59,050 nucleotides of DNA, from the NCBI GenBank assembly GCA_012523945.1, contig JAAYSO010000057.1, forward strand, positions 1 to 59,050. Direction: 5' to 3'. Of the stretch, positions 1 to 59,050 are shown in pieces. The position numbers were made by a program, and so were the translations under genes. This stretch comes from Bacillota bacterium (GTDB lineage Bacteria > Bacillota > Dethiobacteria > Dethiobacterales > Dethiobacteraceae). The notes under the pieces are model-generated. The model searched no databases and was not told the origin of the DNA. It saw only the letters and a list, made by a program, of their open reading frames with translations. How positions within the stretch are numbered: position 1 is the stretch's first letter; every line of letters starts with the position of its first letter.

Positions 1-71
1 AAAGAATGCGGGAGCTCAGGGAAGTGCGTTAAAAAGTTTTGCCCCAAAAAAGTAATCGGGCCAATTACCGG

Positions 72-114
72 CAAAAAATCTGCCGGCGGACGCAAAGGTC
101 AGCCGGCTTTTTTT
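72..114. terminator. Bidirectional Rho-independent terminator
   Basis: Two GCCGGC arms (82-87 and 102-107) form a hairpin flanked by an A-run on the left (72-77) and a T-run on the right (108-114), so it can end transcription from either side. On the minus strand it closes the hydrolase gene, whose stop codon it touches. On the plus strand it would end a gene lying mostly outside the window. Confidence 0.7.
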
Positions 115-742
115 ATTGTAAAAAGGGATTATACTGTTTTTCCGCGGCAATGGTAGTAGCGGGGCCGTGGCCCGGTAAAACTACCGTATCTTCAGGTAAA
201 ACCAGAAGTTTTTCTTTAATGGAGCTGATAATCTGGGGAAAAGAGCCGCCCGGAAAATCTGTGCGGCCAATGGACCCGGCAAATAAAGTATCACCGCTAA
301 ATAAAACTTTTTCCTTTTCATTATAGAAACAAACACTACCGGGACTGTGGCCCGGTGTGGCCAATACCTTTAGCTGTGCTTTACCAAAACTTATGATCTC
401 CCCGTCACGCAGGAAACCGTCAGCCTTAGCCGGTTTTGCCACCCCCTGGTAAGCAGCCAAATCATCCCTGGGATTTTCAATCAATGCTTTATCCCCTTCA
501 TGAATATATAAAGGCGCACCTAAAGCCTGACTTACTTCCGCATCAGCCCCCATATGATCAATATGGCCGTGCGTATTCAAAACATATTTTACGGTGACGC
601 CGGCTTCCTTTACTATTTGCAAAATTTTCTTTGCTTCTGCACCCGGGTCAATTAATACTGCTTCTTTAGTTTCTTGGCAGCTGACAAGATAACAATTGGC
701 GGCAAAGGAACCAACTTCTATACCTTTAATGAGCAAAGCCAT
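113..742 (-). CDS. Metallo-beta-lactamase fold hydrolase (glyoxalase II-like)
   Basis: A 209-residue zinc hydrolase of the metallo-beta-lactamase superfamily, closest in style to hydroxyacylglutathione hydrolase/YcbL-type proteins. The signature THGHIDHMG supplies the metal ligands (H58, H60, D62, H63). Further ligands come from ATPGHSPGS, SGDTLFAGSIGR and LPGHGP, so the active site is complete. The start is supported by AAGGAGGT a few bases upstream. There is no signal peptide, so it should be cytoplasmic. It follows metX with a gap of about 100 bp and may be transcribed with it. Family members hydrolyse thioesters such as S-lactoylglutathione, but many Firmicute paralogues have no proven substrate, so the exact reaction is left open. 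Confidence 0.85.
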   Translation of the reverse strand: MALLIKGIEVGSFAANCYLVSCQETKEAVLIDPGAEAKKILQIVKEAGVTVKYVLNTHGHIDHMGADAEVSQALGAPLYIHEGDKALIENPRDDLAAYQGVAKPAKADGFLRDGEIISFGKAQLKVLATPGHSPGSVCFYNEKEKVLFSGDTLFAGSIGRTDFPGGSFPQIISSIKEKLLVLPEDTVVLPGHGPATTIAAEKQYNPFLQ

Positions 743-838
743 TACCTCCTTACATTTCAGGTTAAAACTTTAACCGGATTGCACTGACTAATAACTTTCT
801 CCCCGGAGGGCAAAAATCCTTTACCGGCAGGGAAAAGG

Positions 839-1981
839 TTAATTGAGGCCTGCTTCCGCCAAAAATTCCCCGATGATTTGACTTAATTGGGCAAACTCCA
901 GGAGGAAGGCATCATGCCCAAAGGTGGACTGTAACTGCCGGTAGGTGGCATCTACACCGGCCCGGCGTAATTCCACCGCCAGCCCGCGAATTTCCACAGG
1001 CGGGAAAAGCAGGTCACTGCTGATACCAATGAGCAAAACTTTACTTTTTATGCGGCGCAAGGCACTTAAAACAGAAGGATAACCGCGACCTAAATCATGC
1101 AAATCCATGGCTTTAGTCAGGTAAAGGTAACTGTTAGCATCAAAACGCCGGACCAGCTTTTGTCCCTGGTAGTTAAAATAGCTTTCCACCTCAAAATCCT
1201 GGAAGAAGTTGTAGTAGTCCCGGCTCCTGCCCGCCAGTTTGCGGCCAAAACGTTCTTCAAATGTTTCATTGGTTTTATAAGTCAGAGTACCGATCATGCG
1301 CGCTAAAGCCAATCCGTCCACAGGGAAAGTGCGGCCGTAATACCTGCCCCCCAGCCAGTTGGGATCATTCATAATAGCTCTGCGGCCGGCTTGATTATAA
1401 GCAATGGCTAAAGGCGTCAGCCGCTCCGAAGCCGCTACGGGAATCACCACATCTACCAGTTCCGGGTAAGTAACGGCCCATTCCAGGGCTTGCATCCCGC
1501 CCAGGGAACCGCCGCTGACAATTTTTAAATGTTTAACGCCTAAATGATCTAACAGGTGTTTTTGTACCCGCACCATATCCCGGATGGTAACCACAGGGAA
1601 ATCCATAGCATAAGGCATGCCTGTTTTTTCATTGAGGGAAGTGGGACCGGTGGTGCCGTAACATCCTCCCAGGACATTGGCACAAACAATAAAGTATTTA
1701 TTGGTGTCAAAGACTTTACCCGGGCCAATGAGCGGCTCCCACCAGCCTTTTTCCTGCCCGCTGTGGCCTCCGGCCTGGGCCGTGCCCGTTAAAGCATGGG
1801 CAATATAAACGCCGTTTTCCCCGTCCGGCGCCAGTTGACCGTAAGTTTCGTAGGCCACTGTTATGGGTCCTAAATATTTTCCCGATTCCAGCCGGAAATA
1901 ATGCGGTGGTCGGGCAAAAGTATAAGTTTTTTGTGCCGGCCACTGCCCCTTAAAATACTGAATCTCCGGCTTATTAAGCAT
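839..1981 (-). CDS. metX: Homoserine O-acetyltransferase
   Basis: A 380-residue alpha/beta hydrolase-fold enzyme that acetylates homoserine with acetyl-CoA, giving O-acetylhomoserine for the neighbouring sulfhydrylase. The nucleophile is Ser159 in GGSLGGMQ. The Asp in SSDLLFP (about 323) and His in FGHDAFL (about 356) complete the triad, and the ANVLGGCYGTTGP segment is typical of the family. I chose ATG 1981 because GGGAGG lies just upstream; an in-frame start 48 bp earlier would add residues unlike the family and run into metY. It begins 4 bp after the metY stop codon, so the two genes are co-transcribed under the SAM riboswitch. Some homologues use succinyl-CoA, and the acyl donor cannot be told reliably by eye. 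Confidence 0.93.
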   Translation of the reverse strand: MLNKPEIQYFKGQWPAQKTYTFARPPHYFRLESGKYLGPITVAYETYGQLAPDGENGVYIAHALTGTAQAGGHSGQEKGWWEPLIGPGKVFDTNKYFIVCANVLGGCYGTTGPTSLNEKTGMPYAMDFPVVTIRDMVRVQKHLLDHLGVKHLKIVSGGSLGGMQALEWAVTYPELVDVVIPVAASERLTPLAIAYNQAGRRAIMNDPNWLGGRYYGRTFPVDGLALARMIGTLTYKTNETFEERFGRKLAGRSRDYYNFFQDFEVESYFNYQGQKLVRRFDANSYLYLTKAMDLHDLGRGYPSVLSALRRIKSKVLLIGISSDLLFPPVEIRGLAVELRRAGVDATYRQLQSTFGHDAFLLEFAQLSQIIGEFLAEAGLN

Positions 1982-1985
1982 TCTT

Positions 1986-3272
1986 CTACCTCCCTGTGGC
2001 AGCTTGCAGTGCTTGCGCCAAATCTGCAATTAAATCTTCCTTATCCTCCAGTCCCACGGAAAGACGGAGAAAATCGTCTGTAACACCTGTTTGTTCCTGC
2101 TCCTGCGGCGTTAACTGGGAGTGGGTGGTGGTAGCGGGATGAATGGCCAGGGATTTGGCGTCACCGATATTGGCCAGATGAGAAAATAATTGTAATGCTT
2201 CAATAAAACGCGCACCGGCACTGCGGCCGCCTTTAATGCCAAAACCGATTAAGGCACTGCAGCCTTTAGGTAAATATTTTTGGGCATTGGCGTAGGATTT
2301 GTGGCTGGGCAGTCCCGGGTAATTAACCCAGCTAACGGCGGGATGAGCAGCTAAAAATTCAGCCACGGCCTGAGCATTTTCACTGTGGCGCTGCATCCGC
2401 AGCGGCAAAGTTTCCAGTCCCTGCAGGAAAAGAAAAGCATTAAAGGGAGAAAGACTGGTACCCAGATCACGTAAAAGCTGTACGCGCGCCTTGACAATAT
2501 AGGATTGCGCACCGAAAGTTTCCGTGTAACGGAGACCATGATAACTGGGATCCGGTTCGGTGAATCCGGGGAAGCGCCCGTTATCCCAGGGGAAGTTACC
2601 GGAATCAATAATGATACCGCCGATGGAAGTTCCGTGCCCGCCAATAAATTTAGTGAGGGAATGCACCACAATATCGGCACCGTGTTCTATGGGGCGCAGT
2701 AGGTAGGGGGTAGGTACGGTATTGTCTACCACTAAAGGGACGCCTGCTTCATGGGCAATGGCGGCAATGGCAGCAAAATCCGGCACATCGAGTTTCGGAT
2801 TACCGACTGATTCCAAATAAAAAGCTTTTGTTTTTTCCGTCAGAGCCCGGCGGAAATTTTCCGGATCGGCCGGGTCAACAAAGCGAACAGTAATGCCTAA
2901 TTTGGCAAAGGTGTAGGCAAAAAGAGTATAGGTGCCACCATAAAGGCTGACGGCGGAAACAATTTCATCACCATGTCCTGCCAGGTTTAAAAGTGCCAGT
3001 GTAATGGCGGCCTGACCGCTGGAAACGGCCAAAGCCCCAATGCCTCCTTCCAAAGCAGCCAGCCTATTTTCCAGGACATCTGTGGTGGGATTCATAATGC
3101 GTGTATAGATATTACCTGCTTCTTTGAGGGCAAATAAATCAGCAGCATGTTCAGTATTTTTAAAAACATAGGAAGTTGTTTGGTAAATAGGTACGGCTCT
3201 GGACCCTGTGGCCGGGTCGGGAATTTGCCCGGCGTGTACCGCTTGCGTAGCAAAAGAATATTTTTTCGTCAT
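1986..3272 (-). CDS. metY: O-acetylhomoserine sulfhydrylase (aminocarboxypropyltransferase)
   Basis: A 428-residue PLP enzyme of the Cys/Met metabolism family that makes homocysteine from O-acetylhomoserine and sulfide. Visible are the N-terminal [17 protein letters not shown] and YTRIMNPT motifs. The PLP lysine is in [11 protein letters not shown]. The roughly 430-residue length and the [11 protein letters not shown] insert favour MetY over the shorter cystathionine synthases. ATG 3272 has AGGAGG 8-9 bp upstream; an in-frame start 51 bp earlier lies in the riboswitch leader and is rejected. It is the first gene of metY-metX. Its leader carries a SAM-I riboswitch, so it should be expressed when S-adenosylmethionine is low. 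The pair gives direct sulfhydrylation without cystathionine. Confidence 0.94.
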
Positions 3273-3369
3273 TTTTTTTCCTCCTTTTCTCCAGAAAGGC
3301 GGGGAAGCCCTTAAAACCCTCATCGACTCGACTCTCCGCCCAGAAAACGCTTTCCTGCCCGATAAGACG

Positions 3370-3398
3370 AAAAACCCCTTCCTGAACAGAAGAGGTTA
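3370..3398 (-). terminator. Riboswitch-controlled terminator
   Basis: On the minus strand CCTCTTC pairs with GGAAGGGG (one U-G pair) around a short loop and is followed by TTTTT. It lies directly after the S-box aptamer and before the metY ribosome-binding site, the position of an S-box expression platform. Confidence 0.85.
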
Positions 3399-3510
3399 GT
3401 GTGTCCATACCCTTCTTATCTGTCAGGATGATCCTGCAGGATTTGGCACCTTCCAGTATTCTGGGGTTGCCGGGTTTCATCGGGCCAGTCCCTCCACCTC
3501 TCTTGATAAG
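3370..3510 (-). promoter_or_regulatory. SAM-I (S-box) riboswitch with terminator platform
   Basis: Read on the minus strand, the leader begins CTTATCAAGAGAGG, continues with GGAGGGACTGGCCC and GATGAAACCCGGCAACC, then GGTGCCAAATCCTGC, and returns with GACAGATAAG, which closes helix P1 against the 5' end. These are the conserved blocks of the S-box. The aptamer spans about 3412-3510. A terminator hairpin follows (3370-3398), and the start codon of metY lies about 100 nt further on. By family knowledge SAM binding stabilises the aptamer and lets the terminator form, switching off metY-metX. Confidence 0.95.
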
Positions 3511-3521
3511 AATGCAAACTA

Positions 3522-3550
3522 TTTAAATTCACGGTATACCGATTTGACAA
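3522..3550 (-). promoter_or_regulatory. Promoter of metYX riboswitch transcript
   Basis: On the minus strand TTGTCA (3545-3550) and TTTAAA (3522-3527) are separated by exactly 17 bp. The predicted transcription start falls a few bases before the first base of the S-box aptamer at 3510, which supports the call. Confidence 0.65.
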
Positions 3551-3749
3551 CTATGATATCAGGCCGGGGCGTTACTGTCAAACATTTTTTTGCCTCAATC
3601 AAGAAAAAACTTAGTTTTTTTAAAGCCCCTATTTGCCGGGAAAGAAAGCATACCCGGCTTGATATCATTTACCGGCAAACAAGCTATTTTTTTAATAATA
3701 GCTTTTCCGAAAGAAGTTATTATTTTCACAAGTTTTTTTGGCAAAAACC

Positions 3750-3778
3750 TTGAGCTTTTGACATGAGATCGATATAAT
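3750..3778 (+). promoter_or_regulatory. Promoter of serC
   Basis: TTGAGC (3750-3755), a 17 bp spacer and a perfect TATAAT (3773-3778) lie 30 bp upstream of serC. The nearer TTGACA at 3758 leaves only 9 bp and cannot serve as the -35. The remaining 3511-3749 is AT-rich with no recognisable gene or RNA. Confidence 0.65.
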
Positions 3779-3807
3779 CTAAGGAAATATCCACTGGAGG
3801 TATATTT

Positions 3808-4893
3808 ATGGAGAGAAGAGTTTTCAATTTTAACCCCGGTCCCGCCACTTTACCACTTCCTGTTTTAGAGCAAGCGCAAGCGGAACTTTTAAATTATCAA
3901 AACACAGGCATGTCCGTTATGGAAATGTCACACCGTTCCAAAGATTTTGAAGAAATTGTTTTTACTACGGAAGCTCTTTTTAAAGAAATCAGTGGTGTCG
4001 GGGATGATTATCGCGTTTTATTCCTGCAAGGCGGTGCCAGCCAGCAATTTGCCCTTATTCCTTTAAATTTCCTCTCTGCGGATAAAACTGCCGCCTATGC
4101 CATTACCGGAAATTTTGCCAAAAAAGCTTATGAAGAAGCGACAAAATTAGGCAAGATTCATGTTGCCGTCAATACGGCAGATAATAAATATAAAGAAATT
4201 CCCCGGCAGGAAGATTTGGACATACCCGCCGACGCCGCTTATTTACATATAACCACCAATAATACTGTCTACGGTACACAATGGCACTATATTCCGGAAA
4301 CAAACGGTGTGCCCCTGGTGGCCGATATGTCCAGCGACATTTTAAGCCGCCCCTGGGATTATCAAAAATTCGACCTGGCTTATGCCGGGGCGCAAAAGAA
4401 TTTAGGGCCCTCCGGTGTGGTAGTAGTGCTCATTAGTAAGAAAATGCTGGAGAAAGTGCCTGAAACTTTGCCTGCTATTTTTAATTATTATAATTTGGCA
4501 AAAAAGAATTCTTTATATAATACCCCGCCCACTTTTGGCATCTATATGCTGCAACTGGTGCTAAAATGGATAAAAGCCCAAGGCGGACTGGAAGCCATGG
4601 CCAAGCATAATGAAGAAAAAGCAGCATTAGTTTACGAAGTTATTGACCGGTACGATTTTTACCAGGGCTATGCACACAAAGCAAGCAGAAGTTTCATGAA
4701 CATTACTTTCCGCCTGCCGACGGAAGAATTAGAGCAAAAATTTATCCAGGAAGCAGCCGCAGTTGGACTGGTAGGCTTAAAAGGCTACCGCACTGTAGGC
4801 GGCATCCGGGCTTCTGTTTATAATGCCATGAGCCGTCAAGGCTGCGAAAAGTTAGCAAGTTTCATGGAGGATTTTGTGAAAAAACACGGCTAA
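3808..4893 (+). CDS. serC: Phosphoserine aminotransferase
   Basis: A 361-residue class V PLP aminotransferase converting 3-phosphohydroxypyruvate and glutamate to phosphoserine in serine synthesis. The N-terminal FNFNPGPATLP, the GGASQQFA cofactor loop, the TTNNTVYGTQ substrate loop and the lysine in YAGAQKNLGPSG are diagnostic, and the length matches the family. ATG 3808 has GGAGGT 8 bp upstream and its own promoter. It faces away from the metYX riboswitch region and is closed by a terminator at 4920-4956. The usual partner serA (phosphoglycerate dehydrogenase) is not adjacent. The next gene is instead another aminotransferase. Confidence 0.96.
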   Translation: MERRVFNFNPGPATLPLPVLEQAQAELLNYQNTGMSVMEMSHRSKDFEEIVFTTEALFKEISGVGDDYRVLFLQGGASQQFALIPLNFLSADKTAAYAITGNFAKKAYEEATKLGKIHVAVNTADNKYKEIPRQEDLDIPADAAYLHITTNNTVYGTQWHYIPETNGVPLVADMSSDILSRPWDYQKFDLAYAGAQKNLGPSGVVVVLISKKMLEKVPETLPAIFNYYNLAKKNSLYNTPPTFGIYMLQLVLKWIKAQGGLEAMAKHNEEKAALVYEVIDRYDFYQGYAHKASRSFMNITFRLPTEELEQKFIQEAAAVGLVGLKGYRTVGGIRASVYNAMSRQGCEKLASFMEDFVKKHG

Positions 4894-4919
4894 AAGCTAT
4901 TCACAGTATTTCCGGGAAA

Positions 4920-4956
4920 AAGCTTGCTTGGGGGGTTCCTTTAAAGCAGGCTTTTT
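4920..4956 (+). terminator. Terminator after serC
   Basis: AAGCTTGCTT (4920-4929) pairs along 10 positions, with one U-G, with AAGCAGGCTT (4944-4953), followed by TTT. It separates serC from the following aminotransferase gene. Confidence 0.7.
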
Positions 4957-5047
4957 ACTACAATAAGGATAAGAGGAAAGACAAGTTACAATAAACAAGT
5001 TTTAACAAGGCAAAAGATTTCAGTTAGTTTGCATGGAGGAGAAGAAA

Positions 5048-6238
5048 ATGTATGCAAAAAAGGCGCAGTCCATTTCCCCCTCCCCGACACTGGCCATAGA
5101 TGCCAAAGCCAAACAAATGAAAAGCGAAGGCGTTGATCTTGTCGGGTTTGGCGCCGGGGAACCGGATTTTGAAACACCGGACCATATTAAAGAAGCAGCC
5201 GTGGCAGCCATCCAGGCAGGTTTTACCCGCTACACACCGGTGGCCGGCATGCTGGATGTACGCGCTGCCATCTGTGAAAAATTAAAAAGAGATAATGCTT
5301 TGGAGTACGAAGTTGCGGAAATTGTTGTCAGCAACGGGGCGAAACATGCTTTAACCAATGCTTTTGCCGCCCTGCTCAACCCGGGCGATGAAGTGATTAT
5401 ACCGGCCCCTTTTTGGGTCAGTTATCCGGAAATGGTCAAACTTAATGACGGCGTCCCTGTCATCGTCCCCACAACAGCCGCAAACAATTTTAAGCTCACT
5501 GCAGATGACTTGAAAAATGCTTTAACCGAGCGGACAAAAGTTATTTTACTTAACAGTCCCAACAACCCTACCGGCCAGGTTTATGCACGCCCGGAACTGC
5601 AGGCCATTGCCGATTTTGCCCTGGAGCATGATTTATACATTGTATCCGATGAAATCTACGAACAATTAATTTATGATCAAGAGCAGCATGTCAGTATAGC
5701 CACGCTGGGCGAAGAAATTAAAAAACGGACCATTGTGGTAAATGGTGTTTCCAAAACTTACGCCATGACCGGTTGGCGCATTGGCTATACCGCCTCCACA
5801 GCGGAACTTGCCGGGATTATGAGCAGTGTACAGAGCCATACCGCCAGCAATGCCAACTCCATTGCACAAAAAGCAAGTATTGCAGCCCTGCTGGGCTCTC
5901 AGGACTGCGTAGAAAAGATGCGGGCTGCTTTTGCCCAGCGACGAAATTACATGGTGGAAAAGATCGCTTCCATTGACGGTCTCTCTTGTATAGAGCCCAA
6001 AGGAGCCTTTTATATTTTTGTGGATGTAAGCAAAACTTTCGGCCGCAAATTTGGCGGCCACACCATTAATACCAGTGATGATTTTGCTTCCCTGTTACTG
6101 GAGCATGCCAAAGTAGCCGTGGTTCCCGGCACTGGTTTTGGTGCCCCCGACTACATTCGCCTCTCTTATGCCCTGGCCCTGGAACAAGCCCAAAAAGGCC
6201 TGGAGCGCATTGAGGAGTTTATCGGTAAGCTGGAATAA
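5048..6238 (+). CDS. Aspartate aminotransferase (class I PLP aminotransferase)
   Basis: A 396-residue fold-type I aminotransferase exchanging aspartate/2-oxoglutarate and glutamate/oxaloacetate, or a close variant. Visible are NGAKHAL, PAPFWVSYPEM and NSPNNPTG. The PLP lysine is in NGVSKTYAMTGWRIGY, and the substrate-carboxylate arginine is in DYIRLSYA. These fit the AspB/AspC group of Firmicutes (subgroup I-gamma). I place the start at ATG 5048 because GGAGGAG is immediately upstream; an in-frame ATG at 5033 would overlap that ribosome-binding site. It stands alone between two terminators. Substrate range within this group varies (some accept prephenate or aromatic acids), so aspartate is the likely but unproven substrate. 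Confidence 0.88.
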   Translation: MYAKKAQSISPSPTLAIDAKAKQMKSEGVDLVGFGAGEPDFETPDHIKEAAVAAIQAGFTRYTPVAGMLDVRAAICEKLKRDNALEYEVAEIVVSNGAKHALTNAFAALLNPGDEVIIPAPFWVSYPEMVKLNDGVPVIVPTTAANNFKLTADDLKNALTERTKVILLNSPNNPTGQVYARPELQAIADFALEHDLYIVSDEIYEQLIYDQEQHVSIATLGEEIKKRTIVVNGVSKTYAMTGWRIGYTASTAELAGIMSSVQSHTASNANSIAQKASIAALLGSQDCVEKMRAAFAQRRNYMVEKIASIDGLSCIEPKGAFYIFVDVSKTFGRKFGGHTINTSDDFASLLLEHAKVAVVPGTGFGAPDYIRLSYALALEQAQKGLERIEEFIGKLE

Positions 6239-6262
6239 TGTAAAGAGTTTATCAAGACAGCA

Positions 6263-6294
6263 AACTGCCGGCCAAATGGCCGGCAGTTTTTTTT
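6263..6294 (+). terminator. Terminator after aspartate aminotransferase
   Basis: A near-perfect palindrome AACTGCCGGCC-AAAT-GGCCGGCAGTT followed by eight T residues. It overlaps the stop codon of the convergent oxidoreductase gene, so the two converging units share this space. Confidence 0.9.
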
Positions 6295-9200
6295 AGGCAA
6301 TAGCATCTTCTGTATCTGTATTAAGGTCGGCTGTAGCCGTTAAAGCTCCTGCTGTTTTTACTTCAGCCAGAATTTCTGCCGCTGACTGCCCGGGCAGAGG
6401 CTTGCCTAAAGCTTCAGCCAAGTCCCGGATGATTTCCAGGTTATTTTTACCGCCGAGGGGCTTTAAGGCGGCATTTACCGGCAGTAATCTTCCCTCACAG
6501 TTAATGACGGTACCGTCACTTTCGGCAAAGGAAGCCAGGGGCAGAACCACATCGGCTAAAGCCAAGTCGTCACGCCAGGTGCCGGCAGCAACTACAACCA
6601 TGGTATCTTTGCCGATTAATTCCGGAGTGAGAATGAAATCATCCCCCAGAATGAAAAGGGCTAAAATCTCGTTGCGACTTGCTTTTTCCAAAAGCTGCGG
6701 CAGCAAGTATCCGGTGTTGGGTGCAGTTTCTTGGGCGTTTAGGGGCAGACGTCCGGGCAACAGATCGGGATGAACTCCCATCTCTAACTGACCCAAGGCA
6801 TTGCCGCCGCGGTAGAGGAACATAAGGCCGCTGCCTGCGCCTGTATTGCCGGTTGCGGCCAGTTCATTTAATAGGTAGTGCTCTTCATCATCAAGGCTGT
6901 CCCCGTTGGCAATAATCACAGAATGTTTGGCCGCGGCAAATTCATCCAGCACTGCTGTAACTTTACCGGCTTTGACCCGTACCATCCAGGGCAGTTCATT
7001 AATGAGGCGCTGCAGGTCTTCCTGGCTGTAAGGGAGATCTGCCTGGGGTAAAAGACCTGTCTGCACGGCGTGGGCGTACAGGGCAAAAAGCACATCCGGC
7101 AGGCGGTGGAAATTAACTAAAAGGGAGTGATGAGCAAATTTATCCAAACGTGTTGGCTCTTCCGTTAAAGTTACCAGCTTAGCGCCCTTTTCCACAGCCT
7201 TACGCACTTTTTGTGCCACAATGGGGAAATCAACAGTGATGTCTTCACCCACCAGGAGAATAAAATCGCTGTTTTCCACATCGTTAAAGGTGGCTGATTT
7301 TACCGGAGACAGTTCAGGCACAGGATTGGTACTTTCAATATTATTAGTACCCAGGACTGTACGGGCAAATTTCTGCGCCAAATAGTTTTCCTCATTGGTG
7401 AGAGCCGGGGAAACAAGCACGGCTAAACCGTCTGCACCCTGGTACTTTTTCGCTTCCGTAAGAATACCGGCAGTTATTTGCATAGCTTTTTCCCAGGATA
7501 CTTCCTTATGGGTACTACCGTCTCGCACCAGCGGTGCCGTCAGGCGATTTTGGTCATGCACAATCCTGTCGGCAAAATGGCCCAGGTTACAGAGATTGCC
7601 GTCATTATGGCCTGTACGCAGGGGTGAAGTGACTTTGGTAATTGTGTCTGCCGCTATATGCAGTTCTAATGTGCAGCCTGTATTACACAAGGTACAGGTG
7701 GTGGTGACAACACGGTCGTCTTTAAAGGGACCGGGCTTAGCCAAAATACCGGCCGCCGTCAGTGCCCCGGTGGGGCAGGCATAAATGCATTGACCGCAGG
7801 ATTCGCATTGCGTTTCGGAAAGAGGAATACCCATATTAGGTTTCACGGTGGTATCAAAGCCGCGGTTAACAAAACCCATAATTCCGTTATCCTGAACTTC
7901 CTGGCAAATGCGGACACAATTACCGCAGAGAATACATTTATTCTCATCCTGGACGAGATAGTCACCTGTTATAATCTCGTAGCGTTTTTCATGCGTGCCT
8001 AAACGCTTAATGTCTACATCGTATTCATCGGCATAAAGCCGCAGTTTACAGTCGAAGGCATCCTGGCAGCCGCAGGACAGGCAGCGTTCTGTTTCTTCCC
8101 GTGCCGTTTCGGGAGTAAGGCCCAAATTAAATTCTTTAAAATTAGTCTTACGCTCCGCTGCCGGCACATGAACTTCATTGCGGCGGACAATTTTTTCCCG
8201 GTCGGCGAAATATTCCGGATTAATCTCCTGCCAGTGCTCACCCATGGTGCAGTTAAATTCTTCTTTTTGGGGAATAATTTCAGCACCTTGCAGGTACTGG
8301 TCCATGGCCAGAGCCACCCGCTTGGCGGCTCCCACGGCTTCCACCACTGTTTTCGGCCCGGTGACACAGTCACCGGCGGCAAAAACACCGGGAATACTGG
8401 TGCCGCCTGTTCTTTCATCTGCCTGGACATTGCCGCGGTCACAAATTAACAAGCCGCAGCTAGCCACTTCTTCCCTTTCCAGTTTTTGACCGATGGCCAG
8501 GATAATTGTATCGGCAGGAAGTGTAAATTCCGAGCCCTCCACAGCTACGGGACGGCGGCGACCGGAAGCGTCAGGTTCACCCAGCTCCATGCGGACACAT
8601 TCCACCCCTTCCACATGATCAGGGGTGCAGATATAACCGGTGGGATTGGCCAGCAGCTGGAATTTAACGCCTTCTTCTTCCGCTTCTTCTATCTCCACAA
8701 TATTGGCCGGCATTTCTTCACGCCCACGGCGGTAAACAATGGTGACATTTTCCGCTCCCAGGCGCACGGCTGTACGGGCAGCATCCATGGCGGTGTTACC
8801 ACCGCCCACAACTACTACGTTACGGCCAATTTCCGGCGGGTTGCCTTCCGCCACAGCGCGCAGGAAGCCAATGCCGTTTAAAATGCCCGGGGTATCTTCA
8901 TTTTCCAGACCTAAAGTTTGTGCAGCCTGACTGCCCAAACCTAAAAAGACGGCATCATATTCTTGCTGTAAGGATTCAAGTGTATAATCCTGACCAAAAA
9001 CTTCACCTAAACGAACACCGGCACATAAATCGGTGATCAGTTTAATCTCCTGATCCAGTGTTTCTTTAGGCAAACGGTATTCAGGGATACCGTAACGCAG
9101 CATACCGCCCAATTCCGGTCCTTTATCGTAGACGGTAACGGCATGGCCCATCAGCGCCAGGTAGTAGGCGGCCGTTAAGCCGGCCGGGCCCCCGCCCACC

Positions 9201-9793
9201 ACAGCCACAGTTTTGCCGGTAGACGGCAAAGGTGTGGGCGCATACTGGTTAAAATTAACCAGATCGTAATCGCCGGCATACCGTTTTAGCGCACAAATAT
9301 TAACCGGTTCATCCACAATATTGCGGCGGCACTCATCTTCACAAAAACGCGGGCAGACACGACCGCAGACGGAAGGGAAAGGCAGCTGCTCTTTAATGAG
9401 TGCGGCGGCAGCATCACGCTTGCCGTTGGCGATGTGTGCTATAAAGCCCTGAATATCAATATGCGCCGGACAAGCCAGCTGGCAGGGAGCAACACAGTCC
9501 CCACAGTGTTCCGTCATTAATAATTCCAGTGCTGTTTTGCGCATGGCGCGAATGGTCTCATTATTGGTAGTTACTTTCATTCCTTCCCGGACAACATTGC
9601 CACAAGCCGTTACCGGTCCGCGCCCGCCTTCAATTTCCACAAAACAGAGGCGGCAGGAGCCAAACGGTTTCAGCCGGGGATCATGGCAAAGATGGGGAAT
9701 ATGAATACCGGCAGCCAGTGCAGCTTCCAAAAGATTACTGCCTTCTTCTGCCCAAACTTCTTTATCATCGATCCAAATTTGCACTTTTGGCAT
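6293..9793 (-). CDS. NuoG-like iron-sulfur protein fused to GltD/NfnB-like FAD-NAD(P) oxidoreductase
   Basis: A 1166-residue fusion. Residues 1-80 are a plant-type [2Fe-2S] domain (C36, C47, C50, C64). About 95-110 is a NuoG-style cysteine cluster (HCGDC...C...C), and 140-160 a GltD-type [4Fe-4S] region. About 195-510 is a two-Rossmann flavoprotein (VVGGGPAG; VVVGGGNTA; AAGDCVTGPK). About 615-680 carries two [4Fe-4S] motifs (CILCGNCVRIC, CESCGQCIYAC). The rest is a molybdopterin-oxidoreductase fold opening with CTLCNTGC. At the point where formate dehydrogenases carry the catalytic Cys/Sec (after GTNNI) there is none, so this domain is probably NuoG-like and structural. The start has AGAGGTG upstream. 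It is the last gene of the NuoE-NuoF operon. Expected role: soluble transfer of electrons between NAD(P)H and ferredoxin or another carrier, possibly by bifurcation; the partner is unknown. Confidence 0.8.
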   Translation of the reverse strand: MPKVQIWIDDKEVWAEEGSNLLEAALAAGIHIPHLCHDPRLKPFGSCRLCFVEIEGGRGPVTACGNVVREGMKVTTNNETIRAMRKTALELLMTEHCGDCVAPCQLACPAHIDIQGFIAHIANGKRDAAAALIKEQLPFPSVCGRVCPRFCEDECRRNIVDEPVNICALKRYAGDYDLVNFNQYAPTPLPSTGKTVAVVGGGPAGLTAAYYLALMGHAVTVYDKGPELGGMLRYGIPEYRLPKETLDQEIKLITDLCAGVRLGEVFGQDYTLESLQQEYDAVFLGLGSQAAQTLGLENEDTPGILNGIGFLRAVAEGNPPEIGRNVVVVGGGNTAMDAARTAVRLGAENVTIVYRRGREEMPANIVEIEEAEEEGVKFQLLANPTGYICTPDHVEGVECVRMELGEPDASGRRRPVAVEGSEFTLPADTIILAIGQKLEREEVASCGLLICDRGNVQADERTGGTSIPGVFAAGDCVTGPKTVVEAVGAAKRVALAMDQYLQGAEIIPQKEEFNCTMGEHWQEINPEYFADREKIVRRNEVHVPAAERKTNFKEFNLGLTPETAREETERCLSCGCQDAFDCKLRLYADEYDVDIKRLGTHEKRYEIITGDYLVQDENKCILCGNCVRICQEVQDNGIMGFVNRGFDTTVKPNMGIPLSETQCESCGQCIYACPTGALTAAGILAKPGPFKDDRVVTTTCTLCNTGCTLELHIAADTITKVTSPLRTGHNDGNLCNLGHFADRIVHDQNRLTAPLVRDGSTHKEVSWEKAMQITAGILTEAKKYQGADGLAVLVSPALTNEENYLAQKFARTVLGTNNIESTNPVPELSPVKSATFNDVENSDFILLVGEDITVDFPIVAQKVRKAVEKGAKLVTLTEEPTRLDKFAHHSLLVNFHRLPDVLFALYAHAVQTGLLPQADLPYSQEDLQRLINELPWMVRVKAGKVTAVLDEFAAAKHSVIIANGDSLDDEEHYLLNELAATGNTGAGSGLMFLYRGGNALGQLEMGVHPDLLPGRLPLNAQETAPNTGYLLPQLLEKASRNEILALFILGDDFILTPELIGKDTMVVVAAGTWRDDLALADVVLPLASFAESDGTVINCEGRLLPVNAALKPLGGKNNLEIIRDLAEALGKPLPGQSAAEILAEVKTAGALTATADLNTDTEDAIA

Positions 9794-9825
9794 TTTAACA
9801 CCTCTTTACTCACAATATCGCTGCT

Positions 9826-11628
9826 TTACTGTACTGCAGTCTCCGGTTTACCGGATTTAACTTCGATACTGTCAAATTTGCAACTGGTGACACACAGACC
9901 ACAGCGAATGCATTTTTCCTGATCAATGACATGGGGTGTTTTTTTCGCCCCGCTGATAGCGTCCACAGGGCAGTTGCGGCGGCACAGGCCACAAGCCACA
10001 CATTTTTCAGGATCAATTTCATAGTAAATTAATGCTTTACACTGTTTTGCCGGGCAGCGTTTTTCCCGGACGTGAGCCAAATATTCATCACGGAAATATT
10101 TTATGGTGGTTAAAATCGGGTTGGGTGCAGTTTGCCCCAGGCCGCACATGGAACCGGCTTTAACCTGGTGCGCCAATTGTTCTAACTTCTCAATATCTGC
10201 TTCCGTACCCCTGCCTTCAGTAATGTCTTCTAAAATCTCCAGCATTTTCCTGGTGCCGGCGCGGCAGAAAGTACATTTACCGCAAGATTCTTCACAGGTA
10301 AAGCTTAAGAAAAAGCGTGCCACATCAACCATACAGGTTTCCTCATCCATAATGAGCATACCGCCCGAACCCATAATGGCACCAATGGCTTTGAGCGAAT
10401 CATAATCTACCGGGGTATCTCCTAAAGCGGCCGGAATACATCCTCCGGAAGGACCGCCTGTTTGTACCGCTTTAAAAGCTTTACCGGTGGAAATACCGCC
10501 GCCGATATCAAAGACAATTTCATTGATGGTAAGCCCCATGGGCACTTCCACTAAACCGCCCCGCTTAATTTTACCGGCCAGGGCAAAAACTTTAGTGCCT
10601 TTACTGTTTTCCGTGCCCAAAGTACTGTAAGCTTCGGCGCCACGGGCAATAATGCAAGGAATATTGGCCAGCGTTTCCACGTTATTAATACAGGTGGGAC
10701 GCGCAAAAAGACCTTTTTCCGCCGGGAAGGGCGGCCGGAAGCGCGGCATGCCTCTTTTGCCTTCAATGGACATTAACAGGGCTGTTTCTTCGCCGCAAAC
10801 AAAAGCACCGGCTCCTTCACGGATCTGTACGGTAAAATTAAAACCGGAACCTAAAATGTTTTCTCCCATAAAGCCGCGAGCGGTTGCTTCAGCAATAGCC
10901 TTTTTTAAATTGCGAATGGCCAGGGGATATTCCGCCCGGCAATAAATATAACCTTCCGTGGCGCCAATGGCGTAACCGGCAATAATCATACCTTCCAGGA
11001 CGCCATGGGGATTACTCTCCAGGATACTGCGGTCCATAAAGGCACCCGGATCCCCTTCATCGGCGTTACAGACAATATATTTTTGCTTGCCTTTGGCTTC
11101 CCGCGTCAGTTTCCATTTGAGATAAGTGGGGAAACCGGCACCGCCGCGGCCACGTAAGCCGGATGCTTCAATTTCAGCAATAACTTCCTCCGGCGTCATG
11201 GTACCGATAGCCTTTTTCGTGGCTTCATAACCGCCTACTTCCAAATAGCTATCAATGCTTTCCGGATTAATGCGGCCCAAATGCTCCAGCAGCACACGGT
11301 GCTGTTTTTCGATAAAGGGAGCATGTTCAGTTTCTTCTTCTTCCGCCAAAACTAAAAGTTCTTTAACAGGGTTATTGCCCAGGATATGCTCCCTGACGAT
11401 AGTTTCGGCTTCTTTGGGACCCACATTGCCATAAAGATAACTTTTCCCGTCGGCAGAAATTACTTCCACCAGCGGCTCTTTATAGCACATGCCCATGCAG
11501 CCGGTTTTAATAGGTTCTATCCCCTGCTCTTGTAATATGGGCAAAATGGCATCATAAGTCTTACTTGCTCCGGCGGCAATGCCGCAGGTACCCATGCCAA
11601 CTCTTACTTTATACGGCTGGTTGCCCAT
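9826..11628 (-). CDS. NuoF-like NADH dehydrogenase subunit (FMN, [4Fe-4S], extra ferredoxin domain)
   Basis: A 600-residue NADH-binding subunit of the NuoF/HydB/HoxF type. The N-terminal ~110 residues are a thioredoxin-fold [2Fe-2S] domain (GTCGIA, GCMGMCYKEP). The core has the FMN/NADH motifs GLRGRGGAGFPTYLKW and CNADEGDPGAFMDR and the N3 cluster motif ESCGKCTFCRAGT. The C-terminus adds two [4Fe-4S] motifs (CVACGLCRRNCP, CIRCGLCVTSC). This three-part layout is typical of soluble NADH-linked hydrogenase or formate dehydrogenase complexes, not respiratory complex I. ATG 11628 has GGGGGAG upstream and overlaps the end of the NuoE gene by 20 bp, suggesting translational coupling. It should pass electrons from NADH via FMN to the iron-sulfur chain of its neighbours. 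Confidence 0.9.
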   Translation of the reverse strand: MGNQPYKVRVGMGTCGIAAGASKTYDAILPILQEQGIEPIKTGCMGMCYKEPLVEVISADGKSYLYGNVGPKEAETIVREHILGNNPVKELLVLAEEEETEHAPFIEKQHRVLLEHLGRINPESIDSYLEVGGYEATKKAIGTMTPEEVIAEIEASGLRGRGGAGFPTYLKWKLTREAKGKQKYIVCNADEGDPGAFMDRSILESNPHGVLEGMIIAGYAIGATEGYIYCRAEYPLAIRNLKKAIAEATARGFMGENILGSGFNFTVQIREGAGAFVCGEETALLMSIEGKRGMPRFRPPFPAEKGLFARPTCINNVETLANIPCIIARGAEAYSTLGTENSKGTKVFALAGKIKRGGLVEVPMGLTINEIVFDIGGGISTGKAFKAVQTGGPSGGCIPAALGDTPVDYDSLKAIGAIMGSGGMLIMDEETCMVDVARFFLSFTCEESCGKCTFCRAGTRKMLEILEDITEGRGTEADIEKLEQLAHQVKAGSMCGLGQTAPNPILTTIKYFRDEYLAHVREKRCPAKQCKALIYYEIDPEKCVACGLCRRNCPVDAISGAKKTPHVIDQEKCIRCGLCVTSCKFDSIEVKSGKPETAVQ

Positions 11629-12157
11629 TCCGGCTCTCCCCCTTGCTACCACTGTTTTCTTTTTGCTCCGCATCGCGCAAAGCCTTAACCAGCGCCTGGG
11701 CTTTGTCCGGTGTCACACGCCCGTGTGTTTCATCGTTAACGTTGACCACGGGTGCCAGGCTGCAACAACCTAAACAGGCCACCTTTTCCAGGGTAAACAA
11801 ACCGTCCTCACTGGTTTCTCCCGGTTTGGCACCGGCGGCATACTGGATTGTCTCCGTCACTTTATCCGCACCGGCCAGGTGGCAGGCTGTGCCGTGGCAG
11901 ACACTAATGATGTTTTTGCCCATGGGCTGCAGGCGAAATTGAGCATAAAAAGTAACGATGCTGTACAATTCACTTTCCGAAATACCGGTTAAGTCAGAGA
12001 TGCGAGTTAAAACTTCCGGAGCCACAAAACCAAAAGTATTTTGAATATCCTGTAAGATCGGAATAGTAGCTCCGGCATTGATATTATGCCGTCGCACAAT
12101 GGCATCAACGGCAGCCAAAGGGTTGACGGCCAGATTTGTTTCTTTTCTCATCCTCAA
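11609..12157 (-). CDS. NuoE-like [2Fe-2S] subunit
   Basis: A 182-residue thioredoxin-fold [2Fe-2S] protein, the usual partner of NuoF. The cluster cysteines are seen as VCHGTACHLAGA and CLGCCSLAPV, spaced as in NuoE/HydC. The N-terminal half (residues 15-75) is the helical NuoE region with NTFGFVAPEVL. The length agrees with the family. It follows the Lrp-like gene with a gap of about 30 bp and overlaps the NuoF gene. By family knowledge it carries the N1a-type cluster near the FMN of NuoF; in bifurcating enzymes this cluster helps control electron flow. No catalytic hydrogenase or formate dehydrogenase gene is found in this operon. Confidence 0.92.
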   Translation of the reverse strand: MRMRKETNLAVNPLAAVDAIVRRHNINAGATIPILQDIQNTFGFVAPEVLTRISDLTGISESELYSIVTFYAQFRLQPMGKNIISVCHGTACHLAGADKVTETIQYAAGAKPGETSEDGLFTLEKVACLGCCSLAPVVNVNDETHGRVTPDKAQALVKALRDAEQKENSGSKGESRNGQPAV

Positions 12158-12188
12158 AACCCCTTTAATCTAGATTGTTACATGTAAA

Positions 12189-12476
12189 TCATGATTTAAG
12201 TTTTTGTAGCAGCGCCGTCTTTGACGTGCGATGTCTTTCCAGGATGCTGGTGACGCGTAAAATTTCTACCTTGTCCACACCTTTGCATGCAGCAACTTTA
12301 TCCGCCGCTTCCTCCAGATTATTTGCTTCCACCATTACTACCAGATCGGCTGTTCCCACAACGGGATCGGCAAAATCAACTTCAGCCAAATTTTTTATGT
12401 CGCTCATTAAATCCTGGAAAAATTCATCTTTACAGTCATCAGTAACAGTCACTAAGAGATAAGCACGTAACCCCAT
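12189..12476 (-). CDS. Stand-alone Lrp/AsnC ligand-binding (RAM) domain protein
   Basis: A protein of about 95 residues containing only the C-terminal ligand-binding half of Lrp/AsnC regulators. It opens GLRAYLLVTV and then has the beta-alpha pattern with GTADLVVMVEANN and VDKVEILRVTSIL. There is no helix-turn-helix, so it cannot bind DNA by itself in the usual way. Start choice: ATG 12476 is about 9 bp from AGGAG; an ATG two codons earlier is only 3 bp away. It is the first gene of the NuoE-NuoF-NuoG/GltD operon, which suggests a link to control of that complex, by analogy with small RAM proteins that sense amino acids. The ligand and partner are unknown. Confidence 0.75.
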   Translation of the reverse strand: MGLRAYLLVTVTDDCKDEFFQDLMSDIKNLAEVDFADPVVGTADLVVMVEANNLEEAADKVAACKGVDKVEILRVTSILERHRTSKTALLQKLKS

Positions 12477-12557
12477 AACCATATACTCCTTTCCTTTAAA
12501 TGTATGAGCATTACTATAGGTTTAGCGTTGGTATAAATTCTTGTTATCCTAAAGCAA

Positions 12558-12589
12558 GTATAACATGTATACACAAATCATGTAAACAC
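12558..12589 (-). promoter_or_regulatory. Promoter and direct-repeat operator candidate of the NADH oxidoreductase operon
   Basis: On the minus strand TTTACA (plus 12581-12586) and TTATAC (plus 12558-12563) are 17 bp apart. Superimposed on the plus strand are two direct repeats, ACATGTATACAC (12563-12574) and TCATGTAAACAC (12578-12589), offset by 15 bp. They cover the whole -35/-10 spacer. A repressor bound there would block the promoter; the regulator is not identified. Confidence 0.5.
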
Positions 12590-12634
12590 CAGATCTTTGG
12601 TAAGAAATATAAAGATTTGCCTCCCTCTGACGGT

Positions 12635-12662
12635 AAAAAAGAGTGACACCGTCACTCTTTTG
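12635..12662 (-). terminator. Terminator after thiI
   Basis: On the minus strand AAAAGAGTGAC-GGT-GTCACTCTTTTTT forms a tight hairpin with a six-T tail directly after the thiI stop codon. The sequence also ends in T on the plus strand, so it may work both ways. Confidence 0.85.
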
Positions 12663-12666
12663 CTTG

Positions 12667-13833
12667 CTAATAATCAATTTCTAAAACTTCTCTTTTTTCC
12701 AGGCTGCCGGCCACTAAAGCTTCTATTTCTAAAGCTTTTTCCGCTTCCTCCACCTGCTGCAGGCGGGGACGGGTGGCAGGAAAATCAGGCAGGAAAAGTG
12801 TACAGCAATCTTCATAGGGACGGATGGAAATAGGGTAGGTCTCTATTTTTTGCGCAAGAGTCATAATTTCCTGTTTATCCATCCCGATTAAAGGACGTAA
12901 AACCGGGATAGAGGTTACACGTTCAATGACATTCATACTTTCCATGGTCTGGCTCGCAACCTGTCCCAGGCTTTCGCCGGTGATAAGGGCTAAAGCACCT
13001 GTTTCTTCGGCTAAGCGCTGGGCAATACGAAACATCATGCGCCGCATCAAAGTTACCATGAGGCGTTCAGGCGTTTTGAGGCGAAGTTCAGTTTGTATTT
13101 CGGTAAAATGTGCTAGATGCAGGCGGATTTTGCCCCCATATGAGGCAAGGCGACGACAAAGATCTATTACTTTTTCCTTGGCCCGCTCACTGGTAAAGGG
13201 GGGACTGTGAAAATGCAGTGCTTCCAAAGTTACGCCCCTTTTCATTGTCAGAAAACCGGCCACAGGACTGTCAATACCTCCGGAAAGTAAAAGCAAGCCT
13301 TTACCGGCAACACCAACAGGCAAACCGCCCGGGCCCTCCAGGCGCTCTGTATAGATGAAAGCATTTTCTTCCCGGATTTCCACATCTAAAACTGCTTCCG
13401 GTTCGTGCACATCCACCTTCAGTCCGGAAAAATTTTTTAAAAGATGTGCCCCTACCTTGGCACTTACTTCCATGGAGGGAAGGGGAAACTGCTTATTAGC
13501 CCTTTTGGTATTGACTTTAAAACGCAAACCGGGCCGGGCTACCTTGGCAAATTCCTTCAGGGCCACATCCTGAATTGCTTCCAGCGACAAGTCAGCCACC
13601 GCCACCGGGCTAACGGAAACGATGCCGAAAATCTCCTGCAAGCGCTTAGCCACAGCTTCGGCATCACCTTCCGTAACTTCCACAAAGTGGCGACTGTGTG
13701 TCCGGTAAATGCGGCAGTGGGCCAGGTCGCGCAGGGCCCTTTTGATATTATTGGTCAGTGTTTTTTCAAAAAAAGTACGGTTTTTTCCTTTCAGACCGAT
13801 TTCACCATAACGAATCAGAAAAAGTGTCTTCAT
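12667..13833 (-). CDS. thiI: tRNA 4-thiouridine synthase ThiI
   Basis: A 388-residue protein with an N-terminal ferredoxin-like/THUMP RNA-binding region (residues ~1-165) and a PP-loop ATPase domain opening with LLLSGGIDSPVAGF. It thiolates U8 of tRNA and, in many bacteria, also supplies sulfur for the thiamin thiazole. There is no C-terminal rhodanese domain, as in the Bacillus-type enzyme, so sulfur must come from a dedicated cysteine desulfurase. That gene lies directly upstream and overlaps thiI by 4 bp (13830-13833). The start MKTLFLIRYGEIGLKG is the conserved family N-terminus and the length is normal. A strong terminator follows. Confidence 0.95.
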   Translation of the reverse strand: MKTLFLIRYGEIGLKGKNRTFFEKTLTNNIKRALRDLAHCRIYRTHSRHFVEVTEGDAEAVAKRLQEIFGIVSVSPVAVADLSLEAIQDVALKEFAKVARPGLRFKVNTKRANKQFPLPSMEVSAKVGAHLLKNFSGLKVDVHEPEAVLDVEIREENAFIYTERLEGPGGLPVGVAGKGLLLLSGGIDSPVAGFLTMKRGVTLEALHFHSPPFTSERAKEKVIDLCRRLASYGGKIRLHLAHFTEIQTELRLKTPERLMVTLMRRMMFRIAQRLAEETGALALITGESLGQVASQTMESMNVIERVTSIPVLRPLIGMDKQEIMTLAQKIETYPISIRPYEDCCTLFLPDFPATRPRLQQVEEAEKALEIEALVAGSLEKREVLEIDY

Positions 13834-14990
13834 CTTTTCCTCCGTGTCACCAGGCGAAGTGTTTCCACCGCCTGGCGCAGTTTTTCCAGGGTATAATCTA
13901 TTTCTGCTTCCGTATTGTAAGCAGAAAAACTAAAACGTAATGTAGCTTCTATTTCTTGTGGTTTGCGCTGCATGGCCAGCAGCACATGACTGGGATCAGC
14001 CCTGTGAGAGTGACAGGCCGAACCGGTAGAAACATAGATTCCTGCTTCAGCTAAAGCGTGGACTAAAACTTCACCTTTGACGTCAGCAAAAGTAATATTT
14101 AAAATCTGAGGAGCCCCCTCCGGGGGACTGTTAATGGTGATTCCTGGTATATAATTACAAATCCCTTCCACCAGTAACTCTTTTAATGTTTTTATTTTTT
14201 CCAGTTTCTGTTCCCTGTCTTCCTGGGCCAGAAGAGCTGCCCGGCCGAAACCGGCAATGGCTGCCACATTTTCTGTGCCGGGGCGTAATCCTCTTTCCTG
14301 ATCACCGCCATGCAAAAGTGGTTCCAGTAAAACGCCTTCACGGCAGTAAAGGGCGCCGCAGCCCTTTGGCCCGTGGATTTTATGGGCAGAGACAGTCACC
14401 AAATCGGCTTGCCAAGTTGCGGGTGTAACAGGAAACTTGCCAAAAGATTGGACCGCATCCACATGAAAAAGTGTCTGGGGGTTTTTGGCTTTCACGGCAC
14501 GACCGATTTCCGTTACCGGCATAATAGTACCCACTTCATTGTTCACATGCATAATACTGACTAAAAGTGTCTCGGGGCGTAGGTTGGCCACAACATCGCT
14601 CACGGCCACCTGCCCGTTTCTATCTACCGGCAAATATGTGACTTCAAAACCTTCCGCTTCCAAGGCCTTACAGGCGTATAAAACTGACGGATGCTCCACC
14701 TGTGTAGTCATAAGGTGATGACCGCGGCGTTTCAGGCGGCGGGCAGTGCCTTTCAGGGCAAGATTATTGGCTTCAGTTCCACCGGAAGTAAAAATTATTT
14801 CTTCTGCTTTAACGGCAAGCGCCTGAGCCAGGATTTGGCGCGTCTTGGTTAAGTGGCGTTCGGCGCTGACACCCATTGTATGCAGTGAGGAAGGGTTGCC
14901 GAAATCATGCAGCATTACTTCCTGCATCACCCGGGCAACTTCGGGCAGTACAGGTGTAGTGGCAGAATGATCTAAATAAACTTTTTGCAT
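13830..14990 (-). CDS. Cysteine desulfurase (NifS/IscS family, ThiI partner)
   Basis: A 386-residue PLP enzyme that takes sulfur from cysteine and carries it as a persulfide. The N-terminus VYLDHSATTP, TSGGTEANNLAL and the PLP lysine in VSAHKIHGPKGCG are clear. The catalytic cysteine sits in STGSACHSHRADPSHVL, a short-loop arrangement with an unusual His-Ser-His after the Cys. The gene overlaps thiI by four bases, the same pairing as Bacillus nifZ-thiI, so its main client is most likely ThiI (4-thiouridine) rather than an Fe-S scaffold; no iscU is adjacent. ATG 14990 follows a purine-rich GGGGAGGG site. Confidence 0.92.
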   Translation of the reverse strand: MQKVYLDHSATTPVLPEVARVMQEVMLHDFGNPSSLHTMGVSAERHLTKTRQILAQALAVKAEEIIFTSGGTEANNLALKGTARRLKRRGHHLMTTQVEHPSVLYACKALEAEGFEVTYLPVDRNGQVAVSDVVANLRPETLLVSIMHVNNEVGTIMPVTEIGRAVKAKNPQTLFHVDAVQSFGKFPVTPATWQADLVTVSAHKIHGPKGCGALYCREGVLLEPLLHGGDQERGLRPGTENVAAIAGFGRAALLAQEDREQKLEKIKTLKELLVEGICNYIPGITINSPPEGAPQILNITFADVKGEVLVHALAEAGIYVSTGSACHSHRADPSHVLLAMQRKPQEIEATLRFSFSAYNTEAEIDYTLEKLRQAVETLRLVTRRKR

Positions 14991-15044
14991 TGGGGCCCTC
15001 CCCTTACATCCCTGAAATTCTTTTAGTATTTTATCATAAATTTC

Positions 15045-15061
15045 TCCCTAATATTTAGGGA
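15045..15061. promoter_or_regulatory. Short palindrome upstream of the cysteine desulfurase-thiI operon
   Basis: TCCCTAA-TAT-TTAGGGA is a perfect 7-bp inverted repeat lying where the -35 region of the minus-strand operon would be; a TAAAAT-like -10 is at 15028-15033. It could be an operator. On the plus strand it is followed by a T-run, so a weak terminator is the alternative. Confidence 0.3.
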
Positions 15062-15128
15062 TTTTTTCTTTCCGTTTCCTCCCGGAAAGACGCTCTGTGT
15101 TTTTAAAGCTGCTTTTTCGCATAAGAAT

Positions 15129-15171
15129 AAGAACAGGCCGGCTGGAAAATTATCAGCAGTGGCCTGTTCTT
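15129..15171 (-). terminator. Terminator after cyclophilin gene
   Basis: AAGAACAGGCC (15129-15139) pairs perfectly with GGCCTGTTCTT (15161-15171). On the minus strand it lies just after the stop codon of the peptidyl-prolyl isomerase and is followed by a broken T-run. Confidence 0.65.
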
Positions 15172-15176
15172 TCCTT

Positions 15177-15701
15177 TTAGATTTTTTCCGGCTCTGCAAA
15201 GTGACCGCCGAAAGTTTCCACGGTAATCTTTTTGATGCGCTGTTCTTCTACAGGGCGGTCATAAGCATCTGTTTCCGTTTCCGCAATTTTATCCACCACA
15301 TCCATGCCGTCAATTACTTTGCCAAAGGCGGCATACTGGCCGTCTAAATGCGGGGCGTCTTCATGCATAATAAAAAACTGAGAACCGGCGGAATCGGGAT
15401 GTTGCGCCCGGGCCATAGAGAGCACACCGCGTTCATGTTTCAGGGGGTTGGGGAAGCCGTTGGCGCCAAATTCTCCTTTAATGGCGTAACCGGGTCCGCC
15501 CATGCCTGTGCCCTCGGGGCAACCTCCCTGAATCATAAACTGGGCAATGACGCGATGGAAAATCAGGCCGTCATAAAAACCTTTTTGCACTAAAGAAACA
15601 AAATTGCGCACTGTGTTGGGTGCGGTTTGGGCGTATAATTCTGCCTTAATTTTACCGCCCTTTTCCATTTCAATGGTTATTACCGGGTTTTTCAATCTCA
15701 T
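15177..15701 (-). CDS. Peptidyl-prolyl cis-trans isomerase, cyclophilin type
   Basis: A single-domain cyclophilin of 174 residues that speeds proline isomerisation in protein folding. The core motifs are visible: [49 protein letters not shown] and [12 protein letters not shown], carrying the catalytic Arg and the substrate-pocket Phe/Gln/Phe. No signal peptide is evident, so the protein should be cytoplasmic. Two adjacent ATG codons (15704 and 15701) follow AGGAAAGG; the second has better spacing and is used. A longer reading from 15764 would include the ribosome-binding site and is rejected. It is monocistronic, between terminators. Confidence 0.93.
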
Positions 15702-15771
15702 CATCCTTTCCTGGGCCCCTTTAGTATACACCAAAATTCTTCCGGTCACAAAAGAGGAATGCAAGTAAAAT

Positions 15772-15800
15772 TAAAAAACAGGGACTCCATGGGAGTCCCC
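15772..15800 (-). terminator. Terminator after the glucosaminidase gene
   Basis: On the minus strand GGGGACTCC-CAT-GGAGTCCC is followed by a six-T run. It lies 15 bp beyond the stop codon of the exported glucosaminidase gene. Confidence 0.9.
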
Positions 15801-15815
15801 GGCAGAGACGTAAAT

Positions 15816-18080
15816 TTAATGATACCTGGGAATCTCAAAGCGCAACACATAAGTAGTAATTTTATCGTAAAGAGCTTTAATTTTTGCCACTTGTTTATAA
15901 GCCCAGCCAATATCGGTAGCATACTGGTGTTCACCGGGATGGGCCGGATTCCAGCGCATTTTATAAAGTGTGTTTTGGTGATAGAGGGGATGGTTAATAT
16001 ACTGCTCGGAAATAAATTTAGCGCCACCAAAAATGGCTTCTTCCGGTGTAAACCAGCCTTCCTTATAAGCACGTTCTGCACCTTTGTAGATGGGATCGGA
16101 ATCTACGGCACCGATACCGAACATATTATAGACCACAGTACCGTTAAATTCCACACCGTTGGCTAAAAGGCTTGTGCCTTCTCCGCTTTCATGCAAAGCC
16201 AGGGATACTAAAAAGACTTCATTAAGCCGGTATTGCTTGGCTGCGGCCACAAATATGTCCGCCATACCTTCCAGGATGCCTTTGCCCTGCAGAATTTTCT
16301 CGTTAATTTCAGCAGGGTTTACATTAGTCGGCTCTGAGAGCACTAAAAACTGTAAAATTCCTTCACCCTTGCGCTCGGTTAAAATAATTAAATCTTCCCG
16401 GACCCAACCGGCGCGGAAATCTGTTAACAGGCGATACCAAGTGAAGCCGGAGCTGTCTTCTGCCCGGTCAATGATGAAGAAGGGTCCCGCTCCTGTTTCC
16501 AGCAGTGTCAGCTGATCGTAAGTCAGACCCGGACCGGAGCGCAATCTGGCAGGTCCGGCTTTAATGATGGCGGCAGGACGCATTTCCTCCACAAAGTTGG
16601 CGGCATTAAGATAGTATTCCACCAGGTTCCTGTCGGCCGTCTGCCAGCCGCCGCCCAACAGATCAGTCTGCGGGCTGCGGTTCATTTGCATGGTAACAAC
16701 GTCATTAAAGCTGCGCTGATAATCTACATACTGGATAATTTTTGTGGATTCCAGACTGTTTAAAGCATTGACAAAGGTGTTTTGCAAAGTTTTGGCCGAA
16801 CTGTAAGGCCTGCCGGAAAACAAGATCTCCAGGACTGTATTTTGCGCTGCCGGCTGCAGTTGGTTAAAGCGCGACAAGTCAAGCTCCAACACTAAAGCCT
16901 GGGCAGCAAGAATTGTCTCTAAAGCTTCTTTCGTTACTGCCTGATTCACGGCCTGCAGTGCTTTATTTTGTGCATTAAGGGCATTTGTGACAGCAGTTTC
17001 AAAAACTGTTTTCACTTGTGCCGTGTTGGGATAACCTCCGGCAGGACGTTTGCGGATGACTTGGTCAGCCACCTGCACTTTACCGAAAGTATTGAGCAGG
17101 TTGTACTGATCAAGCTGTAACTGCAGGGCCTGCGCCTGGGTCACCAGGGCATCCTGCATGGCCTTATTGTCTGTAATTTGATTAATCAAGCCTAAAGCAG
17201 ATCTGTCTGCCTCCAAAACGGCGGCAAAAGTTGTTTGCAGGGCCGTGATGGAGGTATAAGGCCGCTTGGCCACCAGATCAGCCAGGAAAAGTTCTTGTGC
17301 CTGGGGCTCCAGCTTTTGCCACTCCAGGTTTAAATCTAAAAGCAAAGCATATTTTTGCAAAGCTTGCCGCATAAGTGCAGTGGAGCGCGCGTCATTGACT
17401 GTCTTTAATGCCTCATTTTGTGTGGAAACAGCACTTTGATAAGCTTTTTTCAGTTCCTGTTTGAAAACGTTTAGTGCCGTATAGCCTGAATGCGGGCGCA
17501 GATTTAGGAGTTTTGACGCCACTTGTTTTTGGCCGTAAAGAGTTAATTGCTGAAAAGCGTTCAAGTCCAATTCCAAATCCGGGGCATGCCGCACCAGTTC
17601 AGCAAGCATGGTTTCAGGATCTTTAATGGCATTGAATTTTTGCAGCAAACTGTCTTCCTCCGGAAGAATCCAGTCGTTCAGTACCAGTTTGCCGTCTTTT
17701 TCACTGACTTTTTTGGTTCCGGCCACAGGGGTATAGCGCTTGGCGGCAGCAGTTTCTATATATTGTAAAAGATCAAAAGGCTGACCTTTAACAATGGAGC
17801 CGGTATAGCTTTTTAAGACATCTGCATAGTCAATATAACCGCTTTTGGCGGAACTGACGGCCACCACACTTTTTTGGGCAAAGTCTTCATAGAGCGGTGC
17901 TTTTTTTTGCAGAATTTTTTGCGTGTAAGAGCGCAGTACTTCAGCATAATCGTAAACAAAATAATTTCCTTGCTCGTTTTTAGCAATGACTGTTTCAATG
18001 GCGGCATAAGTAGTGCCGGAAAAGAACAGTAAAGCAAGCAATGTCAGGATGAGAACGCGAAAACAGGCAGGTTTTTGCAT
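15816..18080 (-). CDS. Exported repeat protein with SH3-like and N-acetylglucosaminidase domains
   Basis: A 754-residue secreted protein. Residues 1-26 are a signal peptide ending TTYAA. Residues ~160-465 hold four diverged repeats of about 80 residues, each with a leucine-rich helix, then a RP.(S/G)..(T/N)A turn and a second helix (for example LVAKRPYTSITALQ, VIRKRPAGGYPNTAQ, LFSGRPYSSAKTLQ). Residues ~505-570 are an SH3b-like domain (GPARLRSGPGLTYDQ, WYRLLTDFRAGWV). The C-terminal ~150 residues are a GH73-type glucosaminidase (VSLALHESGEGTSLL, YNMFGIGAVDSDP, GWFTPEEAI, YATDIGWAYKQVAKI). It should cleave peptidoglycan glycan strands outside the membrane. It follows the Ig-like surface protein by 20 bp, so the two are probably co-expressed. 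AAGGAGG lies upstream of the start. I know no family name for the repeats. Confidence 0.82.
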   Translation of the reverse strand: MQKPACFRVLILTLLALLFFSGTTYAAIETVIAKNEQGNYFVYDYAEVLRSYTQKILQKKAPLYEDFAQKSVVAVSSAKSGYIDYADVLKSYTGSIVKGQPFDLLQYIETAAAKRYTPVAGTKKVSEKDGKLVLNDWILPEEDSLLQKFNAIKDPETMLAELVRHAPDLELDLNAFQQLTLYGQKQVASKLLNLRPHSGYTALNVFKQELKKAYQSAVSTQNEALKTVNDARSTALMRQALQKYALLLDLNLEWQKLEPQAQELFLADLVAKRPYTSITALQTTFAAVLEADRSALGLINQITDNKAMQDALVTQAQALQLQLDQYNLLNTFGKVQVADQVIRKRPAGGYPNTAQVKTVFETAVTNALNAQNKALQAVNQAVTKEALETILAAQALVLELDLSRFNQLQPAAQNTVLEILFSGRPYSSAKTLQNTFVNALNSLESTKIIQYVDYQRSFNDVVTMQMNRSPQTDLLGGGWQTADRNLVEYYLNAANFVEEMRPAAIIKAGPARLRSGPGLTYDQLTLLETGAGPFFIIDRAEDSSGFTWYRLLTDFRAGWVREDLIILTERKGEGILQFLVLSEPTNVNPAEINEKILQGKGILEGMADIFVAAAKQYRLNEVFLVSLALHESGEGTSLLANGVEFNGTVVYNMFGIGAVDSDPIYKGAERAYKEGWFTPEEAIFGGAKFISEQYINHPLYHQNTLYKMRWNPAHPGEHQYATDIGWAYKQVAKIKALYDKITTYVLRFEIPRYH

Positions 18081-18100
18081 TTTTTTACCTCCTTACCGCA

Positions 18101-19675
18101 CTACTCTTTCTTTCTCACAGAGCCGACGGCTGTGCCTTCTTTAACTTCACCGCTAAAGACTTTTTCCGCAGGCAAATAGTCAAGTTTCGTCCCGTCAGCC
18201 ATCAGGACATCATAGTTTTGCGGATCCGAGGTATTTAATTTTACTACCACCAGCTCCCTGCCCACTAAAGTCGGTTCCCTGGCTATCACCGTGAAAGTTG
18301 GTGTACTGGGAGTACCGGGCGCGCCGGGTGTGCCACTGTCGGCGGCTTTGGCTTTGACGGTTACTTTAAAGGTAACGCCGCCTTTCAGATAGCCCGATTT
18401 TTCCGCCGTTACATTAATGGTGGCTGTTCCTGCCTCTTTGCCGGTAACGGTAACGGTGGACCCGTCCACACTGACAGTAGCCACCTTGGTATTACTGGAA
18501 GTAGCACTGACTTTGGCATCACCGGGATTGGTGCTGACAGTGCGTGTACCGCTTTTACCCTCCTCAAGCGTTAAATCCTTAATCCCCTGCAGGGTAACCT
18601 GCGGTTTTTGTGGGGTATTAACGGTGGCGGTGAAACTTTGTGTGGCCGTACTGTACCCTTCTTTTTCAGCCTTTACCGTAATGGTAGCCCTGCCGGCCGC
18701 CAGGGCGCGGACGGTTAGTTGATTGCCGGAAAGACTGACCGTGGCCACTTCAGTATTACTGGATGCCGCTGTAATTTGTACATCAGACGGGTCCACCGTA
18801 ATTGTTTTCTCCGCGGATTTTCCCGGTTCCAGCACCACATTACCCAGTCCCGCCATGACTATTTCATGCTTACCGGCGGCATCTACCACACCGCCTTTAA
18901 CCAAAATTGACATATTTTCGCCAAATTCATACTCCCCGGCTTCCATTTCCAATTCAGAACCATTGGCCAGTACCACCACACGGCCAATAGAGCCGTTGCC
19001 CTTTACATGGACGGCACTGACCAGGTCCAGTACATCTATTTGCGTCTGTTCACCCAAAGTCAGAACAGAACCGCCTGCTTGGGATTCCATATAAACTTTG
19101 CCGATCTGTCCGGAACGGAAGTTAACGGCACCTTGCAGGTTTTCCACCGTCAGGGTGGGAAAGTTTCCCGACAAGGTCAGGGTGTCCTGGGTTGTACTAT
19201 AAACATGGCCAAAGCCGTAAACATCACTGCCTGTTTTTTCTTCCAAAAGACATTCCGACAGTACGCGCACACTCCAAATGGCGGCACTGCCTTCCGCCAG
19301 GACGGAAACTGCATTTTCCCGGTTATTAACTTCCACATAGTTGATCTGCCCGTCTCTGATGGTAATGGTATTGCCTCCAAGCAGGTGAAGTTCACCGGTA
19401 ACGGTGACATTATTCAGAGTAACCGGTGCACTGCCAATGGAAGGCAAAAGATATAAATTGCCGTCAATGACAAGATTGCGCAGTTCAATGCGGCCGGCAG
19501 CCACTGCCGCTTTGCCGGTGACAGTGTTTAAACCTTCCGAAGGACCGAAGACTCCGGCTTCGTCCCAGAGTTTATCCCACTCTTCTTCCTCCGCCCAGGC
19601 AAAAATGCCGGAAAAATATAACGATAAACCTAAAAATAAAGATAAAACCAGTAGTACTGTTATGTATCGTTTCAT
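18101..19675 (-). CDS. Exported surface protein with beta-solenoid-like and Ig-like (BIG2-type) repeats
   Basis: A 524-residue exported protein of unknown function. Residues 1-27 are a signal peptide (MKRYITVLLVLSLFLGLSLY...). Residues ~45-280 form short beta-rich repeats resembling a beta-solenoid or polymer-forming region (VTLNNVTVTGELHLLGG, then NTITIRDGQINYVEV). Two tandem ~90-residue Ig-like repeats follow, recognised by the paired ASSNTEVATVSLSGNQLTV and TSSNTKVATVSVDGSTVTV, each ending in TATINV/RATITV plus a GYxxxxxxF strand. A Pro/Gly/Thr-rich linker (TPGAPGTPSTPT) leads to a ~60-residue C-terminal domain. There is no LPXTG motif or S-layer homology domain. ATG 19675 follows AAGGGG. 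It lies directly upstream of the glucosaminidase gene; a structural cell-envelope role is inferred. Confidence 0.72.
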   Translation of the reverse strand: MKRYITVLLVLSLFLGLSLYFSGIFAWAEEEEWDKLWDEAGVFGPSEGLNTVTGKAAVAAGRIELRNLVIDGNLYLLPSIGSAPVTLNNVTVTGELHLLGGNTITIRDGQINYVEVNNRENAVSVLAEGSAAIWSVRVLSECLLEEKTGSDVYGFGHVYSTTQDTLTLSGNFPTLTVENLQGAVNFRSGQIGKVYMESQAGGSVLTLGEQTQIDVLDLVSAVHVKGNGSIGRVVVLANGSELEMEAGEYEFGENMSILVKGGVVDAAGKHEIVMAGLGNVVLEPGKSAEKTITVDPSDVQITAASSNTEVATVSLSGNQLTVRALAAGRATITVKAEKEGYSTATQSFTATVNTPQKPQVTLQGIKDLTLEEGKSGTRTVSTNPGDAKVSATSSNTKVATVSVDGSTVTVTGKEAGTATINVTAEKSGYLKGGVTFKVTVKAKAADSGTPGAPGTPSTPTFTVIAREPTLVGRELVVVKLNTSDPQNYDVLMADGTKLDYLPAEKVFSGEVKEGTAVGSVRKKE

Positions 19676-19774
19676 AGTAAAACCCCTTTTACCCTGTTTC
19701 CAGGCATATTCGACAACTGCCGCCAATTTCCTGCACTATCATGGAAATTGCCGTCTTGAAGAGGGTACTCAATC

Positions 19775-19812
19775 AAAAAACCTCCCGCTGAAAAACCTTA
19801 CCGGGAGGTTTT
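19775..19812 (-). terminator. Terminator after oligoendopeptidase gene
   Basis: On the minus strand AACCTCCCG pairs with CGGGAGGTT around a 14-nt loop and is followed by TTTT. It appears to be the first strong terminator after the long minus-strand run beginning at dnaN. Confidence 0.85.
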
Positions 19813-19842
19813 CATTAACAAGTAATTTTCTGAGAAACACTT

Positions 19843-21522
19843 CTAGAGTTCAAGCCGCTGTTGCACATATTCTGTACTGTTTTTAACGGCAGTTTCCCCA
19901 AAGGGAGAAGACAGTTGGGCCAAAGGCAGCAAGTTTAAAAAAGAAAGACTGCCGCCGGCCCGGCAGAAAGCCAAATAATCCTGCCAGGCTTGCTCACGGT
20001 CACTGTGCATCCGCTGCCAAAGTTCAAAGACACAGATTTGTGCTAAAACATAATCAATATAGTAAAAAGGTGCTTCGAAGATATGTCCTTGCTGGAACCA
20101 ATACCCGCCTTCCTCGTAAAATTCTATGCCGTCATAATCACGGTAAGGCAAGTATACTTTTTCCAGACGGCGCCAAAGCCTGCGTCGCTCCCTGGGGGTT
20201 AAATTGCTTTGAGCATAGACTTCATGTTGGAAATGATCCACCAAAGCCCCGTAGGGTAAAAATAAGAAGGCTTCACTTAAATGCTGCCGGCGATAAAGTT
20301 CTGCTTGATCGTGAAAAAATAATTCCATCCAGGGACGGGTAAAAAACTCCATGCCCATGGAGGGTATCTCTGCCGCCTCCATGGTGGCAAACTGGTATTC
20401 AGGGATTTGGGGCCGGGAAAGCCACAGTTGAAAAGCATGTCCTGCTTCATGGGTTAAAACATCCAGATCCTGGGCTGTACCATTGAAATTGGCAAAAATA
20501 AAAGGCACTTCAAAGGCGGGCAAATAATCGCAATAACCGCCGGGAGCCTTGCCTTTCCGGCTCAATACGTCCAATAATTGGTGCTCAACCAGTTGGGCAA
20601 AAAAATCACTTGTTTCCGGCGAAAGCTCCTCATACATCCTGATCCCCTGCTGCAGTATTTCTGCAGGGGAGCCCTGTGGTGTAGGATTGCCTTCGGGAAA
20701 AAAAAGACTTTCATCGTAATATTTAAAAGCTTTCAGACCCAGGTGCCGCTGTTGCCGGCGGCGGATATTTTCCGTCAGCGGCACACAGTATCGATTTATA
20801 TGTTTACGCACTTTAGCTACATCTTGGACGTTATAATCGCTGCGGCAACGGCGCAGGTAACCTAAAGGTGTAAAATAGGCAAAACCTAAACGGCGGGCAA
20901 TTTCTGTGCGTAAATGCACTAACCGGTCAAAAATCTCATCAAATTCTTCTTCATGCTGCTGAAAAAATTGCGCCCGGGCCCAAAAAGCTTCCTGTCGTAC
21001 CGCCCTGTCCGGCATTTGCTGGTAGTAGGCAAGCTGATTAAGATTGCATTTTTTACCGTCAAAAGTAATGGCGGCACTGGCCAAAAGCTTTTTATAGCGG
21101 CTGATCAGTTTGTTTTCGGCTTGCAAGTTGTCAATGACTTGCGGGGAAAAAGTTTGTAAAAGATGTCGCGCCCACGTAAAGAGCTGTTCCCCTAAACTTT
21201 GAGCCAGTTCTTTTTGCCAGGGTGAATTAATTAAAGCTTCATAGTACTGATTAATTAGTTGGTCGTAAAGCGGTTCCGTTTCATCGAAAAATTCCTGTTC
21301 TTTACTGTAAAATTCATCGTCAGTATTCTGTGTATAGCGGATCCGGGCGAGAGTTGCCTGTGTAGTAAAAGTACTGCGCAAAGTATTTATTTTTTGTACG
21401 ATTTCTGCCTGCATTGATGCAGTTTTAGCCGCTTTAAAATCTGCCACTAAAACTTCAAACTCCAGGCAAAATGAAGAAAAATCAGGACGCCTGTATGTAA
21501 AATCGGAAAAACGCGTCGTCAT
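19843..21522 (-). CDS. M3-family oligoendopeptidase (PepF-like)
   Basis: A 559-residue zinc metallopeptidase of family M3. The zinc motif HEAGH is at 358-362, with the downstream glutamate in EAAEIPSMGMEFF. The C-terminal FEAPFYYIDYVLAQI region is typical of oligoendopeptidase F. There is no signal peptide, so it is expected to degrade small peptides in the cytoplasm. It is shorter than the 600-residue PepF enzymes and fits the M3 subgroup of Clostridia. It starts 26 bp after thrC and ends at a strong terminator, so it is the last gene of the apparent dnaN-gyrA-thrC transcription unit. Peptide specificity is unknown. Confidence 0.88.
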   Translation of the reverse strand: MTTRFSDFTYRRPDFSSFCLEFEVLVADFKAAKTASMQAEIVQKINTLRSTFTTQATLARIRYTQNTDDEFYSKEQEFFDETEPLYDQLINQYYEALINSPWQKELAQSLGEQLFTWARHLLQTFSPQVIDNLQAENKLISRYKKLLASAAITFDGKKCNLNQLAYYQQMPDRAVRQEAFWARAQFFQQHEEEFDEIFDRLVHLRTEIARRLGFAYFTPLGYLRRCRSDYNVQDVAKVRKHINRYCVPLTENIRRRQQRHLGLKAFKYYDESLFFPEGNPTPQGSPAEILQQGIRMYEELSPETSDFFAQLVEHQLLDVLSRKGKAPGGYCDYLPAFEVPFIFANFNGTAQDLDVLTHEAGHAFQLWLSRPQIPEYQFATMEAAEIPSMGMEFFTRPWMELFFHDQAELYRRQHLSEAFLFLPYGALVDHFQHEVYAQSNLTPRERRRLWRRLEKVYLPYRDYDGIEFYEEGGYWFQQGHIFEAPFYYIDYVLAQICVFELWQRMHSDREQAWQDYLAFCRAGGSLSFLNLLPLAQLSSPFGETAVKNSTEYVQQRLEL

Positions 21523-21548
21523 TTTCTGCTCCTTTCACTTGAGCCCAA

Positions 21549-23039
21549 TTAAAGGCCTAAAATTTCACTTACAACCTGCGGCATTTCTTCCGGCCGGCAA
21601 ACTTGCCGGTGTAAAACAGGACGTTCTTTTAGATCCCGGATAGGAGCCGGTATTTCAACCTGAGAAATTTTCTCCATTTCCTTAAAGAGGGCAAAATCGT
21701 CAACCTGGGCGAATTTTTCCTCCAGGGCACATAAAACGTCTTTAGAAAATTTGTAGGGGCTGGCGGTGGCCACCACTACCGCCGGTGCGCCATCAAGGGT
21801 TTCTTTTTGATATTTTTGTAGCACTGAATAGGCCACAGCCGTATGAGTATCAATAAGGTAGCCGGAAGCCTCAAAAACTTCCCGGATGGACGCTTTGGTT
21901 TCTGCTTCCGTGGCAAAGCCGGCGGCAAAACTTTTTAAGGCCGCAGCAGTTTCTGCGGGAATTTCATAGCTGCCCTTTGTTTTTAAATCTTCCATCCACG
22001 CTCTGACCTGTTCAGAATTTTCTCCGGCAGCATGGTAGAGCAGGCGCTCTAAATTACTGGAGATTAAAATATCCATGGAAGGCGAGCTGGTAACAAAAAA
22101 CTCCCGCTTGCGATCGTAAATTTTCGTGGTGAAGAAATCAAAAAGAACTTTATTTTTATTGGAAGCACAGATTAGCTTCCCTACCGGCAAACCCATCTGC
22201 TCAGCATAATAAGCGGCCAAAATATTGCCGAAATTACCTGTGGGTACACAAAAATTAATTTTTTCACCTGTTTTAATGCAGCCGCGCCGTAAAAGTTCCA
22301 GATAAGCCCAGACATAATAAACGATCTGGGGCAGGAGCCTGCCGATATTAATGGAGTTGGCAGAGGAAAACATGTAGCCATTTTCTGCCAGTTTTTGGCG
22401 CAGAACCGGGTCGGTAAAAATTGCTTTGACGCCGTTTTGGGCATCGTCAAAATTACCTTCAATACCGATGACATATGTATTTTTTCCTCTTTGCGTCACC
22501 ATCTGTCTTTTTTGCACGCGACTGACGCCGTGCTCCGGGAAAAAGACAATAATTTTTGTCCCCTCAACACCGGCAAAACCTTCTAAAGCCGCTTTGCCCG
22601 TATCGCCTGAGGTGGCGGTTAAAATTACTATTTCTTTCTTCTGGCCTGTTTTTTGGGCTGCCGTTTTTAAAAGATACGGCAATAAGGCAAGGGCCATATC
22701 TTTAAAAGCCAGGGTGGGGCCGTGAAAAAGCTCTAAAAAATGGGTGTTATTTTTCGTTTCCAGTTGCGCAATTTGCGGGGTCCTGAATTTGTCATCATAA
22801 GCACAGTCCACCGCCTTTGTGATTTCAGCTTCCGTAAAATCAGTAAGATAAAGACTTAAAAGATAAACTGCCAGTTGCCTGTAATTTAAGGCCGCCAGTT
22901 CCGAAAAAGTTTTATCGATTTTGGGGATGCGTGTGGGTACATAGAGACCGCCGTCAGGGGCAATGCCTGTTAAAATTGCCGTGGCTGCACTGACATTATG
23001 GCCTTCTTGTCTGGTACTTTTATAATTAATTGTTGTCAT
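21549..23039 (-). CDS. thrC: Threonine synthase
   Basis: A 496-residue PLP enzyme that turns O-phosphohomoserine into threonine. The long form is recognised by the N-terminal STRQEG, the GGLYVP motif and the PLP lysine K113 in FHGPTLAFKDMAL. The phosphate-binding TATSGDTGKAALEGF follows, then VPTGNFGNILA. The start has GGGAGGGGAG upstream and overlaps the last 14 bp of the phosphoglycerate-mutase-like gene, implying translational coupling. No classical homoserine kinase (thrB) is seen in the window. The coupled upstream gene is therefore a candidate source of its substrate (see that entry). Confidence 0.96.
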   Translation of the reverse strand: MTTINYKSTRQEGHNVSAATAILTGIAPDGGLYVPTRIPKIDKTFSELAALNYRQLAVYLLSLYLTDFTEAEITKAVDCAYDDKFRTPQIAQLETKNNTHFLELFHGPTLAFKDMALALLPYLLKTAAQKTGQKKEIVILTATSGDTGKAALEGFAGVEGTKIIVFFPEHGVSRVQKRQMVTQRGKNTYVIGIEGNFDDAQNGVKAIFTDPVLRQKLAENGYMFSSANSINIGRLLPQIVYYVWAYLELLRRGCIKTGEKINFCVPTGNFGNILAAYYAEQMGLPVGKLICASNKNKVLFDFFTTKIYDRKREFFVTSSPSMDILISSNLERLLYHAAGENSEQVRAWMEDLKTKGSYEIPAETAAALKSFAAGFATEAETKASIREVFEASGYLIDTHTAVAYSVLQKYQKETLDGAPAVVVATASPYKFSKDVLCALEEKFAQVDDFALFKEMEKISQVEIPAPIRDLKERPVLHRQVCRPEEMPQVVSEILGL

Positions 23040-24258
23040 CTTCTCCCCTCCCTGGAGCTAAAAAAATATCCATTAAGGTATGGCCTGCTTCCACCAGGTA
23101 ACCGGTTTGTGCTGCCGCCTGCTCGTCATAGCTTTGGGCGCCTTTGACCGGATTGGTGCTGTCATAAATCACAAAAGGAACTGGATCGTCTGTATGGGTA
23201 CGTAAAGCCAGCGGGGTGGCATGATCAGGTAAAACCATCATTTTATACGCTAAACCTGCCGCAGCTAACTCTTGCTTCAAAAGGCCGATAATTCTTTCAT
23301 CAATAAATTCAATGGCTTTAATTTTATTATCCCTTTCCTGACGGTGGCCGCATTCGTCGGGAGCTTCAATATGGATATAGATAAAATCAAGACCTTTTTG
23401 CAAAGCTGCTAAAGCAGCTTTGGCTTTACCGGCATAATTTGTTTCCAGATACCCGGTGGCTCCTTCCACTTCAATTACTTCCATACCGGCGCAAACGCCG
23501 ATTCCTTTGATTAAATCTACCGCAGAAATGACACCGCCGCGCAAACCGTACTTGTCTGTAAAGGATGGTAAAGCAGGCTTTTGGCCTTCACCCCAGATCC
23601 AAATGGAGTTGGCAGGCATTCTTCCCTTTTTCCTACGCTCCTGATTAACAGGATGGTTATCTAAAAAGGCGGCACTTTCTTTCATCAGTGTTACCATTTT
23701 CTCAGCGGCCGGTCCCTGCGGTAAGTATTTTGTGACGGGTTGATCCAAAATATCATGAGGCGGGGTAGTCTGCCACTTTTGCGGGCCGTTCCGCCACACT
23801 AAAAGATGCCTGTAAGCCACGCCGGGATAAAAACGAAGTGCCTCCGTACCAAAATGGCGGTCAAGATCCTCAATGATAGAGCGTGCTTCTGCTGTGGAAA
23901 TTTCATCAGCACTATTATCAAGCATAATGCGTTCTTCATAAGCATCTTCTGTGGAAAGAGTAACCAAATTACAGCGAAAAGTTATATCTTCCGGCTGCAG
24001 TTTTATGCCCATACTGGCTGCTTCCAAGGGGGAACGGCCGGTATAGCATTCTTGGGGGTTGTATCCGAGAACTGATAAATTAGCCGTATCACTACCGGGC
24101 TGCATGCCTTCAGGCACTGTCCGCACCAAACCTAAAACACCCTGGCGGGTCAGCGCATCTAGATGAGGTTTTTTTGCCACCTGCAAAGGTGTTTTGCCCT
24201 CCAGTTCCGTCAGCGGATAATCTGCCATTCCGTCTCCTAACACAACGATATACTTCAT
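23026..24258 (-). CDS. ApgM-like phosphoglycerate mutase family protein (candidate homoserine kinase)
   Basis: A 410-residue member of the archaeal-type cofactor-independent phosphoglycerate mutase family (alkaline phosphatase superfamily). The metal and nucleophile motifs are plain: LGDGMADYP near the start, Ser56 in GMQPGSDTANLSVLGYNP, then HIEAPDECGHR and VLPDHATP near the end. Its annotation by family would be 2,3-bisphosphoglycerate-independent mutase. However, it overlaps thrC by 14 bp and no thrB is nearby. Family members next to thrC in other bacteria have been proposed as alternative homoserine kinases, so that function is a serious alternative here. The sequence alone does not decide between the two. 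ATG 24258 follows GGGAGAGAGGG. Confidence 0.85.
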   Translation of the reverse strand: MKYIVVLGDGMADYPLTELEGKTPLQVAKKPHLDALTRQGVLGLVRTVPEGMQPGSDTANLSVLGYNPQECYTGRSPLEAASMGIKLQPEDITFRCNLVTLSTEDAYEERIMLDNSADEISTAEARSIIEDLDRHFGTEALRFYPGVAYRHLLVWRNGPQKWQTTPPHDILDQPVTKYLPQGPAAEKMVTLMKESAAFLDNHPVNQERRKKGRMPANSIWIWGEGQKPALPSFTDKYGLRGGVISAVDLIKGIGVCAGMEVIEVEGATGYLETNYAGKAKAALAALQKGLDFIYIHIEAPDECGHRQERDNKIKAIEFIDERIIGLLKQELAAAGLAYKMMVLPDHATPLALRTHTDDPVPFVIYDSTNPVKGAQSYDEQAAAQTGYLVEAGHTLMDIFLAPGRGEDDNN

Positions 24259-24284
24259 TTCCCTCTCTCCCGTATTGATAAAAT

Positions 24285-25631
24285 TTAACGCAAAGCATAA
24301 GCGGCAGCATTTTCCCCAGCCAGGCGCGAACTGACGATAGTTTCCGTAAAAAACAATTCTGAGATGGCGGCTCTACCATGCAGCCCTCCTGTCAGTTCAC
24401 CGCAGGCATATAAACCGGAAATAGGCTCTACCACGCCTAAAACCTGATAATTTTCGTTAACGGCAAGCCCCCCCGGCGTCAGGGCTACAAGCCCGGCGGA
24501 CAGTAGGTAATAAGGTGGCGGTGCTCCTGCCAAGTGCTCTTCCAGCTCAAAAACAGTTGTTTGTAAAGCAGAAGCCAGAAGTTCCAAATCTTCCACCACT
24601 GTAGGCTTAAAGGGGATGAGCTCAGGATAGTCAGTGGTAAAAAGTAGGTATACCCTGCCGCCGTTTTGCTTTAAAAGTTCTGTTAAACTTTCATTTTCCT
24701 CCCAGGTCAAAGGACGGCCCTTTTCCCCGAAAATAAAAGCTGCGGCTAAAATTTCCGGGGAGAGTTCCAAATAGCGTTTTGTGCCTATGGCAATAGTTTC
24801 TACCTGTACTTGCTCTAAAGAGATTGTCCTGGCACCAATCTTTTGGGCCAGCTGCAGTCCTACCCCTAAATGTCCCGCTTCAGGCCGCTTCATGATGCCC
24901 TGGAGCCCGGAGTATTTCTGCAAAAGCTCTTGATTGGAGCCATAACCTCCGTCTGCCAGGATCACCGCCCGGGTATAGATTATTTCTTCCCGGCCTGTTG
25001 GATCCACTGCCGTTAAACCTACTACCCGGCTGTTTTCCGTTACTAAACTTTGAGGCTGTAACCCTGTCTTCTCAATTAAATCGAGGGCTTCTACCTGTCC
25101 GGCCAAGCGTGAGGAAATTTTTATCATTGACTCCTGTTCCCCCCAGTGTAGCCCGGGGCGTTCAGGATCAAGCCGCAAAAATTGCTGCCCGGTCAACTCT
25201 GTTAAATAGCGCAAACTTTCTGCCGAGGCCAGGCTAAAAGCTAAAATTTGCCGGTAAGAACCGGAGGATTCTCCTGAAGTATAGATTTCATTGGCCATGG
25301 TTTCAGGTAGATATTCAATACCTGCAACACGCTGGTAGCCGGTATCAGCAGCCCAGAAAACCGGAAGATAGACACCGGGCGTGTCTGCTTCCGGTTCAGA
25401 GGTATGCATGTATAGTACATGGGCTCCTTTTTCTGCCGCCACAATGGCAGCCAAATCACCGGCTGGCCCGTCACCAATGACAATCAAATCAAAACTCTCC
25501 GGCAAAGGCGGAAAAGTGGGCTTATGTTCAACAAAAGCATAACGCACAAGCAGCACCATGATAATAACACCAAAGAAAAAAATGTGGGCTGCCAGGCTGA
25601 TTGCTTGTCCTGTCTTTTTCCTTTTCCCCAT
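24285..25631 (-). CDS. Membrane-anchored FAD flavoprotein of the fumarate reductase/succinate dehydrogenase family
   Basis: A 448-residue flavoprotein. Residues 11-31 are one hydrophobic helix (an uncleaved anchor); the FAD Rossmann motif VIGDGPAGDLAA follows at 51-62. Later motifs are AVILADGGYGSN, the VALTPGGLAVNENYQVLG block, and ISGLYACGELTGGLHG with an ending ETIVSSRLAGENAAAYA. These are hallmarks of the FrdA/flavocytochrome-c/urocanate-reductase family. The motif normally giving the catalytic His-Thr-x-x-Gly is not obvious, so the substrate (fumarate-like acid, quinone or other) is unknown. The gene sits 9 bp after gyrA and 26 bp before the ApgM-like gene, an unusual place between housekeeping genes. 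Confidence 0.72.
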   Translation of the reverse strand: MGKRKKTGQAISLAAHIFFFGVIIMVLLVRYAFVEHKPTFPPLPESFDLIVIGDGPAGDLAAIVAAEKGAHVLYMHTSEPEADTPGVYLPVFWAADTGYQRVAGIEYLPETMANEIYTSGESSGSYRQILAFSLASAESLRYLTELTGQQFLRLDPERPGLHWGEQESMIKISSRLAGQVEALDLIEKTGLQPQSLVTENSRVVGLTAVDPTGREEIIYTRAVILADGGYGSNQELLQKYSGLQGIMKRPEAGHLGVGLQLAQKIGARTISLEQVQVETIAIGTKRYLELSPEILAAAFIFGEKGRPLTWEENESLTELLKQNGGRVYLLFTTDYPELIPFKPTVVEDLELLASALQTTVFELEEHLAGAPPPYYLLSAGLVALTPGGLAVNENYQVLGVVEPISGLYACGELTGGLHGRAAISELFFTETIVSSRLAGENAAAYALR

Positions 25632-25640
25632 TATTTTCGC

Positions 25641-28097
25641 CTACTTTTCCTCTTCTTCATCTTCCATGATGACACGGGCCACACTGACAACCCGGTCTCC
25701 TTCATCTAAACGGATGAGGGTGACTCCCTGTGTATGGCGTCCCTGTTGGGATATCTCATTTACATCCTGGCGGATAACAATTCCTCCGGCAGTAATAATC
25801 ATTAATTCATCGCCCGGGCGCACCATCTTGGCTGCCACCAGCGGGCCGTTCTTCTCCAAAACTTTAATGGTATAGATACCTTTACCGCCCCGTTTCTGTA
25901 AGCGGTATTCAGCAAAGGGCGTGCGTTTACCAAAACCGTTTTCCGTAACTACCAGCAGTTCCCCTTCCTGATCTTTATCTGCCGGTATTACTTCCATGGC
26001 AATGACTTCATCGTCATCATCCAAAACTATGCCGCGGACTCCTTGTGCCGTTCTGCCCATGGGACGTACATCTTCTTCGTCAAAACGAATGGAAAAACCC
26101 CCGGCGGTCACCATTGACACCTGGTAATTTCCGTCAGTGAGCCGTACAGAAATTAGTTCATCATTTTCCCGTAAGGAAATGGCAATGATACCGTTACTGC
26201 GGGCATTAACAAAGTCCTCCAGAGGTGTTTTTTTAATGAGACCGCCTTTAGTCCCAAAAACCATGTACTGTCCCGGGGAAAATTCACGGACGGGAATCAC
26301 AGTGGTGACAGATTCTCCCGGTTCCACATCCAGTAAATTGACAATGGCTGTTCCCCTGGCTTGGCGACCGGCCTCAGGGATTTCATAAACTTTGCGTCGG
26401 TACATTTTACCGCGGTTGGTAAAACAGCAAAGATAGGCATGGGTGGGGGCTACAAAAACATGCTCCACAAAATCATCATCCTTGGTCTGCGTGGCTGTCA
26501 CTCCCCGCCCTCCCCGTCGCTGTGTGCGGTAGGCATCTACCGGCTGGCGTTTGATATAGCCTTTATGCGTCAGGGTAATGACCATATCTTCTTCGGCAAT
26601 TAAATCTTCAATTAAAAGATCATCTTCCTGGGCTACTATTTTTGTTCTCCGCTCATCGCCGTATTTATCCCGGATGACACTGATTTCATCTTTAATAATC
26701 TGATAAATCAATCTTTCATTGGCCAGGATTTCACGCAGGTAAGCAATTTTTTTAATCAGTTCCAAATATTCCTCTTCCAGTTTTTCGCGTTCTAAACCGG
26801 TTAATTTTTGCAGTCTCATATCTAAAATGGCTTGTGCCTGGATTTCCGTCAGGGAAAAATTCTCCATCAGGCCTGTCCGGGCTTCTTCGGTGGTGCGTGA
26901 AGAACGGATCAGTTTAATGATGGCATCCAGATTCTTCAGGGCAATACGCAGCCCCTCCAGGATATGAGCCCGGTTTTCTGCTTTTTCCAGATCATAGCGT
27001 GTGCGTCTGGTGATGATTTCCTTTTGGTGGGCAAGATAATGCGTTAACATTTCACGCAAAGTTAAAACTTTCGGCTCATCATCCACCAAAGCCAGCATGA
27101 TAATACCAAAGGTTTGCTGCAGCTGACTGAATTTATAAAGTTGATTCAGCACAATCTGGGGATTGGTATTTTTCTTTAATTCAATGATCATGCGCATACC
27201 GTTGCGGTCAGACTCATCGCGCAGATCGGAAATCCCTTCAATTCTTTTATCTCTCACCAGCTGGGCAATTCTTTCCAGGGTCTTGGCTTTATTGACTTGA
27301 TAAGGAAGTTCAGTCACCACAATTTGCGCTTTTTCATTTTTCAGGTGTTCTATTTGTGCCTGTGCTCTAAGTTTAATAATACCGCGGCCTGTCCTGTATG
27401 CTGCAAGAATTCCCTCCCGGCCTAAAATCAGGCCGCCGGTGGGAAAATCAGGACCGGGGATATGCTGGAATAATTCTTTATCATCGCAGTCGGGATGATC
27501 AATAAGATGAACCAGCGCATCAATTACTTCACGCAAATTATGGGGAGGTATATTAGTGGCCATGCCGACGGCAATGCCGGCGGAACCGTTGACAAGCAAA
27601 TTGGGGAAACGGGACGGTAAAACTATTGGTTCCTGCAGAGTTTCGTCAAAATTAGGCCGGAAATCAATAGTTTCTTTTTGAATATCGGCCAGCATTTCCA
27701 CCGCAATTTTGGCTAAACGTACTTCCGTATAACGCATGGCGGCTGCCGGGTCTCCGTCAATAGAGCCGAAATTGCCGTGACCGTCAACTAAAAGATAGCG
27801 GGTGGAAAAATCCTGGGCCAGGCGTACCATCGCATCATAAACGGCTGAATCGCCGTGTGGATGATATTTACCTAAAACTTCCCCCACGACCCGGGCCGAT
27901 TTTTTATAAGGCCTGTCGGGCCACATTCCCAGTTCATACATGGAATAAAGAATGCGGCGGTGTACAGGTTTTAAACCGTCACGGACATCGGGAAGTGCCC
28001 GGCTCACAATCACACTCATGGCATAATCAAGAAAAGAACTTTTTACTTCTTCTTCAATAGGTTGCGGCAAAATTTTGCCATGGGTAAAATTCATCAT
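25641..28097 (-). CDS. gyrA: DNA gyrase subunit A
   Basis: An 818-residue type IIA topoisomerase subunit that breaks and rejoins DNA during negative supercoiling. The catalytic tyrosine is Tyr123 in AAMRYTE. The quinolone-determining segment reads [17 protein letters not shown], with the usual Ser (84) and Asp (88), so no common resistance substitution is seen. The C-terminal half carries the beta-pinwheel with the GyrA-box QRRGGRG and five further blades; the tail is acidic (MEDEEEEK). GGGAGG lies 9 bp before ATG 28097. It is 14 bp downstream of gyrB. Confidence 0.98.
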
Positions 28098-28111
28098 TTG
28101 CTTTCACCTCC

Positions 28112-30073
<1,962 letters not shown>

Positions 30074-30310
30074 TTACTTGCACCATAAATTTTTTTCAAA
30101 ACGTTTTTTTAATGTACCCGGAGCAATGGGGGAAAAAAACACCCCATTATTAGTGACAATAAAAGATTTGATCTCACCGGGATCATCCACAGTCGGAGCT
30201 GCTGTTTGCAAAAATTCTTTATTACACTGCTTTTCTTTAAGATTAAAATCAAAAATACCAATAATATCGGCTGCTGCAATTAGGTCAGAACCACCAATAT
30301 GCAAAAACAT
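30074..30310 (-). CDS. remB: DUF370 regulator, RemB/YaaB-like
   Basis: A 78-residue protein of the DUF370 family, recognised by the beginning MFLHIGGSDLIAAADIIGIFDF and the later KSFIVTNNGVFFSPIAPGTLKKR. Its position between recF and gyrB is the same as that of Bacillus subtilis yaaB (remB), a paralogue of the matrix regulator RemA. RemA-family proteins form ring-shaped DNA-binding oligomers, but the role of RemB is less clear. GGGGGAT upstream serves as the ribosome-binding site. The short gaps on both sides make it part of the dnaN-gyrA run. Confidence 0.85.
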   Translation of the reverse strand: MFLHIGGSDLIAAADIIGIFDFNLKEKQCNKEFLQTAAPTVDDPGEIKSFIVTNNGVFFSPIAPGTLKKRFEKNLWCK

Positions 30311-30339
30311 GAAATCCCCCCAATATTAGTTTATCCAAA

Positions 30340-30897
30340 TTATTCCGTTTTACAGCGCAGGCAGTAAATTTCTTCCGTCGTGGTAACCATGGGTAAACCG
30401 CATTTTTTACAAGTAGGGTTGCCTTTTTTCAGAAACCATTTTTGTAGTTTTTTCTGGGTAATAAAAAATTTTTTCATACTTTGGGCCAGATCCCCGGGAA
30501 GTTTGGCTTCTTTAAAACCGGCTTCAATTCTTGCCAATTCTTCTTCCGTTAAATTTTCCCTGCGCCATGTTTCAGTTTTTTTCTTTGGCGCTTTTACCAC
30601 TGAGGGTGTTTCTAAACTTCCCACCTGAAAACGGATATCTTTCAGGATATTTGTTTTCTGCCTCCGGTTAAGCTTATCCAGAATTTGCTTTTTTTGCAGC
30701 ACTAAATGTTGGGCCCAAACAGAATCGCAGACGCGGACCAGTAAAACGCCTTGCCTCACGGCAATGGCTTTAGTTTTTTGAGCAATATATTCGCCCACCA
30801 CTTCCGGCCAGCTGTCAAGAATAAACTGTGCTGTGATTTTTTGCGCATACGGTGCTTTCTTTAAAGTTTTCGCTAAAATTTCACTGATGGGGAGCAT
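30340..30897 (-). CDS. DUF721/DciA-like protein with C-terminal zinc ribbon
   Basis: A 185-residue protein. Residues 1-100 match the DUF721/DciA pattern (ILDSWPEVVGEYIAQKTKAIAV, VRVCDSVWAQHL), a KH-like fold. The middle is basic, and the end carries a four-cysteine zinc ribbon (CKKCGLPM ... CLRCK) that most DciA proteins lack. DciA is the ancestral loader of the replicative helicase DnaB in bacteria without DnaC/DnaI, and no dnaC/dnaI appears near dnaB in this window. The gene overlaps recF by 17 bp, a common place for it. A helicase-loading role is inferred from the family. Confidence 0.8.
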   Translation of the reverse strand: MLPISEILAKTLKKAPYAQKITAQFILDSWPEVVGEYIAQKTKAIAVRQGVLLVRVCDSVWAQHLVLQKKQILDKLNRRQKTNILKDIRFQVGSLETPSVVKAPKKKTETWRRENLTEEELARIEAGFKEAKLPGDLAQSMKKFFITQKKLQKWFLKKGNPTCKKCGLPMVTTTEEIYCLRCKTE

Positions 30898-31999
30898 ACG
30901 GTTTCACCTCACCCCGGTGAATGTAAAAAAACTTACCTGTAGGTAAATAAGAACCCAGATTTTCTGCAGATGTACCGGTGATAAATGTCTGAACACGACC
31001 GTCAATTGCTTCCACTAAACTTTTGCGGCGCAGTTCATCCAGTTCTGAGAAAACATCGTCAAGTAAAAGCAAGGGAAACTCTCCGCTTTCTCCTTTCAGG
31101 TATTCCATTTCCGCCAGTTTCAGTGCTAAAACGGCCGTACGCTGCTGGCCTTGTGAGGCATATAGACGCGAATTTATCCCGTTTATTTCCGGCAAAAGAT
31201 CATCGCGATGGGGACCTACCAATGCTTGTTTAACTTTAGTTTCCTGTTTGTTTTTTTCTTTAATTGCCGCTAATAATGCTGCTTCTATTTCTGTTTCCTT
31301 GCTTTTTTCCGGCAAAAAAACGGCGCTCTGGTAAACCAGCTCCAGATTTTCTTCTCCTTGAGTAAGGCGGCGGTGTGCAAGTCTTGCCAAGAGGTTTAAG
31401 CGCCGTAACACAAATAAACGTCTGGTGATAATTTTTGCTCCCTGACGGGCCAATTGTTCATTCCAGCTTGCCAATTCTGGGGAAGCAAAAATTTTCTCAC
31501 CGTATGTGCGTAAAAGTTGATTTTTTTGCCGTAAAATTTGTCCATACCGTTGTAATTCATATTCGTAAACAGGGGAAACTTTGCTAATGAGCCCGTCCAG
31601 GAAATTTCTTCTCTCCTGTGGAGCTCCTTTTATAATAGCCAGGTCTTCCGGCGTGAAAAGTACAGTAAGTAAGCGCCCCAAGTACTGTGATCTTTTCACA
31701 GCTTTACCACCGTAAAAATACGATTTTTTTGCCGGCTGTCGTGTTAGTCCGACCTGCAGCCTTTCCGTACTTTTTCTTTGCGTAACTAAAGTGGTAACCT
31801 GGCAGTTTTTTGCCTCCCAGCGAATTAATTCAGTTTCTCTTTGGGTACGAAAGGAGCGCCCTGAAGCCACAAAAACGATCGACTCCAGCAAATTAGTTTT
31901 GCCCTGGGCATTTGCGCCGAGAAAAATATTTAAATTCCGGTCTAAAGCAAGAGTCAAGGCTTTATAATTGCGGAAATTATGCAGGGCCAACTTTTCCAT
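30881..31999 (-). CDS. recF: DNA replication and repair protein RecF
   Basis: A 372-residue ABC-type ATPase that helps load RecA at gaps in DNA. The Walker A is GANAQGKTNLLES, the signature region is YASQGQQRTAVLALKLAE, and Walker B is LLLLDDVFSELDE. The start is uncertain: ATG 31999 gives MEKLALHNFRNY; a TTG at 32005 matches the Bacillus length better, and a GTG at 32017 is also in frame. None has a good Shine-Dalgarno, so translation may be coupled to dnaN, which ends 27 bp earlier. It overlaps the DciA-like gene by 17 bp. Confidence 0.96.
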   Translation of the reverse strand: MEKLALHNFRNYKALTLALDRNLNIFLGANAQGKTNLLESIVFVASGRSFRTQRETELIRWEAKNCQVTTLVTQRKSTERLQVGLTRQPAKKSYFYGGKAVKRSQYLGRLLTVLFTPEDLAIIKGAPQERRNFLDGLISKVSPVYEYELQRYGQILRQKNQLLRTYGEKIFASPELASWNEQLARQGAKIITRRLFVLRRLNLLARLAHRRLTQGEENLELVYQSAVFLPEKSKETEIEAALLAAIKEKNKQETKVKQALVGPHRDDLLPEINGINSRLYASQGQQRTAVLALKLAEMEYLKGESGEFPLLLLDDVFSELDELRRKSLVEAIDGRVQTFITGTSAENLGSYLPTGKFFYIHRGEVKPYAPHQ

Positions 32000-32026
32000 A
32001 TGCAAGATTAATTCCACTTCCCTGTT

Positions 32027-33130
32027 TTACAACTTAATGGGTAGTACCAGGTACAGATAATTTGTATCTAAAGAATCCTTGAGAATACAAGGTTTATTGG
32101 GGCCGGTAATTTTCAGGTAACAATGATGTCCTTCAGTTATTTTCAGCATGTCCAAAAGGAAACGTACATTAAGAGCGATTTCCACACCTTCTCCCTCTAA
32201 TTCCAGGGGGATACTTTCCTGGATTTTTCCCAGTTTGGAAGCGGCCCGGACAACCATGCTGCCGGCTCCTATGATCAGGTGGACAATATTGTTTTCTTCA
32301 GCTGAAAGCAGTGCCGCTCTTTCAATGGTTGCCAATAAGTTTTCTGTCTCGATGGTAGCTTCACCGATAAAATCCTGGGGAATTACTCTTTCCACATTGG
32401 GGAAATTCTCATCAATGAGACGGGTGGAAAAAATAATATCTTCAAACTGTAAAAAGAGCTGATTGCCGATGACGGCGGCTTGTACAACGGTTTCGTCATC
32501 AGGTAAAATCCTCAGCACTTCCTGCAGGCTTTTTGCCGGAACTAAAATTTCTCCCGGATTACTCATCTTTTCCAGTTGACACCGGGTAGCAGCCAAGCGG
32601 AAAGTATCTGAAGCTACCAGCTGTAAAAAACTATCCTGGAGTGTAAAAAGGACTCCGGTAAAGGCAGGTTTAGTTTCATCAACAGAAACGGCAAAAAGAG
32701 TTTGTCGTAAAGCACGGCGAAAATCTGTCGTTTTTACACTAAAAGCCAGTCTGGCTTGTTCGGGTTCAAAGGCAGGCAATTCCGGGTAGTCTTCAGCATT
32801 TAAGCCGTAAACTTCAAATTCAGCCTGTCCGCTAAGAATTTTGGTTAAGTAATTTTCCGGGTTAACGGTAAGACTAACCAAATCTCCCGGTAAACGGCGA
32901 ATAATTTCCGTTATTTTTCCTGGCAGGACAACTTGTCCTTTTGCTTGGGTGTTAACATTCATCTGAGTGCGAATTCCCATTTCCAGATTAGTAGCTGTAA
33001 GGGAAAGACTTTGTCCGTCACAGGAAAATAACACACCCTCAACGGTGCTAACTGTGCTTCTGGTAGGCAGGGCTCTGGTGACAATTTGCAATTGCTGGGC
33101 TAAATCTTTCTGAGGAAGAGACAATTGCAT
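32027..33130 (-). CDS. dnaN: DNA polymerase III beta subunit (sliding clamp)
   Basis: A 367-residue sliding clamp made of three repeated beta-clamp domains. The family features are VSTVEGVLFSCDGQSLSLTA early, ENFPNVERVIP in the middle and the final NYLYLVLPIKL, which forms the protein-binding pocket. I use ATG 33130 because AGGGG lies 8 bp upstream; the GTG three codons earlier overlaps that site. The gene is separated from dnaA by about 250 bp holding DnaA boxes, so initiator binding may influence its transcription. It heads the series dnaN-recF-dciA-remB-gyrB-gyrA. Confidence 0.97.
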   Translation of the reverse strand: MQLSLPQKDLAQQLQIVTRALPTRSTVSTVEGVLFSCDGQSLSLTATNLEMGIRTQMNVNTQAKGQVVLPGKITEIIRRLPGDLVSLTVNPENYLTKILSGQAEFEVYGLNAEDYPELPAFEPEQARLAFSVKTTDFRRALRQTLFAVSVDETKPAFTGVLFTLQDSFLQLVASDTFRLAATRCQLEKMSNPGEILVPAKSLQEVLRILPDDETVVQAAVIGNQLFLQFEDIIFSTRLIDENFPNVERVIPQDFIGEATIETENLLATIERAALLSAEENNIVHLIIGAGSMVVRAASKLGKIQESIPLELEGEGVEIALNVRFLLDMLKITEGHHCYLKITGPNKPCILKDSLDTNYLYLVLPIKL

Positions 33131-33139
33131 TAACTTCAC

Positions 33140-33383
33140 CCCTTTATTTTTCTCATCTTAAATACCTATGATTATTAATAATATTTATTCTTAGCCGTTA
33201 TAGTAATAATGCTTGTGGATATTGTGGAAAATCAAGCCGCATAAGCATAGTATCGCTTGTTAATACTGGGGATTAAACTGTGAATATGTTGTTTTTTTCA
33301 TACACAGCTTACACAAATCCACAAAGTTAGATTTTTTATACCCAATTTATCAAAAGAAACTACACAAAGTTATCCACAGGTTA
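33140..33383. other. oriC, dnaA-dnaN side: DnaA boxes, DnaA-trio-like run and AT-rich unwinding region
   Basis: DnaA boxes: TTATCCACA (33370-33378, perfect), TGTGGATAT (33214-33222) and TGTGGAAAA (33223-33231) back to back, and a weak AAATCCACA (33315-33323). Next to the paired boxes is TAGTAATAA (33201-33209), matching the TAG/TAA triplets of a DnaA-trio, and then a strongly AT-rich stretch (about 33150-33195). This is the arrangement of a basal unwinding system as known from Bacillus. The unwinding position is inferred. Confidence 0.75.
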
Positions 33384-34748
33384 TTAACACTTGTTGATTT
33401 TTTCGATCAGCTGTTCGACGGTACTGCGTAACTGGTCATCCTTTTTGAGATCTTCCGAGATTTTTTTATGAGCATGCATAACTGTGGTATGATCGCGTCC
33501 GCCGAATTCTTCCCCTATCTTCGGAAGTGAAGCGTCCGTCAGTTCCCGTGATAAATACATGGCAATCTGGCGGGGAAAAGCAACATTTCTGGTGCGCTTT
33601 TTTGCTTTTAATTCTTCCACTTTCAGCGCAAAATGCTCGGCGGTAATTTTTTGAATCGTAGGAATGGTAATAACTTTAGTTTTATCTTTAGTGGAGAGTA
33701 TACCTTTTAAAGCTTCCTGTGCCAGTTCCACATCAATATTTCTTGACTTTAAACTTGCATAAGCAATGACACGGATAAAAGCACCTTCCAGTTCACGGAT
33801 ATTGGTGTCAATATGATGGGCAAGATATAAAATGACATCATTGTCGATATTAAGCTTCTCCGAGTTTGCTTTTTTTTGTAAAATTGCAATTCTTGTTTCT
33901 AAATCAGGTGGTTGAATATCTGTGATCAGACCCCATTCAAAACGCGAACGCAGGCGATCTTCCAGCGTAGGTATTTCTTTGGGCGGTCTGTCACTGGAGA
34001 TAATGATCTGTTTATTACTTTCATGTAAGGCGTTAAAAGTATGGAAAAATTCTTCCTGTGTTTGTTCTTTACCGGCTAAAAACTGAATATCATCAATGAG
34101 GAGCACGTCAATGGTACGGTATTTATTACGAAATTCAACGGTTTTATTGTCACGGATAGCACTAATAAACTCATTGGTGAATTTTTCCGAGGAAATATAG
34201 AGCACGCGGTAAGAAGGAATATTATTAATGACAAAATGACCAATGGCGTGCATCAAATGTGTTTTCCCCAAACCCACGCCGCCGTAAATAAAAAGCGGAT
34301 TGTAAGCGCGGGCCGGTGCTTCCGCAACCGCCAGGGCAGCAGCATGGGCAAAGCGGTTACTGTTGCCGATGACAAAAGTCTCAAAAGTATATTTAGGATT
34401 AAGCCAGGAAGATGCGGGAATGGGAGTATGTTCAGAAAATTTTTGCGGTAAAGAAACTTCTTCTTCCACAATGAATTCTTCCTTTTTCTCCACAATGGCA
34501 GGTGTCACAAATTTAACCTGCATTTGATCATTATTGGTTACTTCTTTGAGATTATCTGTAATCAGTTCCACATAACGTCCTTGCAGCCAATCTTTTGTAA
34601 AATCGTTAGGTACACTGATAATAAAAGTATTATCCTGCAGGGAAACAGGTTTGGTTGTTTTTAACCAGGTTTCAAAACTTGGTTTACTGATTTTTTTTTC
34701 AATTTCATCTAAAGTTGCCTGCCAGACTTCCAGCAGTTGTTGTTCCAT
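33384..34748 (-). CDS. dnaA: Chromosomal replication initiator protein DnaA
   Basis: A 454-residue AAA+ initiator. Domain I is residues 1-80 ([21 protein letters not shown]). A short linker follows. The AAA+ module begins [20 protein letters not shown] with Walker [14 protein letters not shown], Walker [11 protein letters not shown] and sensor motifs. Domain IV ends with the DnaA-box-binding signature [15 protein letters not shown]. The length is usual for Firmicutes. GGGGGAGG lies 7 bp before ATG 34748. DnaA boxes flank the gene on both sides, with a perfect box 28 bp upstream of the start, so autoregulation is likely. Confidence 0.98.
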
Positions 34749-35080
34749 TATGTACCTCCCCCGTTATTTAGTTAGTTATCCACAGAAGTATAAGTGAAAA
34801 AATCGTTAATGAAAGTACTTATCCACAGATGAGGGATTTTGTCCACATTACTTGTGGATAAAATATAAAATAGCCTCAAAATAAGGCTTTTTGTTGGTTA
34901 AGTAGGGCATTTATTCACAATTGGTACAAAAAAAATTGTGTACATTGTGGATAATTTTTGGTAAAAGTATGATTTTACTGTCTTTAACATTAATCTTAAC
35001 AAAATCCGGACGGTGCCGCAATAGTGATTGTGGATAAACTTCAAAAAGGCCGGAGTGATCAGGGGTTTTGCCCTTGGTTA
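34749..35080. other. oriC, dnaA-rpmH side: cluster of seven DnaA boxes
   Basis: Perfect TTATCCACA boxes lie at 34776-34784 and 34819-34827 on the plus strand and at 34853-34861, 34946-34954 and 35029-35037 on the minus strand. One-mismatch boxes are TTGTCCACA (34839-34847) and TTATTCACA (34911-34919). The region has no gene. With the boxes after dnaA this forms a bipartite origin. A small hairpin AGCCT/AGGCT with TTTT (34872-34892) is also present; its purpose is unclear. Confidence 0.88.
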
Positions 35081-35082
35081 GC

Positions 35083-35111
35083 TTGACATTAAAAAATGAA
35101 AAAGTTATAAT
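35083..35111 (+). promoter_or_regulatory. Consensus promoter of rpmH operon
   Basis: Perfect TTGACA (35083-35088) and perfect TATAAT (35106-35111) separated by exactly 17 bp, 45 bp before rpmH. This is the strongest vegetative promoter visible in the window. It should drive rpmH-rnpA-yidD-yidC-jag. Confidence 0.93.
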
Positions 35112-35155
35112 CGGTTTGATATAGGCTTGGAAGATTTGGGGAGGTGTAACAGACC

Positions 35156-35290
35156 ATGAAAAGAACTTACCAACCGAAAGTAAGAAAAAGAAAAAAATTG
35201 CACGGTTTTCGTAAGCGCATGTCAACTCCGGCCGGACGGGAAGTCATTAGAAGAAGACGGGCAAAAAGAAGAAGAAGACTTTCTGCGTAA
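35156..35290 (+). CDS. rpmH: 50S ribosomal protein L34
   Basis: A 44-residue, very basic protein beginning [18 protein letters not shown] and ending RRRRLSA, the universal L34 sequence. It binds 23S rRNA in the large subunit. GGGGAGGTG is about 8 bp upstream and a consensus promoter lies just before. The position beside dnaA is the classic rpmH-oriC arrangement. Confidence 0.98.
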
Positions 35291-35300
35291 ATGTAATTAA

Positions 35301-35699
35301 ATGAAAAAGAAAAGTAAAGAAGATTCGCGTCTTAGAAAAAATTATCAATATCAGACTGTGTTTAAATACGGCACCTCCATGGCAACGCGACGACTGGTAA
35401 TGTATTTGTTTGCCAACCAAGAAAATGTGACACGTGCCGGATTTGTTGTGAGTAAAAAAGTAGGAAATGCTGTAACAAGGAATCGGGTGAAAAGATTGCT
35501 GAAAGAAAGTTACCGGCAACATGCCGGTAATATCAAGAACGGGTATGACCTGGTTTTTATAGCAAGGCCGACGGCGGCAAACATCCAATTTAGTCAGGCC
35601 GTAGAAGAAATGAAACGGTTATTAAAAAAAGCCGGCCTGATTCCGGTTACTCACAATAACAAAAAACCTGCACAAGCGAAAGCAGGTGAACAGGAATGA
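35301..35699 (+). CDS. rnpA: Ribonuclease P protein component
   Basis: A 132-residue basic protein that assists the RNase P RNA in cutting the 5' leader from pre-tRNA. The RNR signature is visible as [18 protein letters not shown], preceded by the hydrophobic strand RLVMYLFA and GFVVSKKVG. No Shine-Dalgarno precedes ATG 35301, which is only 10 bp after rpmH, so translation probably depends on ribosomes finishing rpmH. It overlaps yidD by 4 bp. The C-terminal ~15 residues are a variable Lys/Ala/Gln tail. Confidence 0.96.
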
Positions 35700-35929
35700 A
35701 AAGGCTAATACTTTTTTGTCTGCGTTTTTATCGCCGGTTTATCTCGCCGCTGAAAATGCCCACTTGTCGTTTTATTCCTTCCTGTTCTCAATATGCAATT
35801 GAAGCTGTGGAAGAATACGGTGTTATCAAAGGCATGTGGATGTCAGTATGTCGCCTCAGCCGTTGTCATCCATTCCATCCCGGCGGTTATGACCCCGTGG
35901 AGAAAAAAACAAAGGAGGCCCGTTCATGA
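35696..35929 (+). CDS. yidD: Membrane protein insertion efficiency factor YidD
   Basis: A 77-residue protein with the family features [23 protein letters not shown] and [16 protein letters not shown], including the conserved cysteines. It is a small membrane-associated factor that improves insertion by YidC. It overlaps rnpA and yidC by four bases at each end, the usual compact rnpA-yidD-yidC order, which implies translational coupling. Confidence 0.96.
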
Positions 35930-36579
35930 GTGCAATCGTCAAGTTAATGAACAGTATACTACTGGCCATTAACGGTTTTACCCACAACTACGGCCTGTCA
36001 ATTATTGTTTTAACCATTATCATAAAAATAATTACCTGGCCGTTAATGAGTAAACAATTGTCTTCAGCCAAAGCAATGCAGGAACTGCAGCCGGAGCTTA
36101 AAAAAATTCAGGAAAAGTATAAAAATGACCAGGCAAAATTAAACCAGGCCACGATGGAATTGTGGCAAAAGCATAATATTAACCCTTTGGCAGGTTGTCT
36201 TCCGTTACTAATTCAACTTCCAATTTTGTGGGCCATGTTTCAGGTTTTAAGATCGCCGGAAGGATTGACCGGAAGTACAATATTTTTAGGTATTGATATG
36301 CTGCAAGCACTGCGGACCGCAGAAGGTCTGCAGACCCATCCGGGCTACTGGATCTTAGTGATTGTATCTGCAGTAACAACTTTCCTTCAGCAAAAAGTGA
36401 TGATGACCGACAATTCGCAAAAGGCAATGACTTTTATGATGCCTATTTTGCTGTTGTACTTCAGCATTAATTTTCAGTCTGGCCTTGTCCTTTATTGGGT
36501 TGTAAGTAACCTGCTTAGTTTGGGACAACATTTACTCATTAACCGGCGGCCAATGAAGGGAGCGGTTAGTGAAGAATGA
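35926..36579 (+). CDS. yidC: Membrane protein insertase YidC/OxaA
   Basis: A 217-residue insertase with the five-helix Gram-positive core. Hydrophobic segments are at about 14-36, 85-110 ([18 protein letters not shown]), 140-157 and 170-205. The positively charged loop RLK-like [11 protein letters not shown] and the conserved groove region with WPLMSKQ are present. It is shorter than Bacillus SpoIIIJ and lacks a clear lipoprotein signal at the N-terminus, starting directly with a helix. It inserts membrane proteins with or without Sec. It overlaps jag by four bases. Confidence 0.94.
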
Positions 36580-37196
36580 GAGTAGTGGAAACCAGTGGCA
36601 AAACTGTGGAAGAAGCAGTAAACAAAGCATTGGCCGAATTATCATTATCCAGAGATCGCGTGGAAATAGAAGTCCTTGTTGAGCCAAGCAGCGGATTGTT
36701 TGGTCTTTTTGGTGCAAAACAAGCGCAAGTACGTGTGACGGAAATTGTGACACCAAAGGAATATATGTGTGATTTTTTAAAGAAAATAATTGAATTAATG
36801 AATATAGACGGCAAGATTGAGACGGAAGCAGAAGATGACATCATAAAAATGAATGTTACCGGCCAAAAAATGGGTATACTTATTGGTAAGCGCGGACAGA
36901 CTTTAAATGCTTTACAATACCTGCTGAATGTCATTTACCATAAGAAATTTCCCGATCAGGAAGGGCGCCTGATCTTAGATGTGGAAAATTACCGGGCCAA
37001 AAGAGAAGAAACATTGCGTACACTGGCAGAAAATTTAGCGAAGAAAGCTGTCCGGACGCGCCGGGAAATAGTTTTAGAACCGATGACTCCACAAGAAAGA
37101 AGAATTATTCATACTGCTTTACAGGAACATCGTGCTGTTACTACTTTCAGTGAAGGTACTGAACCTTACAGAAAAGTAGTTATTGCGCCCAAATAA
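36576..37196 (+). CDS. jag: Jag/KhpB RNA-binding protein (SpoIIIJ-associated)
   Basis: A 206-residue protein with three parts. The Jag N-terminal domain comes first (residues 1-50, VVETSGKTVEEAVNKALAEL). A KH domain follows (about 75-150, MGILIGKRGQTLNALQYLLN), and then an R3H domain (about 150-206, EPMTPQERRIIHTALQ then VTTFSEGTEPYRKVVI). It binds RNA and, in other Firmicutes, affects cell-wall growth and division. It is the last gene of the rpmH operon, overlapping yidC by 4 bp, and a terminator follows at once. Confidence 0.95.
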   Translation: MRVVETSGKTVEEAVNKALAELSLSRDRVEIEVLVEPSSGLFGLFGAKQAQVRVTEIVTPKEYMCDFLKKIIELMNIDGKIETEAEDDIIKMNVTGQKMGILIGKRGQTLNALQYLLNVIYHKKFPDQEGRLILDVENYRAKREETLRTLAENLAKKAVRTRREIVLEPMTPQERRIIHTALQEHRAVTTFSEGTEPYRKVVIAPK

Positions 37197-37200
37197 ACAG

Positions 37201-37227
37201 ACCGCCGCCCAAGAGGCGGTTTTTTTA
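37201..37227 (+). terminator. Terminator of the rpmH-jag operon
   Basis: ACCGCC pairs with GGCGGT around a short loop and is followed by seven T residues, 4 bp after the jag stop codon. Confidence 0.92.
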
Positions 37228-37312
37228 TCGGTAGGAAATTATATCAACCTTGATTTGTTTCTTTCCGATCTGTTACTTGACTGTTTTTGCAGTTGTAGTG
37301 AGGTGCAAAAAA

Positions 37313-38698
37313 ATGATTGATGATACAATCGCTGCCATTTCCACACCGCCTGGGGAAGGCGGAATAGGTATTGTCCGCATCAGCGGTCCTGCTGCTTTTA
37401 GCATTGGCAGGCAAATTTTTTTATTTAAGCGTAAAAGAGAAAAGATAAAAAGCCATTATCTTTATTACGGGCATGTGGTTGACCCTAAAGATCAGACAGT
37501 TATTGACGAAGCTTTAATTAGTTTTATGCGGGCGCCGCACACGTATACAAAGGAAGATGTGGTGGAAGTTAACTGCCACGGCGGTATTATGCCGCTGGCA
37601 AAAACTTTGGAAGTTATTTTGGCCTGTGGTGCTCGTTTGGCAGAACCGGGAGAGTTTACACAACGCGCTTTTCTTAACGGGCGTTTGGATTTAGCTCAGG
37701 CAGAAGCGGTGATCCAAATTATCCGGGCCAAAACGGAAACTGCCATGCGCCTGGGGGTAAATCAGCTTTCGGGGGGACTATCGCAAAAAGTAAAAGCAAT
37801 CCGTCAGACTTTATTGTCTCTGTTGGCACAGGTGGAAGCTTCCATTGATTTTCCGGAACATCAGGATGTGGAAGAAGTGGCCCGGGAAGAAATAGCAAGC
37901 AAAACTAAAGCAAGCCTGGCACAAATTGAGGAACTGCTGGCCACTGCCCATCACGGCCGCATCCTGCGCGAAGGTTTGCGTACTGTGATTGTGGGCAAGC
38001 CTAATGTGGGTAAAAGTTCGCTTTTAAATGCACTTTTGCGTGAGCAGCGGGCCATTGTCACCAATATTCCGGGAACGACGCGCGATGTGTTGGAGGAAAG
38101 TATTAATTTGGGCGGTATTGCTTTAACTATTACCGACACGGCGGGGATCCGTACCACTGAAGATGAAGTGGAAAAAATCGGGGTGGAACGTTCCCTGGCA
38201 GCTTTACAAACTGCCGATTTAATCCTCTTTGTAGTGGATAGTTCCCAGGAATTCAGCCGCGATGAGGAGGAGATCTGGCAGGAAATTGCCACTAAACCCT
38301 GTATTGTTATTGCCAATAAGATAGACCTGCTGACAGAACCGCAAGAAAAACTTGCTCTTTTGGCGGAGCAGTTTCAGCCGAAACAAATTGTGGCCATGTC
38401 TTTGCTCTATAATGAAGGCATTGGCGAACTGGAGGAAGCAATTAAGGCGGAAATTTTTCAAGGAAAAGTGCCGGCTGTTGAGTCAGCCATGGTTACTTCA
38501 ACGCGCCATAAAGATGCTTTACGCAGGGCAAAAGAAGCACTTTTAGACTTGACCGGTGCCGTGAAAGCCGGTGTGGCGGTGGATCTTCTGGCCATCGATC
38601 TGCATACGGCCGTGGAAAATTTGGGTGAAATTACAGGCGAAGCGGTAAGTGCCGATTTAACCAGAGAAATTTTTAGTACCTTCTGTATAGGTAAGTAG
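37313..38698 (+). CDS. mnmE: tRNA modification GTPase MnmE
   Basis: A 461-residue GTPase that, with MnmG, puts the carboxymethylaminomethyl group on U34 of certain tRNAs. The N-terminal folate-binding domain begins [23 protein letters not shown]. The inserted G domain shows [26 protein letters not shown] and NKID, and the C-terminus is the required CIGK. ATG 37313 follows GAGGTG; an in-frame start 63 bp upstream would add an unrelated hydrophobic stretch. It stands 20 bp before mnmG, the usual pair. Confidence 0.97.
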
Positions 38699-38717
38699 AA
38701 AAACGAGGTGTGCCCCA

Positions 38718-40613
38718 GTGACATATTTTGCAGGTGAATATGATGTAATTGTAATTGGAGCCGGACATGCCGGTTGTGAAGCTGCTTTGGCCGCAGCCCG
38801 GCTGGGCTGTAAGACATTGCTTTTAACCATCAATCTTGATGCTGTGGCACTGATGCCCTGCAATCCTGCCATTGGCGGCCCCGCTAAAGGACATCTGGTG
38901 CGGGAGATAGATGCTCTGGGCGGGGAAATGGCGAAAAATATTGATAAAACTAAAATCCAAATCCGCATGCTGAATACGGCAAAGGGTCCGGCTGTCCGTG
39001 CCCTGCGGGCACAAGCAGACAAATTTTTATACCAGTGGGAGATGCGCCGCACCCTGGAAAATACGCCAAATTTGCATTTACAGCAGACCATGGTGGAGCG
39101 AATACTGGTGCGCGGAGGGCGTGTAACAGGCGTGGTGACACGGACAGGAGCGGAATATGCGGCCCAGGCCGTAGTTTTAACATCGGGAACATATTTGTGC
39201 GGGCGGATTATTATCGGTCAACTGCACTATCGCGGCGGTCCCAACGGGCAACTGGCCAGTACGCAGCTTTCAGGCTCTTTAAAACAACTGGGGCTGGAAT
39301 TAATGCGTTTTAAAACCGGGACTCCGGCCAGAATTCATCGCGATTCCATAGATTTCAGCAAAACAATCATGCAGCCCGGAGATGAAAAAAATTATCATTT
39401 TTCTTTTCTTGCCGACGAACTGCCGCTGCGAGAGGAAGAACAAATCCCCTGCTGGCTAACGCATACCACGGAAGAAACGCATCAAATCATTTTAGATAAC
39501 TTACACCGCTCCCCTCTTTATTCCGGCGAGATTGAAGGGGTAGGACCGCGCTACTGTCCTTCCATTGAGGATAAAGTGGTACGCTTTCGGGACCGTCCTT
39601 CACATCAGGTATTTTTGGAACCGGAGGGACGCCATACGGCCGAGTATTATGTACAGGGCATGTCAACCAGCTTGCCGGAAGATGTGCAGCTGGCCATGTT
39701 AAAGACCATCCCGGGGTTGGAAAATGTTAAAATCTTGCGCCCAGGTTATGCCATTGAATATGATTGCATTGATCCGCGCCAGTTAAAACCGACTTTAGAA
39801 ATGAAAGCTGTGGAAGGTTTATACAGTGCCGGGCAAATTAACGGTTCTTCCGGGTATGAAGAAGCTGCGGCCCAGGGTCTTGTGGCCGGTATTAATGCTG
39901 TACTCAAAATCCGCGGTGAGGAACAATTAATCCTGGATCGTTCCATGGCTTATATCGGGGTGCTGATAGATGATTTAGTCACCAAAGGCACACCTGAACC
40001 TTACCGGATGATGACAAGCCGGGCTGAGTACCGCTTATTGCTACGACATGATAATGCCGATTTACGCTTAACGCCCCTTGGCGCCGGGATAGGCCTGATT
40101 TCACCGGCACGCTGGGCAAAATTTACGGCAAAAAAGGAGCAGATTGCCGCGGAACGCAAACGCCTGGAAACAACCCGCATCCCTGCCTCTGACCGGGTGA
40201 ATGCAAAACTGATCAGTTTAGGTACAAGGCCTTTAGAGCAGCCGGTGACGGCGGCACAGTTGCTAAAGCGCCATGAGATAAGCTATGAAGATATTTTAGA
40301 ATTTTTAGGGGAAGAAAAAAGTCTCTCTTTAGAGGTGGCGGAACAGGTGGAAATTCAAATCAAGTATGAAGGCTACATTGTCAAACAGCAACAGCAAATA
40401 GAAAAGTTTAAGAAAATGGAAAGTAAACTTTTACCGGAAGATTTTCCTTACCTGGAGCTGGAAGGAATCTCCCGTGAAGCGGCGGAAAAACTGGCAAAAA
40501 TTAAACCGCGCTCTGTAGGACAAGCCGGCCGTATTTCCGGTGTTTCCCCGGCTGATCTTGCTGTTTTGCTGGTTTATTTGGAACAAAACAGGCGGGGGCG
40601 CCGTGATGGATAA
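38718..40613 (+). CDS. mnmG: tRNA uridine-5-carboxymethylaminomethyl(34) synthesis protein MnmG
   Basis: A 631-residue FAD enzyme, partner of MnmE. The FAD motif [20 protein letters not shown] and the signatures [24 protein letters not shown] and GTFL-like [12 protein letters not shown] are present, as is the C-terminal helical domain. The start is GTG at 38718 with GAGGTG about 8 bp upstream. It overlaps rsmG by 8 bp, keeping the mnmE-mnmG-rsmG order of Firmicutes. Confidence 0.97.
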
Positions 40614-41313
40614 GTTTTTTACTACTGCCAGCGGTTTACCCTTTAATTTAGATACTAAAACAAGGCAGCAATTCAAGCAGTATGCCGGGTTGCTGCAACA
40701 AAAAAATAAAGAAGTAAATCTTACCCGGATCACAGCTTTAGACGAGATTTATATAAAACATTTTTGGGATTCACTGGCCCTTTGCGTGAAAATGCCTGCT
40801 TTGGCCGCTACGGTCCTGGATGTGGGCAGTGGGGCCGGTTTGCCGGGAATTCCGTTAAAACTGGCTATGCCCAAGCTAAAATTGACACTGGTGGATTCGC
40901 TGCAAAAAAGAGTTTCTTTTTTACAGGAAGTGGCTGCCGCTTTGGCTTTAAAAGATGTGAGTGTGATTCATGCCCGGGCCGAAGATTTGGCTCGGGAGAA
41001 AAGATTTCGTGCACAATTTCCCCTGGTGGTTTCACGGGCAGTGGCCCGCTTAAATGTTTTAGCGGAATTATGCCTGCCATTTGTGCAGGCAGGTGGGGTT
41101 TTTGTGGCTTATAAAGGGCCGGAAGCCAGGCAGGAAGCAGAAGAAGCCCGTTTTGCCCTGGAAGAATTGGGGGGTAGGATTACTGAAATCTGGGATTATC
41201 AATTGCCGCAACAGATGGGAGAGCGTACTTTAATTTTTGTACAAAAAGAAAGGCCTACCCCGGAAAAATATCCGCGGCGGGCCGGAATACCGGCCAAAAG
41301 GCCTTTAGTGTAA
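40606..41313 (+). CDS. rsmG: 16S rRNA (guanine527-N7)-methyltransferase RsmG
   Basis: A 235-residue SAM-dependent methyltransferase acting on G527 (E. coli numbering) of 16S rRNA. Motifs are [20 protein letters not shown], the SAM loop [17 protein letters not shown], and [17 protein letters not shown] 40606 overlaps the end of mnmG and has GGGGG upstream; a reading from 40540 would lie inside mnmG and lacks family resemblance. A terminator follows. Confidence 0.96.
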
Positions 41314-41323
41314 AACCAAAACA

Positions 41324-41370
41324 AAAAACGCCGTACCGGTCTAAAATACAGATCGTGACGGCGTTTTTTT
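41324..41370 (+). terminator. Terminator after rsmG
   Basis: AAAAACGCCGT pairs with ACGGCGTTTTT across a loop of about 25 nt with a seven-T tail, closing the mnmE-mnmG-rsmG unit. Confidence 0.85.
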
Positions 41371-41488
41371 AGCGGAAAAATTATGCTATCAATCTATTTT
41401 GCGGGAAATACTTAAATTTATGGAAGGATATACCTTTGGAGTGTCGAATAATTCAGCGTAAAAGAATGGATTAAAGGAGGTATATTAA

Positions 41489-42376
41489 ATGGGAGAAGAT
41501 TGGAGAATATTGATGGATCTTGAAGATAAGCGTTATCCCCAGGATCAGATACATAATATACCGATAAAAAATATTCGACCTAACCCTTACCAACCGCGCA
41601 AGGATTTTGAGCCGGAAAAAATCGCTGAGTTAATGCAGTCAATTAGAACATATGGTCTTTTGCAGCCTGTTATTGTGCGTAAGACAGAAGCTGGTTTTGA
41701 ACTGGTGGCGGGGGAGAGACGCTTACGTGCCTGCCGGCAGCTGGGATGGACAGAAATACCGGTTGTGATTAAAGAATTTTCTGAAAATGCCATGGCTACT
41801 GTTGCTTTAATTGAAAATTTACAGCGAGAGAATCTTTCTTATTTTGAGGAGGCTGCCGGTTATGAAAGATTATTGCGTGAATTTAATTTAACCCAAGAAG
41901 TACTGGCTCAGCGTATCGGCAAAAGCCAGTCCACCATTGCCAATAAATTACGCTTATTAAAATTACCCCCCAAAATAAAGGAAAAATTAATTACACATGA
42001 GCTGACGGAAAGACATGCCAGGGCGCTTTTGAAACTGCCTACAGAAGAGGCGCAGGAAATAATTTTGCGCGAAATCTGCAATTTAGGTTACACAGTGAAA
42101 CAAACGGAACAAAGAGTTGCCTCTTTCCTGCAACAGTGGGAAAAACCCCAAAAAGAAAGAAAAAAAGTTATTATCAGAGATATTCGTATCTTTTTAAATA
42201 CTGTTCGCCAAGCGGTGACACTTTTGGAATCCGGCGGTTTAGGTCCTAAACTGAAGGAAAAAGACCTGGGTGATTTTTTGGAAATCACCATCACTATTCC
42301 TAAAAACAAAAAAGACTCGTCAAAGCAAGCAGGAGAAAAAGCAGGAAATAATATTTCCCAGGCAATGAGCAGGTAA
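41489..42376 (+). CDS. noc: Nucleoid occlusion protein Noc (ParB family)
   Basis: A 295-residue ParB/Spo0J paralogue. It has the N-terminal domain (IPIKNIRPNPYQPRKDF), the CTP-binding motifs GLLQPVIVR and GERRLRA, ENLQRENLS, and the helix-turn-helix LAQRIGKSQSTIANKLRLLKL. Its place next to rsmG and before soj-spo0J is that of Noc in Bacillus, and the short N-terminal extension fits the membrane-targeting part of Noc. It blocks division over the nucleoid in that model. GGAGGT is upstream of ATG 41489. A degenerate Noc-like site (ATTTTGCGGGAAAT, 41396-41409) lies upstream of the gene. Confidence 0.88.
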   Translation: MGEDWRILMDLEDKRYPQDQIHNIPIKNIRPNPYQPRKDFEPEKIAELMQSIRTYGLLQPVIVRKTEAGFELVAGERRLRACRQLGWTEIPVVIKEFSENAMATVALIENLQRENLSYFEEAAGYERLLREFNLTQEVLAQRIGKSQSTIANKLRLLKLPPKIKEKLITHELTERHARALLKLPTEEAQEIILREICNLGYTVKQTEQRVASFLQQWEKPQKERKKVIIRDIRIFLNTVRQAVTLLESGGLGPKLKEKDLGDFLEITITIPKNKKDSSKQAGEKAGNNISQAMSR

Positions 42377-42513
42377 AACTGTTCCTGCCTGCAGTTACAG
42401 CACTTACAGGCAAAAAGGGGAAACCATTATTCAACAAAAACTCCGCTTTTTCTGCAGGGATTAAACTTTTCAGACGCGAATATGTAAAATACTGCAGAGA
42501 GCGAGGTGTAATC

Positions 42514-43290
42514 ATGACTCGTGTCATAGCTGTGGCGAATCAAAAAGGTGGAGTAGGAAAAACAACAACTGCTGTGAATTTAAGCGCCTGTTTAGCTACT
42601 TTCAAAAAGAAAGTTCTCTTGATGGATGTAGATCCGCAGGGGAATGCCACCAGCGGGGTGGGTTTGGAAAAAAGAGAAATTAAAACTTGTGTTTACGACG
42701 CATTAATTAATGAACTTCCTTTACGGAATATTATTCGTAAAACGCAAATCAAAGGACTGGATGTGGTGCCGGCCACTATTCAGCTGGCCGGTGCAGAAAT
42801 AGAACTTGTTTCCATTATCTCCAGGGAAGTACGCTTAAAGCATGTTTTAGAAGATGTCAAGCAAGAGTACGATTATGTTATTATTGATTGTCCTCCTTCC
42901 CTGGGACTTTTGACCCTTAATGCATTAGCTGCCGCCAATACTGTTTTAGTACCTATTCAATGTGAATATTACGCCCTGGAAGGTTTAAGCCAGCTGACGA
43001 ATACGGTTAAACTGGTGCAGAAACATTTGAATACGGAACTTGCTTATGAAGGTGTATTGTTAACTATGTATGATGCTCGGACCAATCTCTCCATTCAGGT
43101 AGCAGAAGAGGTCCGAAAATATTTTGGCAGCCAGGTGTTTGAAGTAGTCATCCCGCGCAATGTGCGGCTCAGTGAAGCGCCTAGTCATGGACAACCTATT
43201 ATTCTTTATGATGAGCGTTCAAAAGGGGCACAGACTTATCTAGAATTGGCAAAGGAAGTGATCGCCAATGAGCAAAAAAAGGTTGGGTAG
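42514..43290 (+). CDS. soj: Chromosome-partitioning ATPase ParA/Soj
   Basis: A 258-residue Walker-type ATPase. The deviant Walker A is NQKGGVGKTTTAVNLSA, switch I DVDPQGNATSG, Walker B DYVIIDCPPSLG, and the later VPIQCEYYALEGL is conserved. It works with ParB on origin segregation and, in Bacillus, regulates DnaA. GCGAGGTG precedes ATG 42514. It overlaps spo0J by 23 bp. Confidence 0.97.
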   Translation: MTRVIAVANQKGGVGKTTTAVNLSACLATFKKKVLLMDVDPQGNATSGVGLEKREIKTCVYDALINELPLRNIIRKTQIKGLDVVPATIQLAGAEIELVSIISREVRLKHVLEDVKQEYDYVIIDCPPSLGLLTLNALAAANTVLVPIQCEYYALEGLSQLTNTVKLVQKHLNTELAYEGVLLTMYDARTNLSIQVAEEVRKYFGSQVFEVVIPRNVRLSEAPSHGQPIILYDERSKGAQTYLELAKEVIANEQKKVG

Positions 43291-44110
43291 AGGAATACAT
43301 GCTCTTATTCCGCAAGTGGATGATACTCCTCTTTCTGATGCCATTGATGTGGAAACGGAAAAAATTCAAATTAACCCCAACCAACCGCGCAAAAAATTTG
43401 ATGAAGACAGTTTGGCAGAGCTTGCTCGTTCCGTGGAACAGCACGGCATCTTGCAACCTTTAATCGTAAGGCCTAACGGGGACAACTATGAAGTGGTCGC
43501 GGGGGAAAGAAGATTACGGGCGGCAAAAATAGCCGGCTTAACGCATGTTCCGGTACTGATTCGTACTCTGAGTGACCGGGAAATGATGGAGATTGCTTTA
43601 ATTGAAAATTTACAAAGAGAAGATTTAAATCCGCTGGAAGAAGCGGAAGCTTACAAGCGTTTAATGGAAGAATATAATTATACACAGGAGCAACTGGCAT
43701 TAAGGGTAGGGAAAAGCCGTTCAGCCATTGCCAATACTTTACGTTTACTGGGCCTTCATACCACTGTGCGGAAAATGCTGGCCGACGGTATCATCACAGA
43801 GGGACATGCCCGGGCCATTTTAGCTTTGCCTTTGGAAAAACAGCCGCCGGCGGCGCAAAAAGTTGTAGAACTTAATCTATCTGTACGGGAGACGGAACGT
43901 TTAAGCGGTGAAATACAGAAAAAAACCAATAAAGCGCAAAGGAGAAGGCGTGTAGAAAAAGACCGCTACATTCTTGATCTGGAAGAAAGACTGCGCACTT
44001 CCTGCGGCACTGCCGTCAATGTACGTCTTTCCCATACCGGAAAAGGGAAACTGGAAATACATTTTAGCGACTTGACAGAACTGGAGCGATTGTGTGAAAT
44101 ATTGTTATAG
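43268..44110 (+). CDS. spo0J: Chromosome-partitioning protein ParB/Spo0J
   Basis: A 280-residue centromere-binding protein. It starts MSKKRLGRGIHALIP and continues INPNQPRKKFD, GILQPLIVRP, GERRLRAAK, ENLQREDLNPLEEA and the helix-turn-helix LALRVGKSRSAIANTLRLL. The C-terminal dimer domain begins near 220. The start overlaps soj by 23 bp. Two perfect parS sites follow within 60 bp, a high-affinity loading place next to the gene itself. Confidence 0.97.
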   Translation: MSKKRLGRGIHALIPQVDDTPLSDAIDVETEKIQINPNQPRKKFDEDSLAELARSVEQHGILQPLIVRPNGDNYEVVAGERRLRAAKIAGLTHVPVLIRTLSDREMMEIALIENLQREDLNPLEEAEAYKRLMEEYNYTQEQLALRVGKSRSAIANTLRLLGLHTTVRKMLADGIITEGHARAILALPLEKQPPAAQKVVELNLSVRETERLSGEIQKKTNKAQRRRRVEKDRYILDLEERLRTSCGTAVNVRLSHTGKGKLEIHFSDLTELERLCEILL

Positions 44111-44114
44111 AAAT

Positions 44115-44130
44115 TGTTTCACGTGAAACA
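44115..44130. other. parS centromere site 1
   Basis: TGTTTCACGTGAAACA, the exact 16-bp palindromic parS consensus, begins 4 bp after the spo0J stop codon. Confidence 0.97.
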
Positions 44131-44149
44131 TTTTTCTTTTCCTTTAAAA

Positions 44150-44165
44150 TGTTTCACGTGAAACA
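44150..44165. other. parS centromere site 2
   Basis: A second exact TGTTTCACGTGAAACA, centred 35 bp from the first. It begins within an ATG and would encode MFHVKQ if translated; the true start of the next gene is further on. Confidence 0.97.
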
Positions 44166-44178
44166 AGCGGAGGTAGGA

Positions 44179-44886
44179 ATGGTTTTAGATTTATTTCAAG
44201 TACTACAAGGTTCAATTGTCAATGCAGTAACGATTATTGTGGGTGGGCTGATAGGTATTACTATTGGCGGCAAACTGCCGGAACGGATTAAAATTATTAT
44301 GTTGCAAGGGATTGCTCTGGCAGTTTTGATTATTGGTGTGCAGATGGGTTTGCAGTTGCAAAATTTAGTGGTAGTGATTTTTTGCTTAATTATCGGGGGT
44401 GTGATGGGGGAAATAGCCGACCTTGACGGCTGGTTGCAAAAATTAGGTAAGTATTTGGAAAAGCGGGCAGCTGCTGCCGGGTCAGGAGTAGCTCGCGCTT
44501 TTGTTTTTACTTCACTTGTGTATGTGGTGGGTGCTATGGCTATTACGGGCGCTTTAGAAAGCGGGCTGCTGGGTCAGCATCAAACTCTTTATGTGAAATC
44601 AATTTTGGACGGGATCACAGCGGTAGCCTTTGCTGCCACCATGGGGCCCGGAGTTTGCCTGGCGGCGGTGCCGGTTTTTTTCTATCAGGGGGGAATAGCC
44701 CTGGCCGCCGGCTGGGTACAACCGTATTTAGGTGCGGCAGTAATCAGTGAAATTACTGGTGTGGGCGGACTTTTAATTATTGCTATCGGTTTAAATATGT
44801 TAGAATTAACGGACATAAAAGTTGCCAATTTTTTGCCTGCTTTTGTAGTTTTGTTTGTAGCGGGAATTTTGCTGCCGGTTTTTTAA
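44179..44886 (+). CDS. DUF554 family membrane protein (YdfK/YqgA-like)
   Basis: A 235-residue polytopic membrane protein of unknown function. It has about six to seven hydrophobic segments and glycine-rich loops such as IVGGLIGITIGGKLPERIK, IIGGVMGEIADLDGWLQ and AATMGPGVCLAAVPVFFYQGG, matching the DUF554 family. I start it at ATG 44179 because GGAGGT is 6 bp upstream; the in-frame ATG at 44149 is part of a parS site. It is a frequent neighbour of spo0J in Clostridia. The transported substrate, if any, is unknown. Confidence 0.85.
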   Translation: MVLDLFQVLQGSIVNAVTIIVGGLIGITIGGKLPERIKIIMLQGIALAVLIIGVQMGLQLQNLVVVIFCLIIGGVMGEIADLDGWLQKLGKYLEKRAAAAGSGVARAFVFTSLVYVVGAMAITGALESGLLGQHQTLYVKSILDGITAVAFAATMGPGVCLAAVPVFFYQGGIALAAGWVQPYLGAAVISEITGVGGLLIIAIGLNMLELTDIKVANFLPAFVVLFVAGILLPVF

Positions 44887-44923
44887 TATATTTTGCAAGT
44901 TTTGGCTGCCGGAGGTTGTTTTT

Positions 44924-45439
44924 ATGGAATTACAGTTATATTTACTGTTAGGAATTGTGATTTTTCTGTTTCTTTTTTGTTTGGTTTTGCTGGTTTCTTT
45001 TTTGCGTCTCAATAAACGTTACCGGCAATTTATGACCGGTAGTGACGGTTTGAATTTGGAAACGAAGCTCTTGATACTGCAGGATAATGTAAAAGAGCTG
45101 CAAAGAGATTTTGTCGTTAGCGAGAGTTTGTTAAAAGAGTTGAAGCTGTTGTTGGAGCATACTTTTCAAGGTATAGGTGTAGTTCGCTTTAATGCTTTCC
45201 GCGACACAGGCGGTGATTTGAGTTTTGCAATAGCATTTCTTGACGGCCGGAAAAACGGTGTAGTAGTCACCGGTATTTATGGTCGTGAAGAATCGCGCAT
45301 CTATGCGAAACCGCTGCAGGAAGGTAACTCCATTTATCCTCTAACGGAAGAAGAAAAGGAAGCCATAAAAAAAGCCCTGGCGCTGAGAAAAGCGGCTATT
45401 GGCGGAAAAGATGAGGAAGACAGTGAAAGCTACAGGTAG
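44924..45439 (+). CDS. DUF4446 family membrane-anchored protein
   Basis: A 171-residue protein with one N-terminal transmembrane helix (residues 5-28), a short coiled-coil-like stretch (about 45-82), and a conserved C-terminal part GVVRFNAFRDTGGDLSFAIAFLD and GREESRIYAKPLQEG. These mark the DUF4446 family, found next to parB in many Clostridia. The single helix suggests a cytoplasmic domain attached to the membrane. No function is known. It overlaps the following lipid kinase by 17 bp. Confidence 0.85.
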   Translation: MELQLYLLLGIVIFLFLFCLVLLVSFLRLNKRYRQFMTGSDGLNLETKLLILQDNVKELQRDFVVSESLLKELKLLLEHTFQGIGVVRFNAFRDTGGDLSFAIAFLDGRKNGVVVTGIYGREESRIYAKPLQEGNSIYPLTEEEKEAIKKALALRKAAIGGKDEEDSESYR

Positions 45440-46346
45440 ATATTTTTTTATTATCAATCCAAGTGCAAACGGCGGACGGGTAGTGAAAACCTGGCAAGAG
45501 GCGGAAGACTACTTAAAAAAGCAGGGCGTACAATTTGAATTTGTCTTTAGCCGGGATGCAGAGCATGTTTCTTTGTTGGCAAAGGAGGCTTCCTCCCAGG
45601 GATATACTGTGGTGGGTGTGGGCGGGGACGGTACGATTTCCCGCATTGCTTCCGCCCTGAAAGATACAAAGACTCCTTTTGGTATTATCCCTGCCGGTAC
45701 AGGAAACGATTTTGCCCGCAGTTTTAATTTGCCCAAAAATCCTATTGCAGCTTGCCGGGTCATTTTGCAGGGAGAAATTGTTGATGTTGATTTGGGTGTT
45801 TTTAACGGACGCAGTTTTTGCAATATTATCGGTGCCGGTTTAGATGCCAAAGTGGTGAATGACGCCAACCGGACATTCAAAAGGTTTTCCGGTAAATTTG
45901 GTTATTTCTTTGCTCTTTTGCGCCAATTGATTCTTTACCGGCCCGGTTTAATTGAACTGGAAATAGACGGGCAAAAACACCGGGTTAAAGGGTGGCTTGT
46001 CAGTGTGGCCAACGGCAAATATCTGGGCGGCGGGATGAAAATTGCGTCTAAAGCCGATCCTGCCGACGGTTTATTTGACGTTATTGTGGTTAATGAGATG
46101 CCGGTTTTACGTTTTCTCTATTTGTTTCCTTTGGTATATAGCGGCAAACATATTTCCCTTGATGTGGTACAAATGTGGCGCGGTCGCCATATCATTGTGC
46201 GCAGTAATGAGCCGCTTTTAATCCAGGCAGACGGGGAAATAGCAGGGACTACGCCTTTTATCATTGAAGTGGCGGCGCAAGCTTTGTCTCTTTTAGTGCC
46301 AAAAGGGTATAAAGAAACTGCCCCTGTTGCAGCCAAAGAAATGTAA
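45423..46346 (+). CDS. Diacylglycerol kinase family lipid kinase (YegS/DgkB-like)
   Basis: A 307-residue kinase of the diacylglycerol kinase catalytic family. FIINPSANGG is the nucleotide site, GVGGDGTISRIA the catalytic GGDGT loop, and PAGTGNDFARSFNLP the signature motif. The second domain ends IEVAAQALSLLVP. It phosphorylates a lipid such as diacylglycerol or a sphingosine-like base at the inner membrane face. I chose the GTG at 45423 because GAGGA is 6 bp upstream; ATG 45411 or TTG 45399 are possible. It is coupled to the DUF4446 gene by overlap. Confidence 0.88.
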   Translation: MKATGRYFFIINPSANGGRVVKTWQEAEDYLKKQGVQFEFVFSRDAEHVSLLAKEASSQGYTVVGVGGDGTISRIASALKDTKTPFGIIPAGTGNDFARSFNLPKNPIAACRVILQGEIVDVDLGVFNGRSFCNIIGAGLDAKVVNDANRTFKRFSGKFGYFFALLRQLILYRPGLIELEIDGQKHRVKGWLVSVANGKYLGGGMKIASKADPADGLFDVIVVNEMPVLRFLYLFPLVYSGKHISLDVVQMWRGRHIIVRSNEPLLIQADGEIAGTTPFIIEVAAQALSLLVPKGYKETAPVAAKEM

Positions 46347-46357
46347 AGAGCCATCCG

Positions 46358-46963
46358 TTACATGCGGATGGCTTCTGACTGCGTGGAGGAGCTGTGCAGA
46401 TTTTGTAGTGTTAAAAAAAGGCCGCGGGTAATAATTTCTGCCAGGCGCATTACTAAACTTAAGCGGGTGTTTTGCAAGACAAAATGTTCTAAAAATCCGC
46501 CCACATTGACTATACCGTCAATGTGAATCTGCCCCACAGGCGGCAAGTCTTTATTGACACCGGCTCCGGGACGGGTGGGACCAAGACCGATATCTATACA
46601 ACCGACACTTTCCTGTCGGCCTAAACAAGCATCCACCGCGATAATAAAAGGAGAAGAATAAGTCTCAGTGATTTTTTCAATAGTTTCACTGAGATTAACG
46701 GCATGGACCGGTTCTTCTAAAGTGCCGAAAATATCAGTGTTTACAGGCCGGAGCCCTTTCAGCCTTGTGCCTACCAAGGGCCCCAGGGCATCGCCGGTGG
46801 AACGGTCTGTGCCGATGCATAATATTATTAACTGCTGTTTTTGCGGCCGGTATTGCAATTTCAGTAAAGTCTCCAGCGCCTGTTTGGTTTTGATCACGGC
46901 AAAAATATCAGAAGCGTCAATGCGATAAGCTGGATTCTTTCTTTCCGGCAGGTTCCTAGACAT
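46358..46963 (-). CDS. yyaC: Sporulation protein YyaC (DUF1256, spore-protease-like)
   Basis: A 201-residue protein related in fold to the germination protease GPR. The motifs IILCIGTDRSTGDALGPLVGT, GTLEEPVHA, IIAVDACLG and GLGPTRPGAGVNKDLPPVG match the YyaC family, and the position near soj-spo0J agrees with Bacillus yyaC. It is the only minus-strand gene in the right arm. A forespore-sigma-like promoter lies upstream. This gene is the best sign that the organism forms spores. A weak hairpin (46349-46373) overlaps the end. Confidence 0.9.
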   Translation of the reverse strand: MSRNLPERKNPAYRIDASDIFAVIKTKQALETLLKLQYRPQKQQLIILCIGTDRSTGDALGPLVGTRLKGLRPVNTDIFGTLEEPVHAVNLSETIEKITETYSSPFIIAVDACLGRQESVGCIDIGLGPTRPGAGVNKDLPPVGQIHIDGIVNVGGFLEHFVLQNTRLSLVMRLAEIITRGLFLTLQNLHSSSTQSEAIRM

Positions 46964-46991
46964 AGCAGGCCCCCGTTAAACATAGTATATG

Positions 46992-47022
46992 ATAGTATAT
47001 GGAATTAAAGGCGGTTTTATAC
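46992..47022 (-). promoter_or_regulatory. Putative forespore sigma (SigF/SigG-type) promoter of yyaC
   Basis: On the minus strand GTATA (plus 47018-47022) is followed after 16 bp by CATATACTAT (plus 46992-47001), near the SigG pattern. The -10 block is duplicated in tandem (46982-46991). yyaC homologues are forespore genes, which supports the reading, but the match is not exact. Confidence 0.45.
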
Positions 47023-47052
47023 GGGAAGGATAGCAGGAAATAGTTTTTATTT

Positions 47053-47066
47053 ATTTCCCGGGGAAT
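47053..47066. other. Candidate Noc-binding site
   Basis: ATTTCCCGGGGAAT matches the Bacillus Noc-binding consensus ATTTCCCGGGAAAT at 13 of 14 positions. It lies between divergent yyaC and the CvpA-like gene, in a chromosome that encodes Noc. Confidence 0.5.
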
Positions 47067-47093
47067 AACCGGGATCTGGCGGGGGGAACTTTA

Positions 47094-47726
47094 ATGTCAT
47101 GGGTGGATTTAGCCGGTTTATTGTTTATTTTATGGGGTGCCGCCAAAGGCTATCTTAAAGGTGCGGGGCAAGTTGTGTTGCAATTATTGCTGCTGGTGTG
47201 GGCAGTGCCTCTTGCCTATGCGCTTTCCCGACCGGTTGCCCTATTTATAAACGATCAGTGGTTTATTGAGTCGATTTTAGTCGGTTGGCTGGCGCAAGGG
47301 CAAAGTATAGAAACAGCGGCACAATCCTTTTCCGCTATTAACCTACCGCCCCTGGCAGGTAAGTTCCTGTTGCAACTTTTGCCACCTGAGTATGTACTGC
47401 CGGTAACTAACAGCAGCGCAGCACTGCAGGTAACGGCGGCAATTTTATTACGTTTTTTGGTCCTGGTGGCTGTCTTTTTGTTGCTGGCGGTTATGATGAG
47501 GTACTGTTTACATTTATATGTTTTAAAAAAGGACGGGCAAAAGAAGGTAAATGATCTGCATTATTTAGGGTTACTTTGCGGTGCCCTTTATGGTTTTGTG
47601 CTTTCTGTATTTTTGTGCCTGGCCCTGGATGGTTTCTCTTTATTTACTGCCACAGGATTTTGGCAGAATGATTTAACTCATTCTTTTCTTTTCAGAGCCA
47701 GTCAGTATCTACTACAATATTTTTAA
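47094..47726 (+). CDS. CvpA-like membrane protein
   Basis: A 210-residue membrane protein with about four hydrophobic segments. It begins [23 protein letters not shown], the pattern of the CvpA family (named for colicin V production in E. coli). Later features are [17 protein letters not shown] and [18 protein letters not shown]. The family role is unclear. GGGGGGA is upstream of ATG 47094. It precedes adk by about 100 bp without a clear terminator. Confidence 0.75.
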
Positions 47727-47827
47727 ACAAAAGATTTCAAAGGCGGCTGCAGGATTTTCTCTCTGCAGGGAAGAATATATTGCAAAATACAAGAAAGGTT
47801 ATTGAAATAGAGAAAAGGTGGTTTAGA

Positions 47828-48484
47828 ATGCGTATAATTTTACTTGGCCCTCCCGGTGCCGGGAAGGGAACACAAGCAGAAAGGCTAGTGAAAAAATATA
47901 ATCTTCCTCATATATCAACAGGCGATATTTTCCGGGCGGCGATTAAAGCCGGTACGGAGTTGGGTAAGCAGGCTAAAGAGTACATGGATCGCGGAGAACT
48001 GGTTCCTGATGATTTAGTAGTCAGTATCGTCAAAGCCCGTTTGACAGAACCGGATACTGCCGGGGGTTACTTATTGGATGGTTTCCCGCGCACCAAGGCA
48101 CAGGCTGAAGCTTTAGACGCTTCCCTGCAGGAGTTAAATACCCCCCTGACAGGAGTCATTAATATTGATGTGGCTCAGGAGGAACTGCTTGAGCGTCTTA
48201 CCGGGCGTCGTGTCTGCCGCGGTTGTGGAGCCACGTACCATATCAAATTTAATCCTTCCACCGTCAGAAGTGTCTGCGACAAATGCGGGGGAGAATTATA
48301 TCAACGAGATGATGACACCATTGAAACGGTAAAGCAGCGGCTCGAGGTTTACCACCGGCAGACGGAACCTTTAATTGCATATTACCAGCAACAAGGAATT
48401 CTTCATTCCGTAGACGGAGCCCAGGAGATTGATGAAGTTTTTCAGGAGATTGTCCAGTTTTTAGATAAGTTTGTTAATAGTTGA
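47828..48484 (+). CDS. adk: Adenylate kinase
   Basis: A 218-residue kinase interconverting AMP + ATP and two ADP. The P-loop [11 protein letters not shown], the AMP site [18 protein letters not shown] and [13 protein letters not shown] are standard. The LID domain has four zinc cysteines, CRGCGATYH and CDKCGGELY, as in Gram-positive enzymes. ATG 47828 follows AAGGTGG; a start 48 bp earlier is rejected because the family begins [10 protein letters not shown]. Here adk is away from the ribosomal protein operon where many Firmicutes keep it, so a second copy may exist. Confidence 0.97.
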
Positions 48485-48510
48485 ACTAAACCAAAAGTGG
48501 AGGGGCGCTG

Positions 48511-48690
48511 ATGGCTGATTTCACCGTAGGGGAAAAAGTCCGCATGAAAAAAACACATCCCTGCGGCGGTGATGTGTGGACTATTATTCGTGTAGGGATG
48601 GATTTTCGCATTAAATGTACAACCTGTGGGCGCAGTGTGATGCTTCCGCGGGCAAAATTTGAAAAAAGTGTCCGCCAGCGCTTACCATAA
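48511..48690 (+). CDS. DUF951 small protein
   Basis: A 59-residue protein starting MADFTVGEKVRMKKTHPCGG and continuing WTIIRVGMDFRIKCTTCGR, then VMLPRAKFEKSVR. The conserved HPCGG and C..C motifs identify the DUF951 family, a small protein with possible zinc binding commonly found near rpsF in Firmicutes. GGAGGGGCG lies upstream. It is 26 bp after adk. The function is unknown. Confidence 0.9.
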   Translation: MADFTVGEKVRMKKTHPCGGDVWTIIRVGMDFRIKCTTCGRSVMLPRAKFEKSVRQRLP

Positions 48691-48704
48691 TTTGTTTTGT
48701 AAGA

Positions 48705-48739
48705 AAGCGTGCTCCTAAAGTTTAAGCACGCTTTTCCTG
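48705..48739 (+). terminator. Terminator after DUF951 gene
   Basis: AAAGCGTGCT pairs with AGCACGCTTT around an 11-nt loop, followed by a short T-rich tail. Confidence 0.8.
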
Positions 48740-48793
48740 CTGTTTTTGCGTCTTAAAAAGTTGAAAATTTACCTGTGCATTGCTAATCTGTGC

Positions 48794-48822
48794 TTGCCAT
48801 GGGTTACCGGTTGTGGTACTAT
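48794..48822 (+). promoter_or_regulatory. Promoter of rpsF-ssb-rpsR
   Basis: TTGCCA (48794-48799), a 17 bp spacer and TACTAT (48817-48822), about 70 bp upstream of rpsF and after the preceding terminator. Confidence 0.6.
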
Positions 48823-48832
48823 ATAGTTTGTA

Positions 48833-48876
48833 CTTCCCTGCTCCTGCAAGCGCGGGGGCCAAAGTCCAGAGGGAGG
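48833..48876 (+). promoter_or_regulatory. Structured rpsF leader masking the ribosome-binding site
   Basis: CTTCCCT (48833-48839) can pair with AGGGAGG (48870-48876), which is part of the extended rpsF Shine-Dalgarno, and an inner hairpin CTCCTGC/GCGGGGG forms between them. Leaders of rpsF-rpsR operons bind the S6:S18 complex and repress translation. This hairpin fits that role, although I cannot check the known consensus. Confidence 0.5.
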
Positions 48877-48889
48877 AGGTGAATAGGCC

Positions 48890-49180
48890 ATGATTAAATA
48901 CGAAACCATGTTCATTTTAAAACCGGATTTGGAAGAAGATGCGTATACAGCCCTGGTGGAGAGATTTCAGGGGTTGATTGAAGCTGAAGGCGGCGAAGTA
49001 ACCAATGTTGAACGCATGGGAAGACGTAAGCTGGCCTATGAGGTAAAGAAAAAATTCCGTGAAGGTTATTATGTGCTCATTAACTACAAAAGTGAGCCGC
49101 ACGTAACGGCTGAATTAGAACGGAATTTTAAGATTACTGATGATGTGATCCGTTACCTCATTGTCAGAGAGGAAGAATAA
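48890..49180 (+). CDS. rpsF: 30S ribosomal protein S6
   Basis: A 96-residue ribosomal protein. It begins [16 protein letters not shown] and has [28 protein letters not shown], the S6 pattern. It binds 16S rRNA together with S18, encoded two genes on. GGAGGAGGTG is the ribosome-binding site. It is the first gene of rpsF-ssb-rpsR. Confidence 0.97.
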
Positions 49181-49196
49181 GGGGTGGAGAAACGGA

Positions 49197-49577
49197 ATGC
49201 TTAACCGCATTATACTAATTGGGCGCTTAACACGTGATCCCGAACTTCGCTACACGCCCGCCAACGGTGTGGCGGTAACAACTTTTACACTGGCTGTTAA
49301 TCGACGTTATCAGCAGCAGCAGGAAGCCGATTTCATTCCTATTGTTGTTTGGCGGAACCAGGCGGAAAACTGTGCCAAGTATTTAGTTAAGGGAAGTTTG
49401 GTGGCAGTGGAAGGTCGTTTGCAAATTCGCAGCTATGAGCTGGAGGGTCAGCGTCGAACAGTTGCCGAAGTTGTTGCCGATAGCGTCCAGTTCCTTGACA
49501 GGCGTGGCAAGCGTTCTGAAGAAGAACCACCTGTTTTTGATGATACTTTAATTGGCGATGATGATGTGCCTTTTTAG
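49197..49577 (+). CDS. ssb: Single-stranded DNA-binding protein
   Basis: A 126-residue SSB. The OB-fold core begins [21 protein letters not shown] and has [27 protein letters not shown] and [12 protein letters not shown]. The acidic tail ends DDDVPF, the partner-binding tip. The linker is very short, so the protein is smaller than the usual 160-180 residues. I use ATG 49197, the conserved N-terminus, 16 bp after rpsF; an earlier in-frame codon at 49161 would overlap rpsF. Confidence 0.96.
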
Positions 49578-49628
49578 TGTAAGGTAAGCGTCTCGCTTGA
49601 ACAGGCATCCTGTAAAGGAGGTTAAGAT

Positions 49629-49859
49629 ATGCGTAGAGATCGCGGCCGTAAGGGCAGACGTAAAGTCTGCAGCTTCTGTGTTGATAAAATTGAACATATT
49701 GACTATAAAGCAACCAATAAATTGGCCAGATATATTACCGAAAGAGGTAAAATCTTACCCCGTCGTATTAGCGGTAATTGTGCCAAGCATCAGCGTCAGC
49801 TGACTACGGCCATTAAGCGTGCCCGCAATATTGCACTGCTGCCGTATACAGCCGAGTAA
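49629..49859 (+). CDS. rpsR: 30S ribosomal protein S18
   Basis: A 76-residue basic protein with the zinc-type cysteines ([14 protein letters not shown] and a later NCAKHQRQ) and the S18 core [18 protein letters not shown]. Cysteine-containing S18 suggests a zinc-replete form. AAGGAGGT is upstream. It ends the rpsF operon and a terminator follows. Confidence 0.97.
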
Positions 49860-49874
49860 AGAATTTGTCAAAGC

Positions 49875-49897
49875 AAGCGCCCGTAATTTGGGCGCTT
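49875..49897 (+). terminator. Terminator after rpsR
   Basis: AAGCGCCC pairs with GGGCGCTT around a 7-nt loop, followed by a weak T-rich tail. Confidence 0.7.
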
Positions 49898-50019
49898 CTC
49901 TATTTAAGTGCAAAAATTAGCAAGGGCGGAAGAGTTGTTGAGGGCAGGAGATAGATGAGGTTTTGCAGAATTGAGTATGTTAGATCTGTTTCTAGCAGGA
50001 AATTTTTGGAGGTAAGACA

Positions 50020-50472
50020 ATGAAGGTAATTTTACTGCAGGATGTAAAGTCACTGGGAAAAAAAGGTGAAATAAAAGAAGTGGCTGACGGTTATGCCCGT
50101 AATTATTTGATGCCCCGGAAGCTGGCAGTGGAAGCAACAGCCAGCAGGCTGAAAGAACAGGAAGAATTACAAAAACAGCAAGAAGATAAAGAAGCGAAAA
50201 TTTTAGCAGCAGCAAAAAAACAGGCGGCACAGCTTGCCGGCAGAAAGTTTGAAATAGCCATGCGGGTGGGCGAAGGCGGGCGGCTTTTCGGCTCCGTCAC
50301 CAGCGGAGATTTGGCGGAAATTTTACAAAAACAAGGTTTTGAAATCAATAAAAGAAAAATTGAACTGCCCGACAATATTAAAGGCACAGGAACCTATCCG
50401 GTACGGATAAAACTGCATCCGGAAGTAGATGTGACCGTTGAATTGGTGGTAACTCCCCAAGAGAAGGAGTAA
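50020..50472 (+). CDS. rplI: 50S ribosomal protein L9
   Basis: A 150-residue ribosomal protein with the N-terminal domain [21 protein letters not shown] and [14 protein letters not shown] long charged connecting helix (about 45-75) and the C-terminal domain with [16 protein letters not shown] follow. GGAGGT is 8 bp upstream. The next gene starts 3 bp after its stop codon, so it is co-expressed with the Lon-family protease and dnaB. Confidence 0.97.
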
Positions 50473-50475
50473 AAA

Positions 50476-52401
50476 ATGAAACAAACATTAACATCCAGAA
50501 TAGCGACAAAAACAGAATTATTTTCTGAAACAAAACAGCTGGAACGGGAAATCAATGCCCTGTATAGCTTGTTGGCAGGGATGTTAGGTGCAGAGAAGCT
50601 GGTTTTAAAGGCCGGTAAATTAGAGGCTTTAAATCTTTTACGTTCGCAGGATCTGCAGGAACGGGTACTGGGGCTGCAGATAGTTATCTATAATAACCCG
50701 GCTTTAAAAGAAGTTCCTGCCCTGGAAGAGATCCCGGAAATCTTGCAGGAATTATATGATGATCTGGCAGAGCAGATCGCACTGCAGACGGTGGAAGAAA
50801 CCATTGAGCAGAAAGTAGCGGCAAAAATGCAGGAAAAACATGATGAATACCTGCTGGAAATAAAAAAGCAGCTGCTAAAAGAAGAAAAAGGTCCGGAAAA
50901 CCCCCAGACGCTCAAAAAATATGCCCAGCTGGAAAAATTAAGAAAGAAAAAGTTAAACCGTTTTGCTTTGGAGCTGCTGCGCCCGCAAAAACTGGAAGAG
51001 ATTGTGGGTCAGGAAAAAGCCATTACGGCACTTTTGGCCAAACTGGCTTCCCCTTATCCCCAGCATATCATTATCTACGGCCCGCCCGGGGTGGGAAAAA
51101 CTACGGCGGCACGTTTGGCTTTGGAAGCAGCTAAAAAAATCAAGGAAAGCCCCTTTGCCGCAGACGCTCCTTTTATTGAAGTAGACGGAACCACGCTGCG
51201 CTGGGATCCCCGGGAAATAGCAAACCCGCTTTTAGGTTCAGTGCATGATCCTATTTATCAAGGTGCCCGGCGTGATTTAATAGACGGCGGGGTGCCGGAG
51301 CCTAAACCTGGCTTAGTAACAGAAGCGCACGGCGGGATTCTTTTCATTGATGAAATCGGCGAAATGGATATACAACTGCAAAGCAAATTGCTGAAAGTGC
51401 TGGAAGATAAAAAAGTTGATTTTGAGTCGGCATACTATGATCCTACAGATCCGCAAGTTCCTAAGTATATTCATGAATTATTTACGAAGGGAGCGCCGGC
51501 TGATTTTGTTTTAATCGGGGCTACAACGCGGCCGCCCCATGCCATTAATCCGGCACTGCGTTCACGTTGCACCGCAGTATTTTTTGAACCGCTGACACCG
51601 CGACAGGTGGAAACCATTGTGCAAGAAGCGGCAGTAAAACTGAAGGTGGAGTTGGCGGAAGGAGCAGCCGCCCTCATTGCCGATTACACCACGGAAGGAC
51701 GGCAGGCAGTTAATTTGCTGGCCGATGCTTACGGCCTGGCTTTATACCGCCGCCGGCAGGAAGATAACCCGGTTATCATTTCCAAAGAATTAGTCCAGGA
51801 AACCTTGCGCGCCGGACGTTACGTCGCCAATACGCCAAAGAAAAAGGCGGCAGGTGAAGCAGTGGGCAAGGTATACGGTTTGGGTGTCAGCGGGTTTTTA
51901 GGCAGTGTGCTGGAAATAGAGGCAGTTGCCTTTACCGCCTCTGATCCTGGAAAGGGTACCATTCGTTTTAATGAAACGGCCGGCAGCATGGCCAAAGATT
52001 CTGTCTTTAATGCGGCTGCAGTTATCCGCCGCCTTACAGGCGAAAAACTGCATAATTATGATTTGCACATCAATGTCATTGGTGGCGGTCGTATTGACGG
52101 GCCCTCCGCCGGGCTGGCCATGGTTATTGTGCTTTTAAGTGCCATTAAAGAATTACCTGTTTCCCAACAGGTGGCAGTGACGGGTGAAGTGTCTTTGCAG
52201 GGGCAGGTCCGACCTGTAGGCGGCATTGCGGAAAAGCTTTTCGGAGCGCGCCTGGCCGGTATCCAGACTGTGCTTGTCCCGTATGAAAATAAAGCGGATA
52301 TCCCTGAACTGCCGGGGATGCGTGTGATTCCCGTAAAAACTGTGGGGGAAGCTTTGCCTTGGTTGTTTGGGGAGAAAATCAAGGAGGCAAGTATTGAGTA
52401 A
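50476..52401 (+). CDS. lonC: Lon-family ATP-dependent protease (LonC type)
   Basis: A 641-residue protease. Residues 1-160 are a helical, charged region with coiled-coil character. The AAA+ module has Walker A at 202-209 (GPPGVGKT) and Walker B ILFIDEIGEMD. The C-terminal S16 peptidase domain has the serine in DGPSAGLAM and the lysine in GGIAEKLFGA. The absence of a LAN N-terminal domain and the position between rplI and dnaB match LonC of Clostridia. There is no membrane segment, unlike LonB. A cytoplasmic protease is expected. Its substrates are unknown. Confidence 0.85.
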   Translation: MKQTLTSRIATKTELFSETKQLEREINALYSLLAGMLGAEKLVLKAGKLEALNLLRSQDLQERVLGLQIVIYNNPALKEVPALEEIPEILQELYDDLAEQIALQTVEETIEQKVAAKMQEKHDEYLLEIKKQLLKEEKGPENPQTLKKYAQLEKLRKKKLNRFALELLRPQKLEEIVGQEKAITALLAKLASPYPQHIIIYGPPGVGKTTAARLALEAAKKIKESPFAADAPFIEVDGTTLRWDPREIANPLLGSVHDPIYQGARRDLIDGGVPEPKPGLVTEAHGGILFIDEIGEMDIQLQSKLLKVLEDKKVDFESAYYDPTDPQVPKYIHELFTKGAPADFVLIGATTRPPHAINPALRSRCTAVFFEPLTPRQVETIVQEAAVKLKVELAEGAAALIADYTTEGRQAVNLLADAYGLALYRRRQEDNPVIISKELVQETLRAGRYVANTPKKKAAGEAVGKVYGLGVSGFLGSVLEIEAVAFTASDPGKGTIRFNETAGSMAKDSVFNAAAVIRRLTGEKLHNYDLHINVIGGGRIDGPSAGLAMVIVLLSAIKELPVSQQVAVTGEVSLQGQVRPVGGIAEKLFGARLAGIQTVLVPYENKADIPELPGMRVIPVKTVGEALPWLFGEKIKEASIE

Positions 52402-52418
52402 GGAGTTTGGTGGTAACG

Positions 52419-53765
52419 ATGAGTGCAGCAATGGAACGTGTTCCTCCACAAAATCTTGAGGCTGAACAATCTGTCCTGGGTTCAATGCTCATTGACCGGG
52501 AGGCAATCGTTATTGCCTCTGAATTGGTTCGCCCCACCGATTTTTACCGGGAGGGCCACCAAAAAATTTTTGAGGCTATGCTGGCCCTTTCGGAGCGCGG
52601 CGAGCCGGTTGATTTAATTACCTTATCGGAAGAACTGGAACAGCAAAATTTGTTGGAGACCGTGGGCGGCATTAGTTATTTGACTACACTGGCTAATATT
52701 GTACCCACGGCAGCCAATGTGTCTTATTATGCGCGGATTGTGCAGGAGAAAGCCGTTTTACGTTCCATGATTAATACGGCTACCCAGATAGTATCCCGCT
52801 GTTTTGAAGCTAAAGATGATGTGGAAGAAATTTTAGATGACGCGGAAAAAGCTATTTTTGAGATTGCGCAACGCTCTACACCGCAAGGCTTCAGCAGTAT
52901 GAAAGAAATTCTCAAAAGTGCTTTTGAGCGCATTGATCAACTTTGGGAAAACAAAGGCGGTGTCACAGGCGTACCCACCGGTTTTCCCGATTTAGATAAT
53001 TTAACCTGCGGGCTGCAAAATGCCGATCTGATTATTATTGCTGCCAGGCCAAGTATGGGAAAAACAACTCTGGCTTTAAATATTGCGCAACATATTGCCG
53101 TCAACGAAGGGCTGCCTGTAGCAATCTTTTCCCTGGAAATGTCTAAAGAACAATTGGTGCAACGCATGCTTTGTGCCCAGGCCGGTATTGACGCCCAGCG
53201 CCTGCGCCGGGGATTTTTAACGGAAGAGGATTATCCCAAATTGACCAAGGCGGCCGGTCCGTTGGCGGAAGCACCCATTTTTATTGATGATACGGCTGCT
53301 ATTTCTGTGCTGGAAATGCGAGCCAAGGCGCGCCGGCTCAAGGCTGAACACGGTCTTGCGGCTATTTTTGTTGACTACCTGCAATTAATGCGGGGTAACG
53401 GGCGCGCGGAAAACCGCCAGCAGGAAATATCCTCCATTTCCCGTTCTTTAAAAGCTTTAGCTAAGGAATTGGACGTGCCGGTAGTGGCATTATCACAGCT
53501 TTCCAGAGCCGTGGAACAGCGGGAGAAGAAGCGTCCTATTCTTAGCGACTTACTGGAATCGGGAGGAATTGAAGCCAACGCTGATTTGGTGGCTTTTATC
53601 TATCGTGAAGGTTATTATAACCAAGAGATTGAAAACAGGCATGATACGGAAATTATTATTGCCAAGCAGCGTAACGGCCCGGTGGGCAGTGTACACCTAT
53701 ACTTTAAGGAAAATCTGAATAAGTTTGTCAGTATCAGTCATGATTATCAGCAAGCCGTACCTTAA
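52419..53765 (+). CDS. dnaB: Replicative DNA helicase DnaB
   Basis: A 448-residue RecA-fold helicase (called DnaC in Bacillus). The N-terminal domain starts RVPPQNLEAEQSVLGSMLID. The motor has Walker A ARPSMGKTTLALNIA, then SLEMSKEQLVQRM, FVDYLQLM and the ISRSLKALAKELDVPVVALSQLSR motif. I place the start at ATG 52419 with GGTGG 5 bp before; a TTG at 52407 would overlap the AAGGAG. It lies 17 bp after lonC. Its probable loader is the DciA-like protein encoded next to recF. Confidence 0.97.
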   Translation: MSAAMERVPPQNLEAEQSVLGSMLIDREAIVIASELVRPTDFYREGHQKIFEAMLALSERGEPVDLITLSEELEQQNLLETVGGISYLTTLANIVPTAANVSYYARIVQEKAVLRSMINTATQIVSRCFEAKDDVEEILDDAEKAIFEIAQRSTPQGFSSMKEILKSAFERIDQLWENKGGVTGVPTGFPDLDNLTCGLQNADLIIIAARPSMGKTTLALNIAQHIAVNEGLPVAIFSLEMSKEQLVQRMLCAQAGIDAQRLRRGFLTEEDYPKLTKAAGPLAEAPIFIDDTAAISVLEMRAKARRLKAEHGLAAIFVDYLQLMRGNGRAENRQQEISSISRSLKALAKELDVPVVALSQLSRAVEQREKKRPILSDLLESGGIEANADLVAFIYREGYYNQEIENRHDTEIIIAKQRNGPVGSVHLYFKENLNKFVSISHDYQQAVP

Positions 53766-53818
53766 GGCGGCTTCTCTGTGCCGGTCAGCGTGAGAAACCG
53801 TTATGCCATAATTTACTA

Positions 53819-53847
53819 TTGACAGGCAGCGTAGATTATAGTATCAT
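53819..53847 (+). promoter_or_regulatory. Promoter of the tRNA-Lys/tRNA-Glu operon
   Basis: Perfect TTGACA (53819-53824), a 17 bp spacer and TATCAT (53842-53847), 20 bp upstream of the first tRNA. Confidence 0.8.
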
Positions 53848-53867
53848 ATTGATCCGTAAGACGTTTT

Positions 53868-53943
53868 GAGCCATTAGCTCAGTCGGTAGAGCACCTGACT
53901 TTTAATCAGGGAGTCCCGCGTTCGAGTCGCGGATGGCTCACCA
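53868..53943 (+). tRNA. tRNA-Lys (UUU)
   Basis: A 76-nt cloverleaf with acceptor arms GAGCCAT/ATGGCTC, D loop AGCTCAGTCGGTAGAGC, anticodon loop CTTTTAA (anticodon TTT), T arm GTTCGAGTC and an encoded CCA end. Confidence 0.98.
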
Positions 53944-53948
53944 TTTTC

Positions 53949-54023
53949 GGCCCCTTGGTCAAGCGGTTAAGACACCGCCCTTTCACGGCGGTAACGCGGG
54001 TTCGAGTCCCGCAGGGGTCACCA
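53949..54023 (+). tRNA. tRNA-Glu (UUC)
   Basis: A 75-nt cloverleaf with acceptor arms GGCCCCT/AGGGGTC, anticodon stem CCGCC/GGCGG with loop CTTTCAC (anticodon TTC), T arm GGTTCGAGTCC and encoded CCA. It is 5 bp after tRNA-Lys. Confidence 0.98.
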
Positions 54024-54033
54024 AGAAATAACC

Positions 54034-54060
54034 GAGGCCTACAGGCCTCTTTTTTGTTTT
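54034..54060 (+). terminator. Terminator of the tRNA operon
   Basis: GAGGCC-TACA-GGCCTC followed by six T, a G and more T residues. Confidence 0.92.
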
Positions 54061-54183
54061 TGTTAAAAAATTTTAATAAATATTAAAAAACTATTAACTT
54101 TTTGCAGGATTTTCGCATAAATATGACGAATAAGAAAGGGCGCCATTCAAGAAAGATTTAAAATATCTTTTGCGAGGTGTATT

Positions 54184-55740
54184 ATGGATAGTGAACAAGT
54201 AGAGAAATTTATTCAGTCAATACGGAAACAAGCAAAAGACTTGGCCGTACACTGGAAGGAATATAGCAAAAAGAAATGGCATGAGGTTTGTACAGGGACT
54301 GAAAATTATAGTTATCGCCTTAAAAAAGGTTTAAAACAAGTTAGAAGCAAAGCTTCAGAATATTTTTGCAATAGTAAACGTTTGGCGCAGGCACATAAAC
54401 GAGCAAGTTTTATGACAATAGCAGCAGCACTGACTTGCGGGATAATCATTGCCGCCGGTGTCGATGCCGGTCAACTAGAAGCACCACCTGTATATGCCGT
54501 TTATGTAGACGGGGAAGAAATCGGCTATGTGGAAAACGAGGAAGCAGTTTTTGCCTGTTTGGAAAATCTACAAACAGAAGCGGCGCGAAAATTAAAGGCT
54601 GACGAAGTTGCACCTAAACAAGTGGTGGAGGTAGTAGCAACGGAAAAACCAGAGGCGGAAACAGATGAGGAAGCTGTGAAGGCAGTTCTGGCCGAACGCT
54701 TGGAGTTTGCACGTTATGCTTACACCATTATGGTCAATGATCGTCCAACCTTAACTGTAGCAACTTTGGAAGATTATGAAACTGTGATCGAAAGTTTAAA
54801 AAAGGCATACGTTACTGACGAGGATGCTACAGTGCAGGCAGTAGTTTTAAAAGATAATGTAGAAGCCAGATTAACTTTAGTTGATAATCCCAGTAAAATT
54901 TATTCGGCGGATAAAGCAGCGGAAATTCTCAAAACCGGTACTGATAAACGGGAAGTATATCTTGTCAGCCGTGGAGATTCCCTTTGGACTATTGCCCGCA
55001 ACTACAACTTAACAGTGGATGAAATCAGAGATGCTAATCCCCATCTGGCTGATCCCGATCGTTTAATGCCGGGTGATGAAATTAACTTATTGGTGGCCGA
55101 GCCGTTAGTTGATGTTTCCGTTACCGAAGAAAAGGTGGTAACAGAAAAAATCAAATATGAAACGGAATACAAAAATGACGGATCCCTGTATAAAGGCCAG
55201 ACGAAAGTACTGCAGGCCGGGGAGTATGGCGTTAAAGAAGTCACCTATAAGATTACCAAGAATAATGGCCGCGAAGTAGAAAGACAGGTTCTGGCGGAAA
55301 AAGTACTGGAAGAGCCGCGGACACAAATTGTAGCCCGGGGAACAAAACCTGTGCCGGCAGGTTCCGGAACGGGGCAGTTTTTATGGCCGGTGGCAGGCAG
55401 GGGCAGAGTTACCTCACGTTACGGCAACCGCAACGGCAGGTTCCACCGCGGGGTTGATATCGGTACCCCCACCGGCTCGGCAATTTTGGCGGCCGACAGT
55501 GGGACAGTGGTGCAAGCCGGTTGGTACGGCGCGTACGGAATCCTCGTGACTATAGATCATGGCAACGGTTATGTGACCAAGTATGCACATAACTCAAAAG
55601 CTTTAGTTTCTGTGGGACAAAAAGTGCAAAAGGGCCAGAAAATTGCCCTTTCCGGTAGTACCGGTAATTCCACAGGCCCGCACTTGCATTTTGAAGTAGT
55701 AAAAAACGGTTCTCATGTGAACCCGTTAAATTATCTCTAG
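54184..55740 (+). CDS. M23 peptidase with LysM and G5 domains (peptidoglycan endopeptidase)
   Basis: A 518-residue membrane-anchored cell-wall hydrolase. Residues 1-75 are basic and cytoplasmic; 76-94 form a transmembrane helix. LysM is at about 257-304 (YLVSRGDSLWTIARNYNLT), and a G5 domain at about 310-390 (EKIKYETEYKNDGSLYKG). The M23 catalytic domain fills 405-518. Its zinc ligands are H421 and D425 in FHRGVD, and H500-x-H502 in GPHLHFEV. It should cleave peptide cross-links of peptidoglycan outside the cell. A degenerate WalR-like repeat is at 54061-54077, and WalR often controls such hydrolases. It is monocistronic between terminators. Confidence 0.92.
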   Translation: MDSEQVEKFIQSIRKQAKDLAVHWKEYSKKKWHEVCTGTENYSYRLKKGLKQVRSKASEYFCNSKRLAQAHKRASFMTIAAALTCGIIIAAGVDAGQLEAPPVYAVYVDGEEIGYVENEEAVFACLENLQTEAARKLKADEVAPKQVVEVVATEKPEAETDEEAVKAVLAERLEFARYAYTIMVNDRPTLTVATLEDYETVIESLKKAYVTDEDATVQAVVLKDNVEARLTLVDNPSKIYSADKAAEILKTGTDKREVYLVSRGDSLWTIARNYNLTVDEIRDANPHLADPDRLMPGDEINLLVAEPLVDVSVTEEKVVTEKIKYETEYKNDGSLYKGQTKVLQAGEYGVKEVTYKITKNNGREVERQVLAEKVLEEPRTQIVARGTKPVPAGSGTGQFLWPVAGRGRVTSRYGNRNGRFHRGVDIGTPTGSAILAADSGTVVQAGWYGAYGILVTIDHGNGYVTKYAHNSKALVSVGQKVQKGQKIALSGSTGNSTGPHLHFEVVKNGSHVNPLNYL

Positions 55741-55747
55741 CAGGATA

Positions 55748-55786
55748 AACTGCCGGTCGTTAAAAATTGCGGCCGGCAGTTTTTTC
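55748..55786 (+). terminator. Terminator after the M23 peptidase gene
   Basis: AACTGCCGG pairs with CCGGCAGTT around a loop of about 16 nt, followed by TTTT. Confidence 0.88.
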
Positions 55787-55838
55787 CCTTTTTAGTGCAA
55801 AAGCAAGTCGTCATCTTGTCACCAAAAAATAAAGAGGC

Positions 55839-55871
55839 TGTAATATTAATGTAATATTGATACTTTATAAT
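55839..55871 (+). promoter_or_regulatory. WalR (YycF) box with positioned promoter
   Basis: TGTAAT-ATTAA-TGTAAT (55839-55855) is an exact WalR direct repeat (TGTWAH, 5 bp, TGTWAH). A perfect TATAAT (55866-55871) begins 10 bp after it, and the second half-site lies next to where a -35 would be, the arrangement of promoters activated by PhoB/OmpR-type regulators. walR itself lies 1.2 kb downstream. Transcription would start near 55879. Confidence 0.72.
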
Positions 55872-55878
55872 GAAATCA

Positions 55879-55939
55879 GGTTTGACCCCCTCTTTTATAT
55901 ATAAATTCTTTTACGTGGAGATTGCCACGTCTTTTTTTT
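55879..55939 (+). ncRNA. Predicted ~60-nt terminated RNA (small RNA or attenuated leader)
   Basis: Downstream of the WalR-box promoter, a hairpin ACGTGG-AGATTG-CCACGT (55913-55930) is followed by C and eight T residues (55932-55939). This gives a transcript of about 60 nt with no meaningful reading frame. It contains ACCCCCTC (55885-55892), the exact complement of GAGGGGGT in the ribosome-binding region of the next gene. It may be a trans-acting RNA or the terminated part of that gene's leader. The rest of 55940-56046 shows no clear promoter. Confidence 0.5.
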
Positions 55940-56046
55940 GCCATAAAACTACTTTCGCCTCAGAGATCTTTTCCCCGGTTGCCTGCTATTCCCAGTGAAA
56001 AGGCACCATAGTGTTTGCTACAATGAAATGCAGGGGAGGGGGTAAG

Positions 56047-56916
56047 ATGTTACCCGGAAGAGCAGTGAAAAAAAAGAAATTTCCTTTGGTTGTGCTTATT
56101 ATCTTGGCAGCCGGGGTCATAACTTTATTACTTTCCGGTGGGCAGGGCAGCATGCGCCGGTGGACTGCCGCTCGGTTGCGTAGTAATTTCCGGCAGTGGG
56201 AAGCGCTGGAGACTGACTATTTTCTCCTGCGTTATCCGGCACAGGAGGCGGCTTGGGTGCGGTGGTGGGCACAGGAGGCTGATGCAGACGCCAGGAAAGT
56301 GAATGAGATTTTTGCCTTTACGCACGAGCAAAAACCGTGGCTCGTTTTAGTACCGGACCAGGCAACAATACAAAATGTTTTCGGTTGGAGTGACAGTACA
56401 CGTGCTTTAGGAGTTTACCAGGCAGATACCATTTTACTGCTTTCCCCTGAAGCCTGGAACTGGGTGCCCCAGGAGCGGCGGATTTCCGTTTTTGCTGCGG
56501 AAAACCCTTTGTTGCATGAATATACACATTTTGTCTTAGATAATATAGCTAATGCTTTTTACCCGCGCTGGTTCAGCGAGGGAATGGCCCAGGTGCTTAC
56601 TTATCACCTGCAGGATCCTGCAGGGGTAGCAGGGGAAAGTTCGAAGGCTGTTGTTTTTCCTCTGACGGAGCTGGAAAATAATTTCGACCGGGCGGAATAC
56701 GAGGCGGCAGCTTACCGGCAAGCTTTCTGTATGGTTAATTATTTGTGGGAACTTAAGGGAACAGAAGGTATAAGAGCCCTGCTGGAGCAGCTTGCCTGCG
56801 GCAAAAATTTTGACCGGGCACTGGAGCAAGTTTATGCCCTGGAGCAAAATGAATTTTTCCGTCTGTGGCGGCAGTGGCAGGAAGAAAATCCTCACCCACT
56901 GGTCATAGATGTCTAG
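56047..56916 (+). CDS. Membrane-anchored zinc metallopeptidase-like protein (peptidase MA-like)
   Basis: A 289-residue protein with a basic N-terminus, one transmembrane helix at about 13-30 (VVLIILAAGVITLLLSG) and an extracellular domain. The zinc motif is H157-E158-x-x-H161 (HEYTH), with a third acidic ligand, E178, in WFSEGMAQ, an arrangement of gluzincins of the peptidase MA group. This implies proteolysis at the outer membrane face, though no substrate is known. ATG 56047 is chosen for GGAGGGGG 4 bp upstream; starts at 56011 or 56023 are also in frame. It lies between the WalR box and walR, the place where walRK operons often have accessory genes. Confidence 0.8.
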   Translation: MLPGRAVKKKKFPLVVLIILAAGVITLLLSGGQGSMRRWTAARLRSNFRQWEALETDYFLLRYPAQEAAWVRWWAQEADADARKVNEIFAFTHEQKPWLVLVPDQATIQNVFGWSDSTRALGVYQADTILLLSPEAWNWVPQERRISVFAAENPLLHEYTHFVLDNIANAFYPRWFSEGMAQVLTYHLQDPAGVAGESSKAVVFPLTELENNFDRAEYEAAAYRQAFCMVNYLWELKGTEGIRALLEQLACGKNFDRALEQVYALEQNEFFRLWRQWQEENPHPLVIDV

Positions 56917-56919
56917 AAG

Positions 56920-56942
56920 CGTGCCTGTACGGGCACGTTTTT
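56920..56942 (+). terminator. Terminator before walR
   Basis: CGTGCC and GGCACG form a hairpin with a 6-nt loop, followed by five T residues, between the metallopeptidase gene and walR. The 140 bp beyond show no unambiguous promoter. Confidence 0.75.
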
Positions 56943-57080
56943 GCTATATAGTAGAGTCGGCTCCTGCCTTTGATGGAAAACGGGAAGAACTTATTAACAT
57001 AATTCAAAGGTACTGGTTTAGCAGGAAACAGGCAAAGAAAAACGAAGTAATACACAGCAAATTTTAACGAGGTGTATACT

Positions 57081-57782
57081 TTGGCACGGGGAACGCTTTT
57101 AGTTGTAGATGATGAGAAACCGATTGCTGAGATTCTGCGGTATAATTTGGAGCGGGAAGGTTATACGGTGGTTGTGGCTTATGACGGTGAGGAAGCTTTG
57201 CGACTGACAAAAAGCTGTAAACCGGATTTAATACTGCTCGATATTATGCTACCGAAAAAAGACGGTTTTGCCGTCTGCCGCGAGATCAGGCAGATTAGTA
57301 ATGTGCCAATTATTATGTTGACTGCCAAAGATACAGAATTAGATAAGGTCCTGGGATTGGAACTGGGTGCCGATGATTATGTCACAAAACCTTTTTCTGC
57401 CCGGGAAGTGGTGGCGCGGGTAAAAGCCCTTTTGCGCAGGGCCGTGCAGCCCAGGGTGGAAGAAATGGGTGAAATTCTCACTTGCCAGGATTTAGTAGTG
57501 GATACGGGCCGGATGGAAGTAACGGTTAATAAGAAGACAATTGATTTGACATACCGGGAGTACTTGCTGCTGACATATTTAATGCGTCATGCCGGTTATG
57601 TCATCAGCAGGGAGAAATTGTTGGCAGAAGTATGGGGTTATGATTTTTACGGAGACGAACGAACTGTTGATGTGGCCATTCGTCGCTTACGTGAAAAGAT
57701 TGAGCCAAATCCCAGTGAGCCCCGTTATATTTTAACGAAGCGGGGAGCAGGTTACTTGATGGGAAAGGGTAGAAATGTTTAA
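57081..57782 (+). CDS. walR: Response regulator WalR (YycF)
   Basis: A 233-residue OmpR/PhoB-type regulator. The receiver domain has the acidic pair VVDDE, phosphorylated Asp54 in LILLDIMLP, the Thr in IIMLTAKD and the Lys in YVTKPF. The C-terminal winged helix has LTYREYLLLTYLMRH and DERTVDVAIRRLREKIE. The start is TTG 57081 with GAGGTG 6 bp before; a GTG at 57072 overlaps that site. It overlaps walK by 8 bp. WalR controls cell-wall hydrolase genes in Firmicutes, and candidate boxes occur in this window. Confidence 0.93.
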   Translation: MARGTLLVVDDEKPIAEILRYNLEREGYTVVVAYDGEEALRLTKSCKPDLILLDIMLPKKDGFAVCREIRQISNVPIIMLTAKDTELDKVLGLELGADDYVTKPFSAREVVARVKALLRRAVQPRVEEMGEILTCQDLVVDTGRMEVTVNKKTIDLTYREYLLLTYLMRHAGYVISREKLLAEVWGYDFYGDERTVDVAIRRLREKIEPNPSEPRYILTKRGAGYLMGKGRNV

Positions 57783-59050
57783 AAGTGTACAATGGAAACT
57801 GGTTATTATTTATACACTCATTATTCTGTTTGCCATGCAGTTTTTTGTTGTTTTTCTTTCCCAGGCGCTGGAAGATTATTATTTAGATACGTTTGCCGAA
57901 AATATGGAGTCGCAAGGGCTGCTTTTAGTTAATTTTTTGGAACGTTATCTTACTAATGCGGAAGAACCTGAAGTAATAGATAATTTGGTTTTTGAGTATT
58001 CCCGTTATGCTGATAATATGGACATTATTGTCTTGGATGCTTTTGGGCGCGTTATCTCTTCCTCCACGCAAGAGTACCAGCTGCGTGGCCAGCGTATTAT
58101 CCAGCAGGAAATAACACGGGCCCTGACAGGCCGTCGCAGTGAAGCCGTCCGTTTGGATCCGGAAACAAATGAGCGCATGAAATATTTAGCGCTGCCTGTA
58201 CAGAGCGGGGGAAAAAATTTAGGTGTTGTCTATCTGATTGGTTCTTTGGAACCGCTTTACCAGATCATCCTGGAATTAAAATTTATTTTCCTTACCGGAG
58301 CTATTCTGGTTATTGGGGTAACAGTACTTTTAAGCTTGCTGCTGGCCAGAACCATTACCGTCCCCATTCAGGAAGTAACTGCAAAGGCCAGGCAAATTGC
58401 CCATGGCGACTTTCGCCAGCGGATTGCCATCCGCTCGCAAGATGAAATTGGCAATTTGGGGGATATGTTTAATTATTTGTCGCAGCAACTGGATAGCACC
58501 CTGCGGGAGATTTCCTCGGAAAAAAGTAAAGTAGAAGCAATTTTGCAAAATATGGCGGATGGTATTGTGGCTTTGGGAAGTGACGGTCAAATTTTGCATT
58601 TCAACCCGGCAGCGCGGAAATTGCTGCATCTTGCCCCGGGGCAGGAGCCGACGCCGGAAGTATTAAATCCACTGCTGCAGGCAGTGGATCTTAATGAAAT
58701 TATGTTAACGGGCAGGCAGGAAAGGCGAGAAATTGAAATTACTTCCAAACACCAAATTATTTTGGCTTACTATGTTCCCTTTCAAACACAGGATACTGCT
58801 GAGACTGCAGATCTTTCCGGAGTCTTGATTGTTCTGCATGATGTGACGAAAGAAAGAGAGCTTGCCCGTATACAAAGAGAATTTGTGGCCAACGTCTCGC
58901 ATGAATTACGGACTCCTTTAACCACCTTAAAAAGTTATACAGAGACTCTTTTGGCCGGTGCCATGGCGCAGCCGGATGTTTGCAAATCATTTCTTTCCAC
59001 CATGGAAAATGAAATTGAACGGATGGTACGGCTGGTAAAGGACTTATTGG
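57775..59050 (+). CDS. walK: Sensor histidine kinase WalK (YycG), cut by the window end
   Basis: The first 425 residues of a membrane sensor kinase; the end lies beyond the window. Transmembrane helices are at about 8-30 and 165-190, with an extracellular sensor domain between. A HAMP domain follows (about 190-240, ARTITVPIQEVTAKARQIAHGDF), then a PAS domain (about 250-365, ILQNMADGIVALGSDGQILHFNPAA). The histidine box is FVANVSHELRTPLTTLKSY with phosphorylated His376. The ATPase domain is outside the window. ATG 57775 overlaps walR by 8 bp. Confidence 0.95.
   Translation, partial: MFKSVQWKLVIIYTLIILFAMQFFVVFLSQALEDYYLDTFAENMESQGLLLVNFLERYLTNAEEPEVIDNLVFEYSRYADNMDIIVLDAFGRVISSSTQEYQLRGQRIIQQEITRALTGRRSEAVRLDPETNERMKYLALPVQSGGKNLGVVYLIGSLEPLYQIILELKFIFLTGAILVIGVTVLLSLLLARTITVPIQEVTAKARQIAHGDFRQRIAIRSQDEIGNLGDMFNYLSQQLDSTLREISSEKSKVEAILQNMADGIVALGSDGQILHFNPAARKLLHLAPGQEPTPEVLNPLLQAVDLNEIMLTGRQERREIEITSKHQIILAYYVPFQTQDTAETADLSGVLIVLHDVTKERELARIQREFVANVSHELRTPLTTLKSYTETLLAGAMAQPDVCKSFLSTMENEIERMVRLVKDLL

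Follow-up and report, generated by a model that had tools for sequence, protein, structure and literature searches.

The window, by which we mean the whole 59,050-nucleotide stretch of DNA analyzed here, contains a complete small transcription unit at 55839-55939 on the plus strand, and we judge, at a probability of roughly three in four, that it encodes a WalR-activated, trans-acting small RNA (sRNA; 55878-55939) whose core would pair with G-rich Shine-Dalgarno (SD) sequences and repress translation. Reading of the sequence identified a WalR box, a TATAAT element, a C-rich core, and a hairpin followed by eight T residues, and the RNA gene sits closely 5' of the walRK genes. The box (TGTAAT-N5-TGTAAT, TGTAATATTAATGTAAT; 55839-55855, plus strand) is an exact match, with two TGTWAH half-sites 5 bp apart as in WalR promoters, and a pattern search of the 2.08-Mb genome returned this single occurrence. 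A degenerate pair of half-sites (TGTCAC-N5-AATAAA; 55817-55833, plus strand) lies upstream in 11-bp phase with the box, making four half-sites spaced by 11 bp (TGTCAC at 55817, AATAAA at 55828, and TGTAAT at 55839 and 55850), and the consensus of the upstream half-sites from 79 loci (TGTAAnnAAAAAATAA...) is also in phase. The initial annotation of this DNA had described the exact box, the TATAAT 10 bp further on, and the hairpin terminator; all three were recovered, and its account of the box was correct for the exact pair but incomplete, as that pair belongs to a four-half-site array. The -10 element (55866-55871, plus strand) is conserved in the family, and no -35 hexamer occurs 17 bp from it, where the WalR box overlaps the expected position. 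The RNA gene itself (plus strand, about 60 nt; models R1-R3) has its start placed from the -10 element and its end at the T run. It comprises the conserved C-rich core GACCCCCTCTT (55884-55894, plus strand), a predicted single-stranded anti-SD seed; an A/U-rich linker (55895-55912, plus strand) whose composition (TAATATATA) is conserved; and an intrinsic terminator hairpin with a T8 tail (55913-55939, plus strand), the stem-loop ACGTGG-AGATTG-CCACGT occupying 55913-55930 and being followed by CT8. A coding reading of the same stretch (TTG ACC CCC TCT ...) was ruled out: it lacks an SD sequence, many members have early stops, and the third positions within the core are invariant.

The arrangement is conserved widely. 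The box, -10 element, core, and hairpin were all present at 17 of 17 family loci (the window and 16 relatives), with a core that is invariant in these 17 members and nearly invariant across the phylum. A covariance model found the RNA in 19 of 20 family genomes (E ≤ 2e-14, E-values of such models being rough), and the stronger matches, when read, retain the core, the hairpin, and the T run. Scanning of species genomes for the box plus the core gave 84 stretches, labeled mostly as Dethiobacter, Syntrophomonadaceae, or Bacillota. The RNA was detected by a second covariance model in 88 of 98 genomes of a Dethiobacteria-type class, with two to five gene copies in some of them and matches in other classes too, and by a third model in 138 of 150 genomes of a Bacillales-type order, both labels being assigned partly from gene order; under strict filters, 55 of 398 genomes in a sparse sample of the phylum carried it. 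The proposal of a WalR-type promoter driving a terminated RNA of about 60 nt is supported by this comparison, in which the putative C-rich anti-SD element is the most conserved part and the box, terminator, and C-rich element are kept far beyond the genus. Several genomes, among them G074, G054, and G521, have three to five copies each. Divergent members with the core TTACCCCCTC or TTAACCCCCTC were seen at other syntenic places, 5' of a ClpP-like gene and 5' of yebC (L168/L171 and L170/L172). The f20 genomes (L317-L323, L325, and L332) gave weak matches to model R3 that were excluded for want of a WalR-type box; these are terminated RNAs, often two per genome, with the sequence CCTCTGACCTCCTTT, which contains the 16S anti-SD CCTCCTTT, and upstream they carry TTTAAT/TTAACA-like repeats in place of WalR boxes. 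These may form an sRNA family with a different regulator, either related to the present one or convergent with it.

The sequence of the hairpin varies freely (ACGTGG..CCACGT, GCGCAGTT..AACTGCGC, and GGCACAG..CTGTGCC) with pairing retained, and compensatory changes were found at seven of seven hairpin pairs in alignments of both 78 and 48 sequences. Covariation in the 78-sequence set was 0.742 versus 0.293 after shuffling, with 97.5% of cells paired versus 75% in the shuffles, and in the wider 48-sequence set it was 0.955 versus 0.252, with 95.5% versus 61% paired; as alignments A2 and A3 had been fitted to the model, they are biased toward a hairpin, but slid controls scored far lower. The core is predicted to be unpaired (median probability of 0.95 in 100 RNAs versus 0.66 in shuffles), and it thus has the accessible C-rich seed typical of sRNAs of the RoxS, FsrA, and csRNA kind.

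WalRK is an essential cell-wall regulator in many Gram-positive bacteria, and WalR acts as both activator and repressor of wall genes. The window encodes a YycF-type response regulator, walR (57081-57782, plus strand; NCBIfam YycF, 325.8 bits), for which YycF is the best NCBIfam match though below the cutoff of 340, PhoB scoring 243. The adjoining walK (57775-59049, plus strand), truncated by the contig end, has Cache_WalK (Pfam, 50.0 bits; cutoff 27), HAMP, PAS, and HisKA domains and WalK as its top NCBIfam match. Linkage of the RNA to walRK recurs in several families, in the orders M23-RNA-MA-walRK, M23-RNA-walRK, and M23-NusG-like-RNA-walRK, M23 and MA being the peptidase genes described below; in the Bacilli, walRK is not adjacent to the RNA and the half-sites are more degenerate (CGTAAT-TTTAAC-TGTAAC-TGAAAC). 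Boxes with one or two mismatches showed no excess over control in the genome, so the box alone is weak evidence and its conservation carries the weight. At loci that the RNA model detected by itself, a strict WalR box lay 5' in 29 of 31 cases within the class and a relaxed box in 33 of 44 distant cases, the model having been trained on box-found loci with the box itself outside it; control windows had no WalR boxes, and the shuffle rate was ≤0.4%. PhoP is related to WalR and their boxes are similar, and Pho-activated promoters have four phased half-sites ending about 10 bp 5' of the -10 element, the layout seen here, so the same sRNA could instead answer to PhoP/PhoB and phosphate starvation. 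We consider this unlikely. The pstS promoters of the same genomes have TTTAAC/TTTACA repeats in place of TGTAA, and the RNA-box matrix gives them much lower scores than it gives the RNA promoters, so that the half-sites do not resemble those of same-genome pst promoters; several RNA-carrying genomes, that of the window included, retain the box with no PstS above the cut-off; and the recurring walRK linkage also speaks for WalR. The box matches the WalR ChIP-seq motif of Staphylococcus aureus, TGTHH[N]6WGTNDD (PMC10746227).

The predicted local target of the RNA is a peptidase-MA-like gene (MA; 56047-56916, plus strand; Pfam PF13485, 35.7 bits, cutoff 32.4) that encodes an N-terminal hydrophobic segment. 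Its SD sequence, GAGGGGGT (56036-56043, plus strand), ends 3 nt 5' of the ATG at 56047 and is complementary at eight of eight positions to ACCCCCTC (55885-55892) in the RNA. This match, reported in the initial annotation, holds up. Among 50 crude gene calls made for the window, this SD is the one predicted to pair most strongly with the RNA (-21.9 kcal/mol versus a median of about -12.4). Across 16 family loci the mean pairing energy at the MA SD was -19.0 versus -12.0 kcal/mol for 104 other genes (p 1e-8), the excess persisted after correction for 16S anti-SD pairing (p 6e-8), and a weaker excess was found where walR is the next gene (p 0.005), all p-values overstating independence because the loci are related. 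Where birA is the next gene there was no pairing excess; the sequence AGGGGGTCAA lies 5' of walR at locus L110. The exact eight-of-eight match to MA is not retained in every relative. Seven GAGGGGGT-N3-10-ATG sites occur in the whole genome and include chemoreceptor-like and TRAP-type substrate-binding genes (named by eye from sequence), and GAGGGGGT..ATG sites in the family show a modest excess (163 versus 116 for the reversed control). Searches of the family with target patterns yielded no clearly conserved target. On these predicted duplexes MA is a plausible target in the window's family. Pairing at other GGGGG-type sites would more likely be the main role. The suggestion that the RNA tunes an extracellular protease has the enriched pairing at the MA SD in its favor and would cover no more than one local aspect of what the RNA does. 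A core that bound a protein, or another sRNA as a sponge, rather than SD sequences would account for its being more invariant than a multi-target pairing seed requires and for the failure of the pattern searches to return a conserved target set. We regard such a role as quite unlikely, given that the C-rich unpaired seeds of the Firmicute sRNAs RoxS, FsrA, and csRNAs pair at ribosome-binding sites and that the SD sequences of MA and some walR genes are enriched for pairing.

The 5' neighbor of the RNA encodes an M23 endopeptidase with LysM and G5 domains (54184-55740, plus strand; Pfam), and a terminator scan assigned this gene its own terminator at 55747-55782. Two tRNA genes lie between dnaB and the M23 gene (53868-54020, plus strand), and a SAM riboswitch scoring 100 bits is found elsewhere in the window (3413-3512, minus strand). 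On the other side of the RNA, between its terminator and MA, the family motif and a promoter scan identified a separate promoter-like site for the MA-walRK operon (CCAGTGA-N18-GCTACAAT, with an extended -10; 55992-56024, plus strand). The motif CCAGTGA-N17/18-G(C/T)TACAAT was present in this gap at 17 of 18 family loci with a spacing of 17-18 nt, and since MA thus has its own conserved promoter-like site, the RNA constitutes a separate unit. At one locus (L012, genome G003) the same gap contains a MITE-like insertion built of GGGGTCAGGCTTAACATTTGA repeats, some direct and some inverted, and contig C11 of G019 (L019 and L021) retains the second promoter but has a disrupted MA frame and has lost the RNA unit from between two T-rich stretches. 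The initial annotation had offered an attenuated leader as the alternative to a small RNA. WalR would then start MA-walRK transcription here, the hairpin would be a conditional terminator, and on read-through transcripts the C-rich element would hide the MA SD in cis. In its favor, loci of the window's family have the RNA on the same strand as the operon and 0.1-0.3 kb 5' of it, ACCCCCUC is paired with GAGGGGGU in the centroid structure predicted for the long transcript, and the enrichment of MA pairing would fit as well. The long transcript, however, folds no better than shuffles (z -0.38), the operon has the separate promoter-like site just described, and two relatives (G004 and G013) have lost MA and retain the RNA, which is therefore not kept solely alongside the downstream gene. 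Elsewhere the RNA has other neighbors, lying between gdhA or a sigma-54-type regulator and birA-bioY or, in the Bacilli, between trxB and yvcI-rapZ at all 32 loci read. We consequently hold the leader reading to be very unlikely. The RNA has its own promoter and terminator, a conserved structure, and differing contexts, and because two relatives lost MA yet keep it and its neighbors differ elsewhere, it is probably, as judged from the comparison of genomes, an independent trans-acting sRNA and not an attenuated leader. Single promoter-like and terminator-like motifs are common, but that they came together here by chance has a negligible probability and is refuted by conservation and covariation over distant families.

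We infer WalR binding, the transcript ends, pairing, repression, and targets from these data as follows. Phosphorylated WalR would bind the phased TGTAA repeats beside a promoter that has no -35 hexamer and switch on the RNA. In the product, the core (U)UGACCCCCU(C)UU would lie in a 5' portion free of pairing, followed by the A/U-rich linker and then by the terminator hairpin with its U tail. The core would pair with G-rich SD sequences of the AGGGGGU type and block ribosome binding, and WalR would thereby acquire a means of repression after transcription. A likely local target in the window's family would be MA, the gene that opens the MA-walRK operon, so that the operon would come under negative feedback.

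Taken as a family, these sRNAs are new and uncatalogued, and they belong to a known kind, the C-rich, anti-SD RNAs controlled by response regulators. Rfam 15 (RsaE, FsrA, CsfG, LhrC, and others) gave zero matches at gathering and permissive thresholds, a literal sequence search of the literature returned no match to the core in a bacterial sRNA, and no sRNA under WalR/WalRK control was found in the literature searched. The C-rich unpaired regions of RoxS/RsaE and FsrA pair with ribosome-binding sites, as proposed for the present core; RoxS is longer (115 nt) and is controlled by ResD and Rex, FsrA is controlled by Fur, and their Rfam families were unmatched. Members of the WalR regulon (autolysins such as yocH) have a WalR-box promoter in common with the present gene, whose product is instead a non-coding RNA. 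The csRNAs of Streptococcus, which to our knowledge are limited to streptococci, have a different regulator, CiaRH. Like the RNA proposed here they are short, response-regulator-activated, and linked to cell-wall integrity, and they pair at SD/start regions (PMC4507080). LhrC of Listeria is described as a multicopy sRNA induced by envelope stress via the two-component system LisRK (PMC4132741); the present RNA is also multicopy in places, has no Rfam match, and would answer to a different regulator. In the Bacilli the position between trxB and yvcI coincides with catalogued transcripts. Among the RNAs recorded by RNA-seq of Bacillus licheniformis is BLi_r2828, an independent 52-nt transcript between these genes with an NPKM of 15924, in an entry that gives no function (PMC3871023), and dRNA-seq of Bacillus amyloliquefaciens FZB42 records in the yvcI-trxB intergenic region a homologue of a Bacillus subtilis sRNA candidate, citing Irnov et al. 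2010 (PMC4634765). These RNAs fit the present one in position and size, the two features by which they were matched; the catalogue entries present a transcript alone, with no regulator, target, or wider family (PMC3871023, PMC4634765).

Base-pairing sRNAs typically have a narrow range, whereas the present RNA occurs in several classes of Bacillota with one regulator motif and one seed. RoxS is, according to a 2021 review, the only base-pairing sRNA so far common to B. subtilis and S. aureus (PMC8464778). It is somewhat better than an even bet that an ancient WalR-sRNA module, in which one C-rich RNA of about 60 nt represses a set of mRNAs, predates the split between the Bacilli and the Dethiobacteria-type lineages and that the trxB-yvcI RNA of Bacillus is its orthologue; if so, few base-pairing sRNAs of Bacillota would be as widely conserved. 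The covariance model permits definition of an Rfam-type family, and with an apparent orthologue in Bacillus, the role of the RNA can be tested there. Because the RNA is kept across distant Gram-positive bacteria, Bacillus included, the results suggest that the essential cell-wall regulator WalRK may also act via a small RNA.
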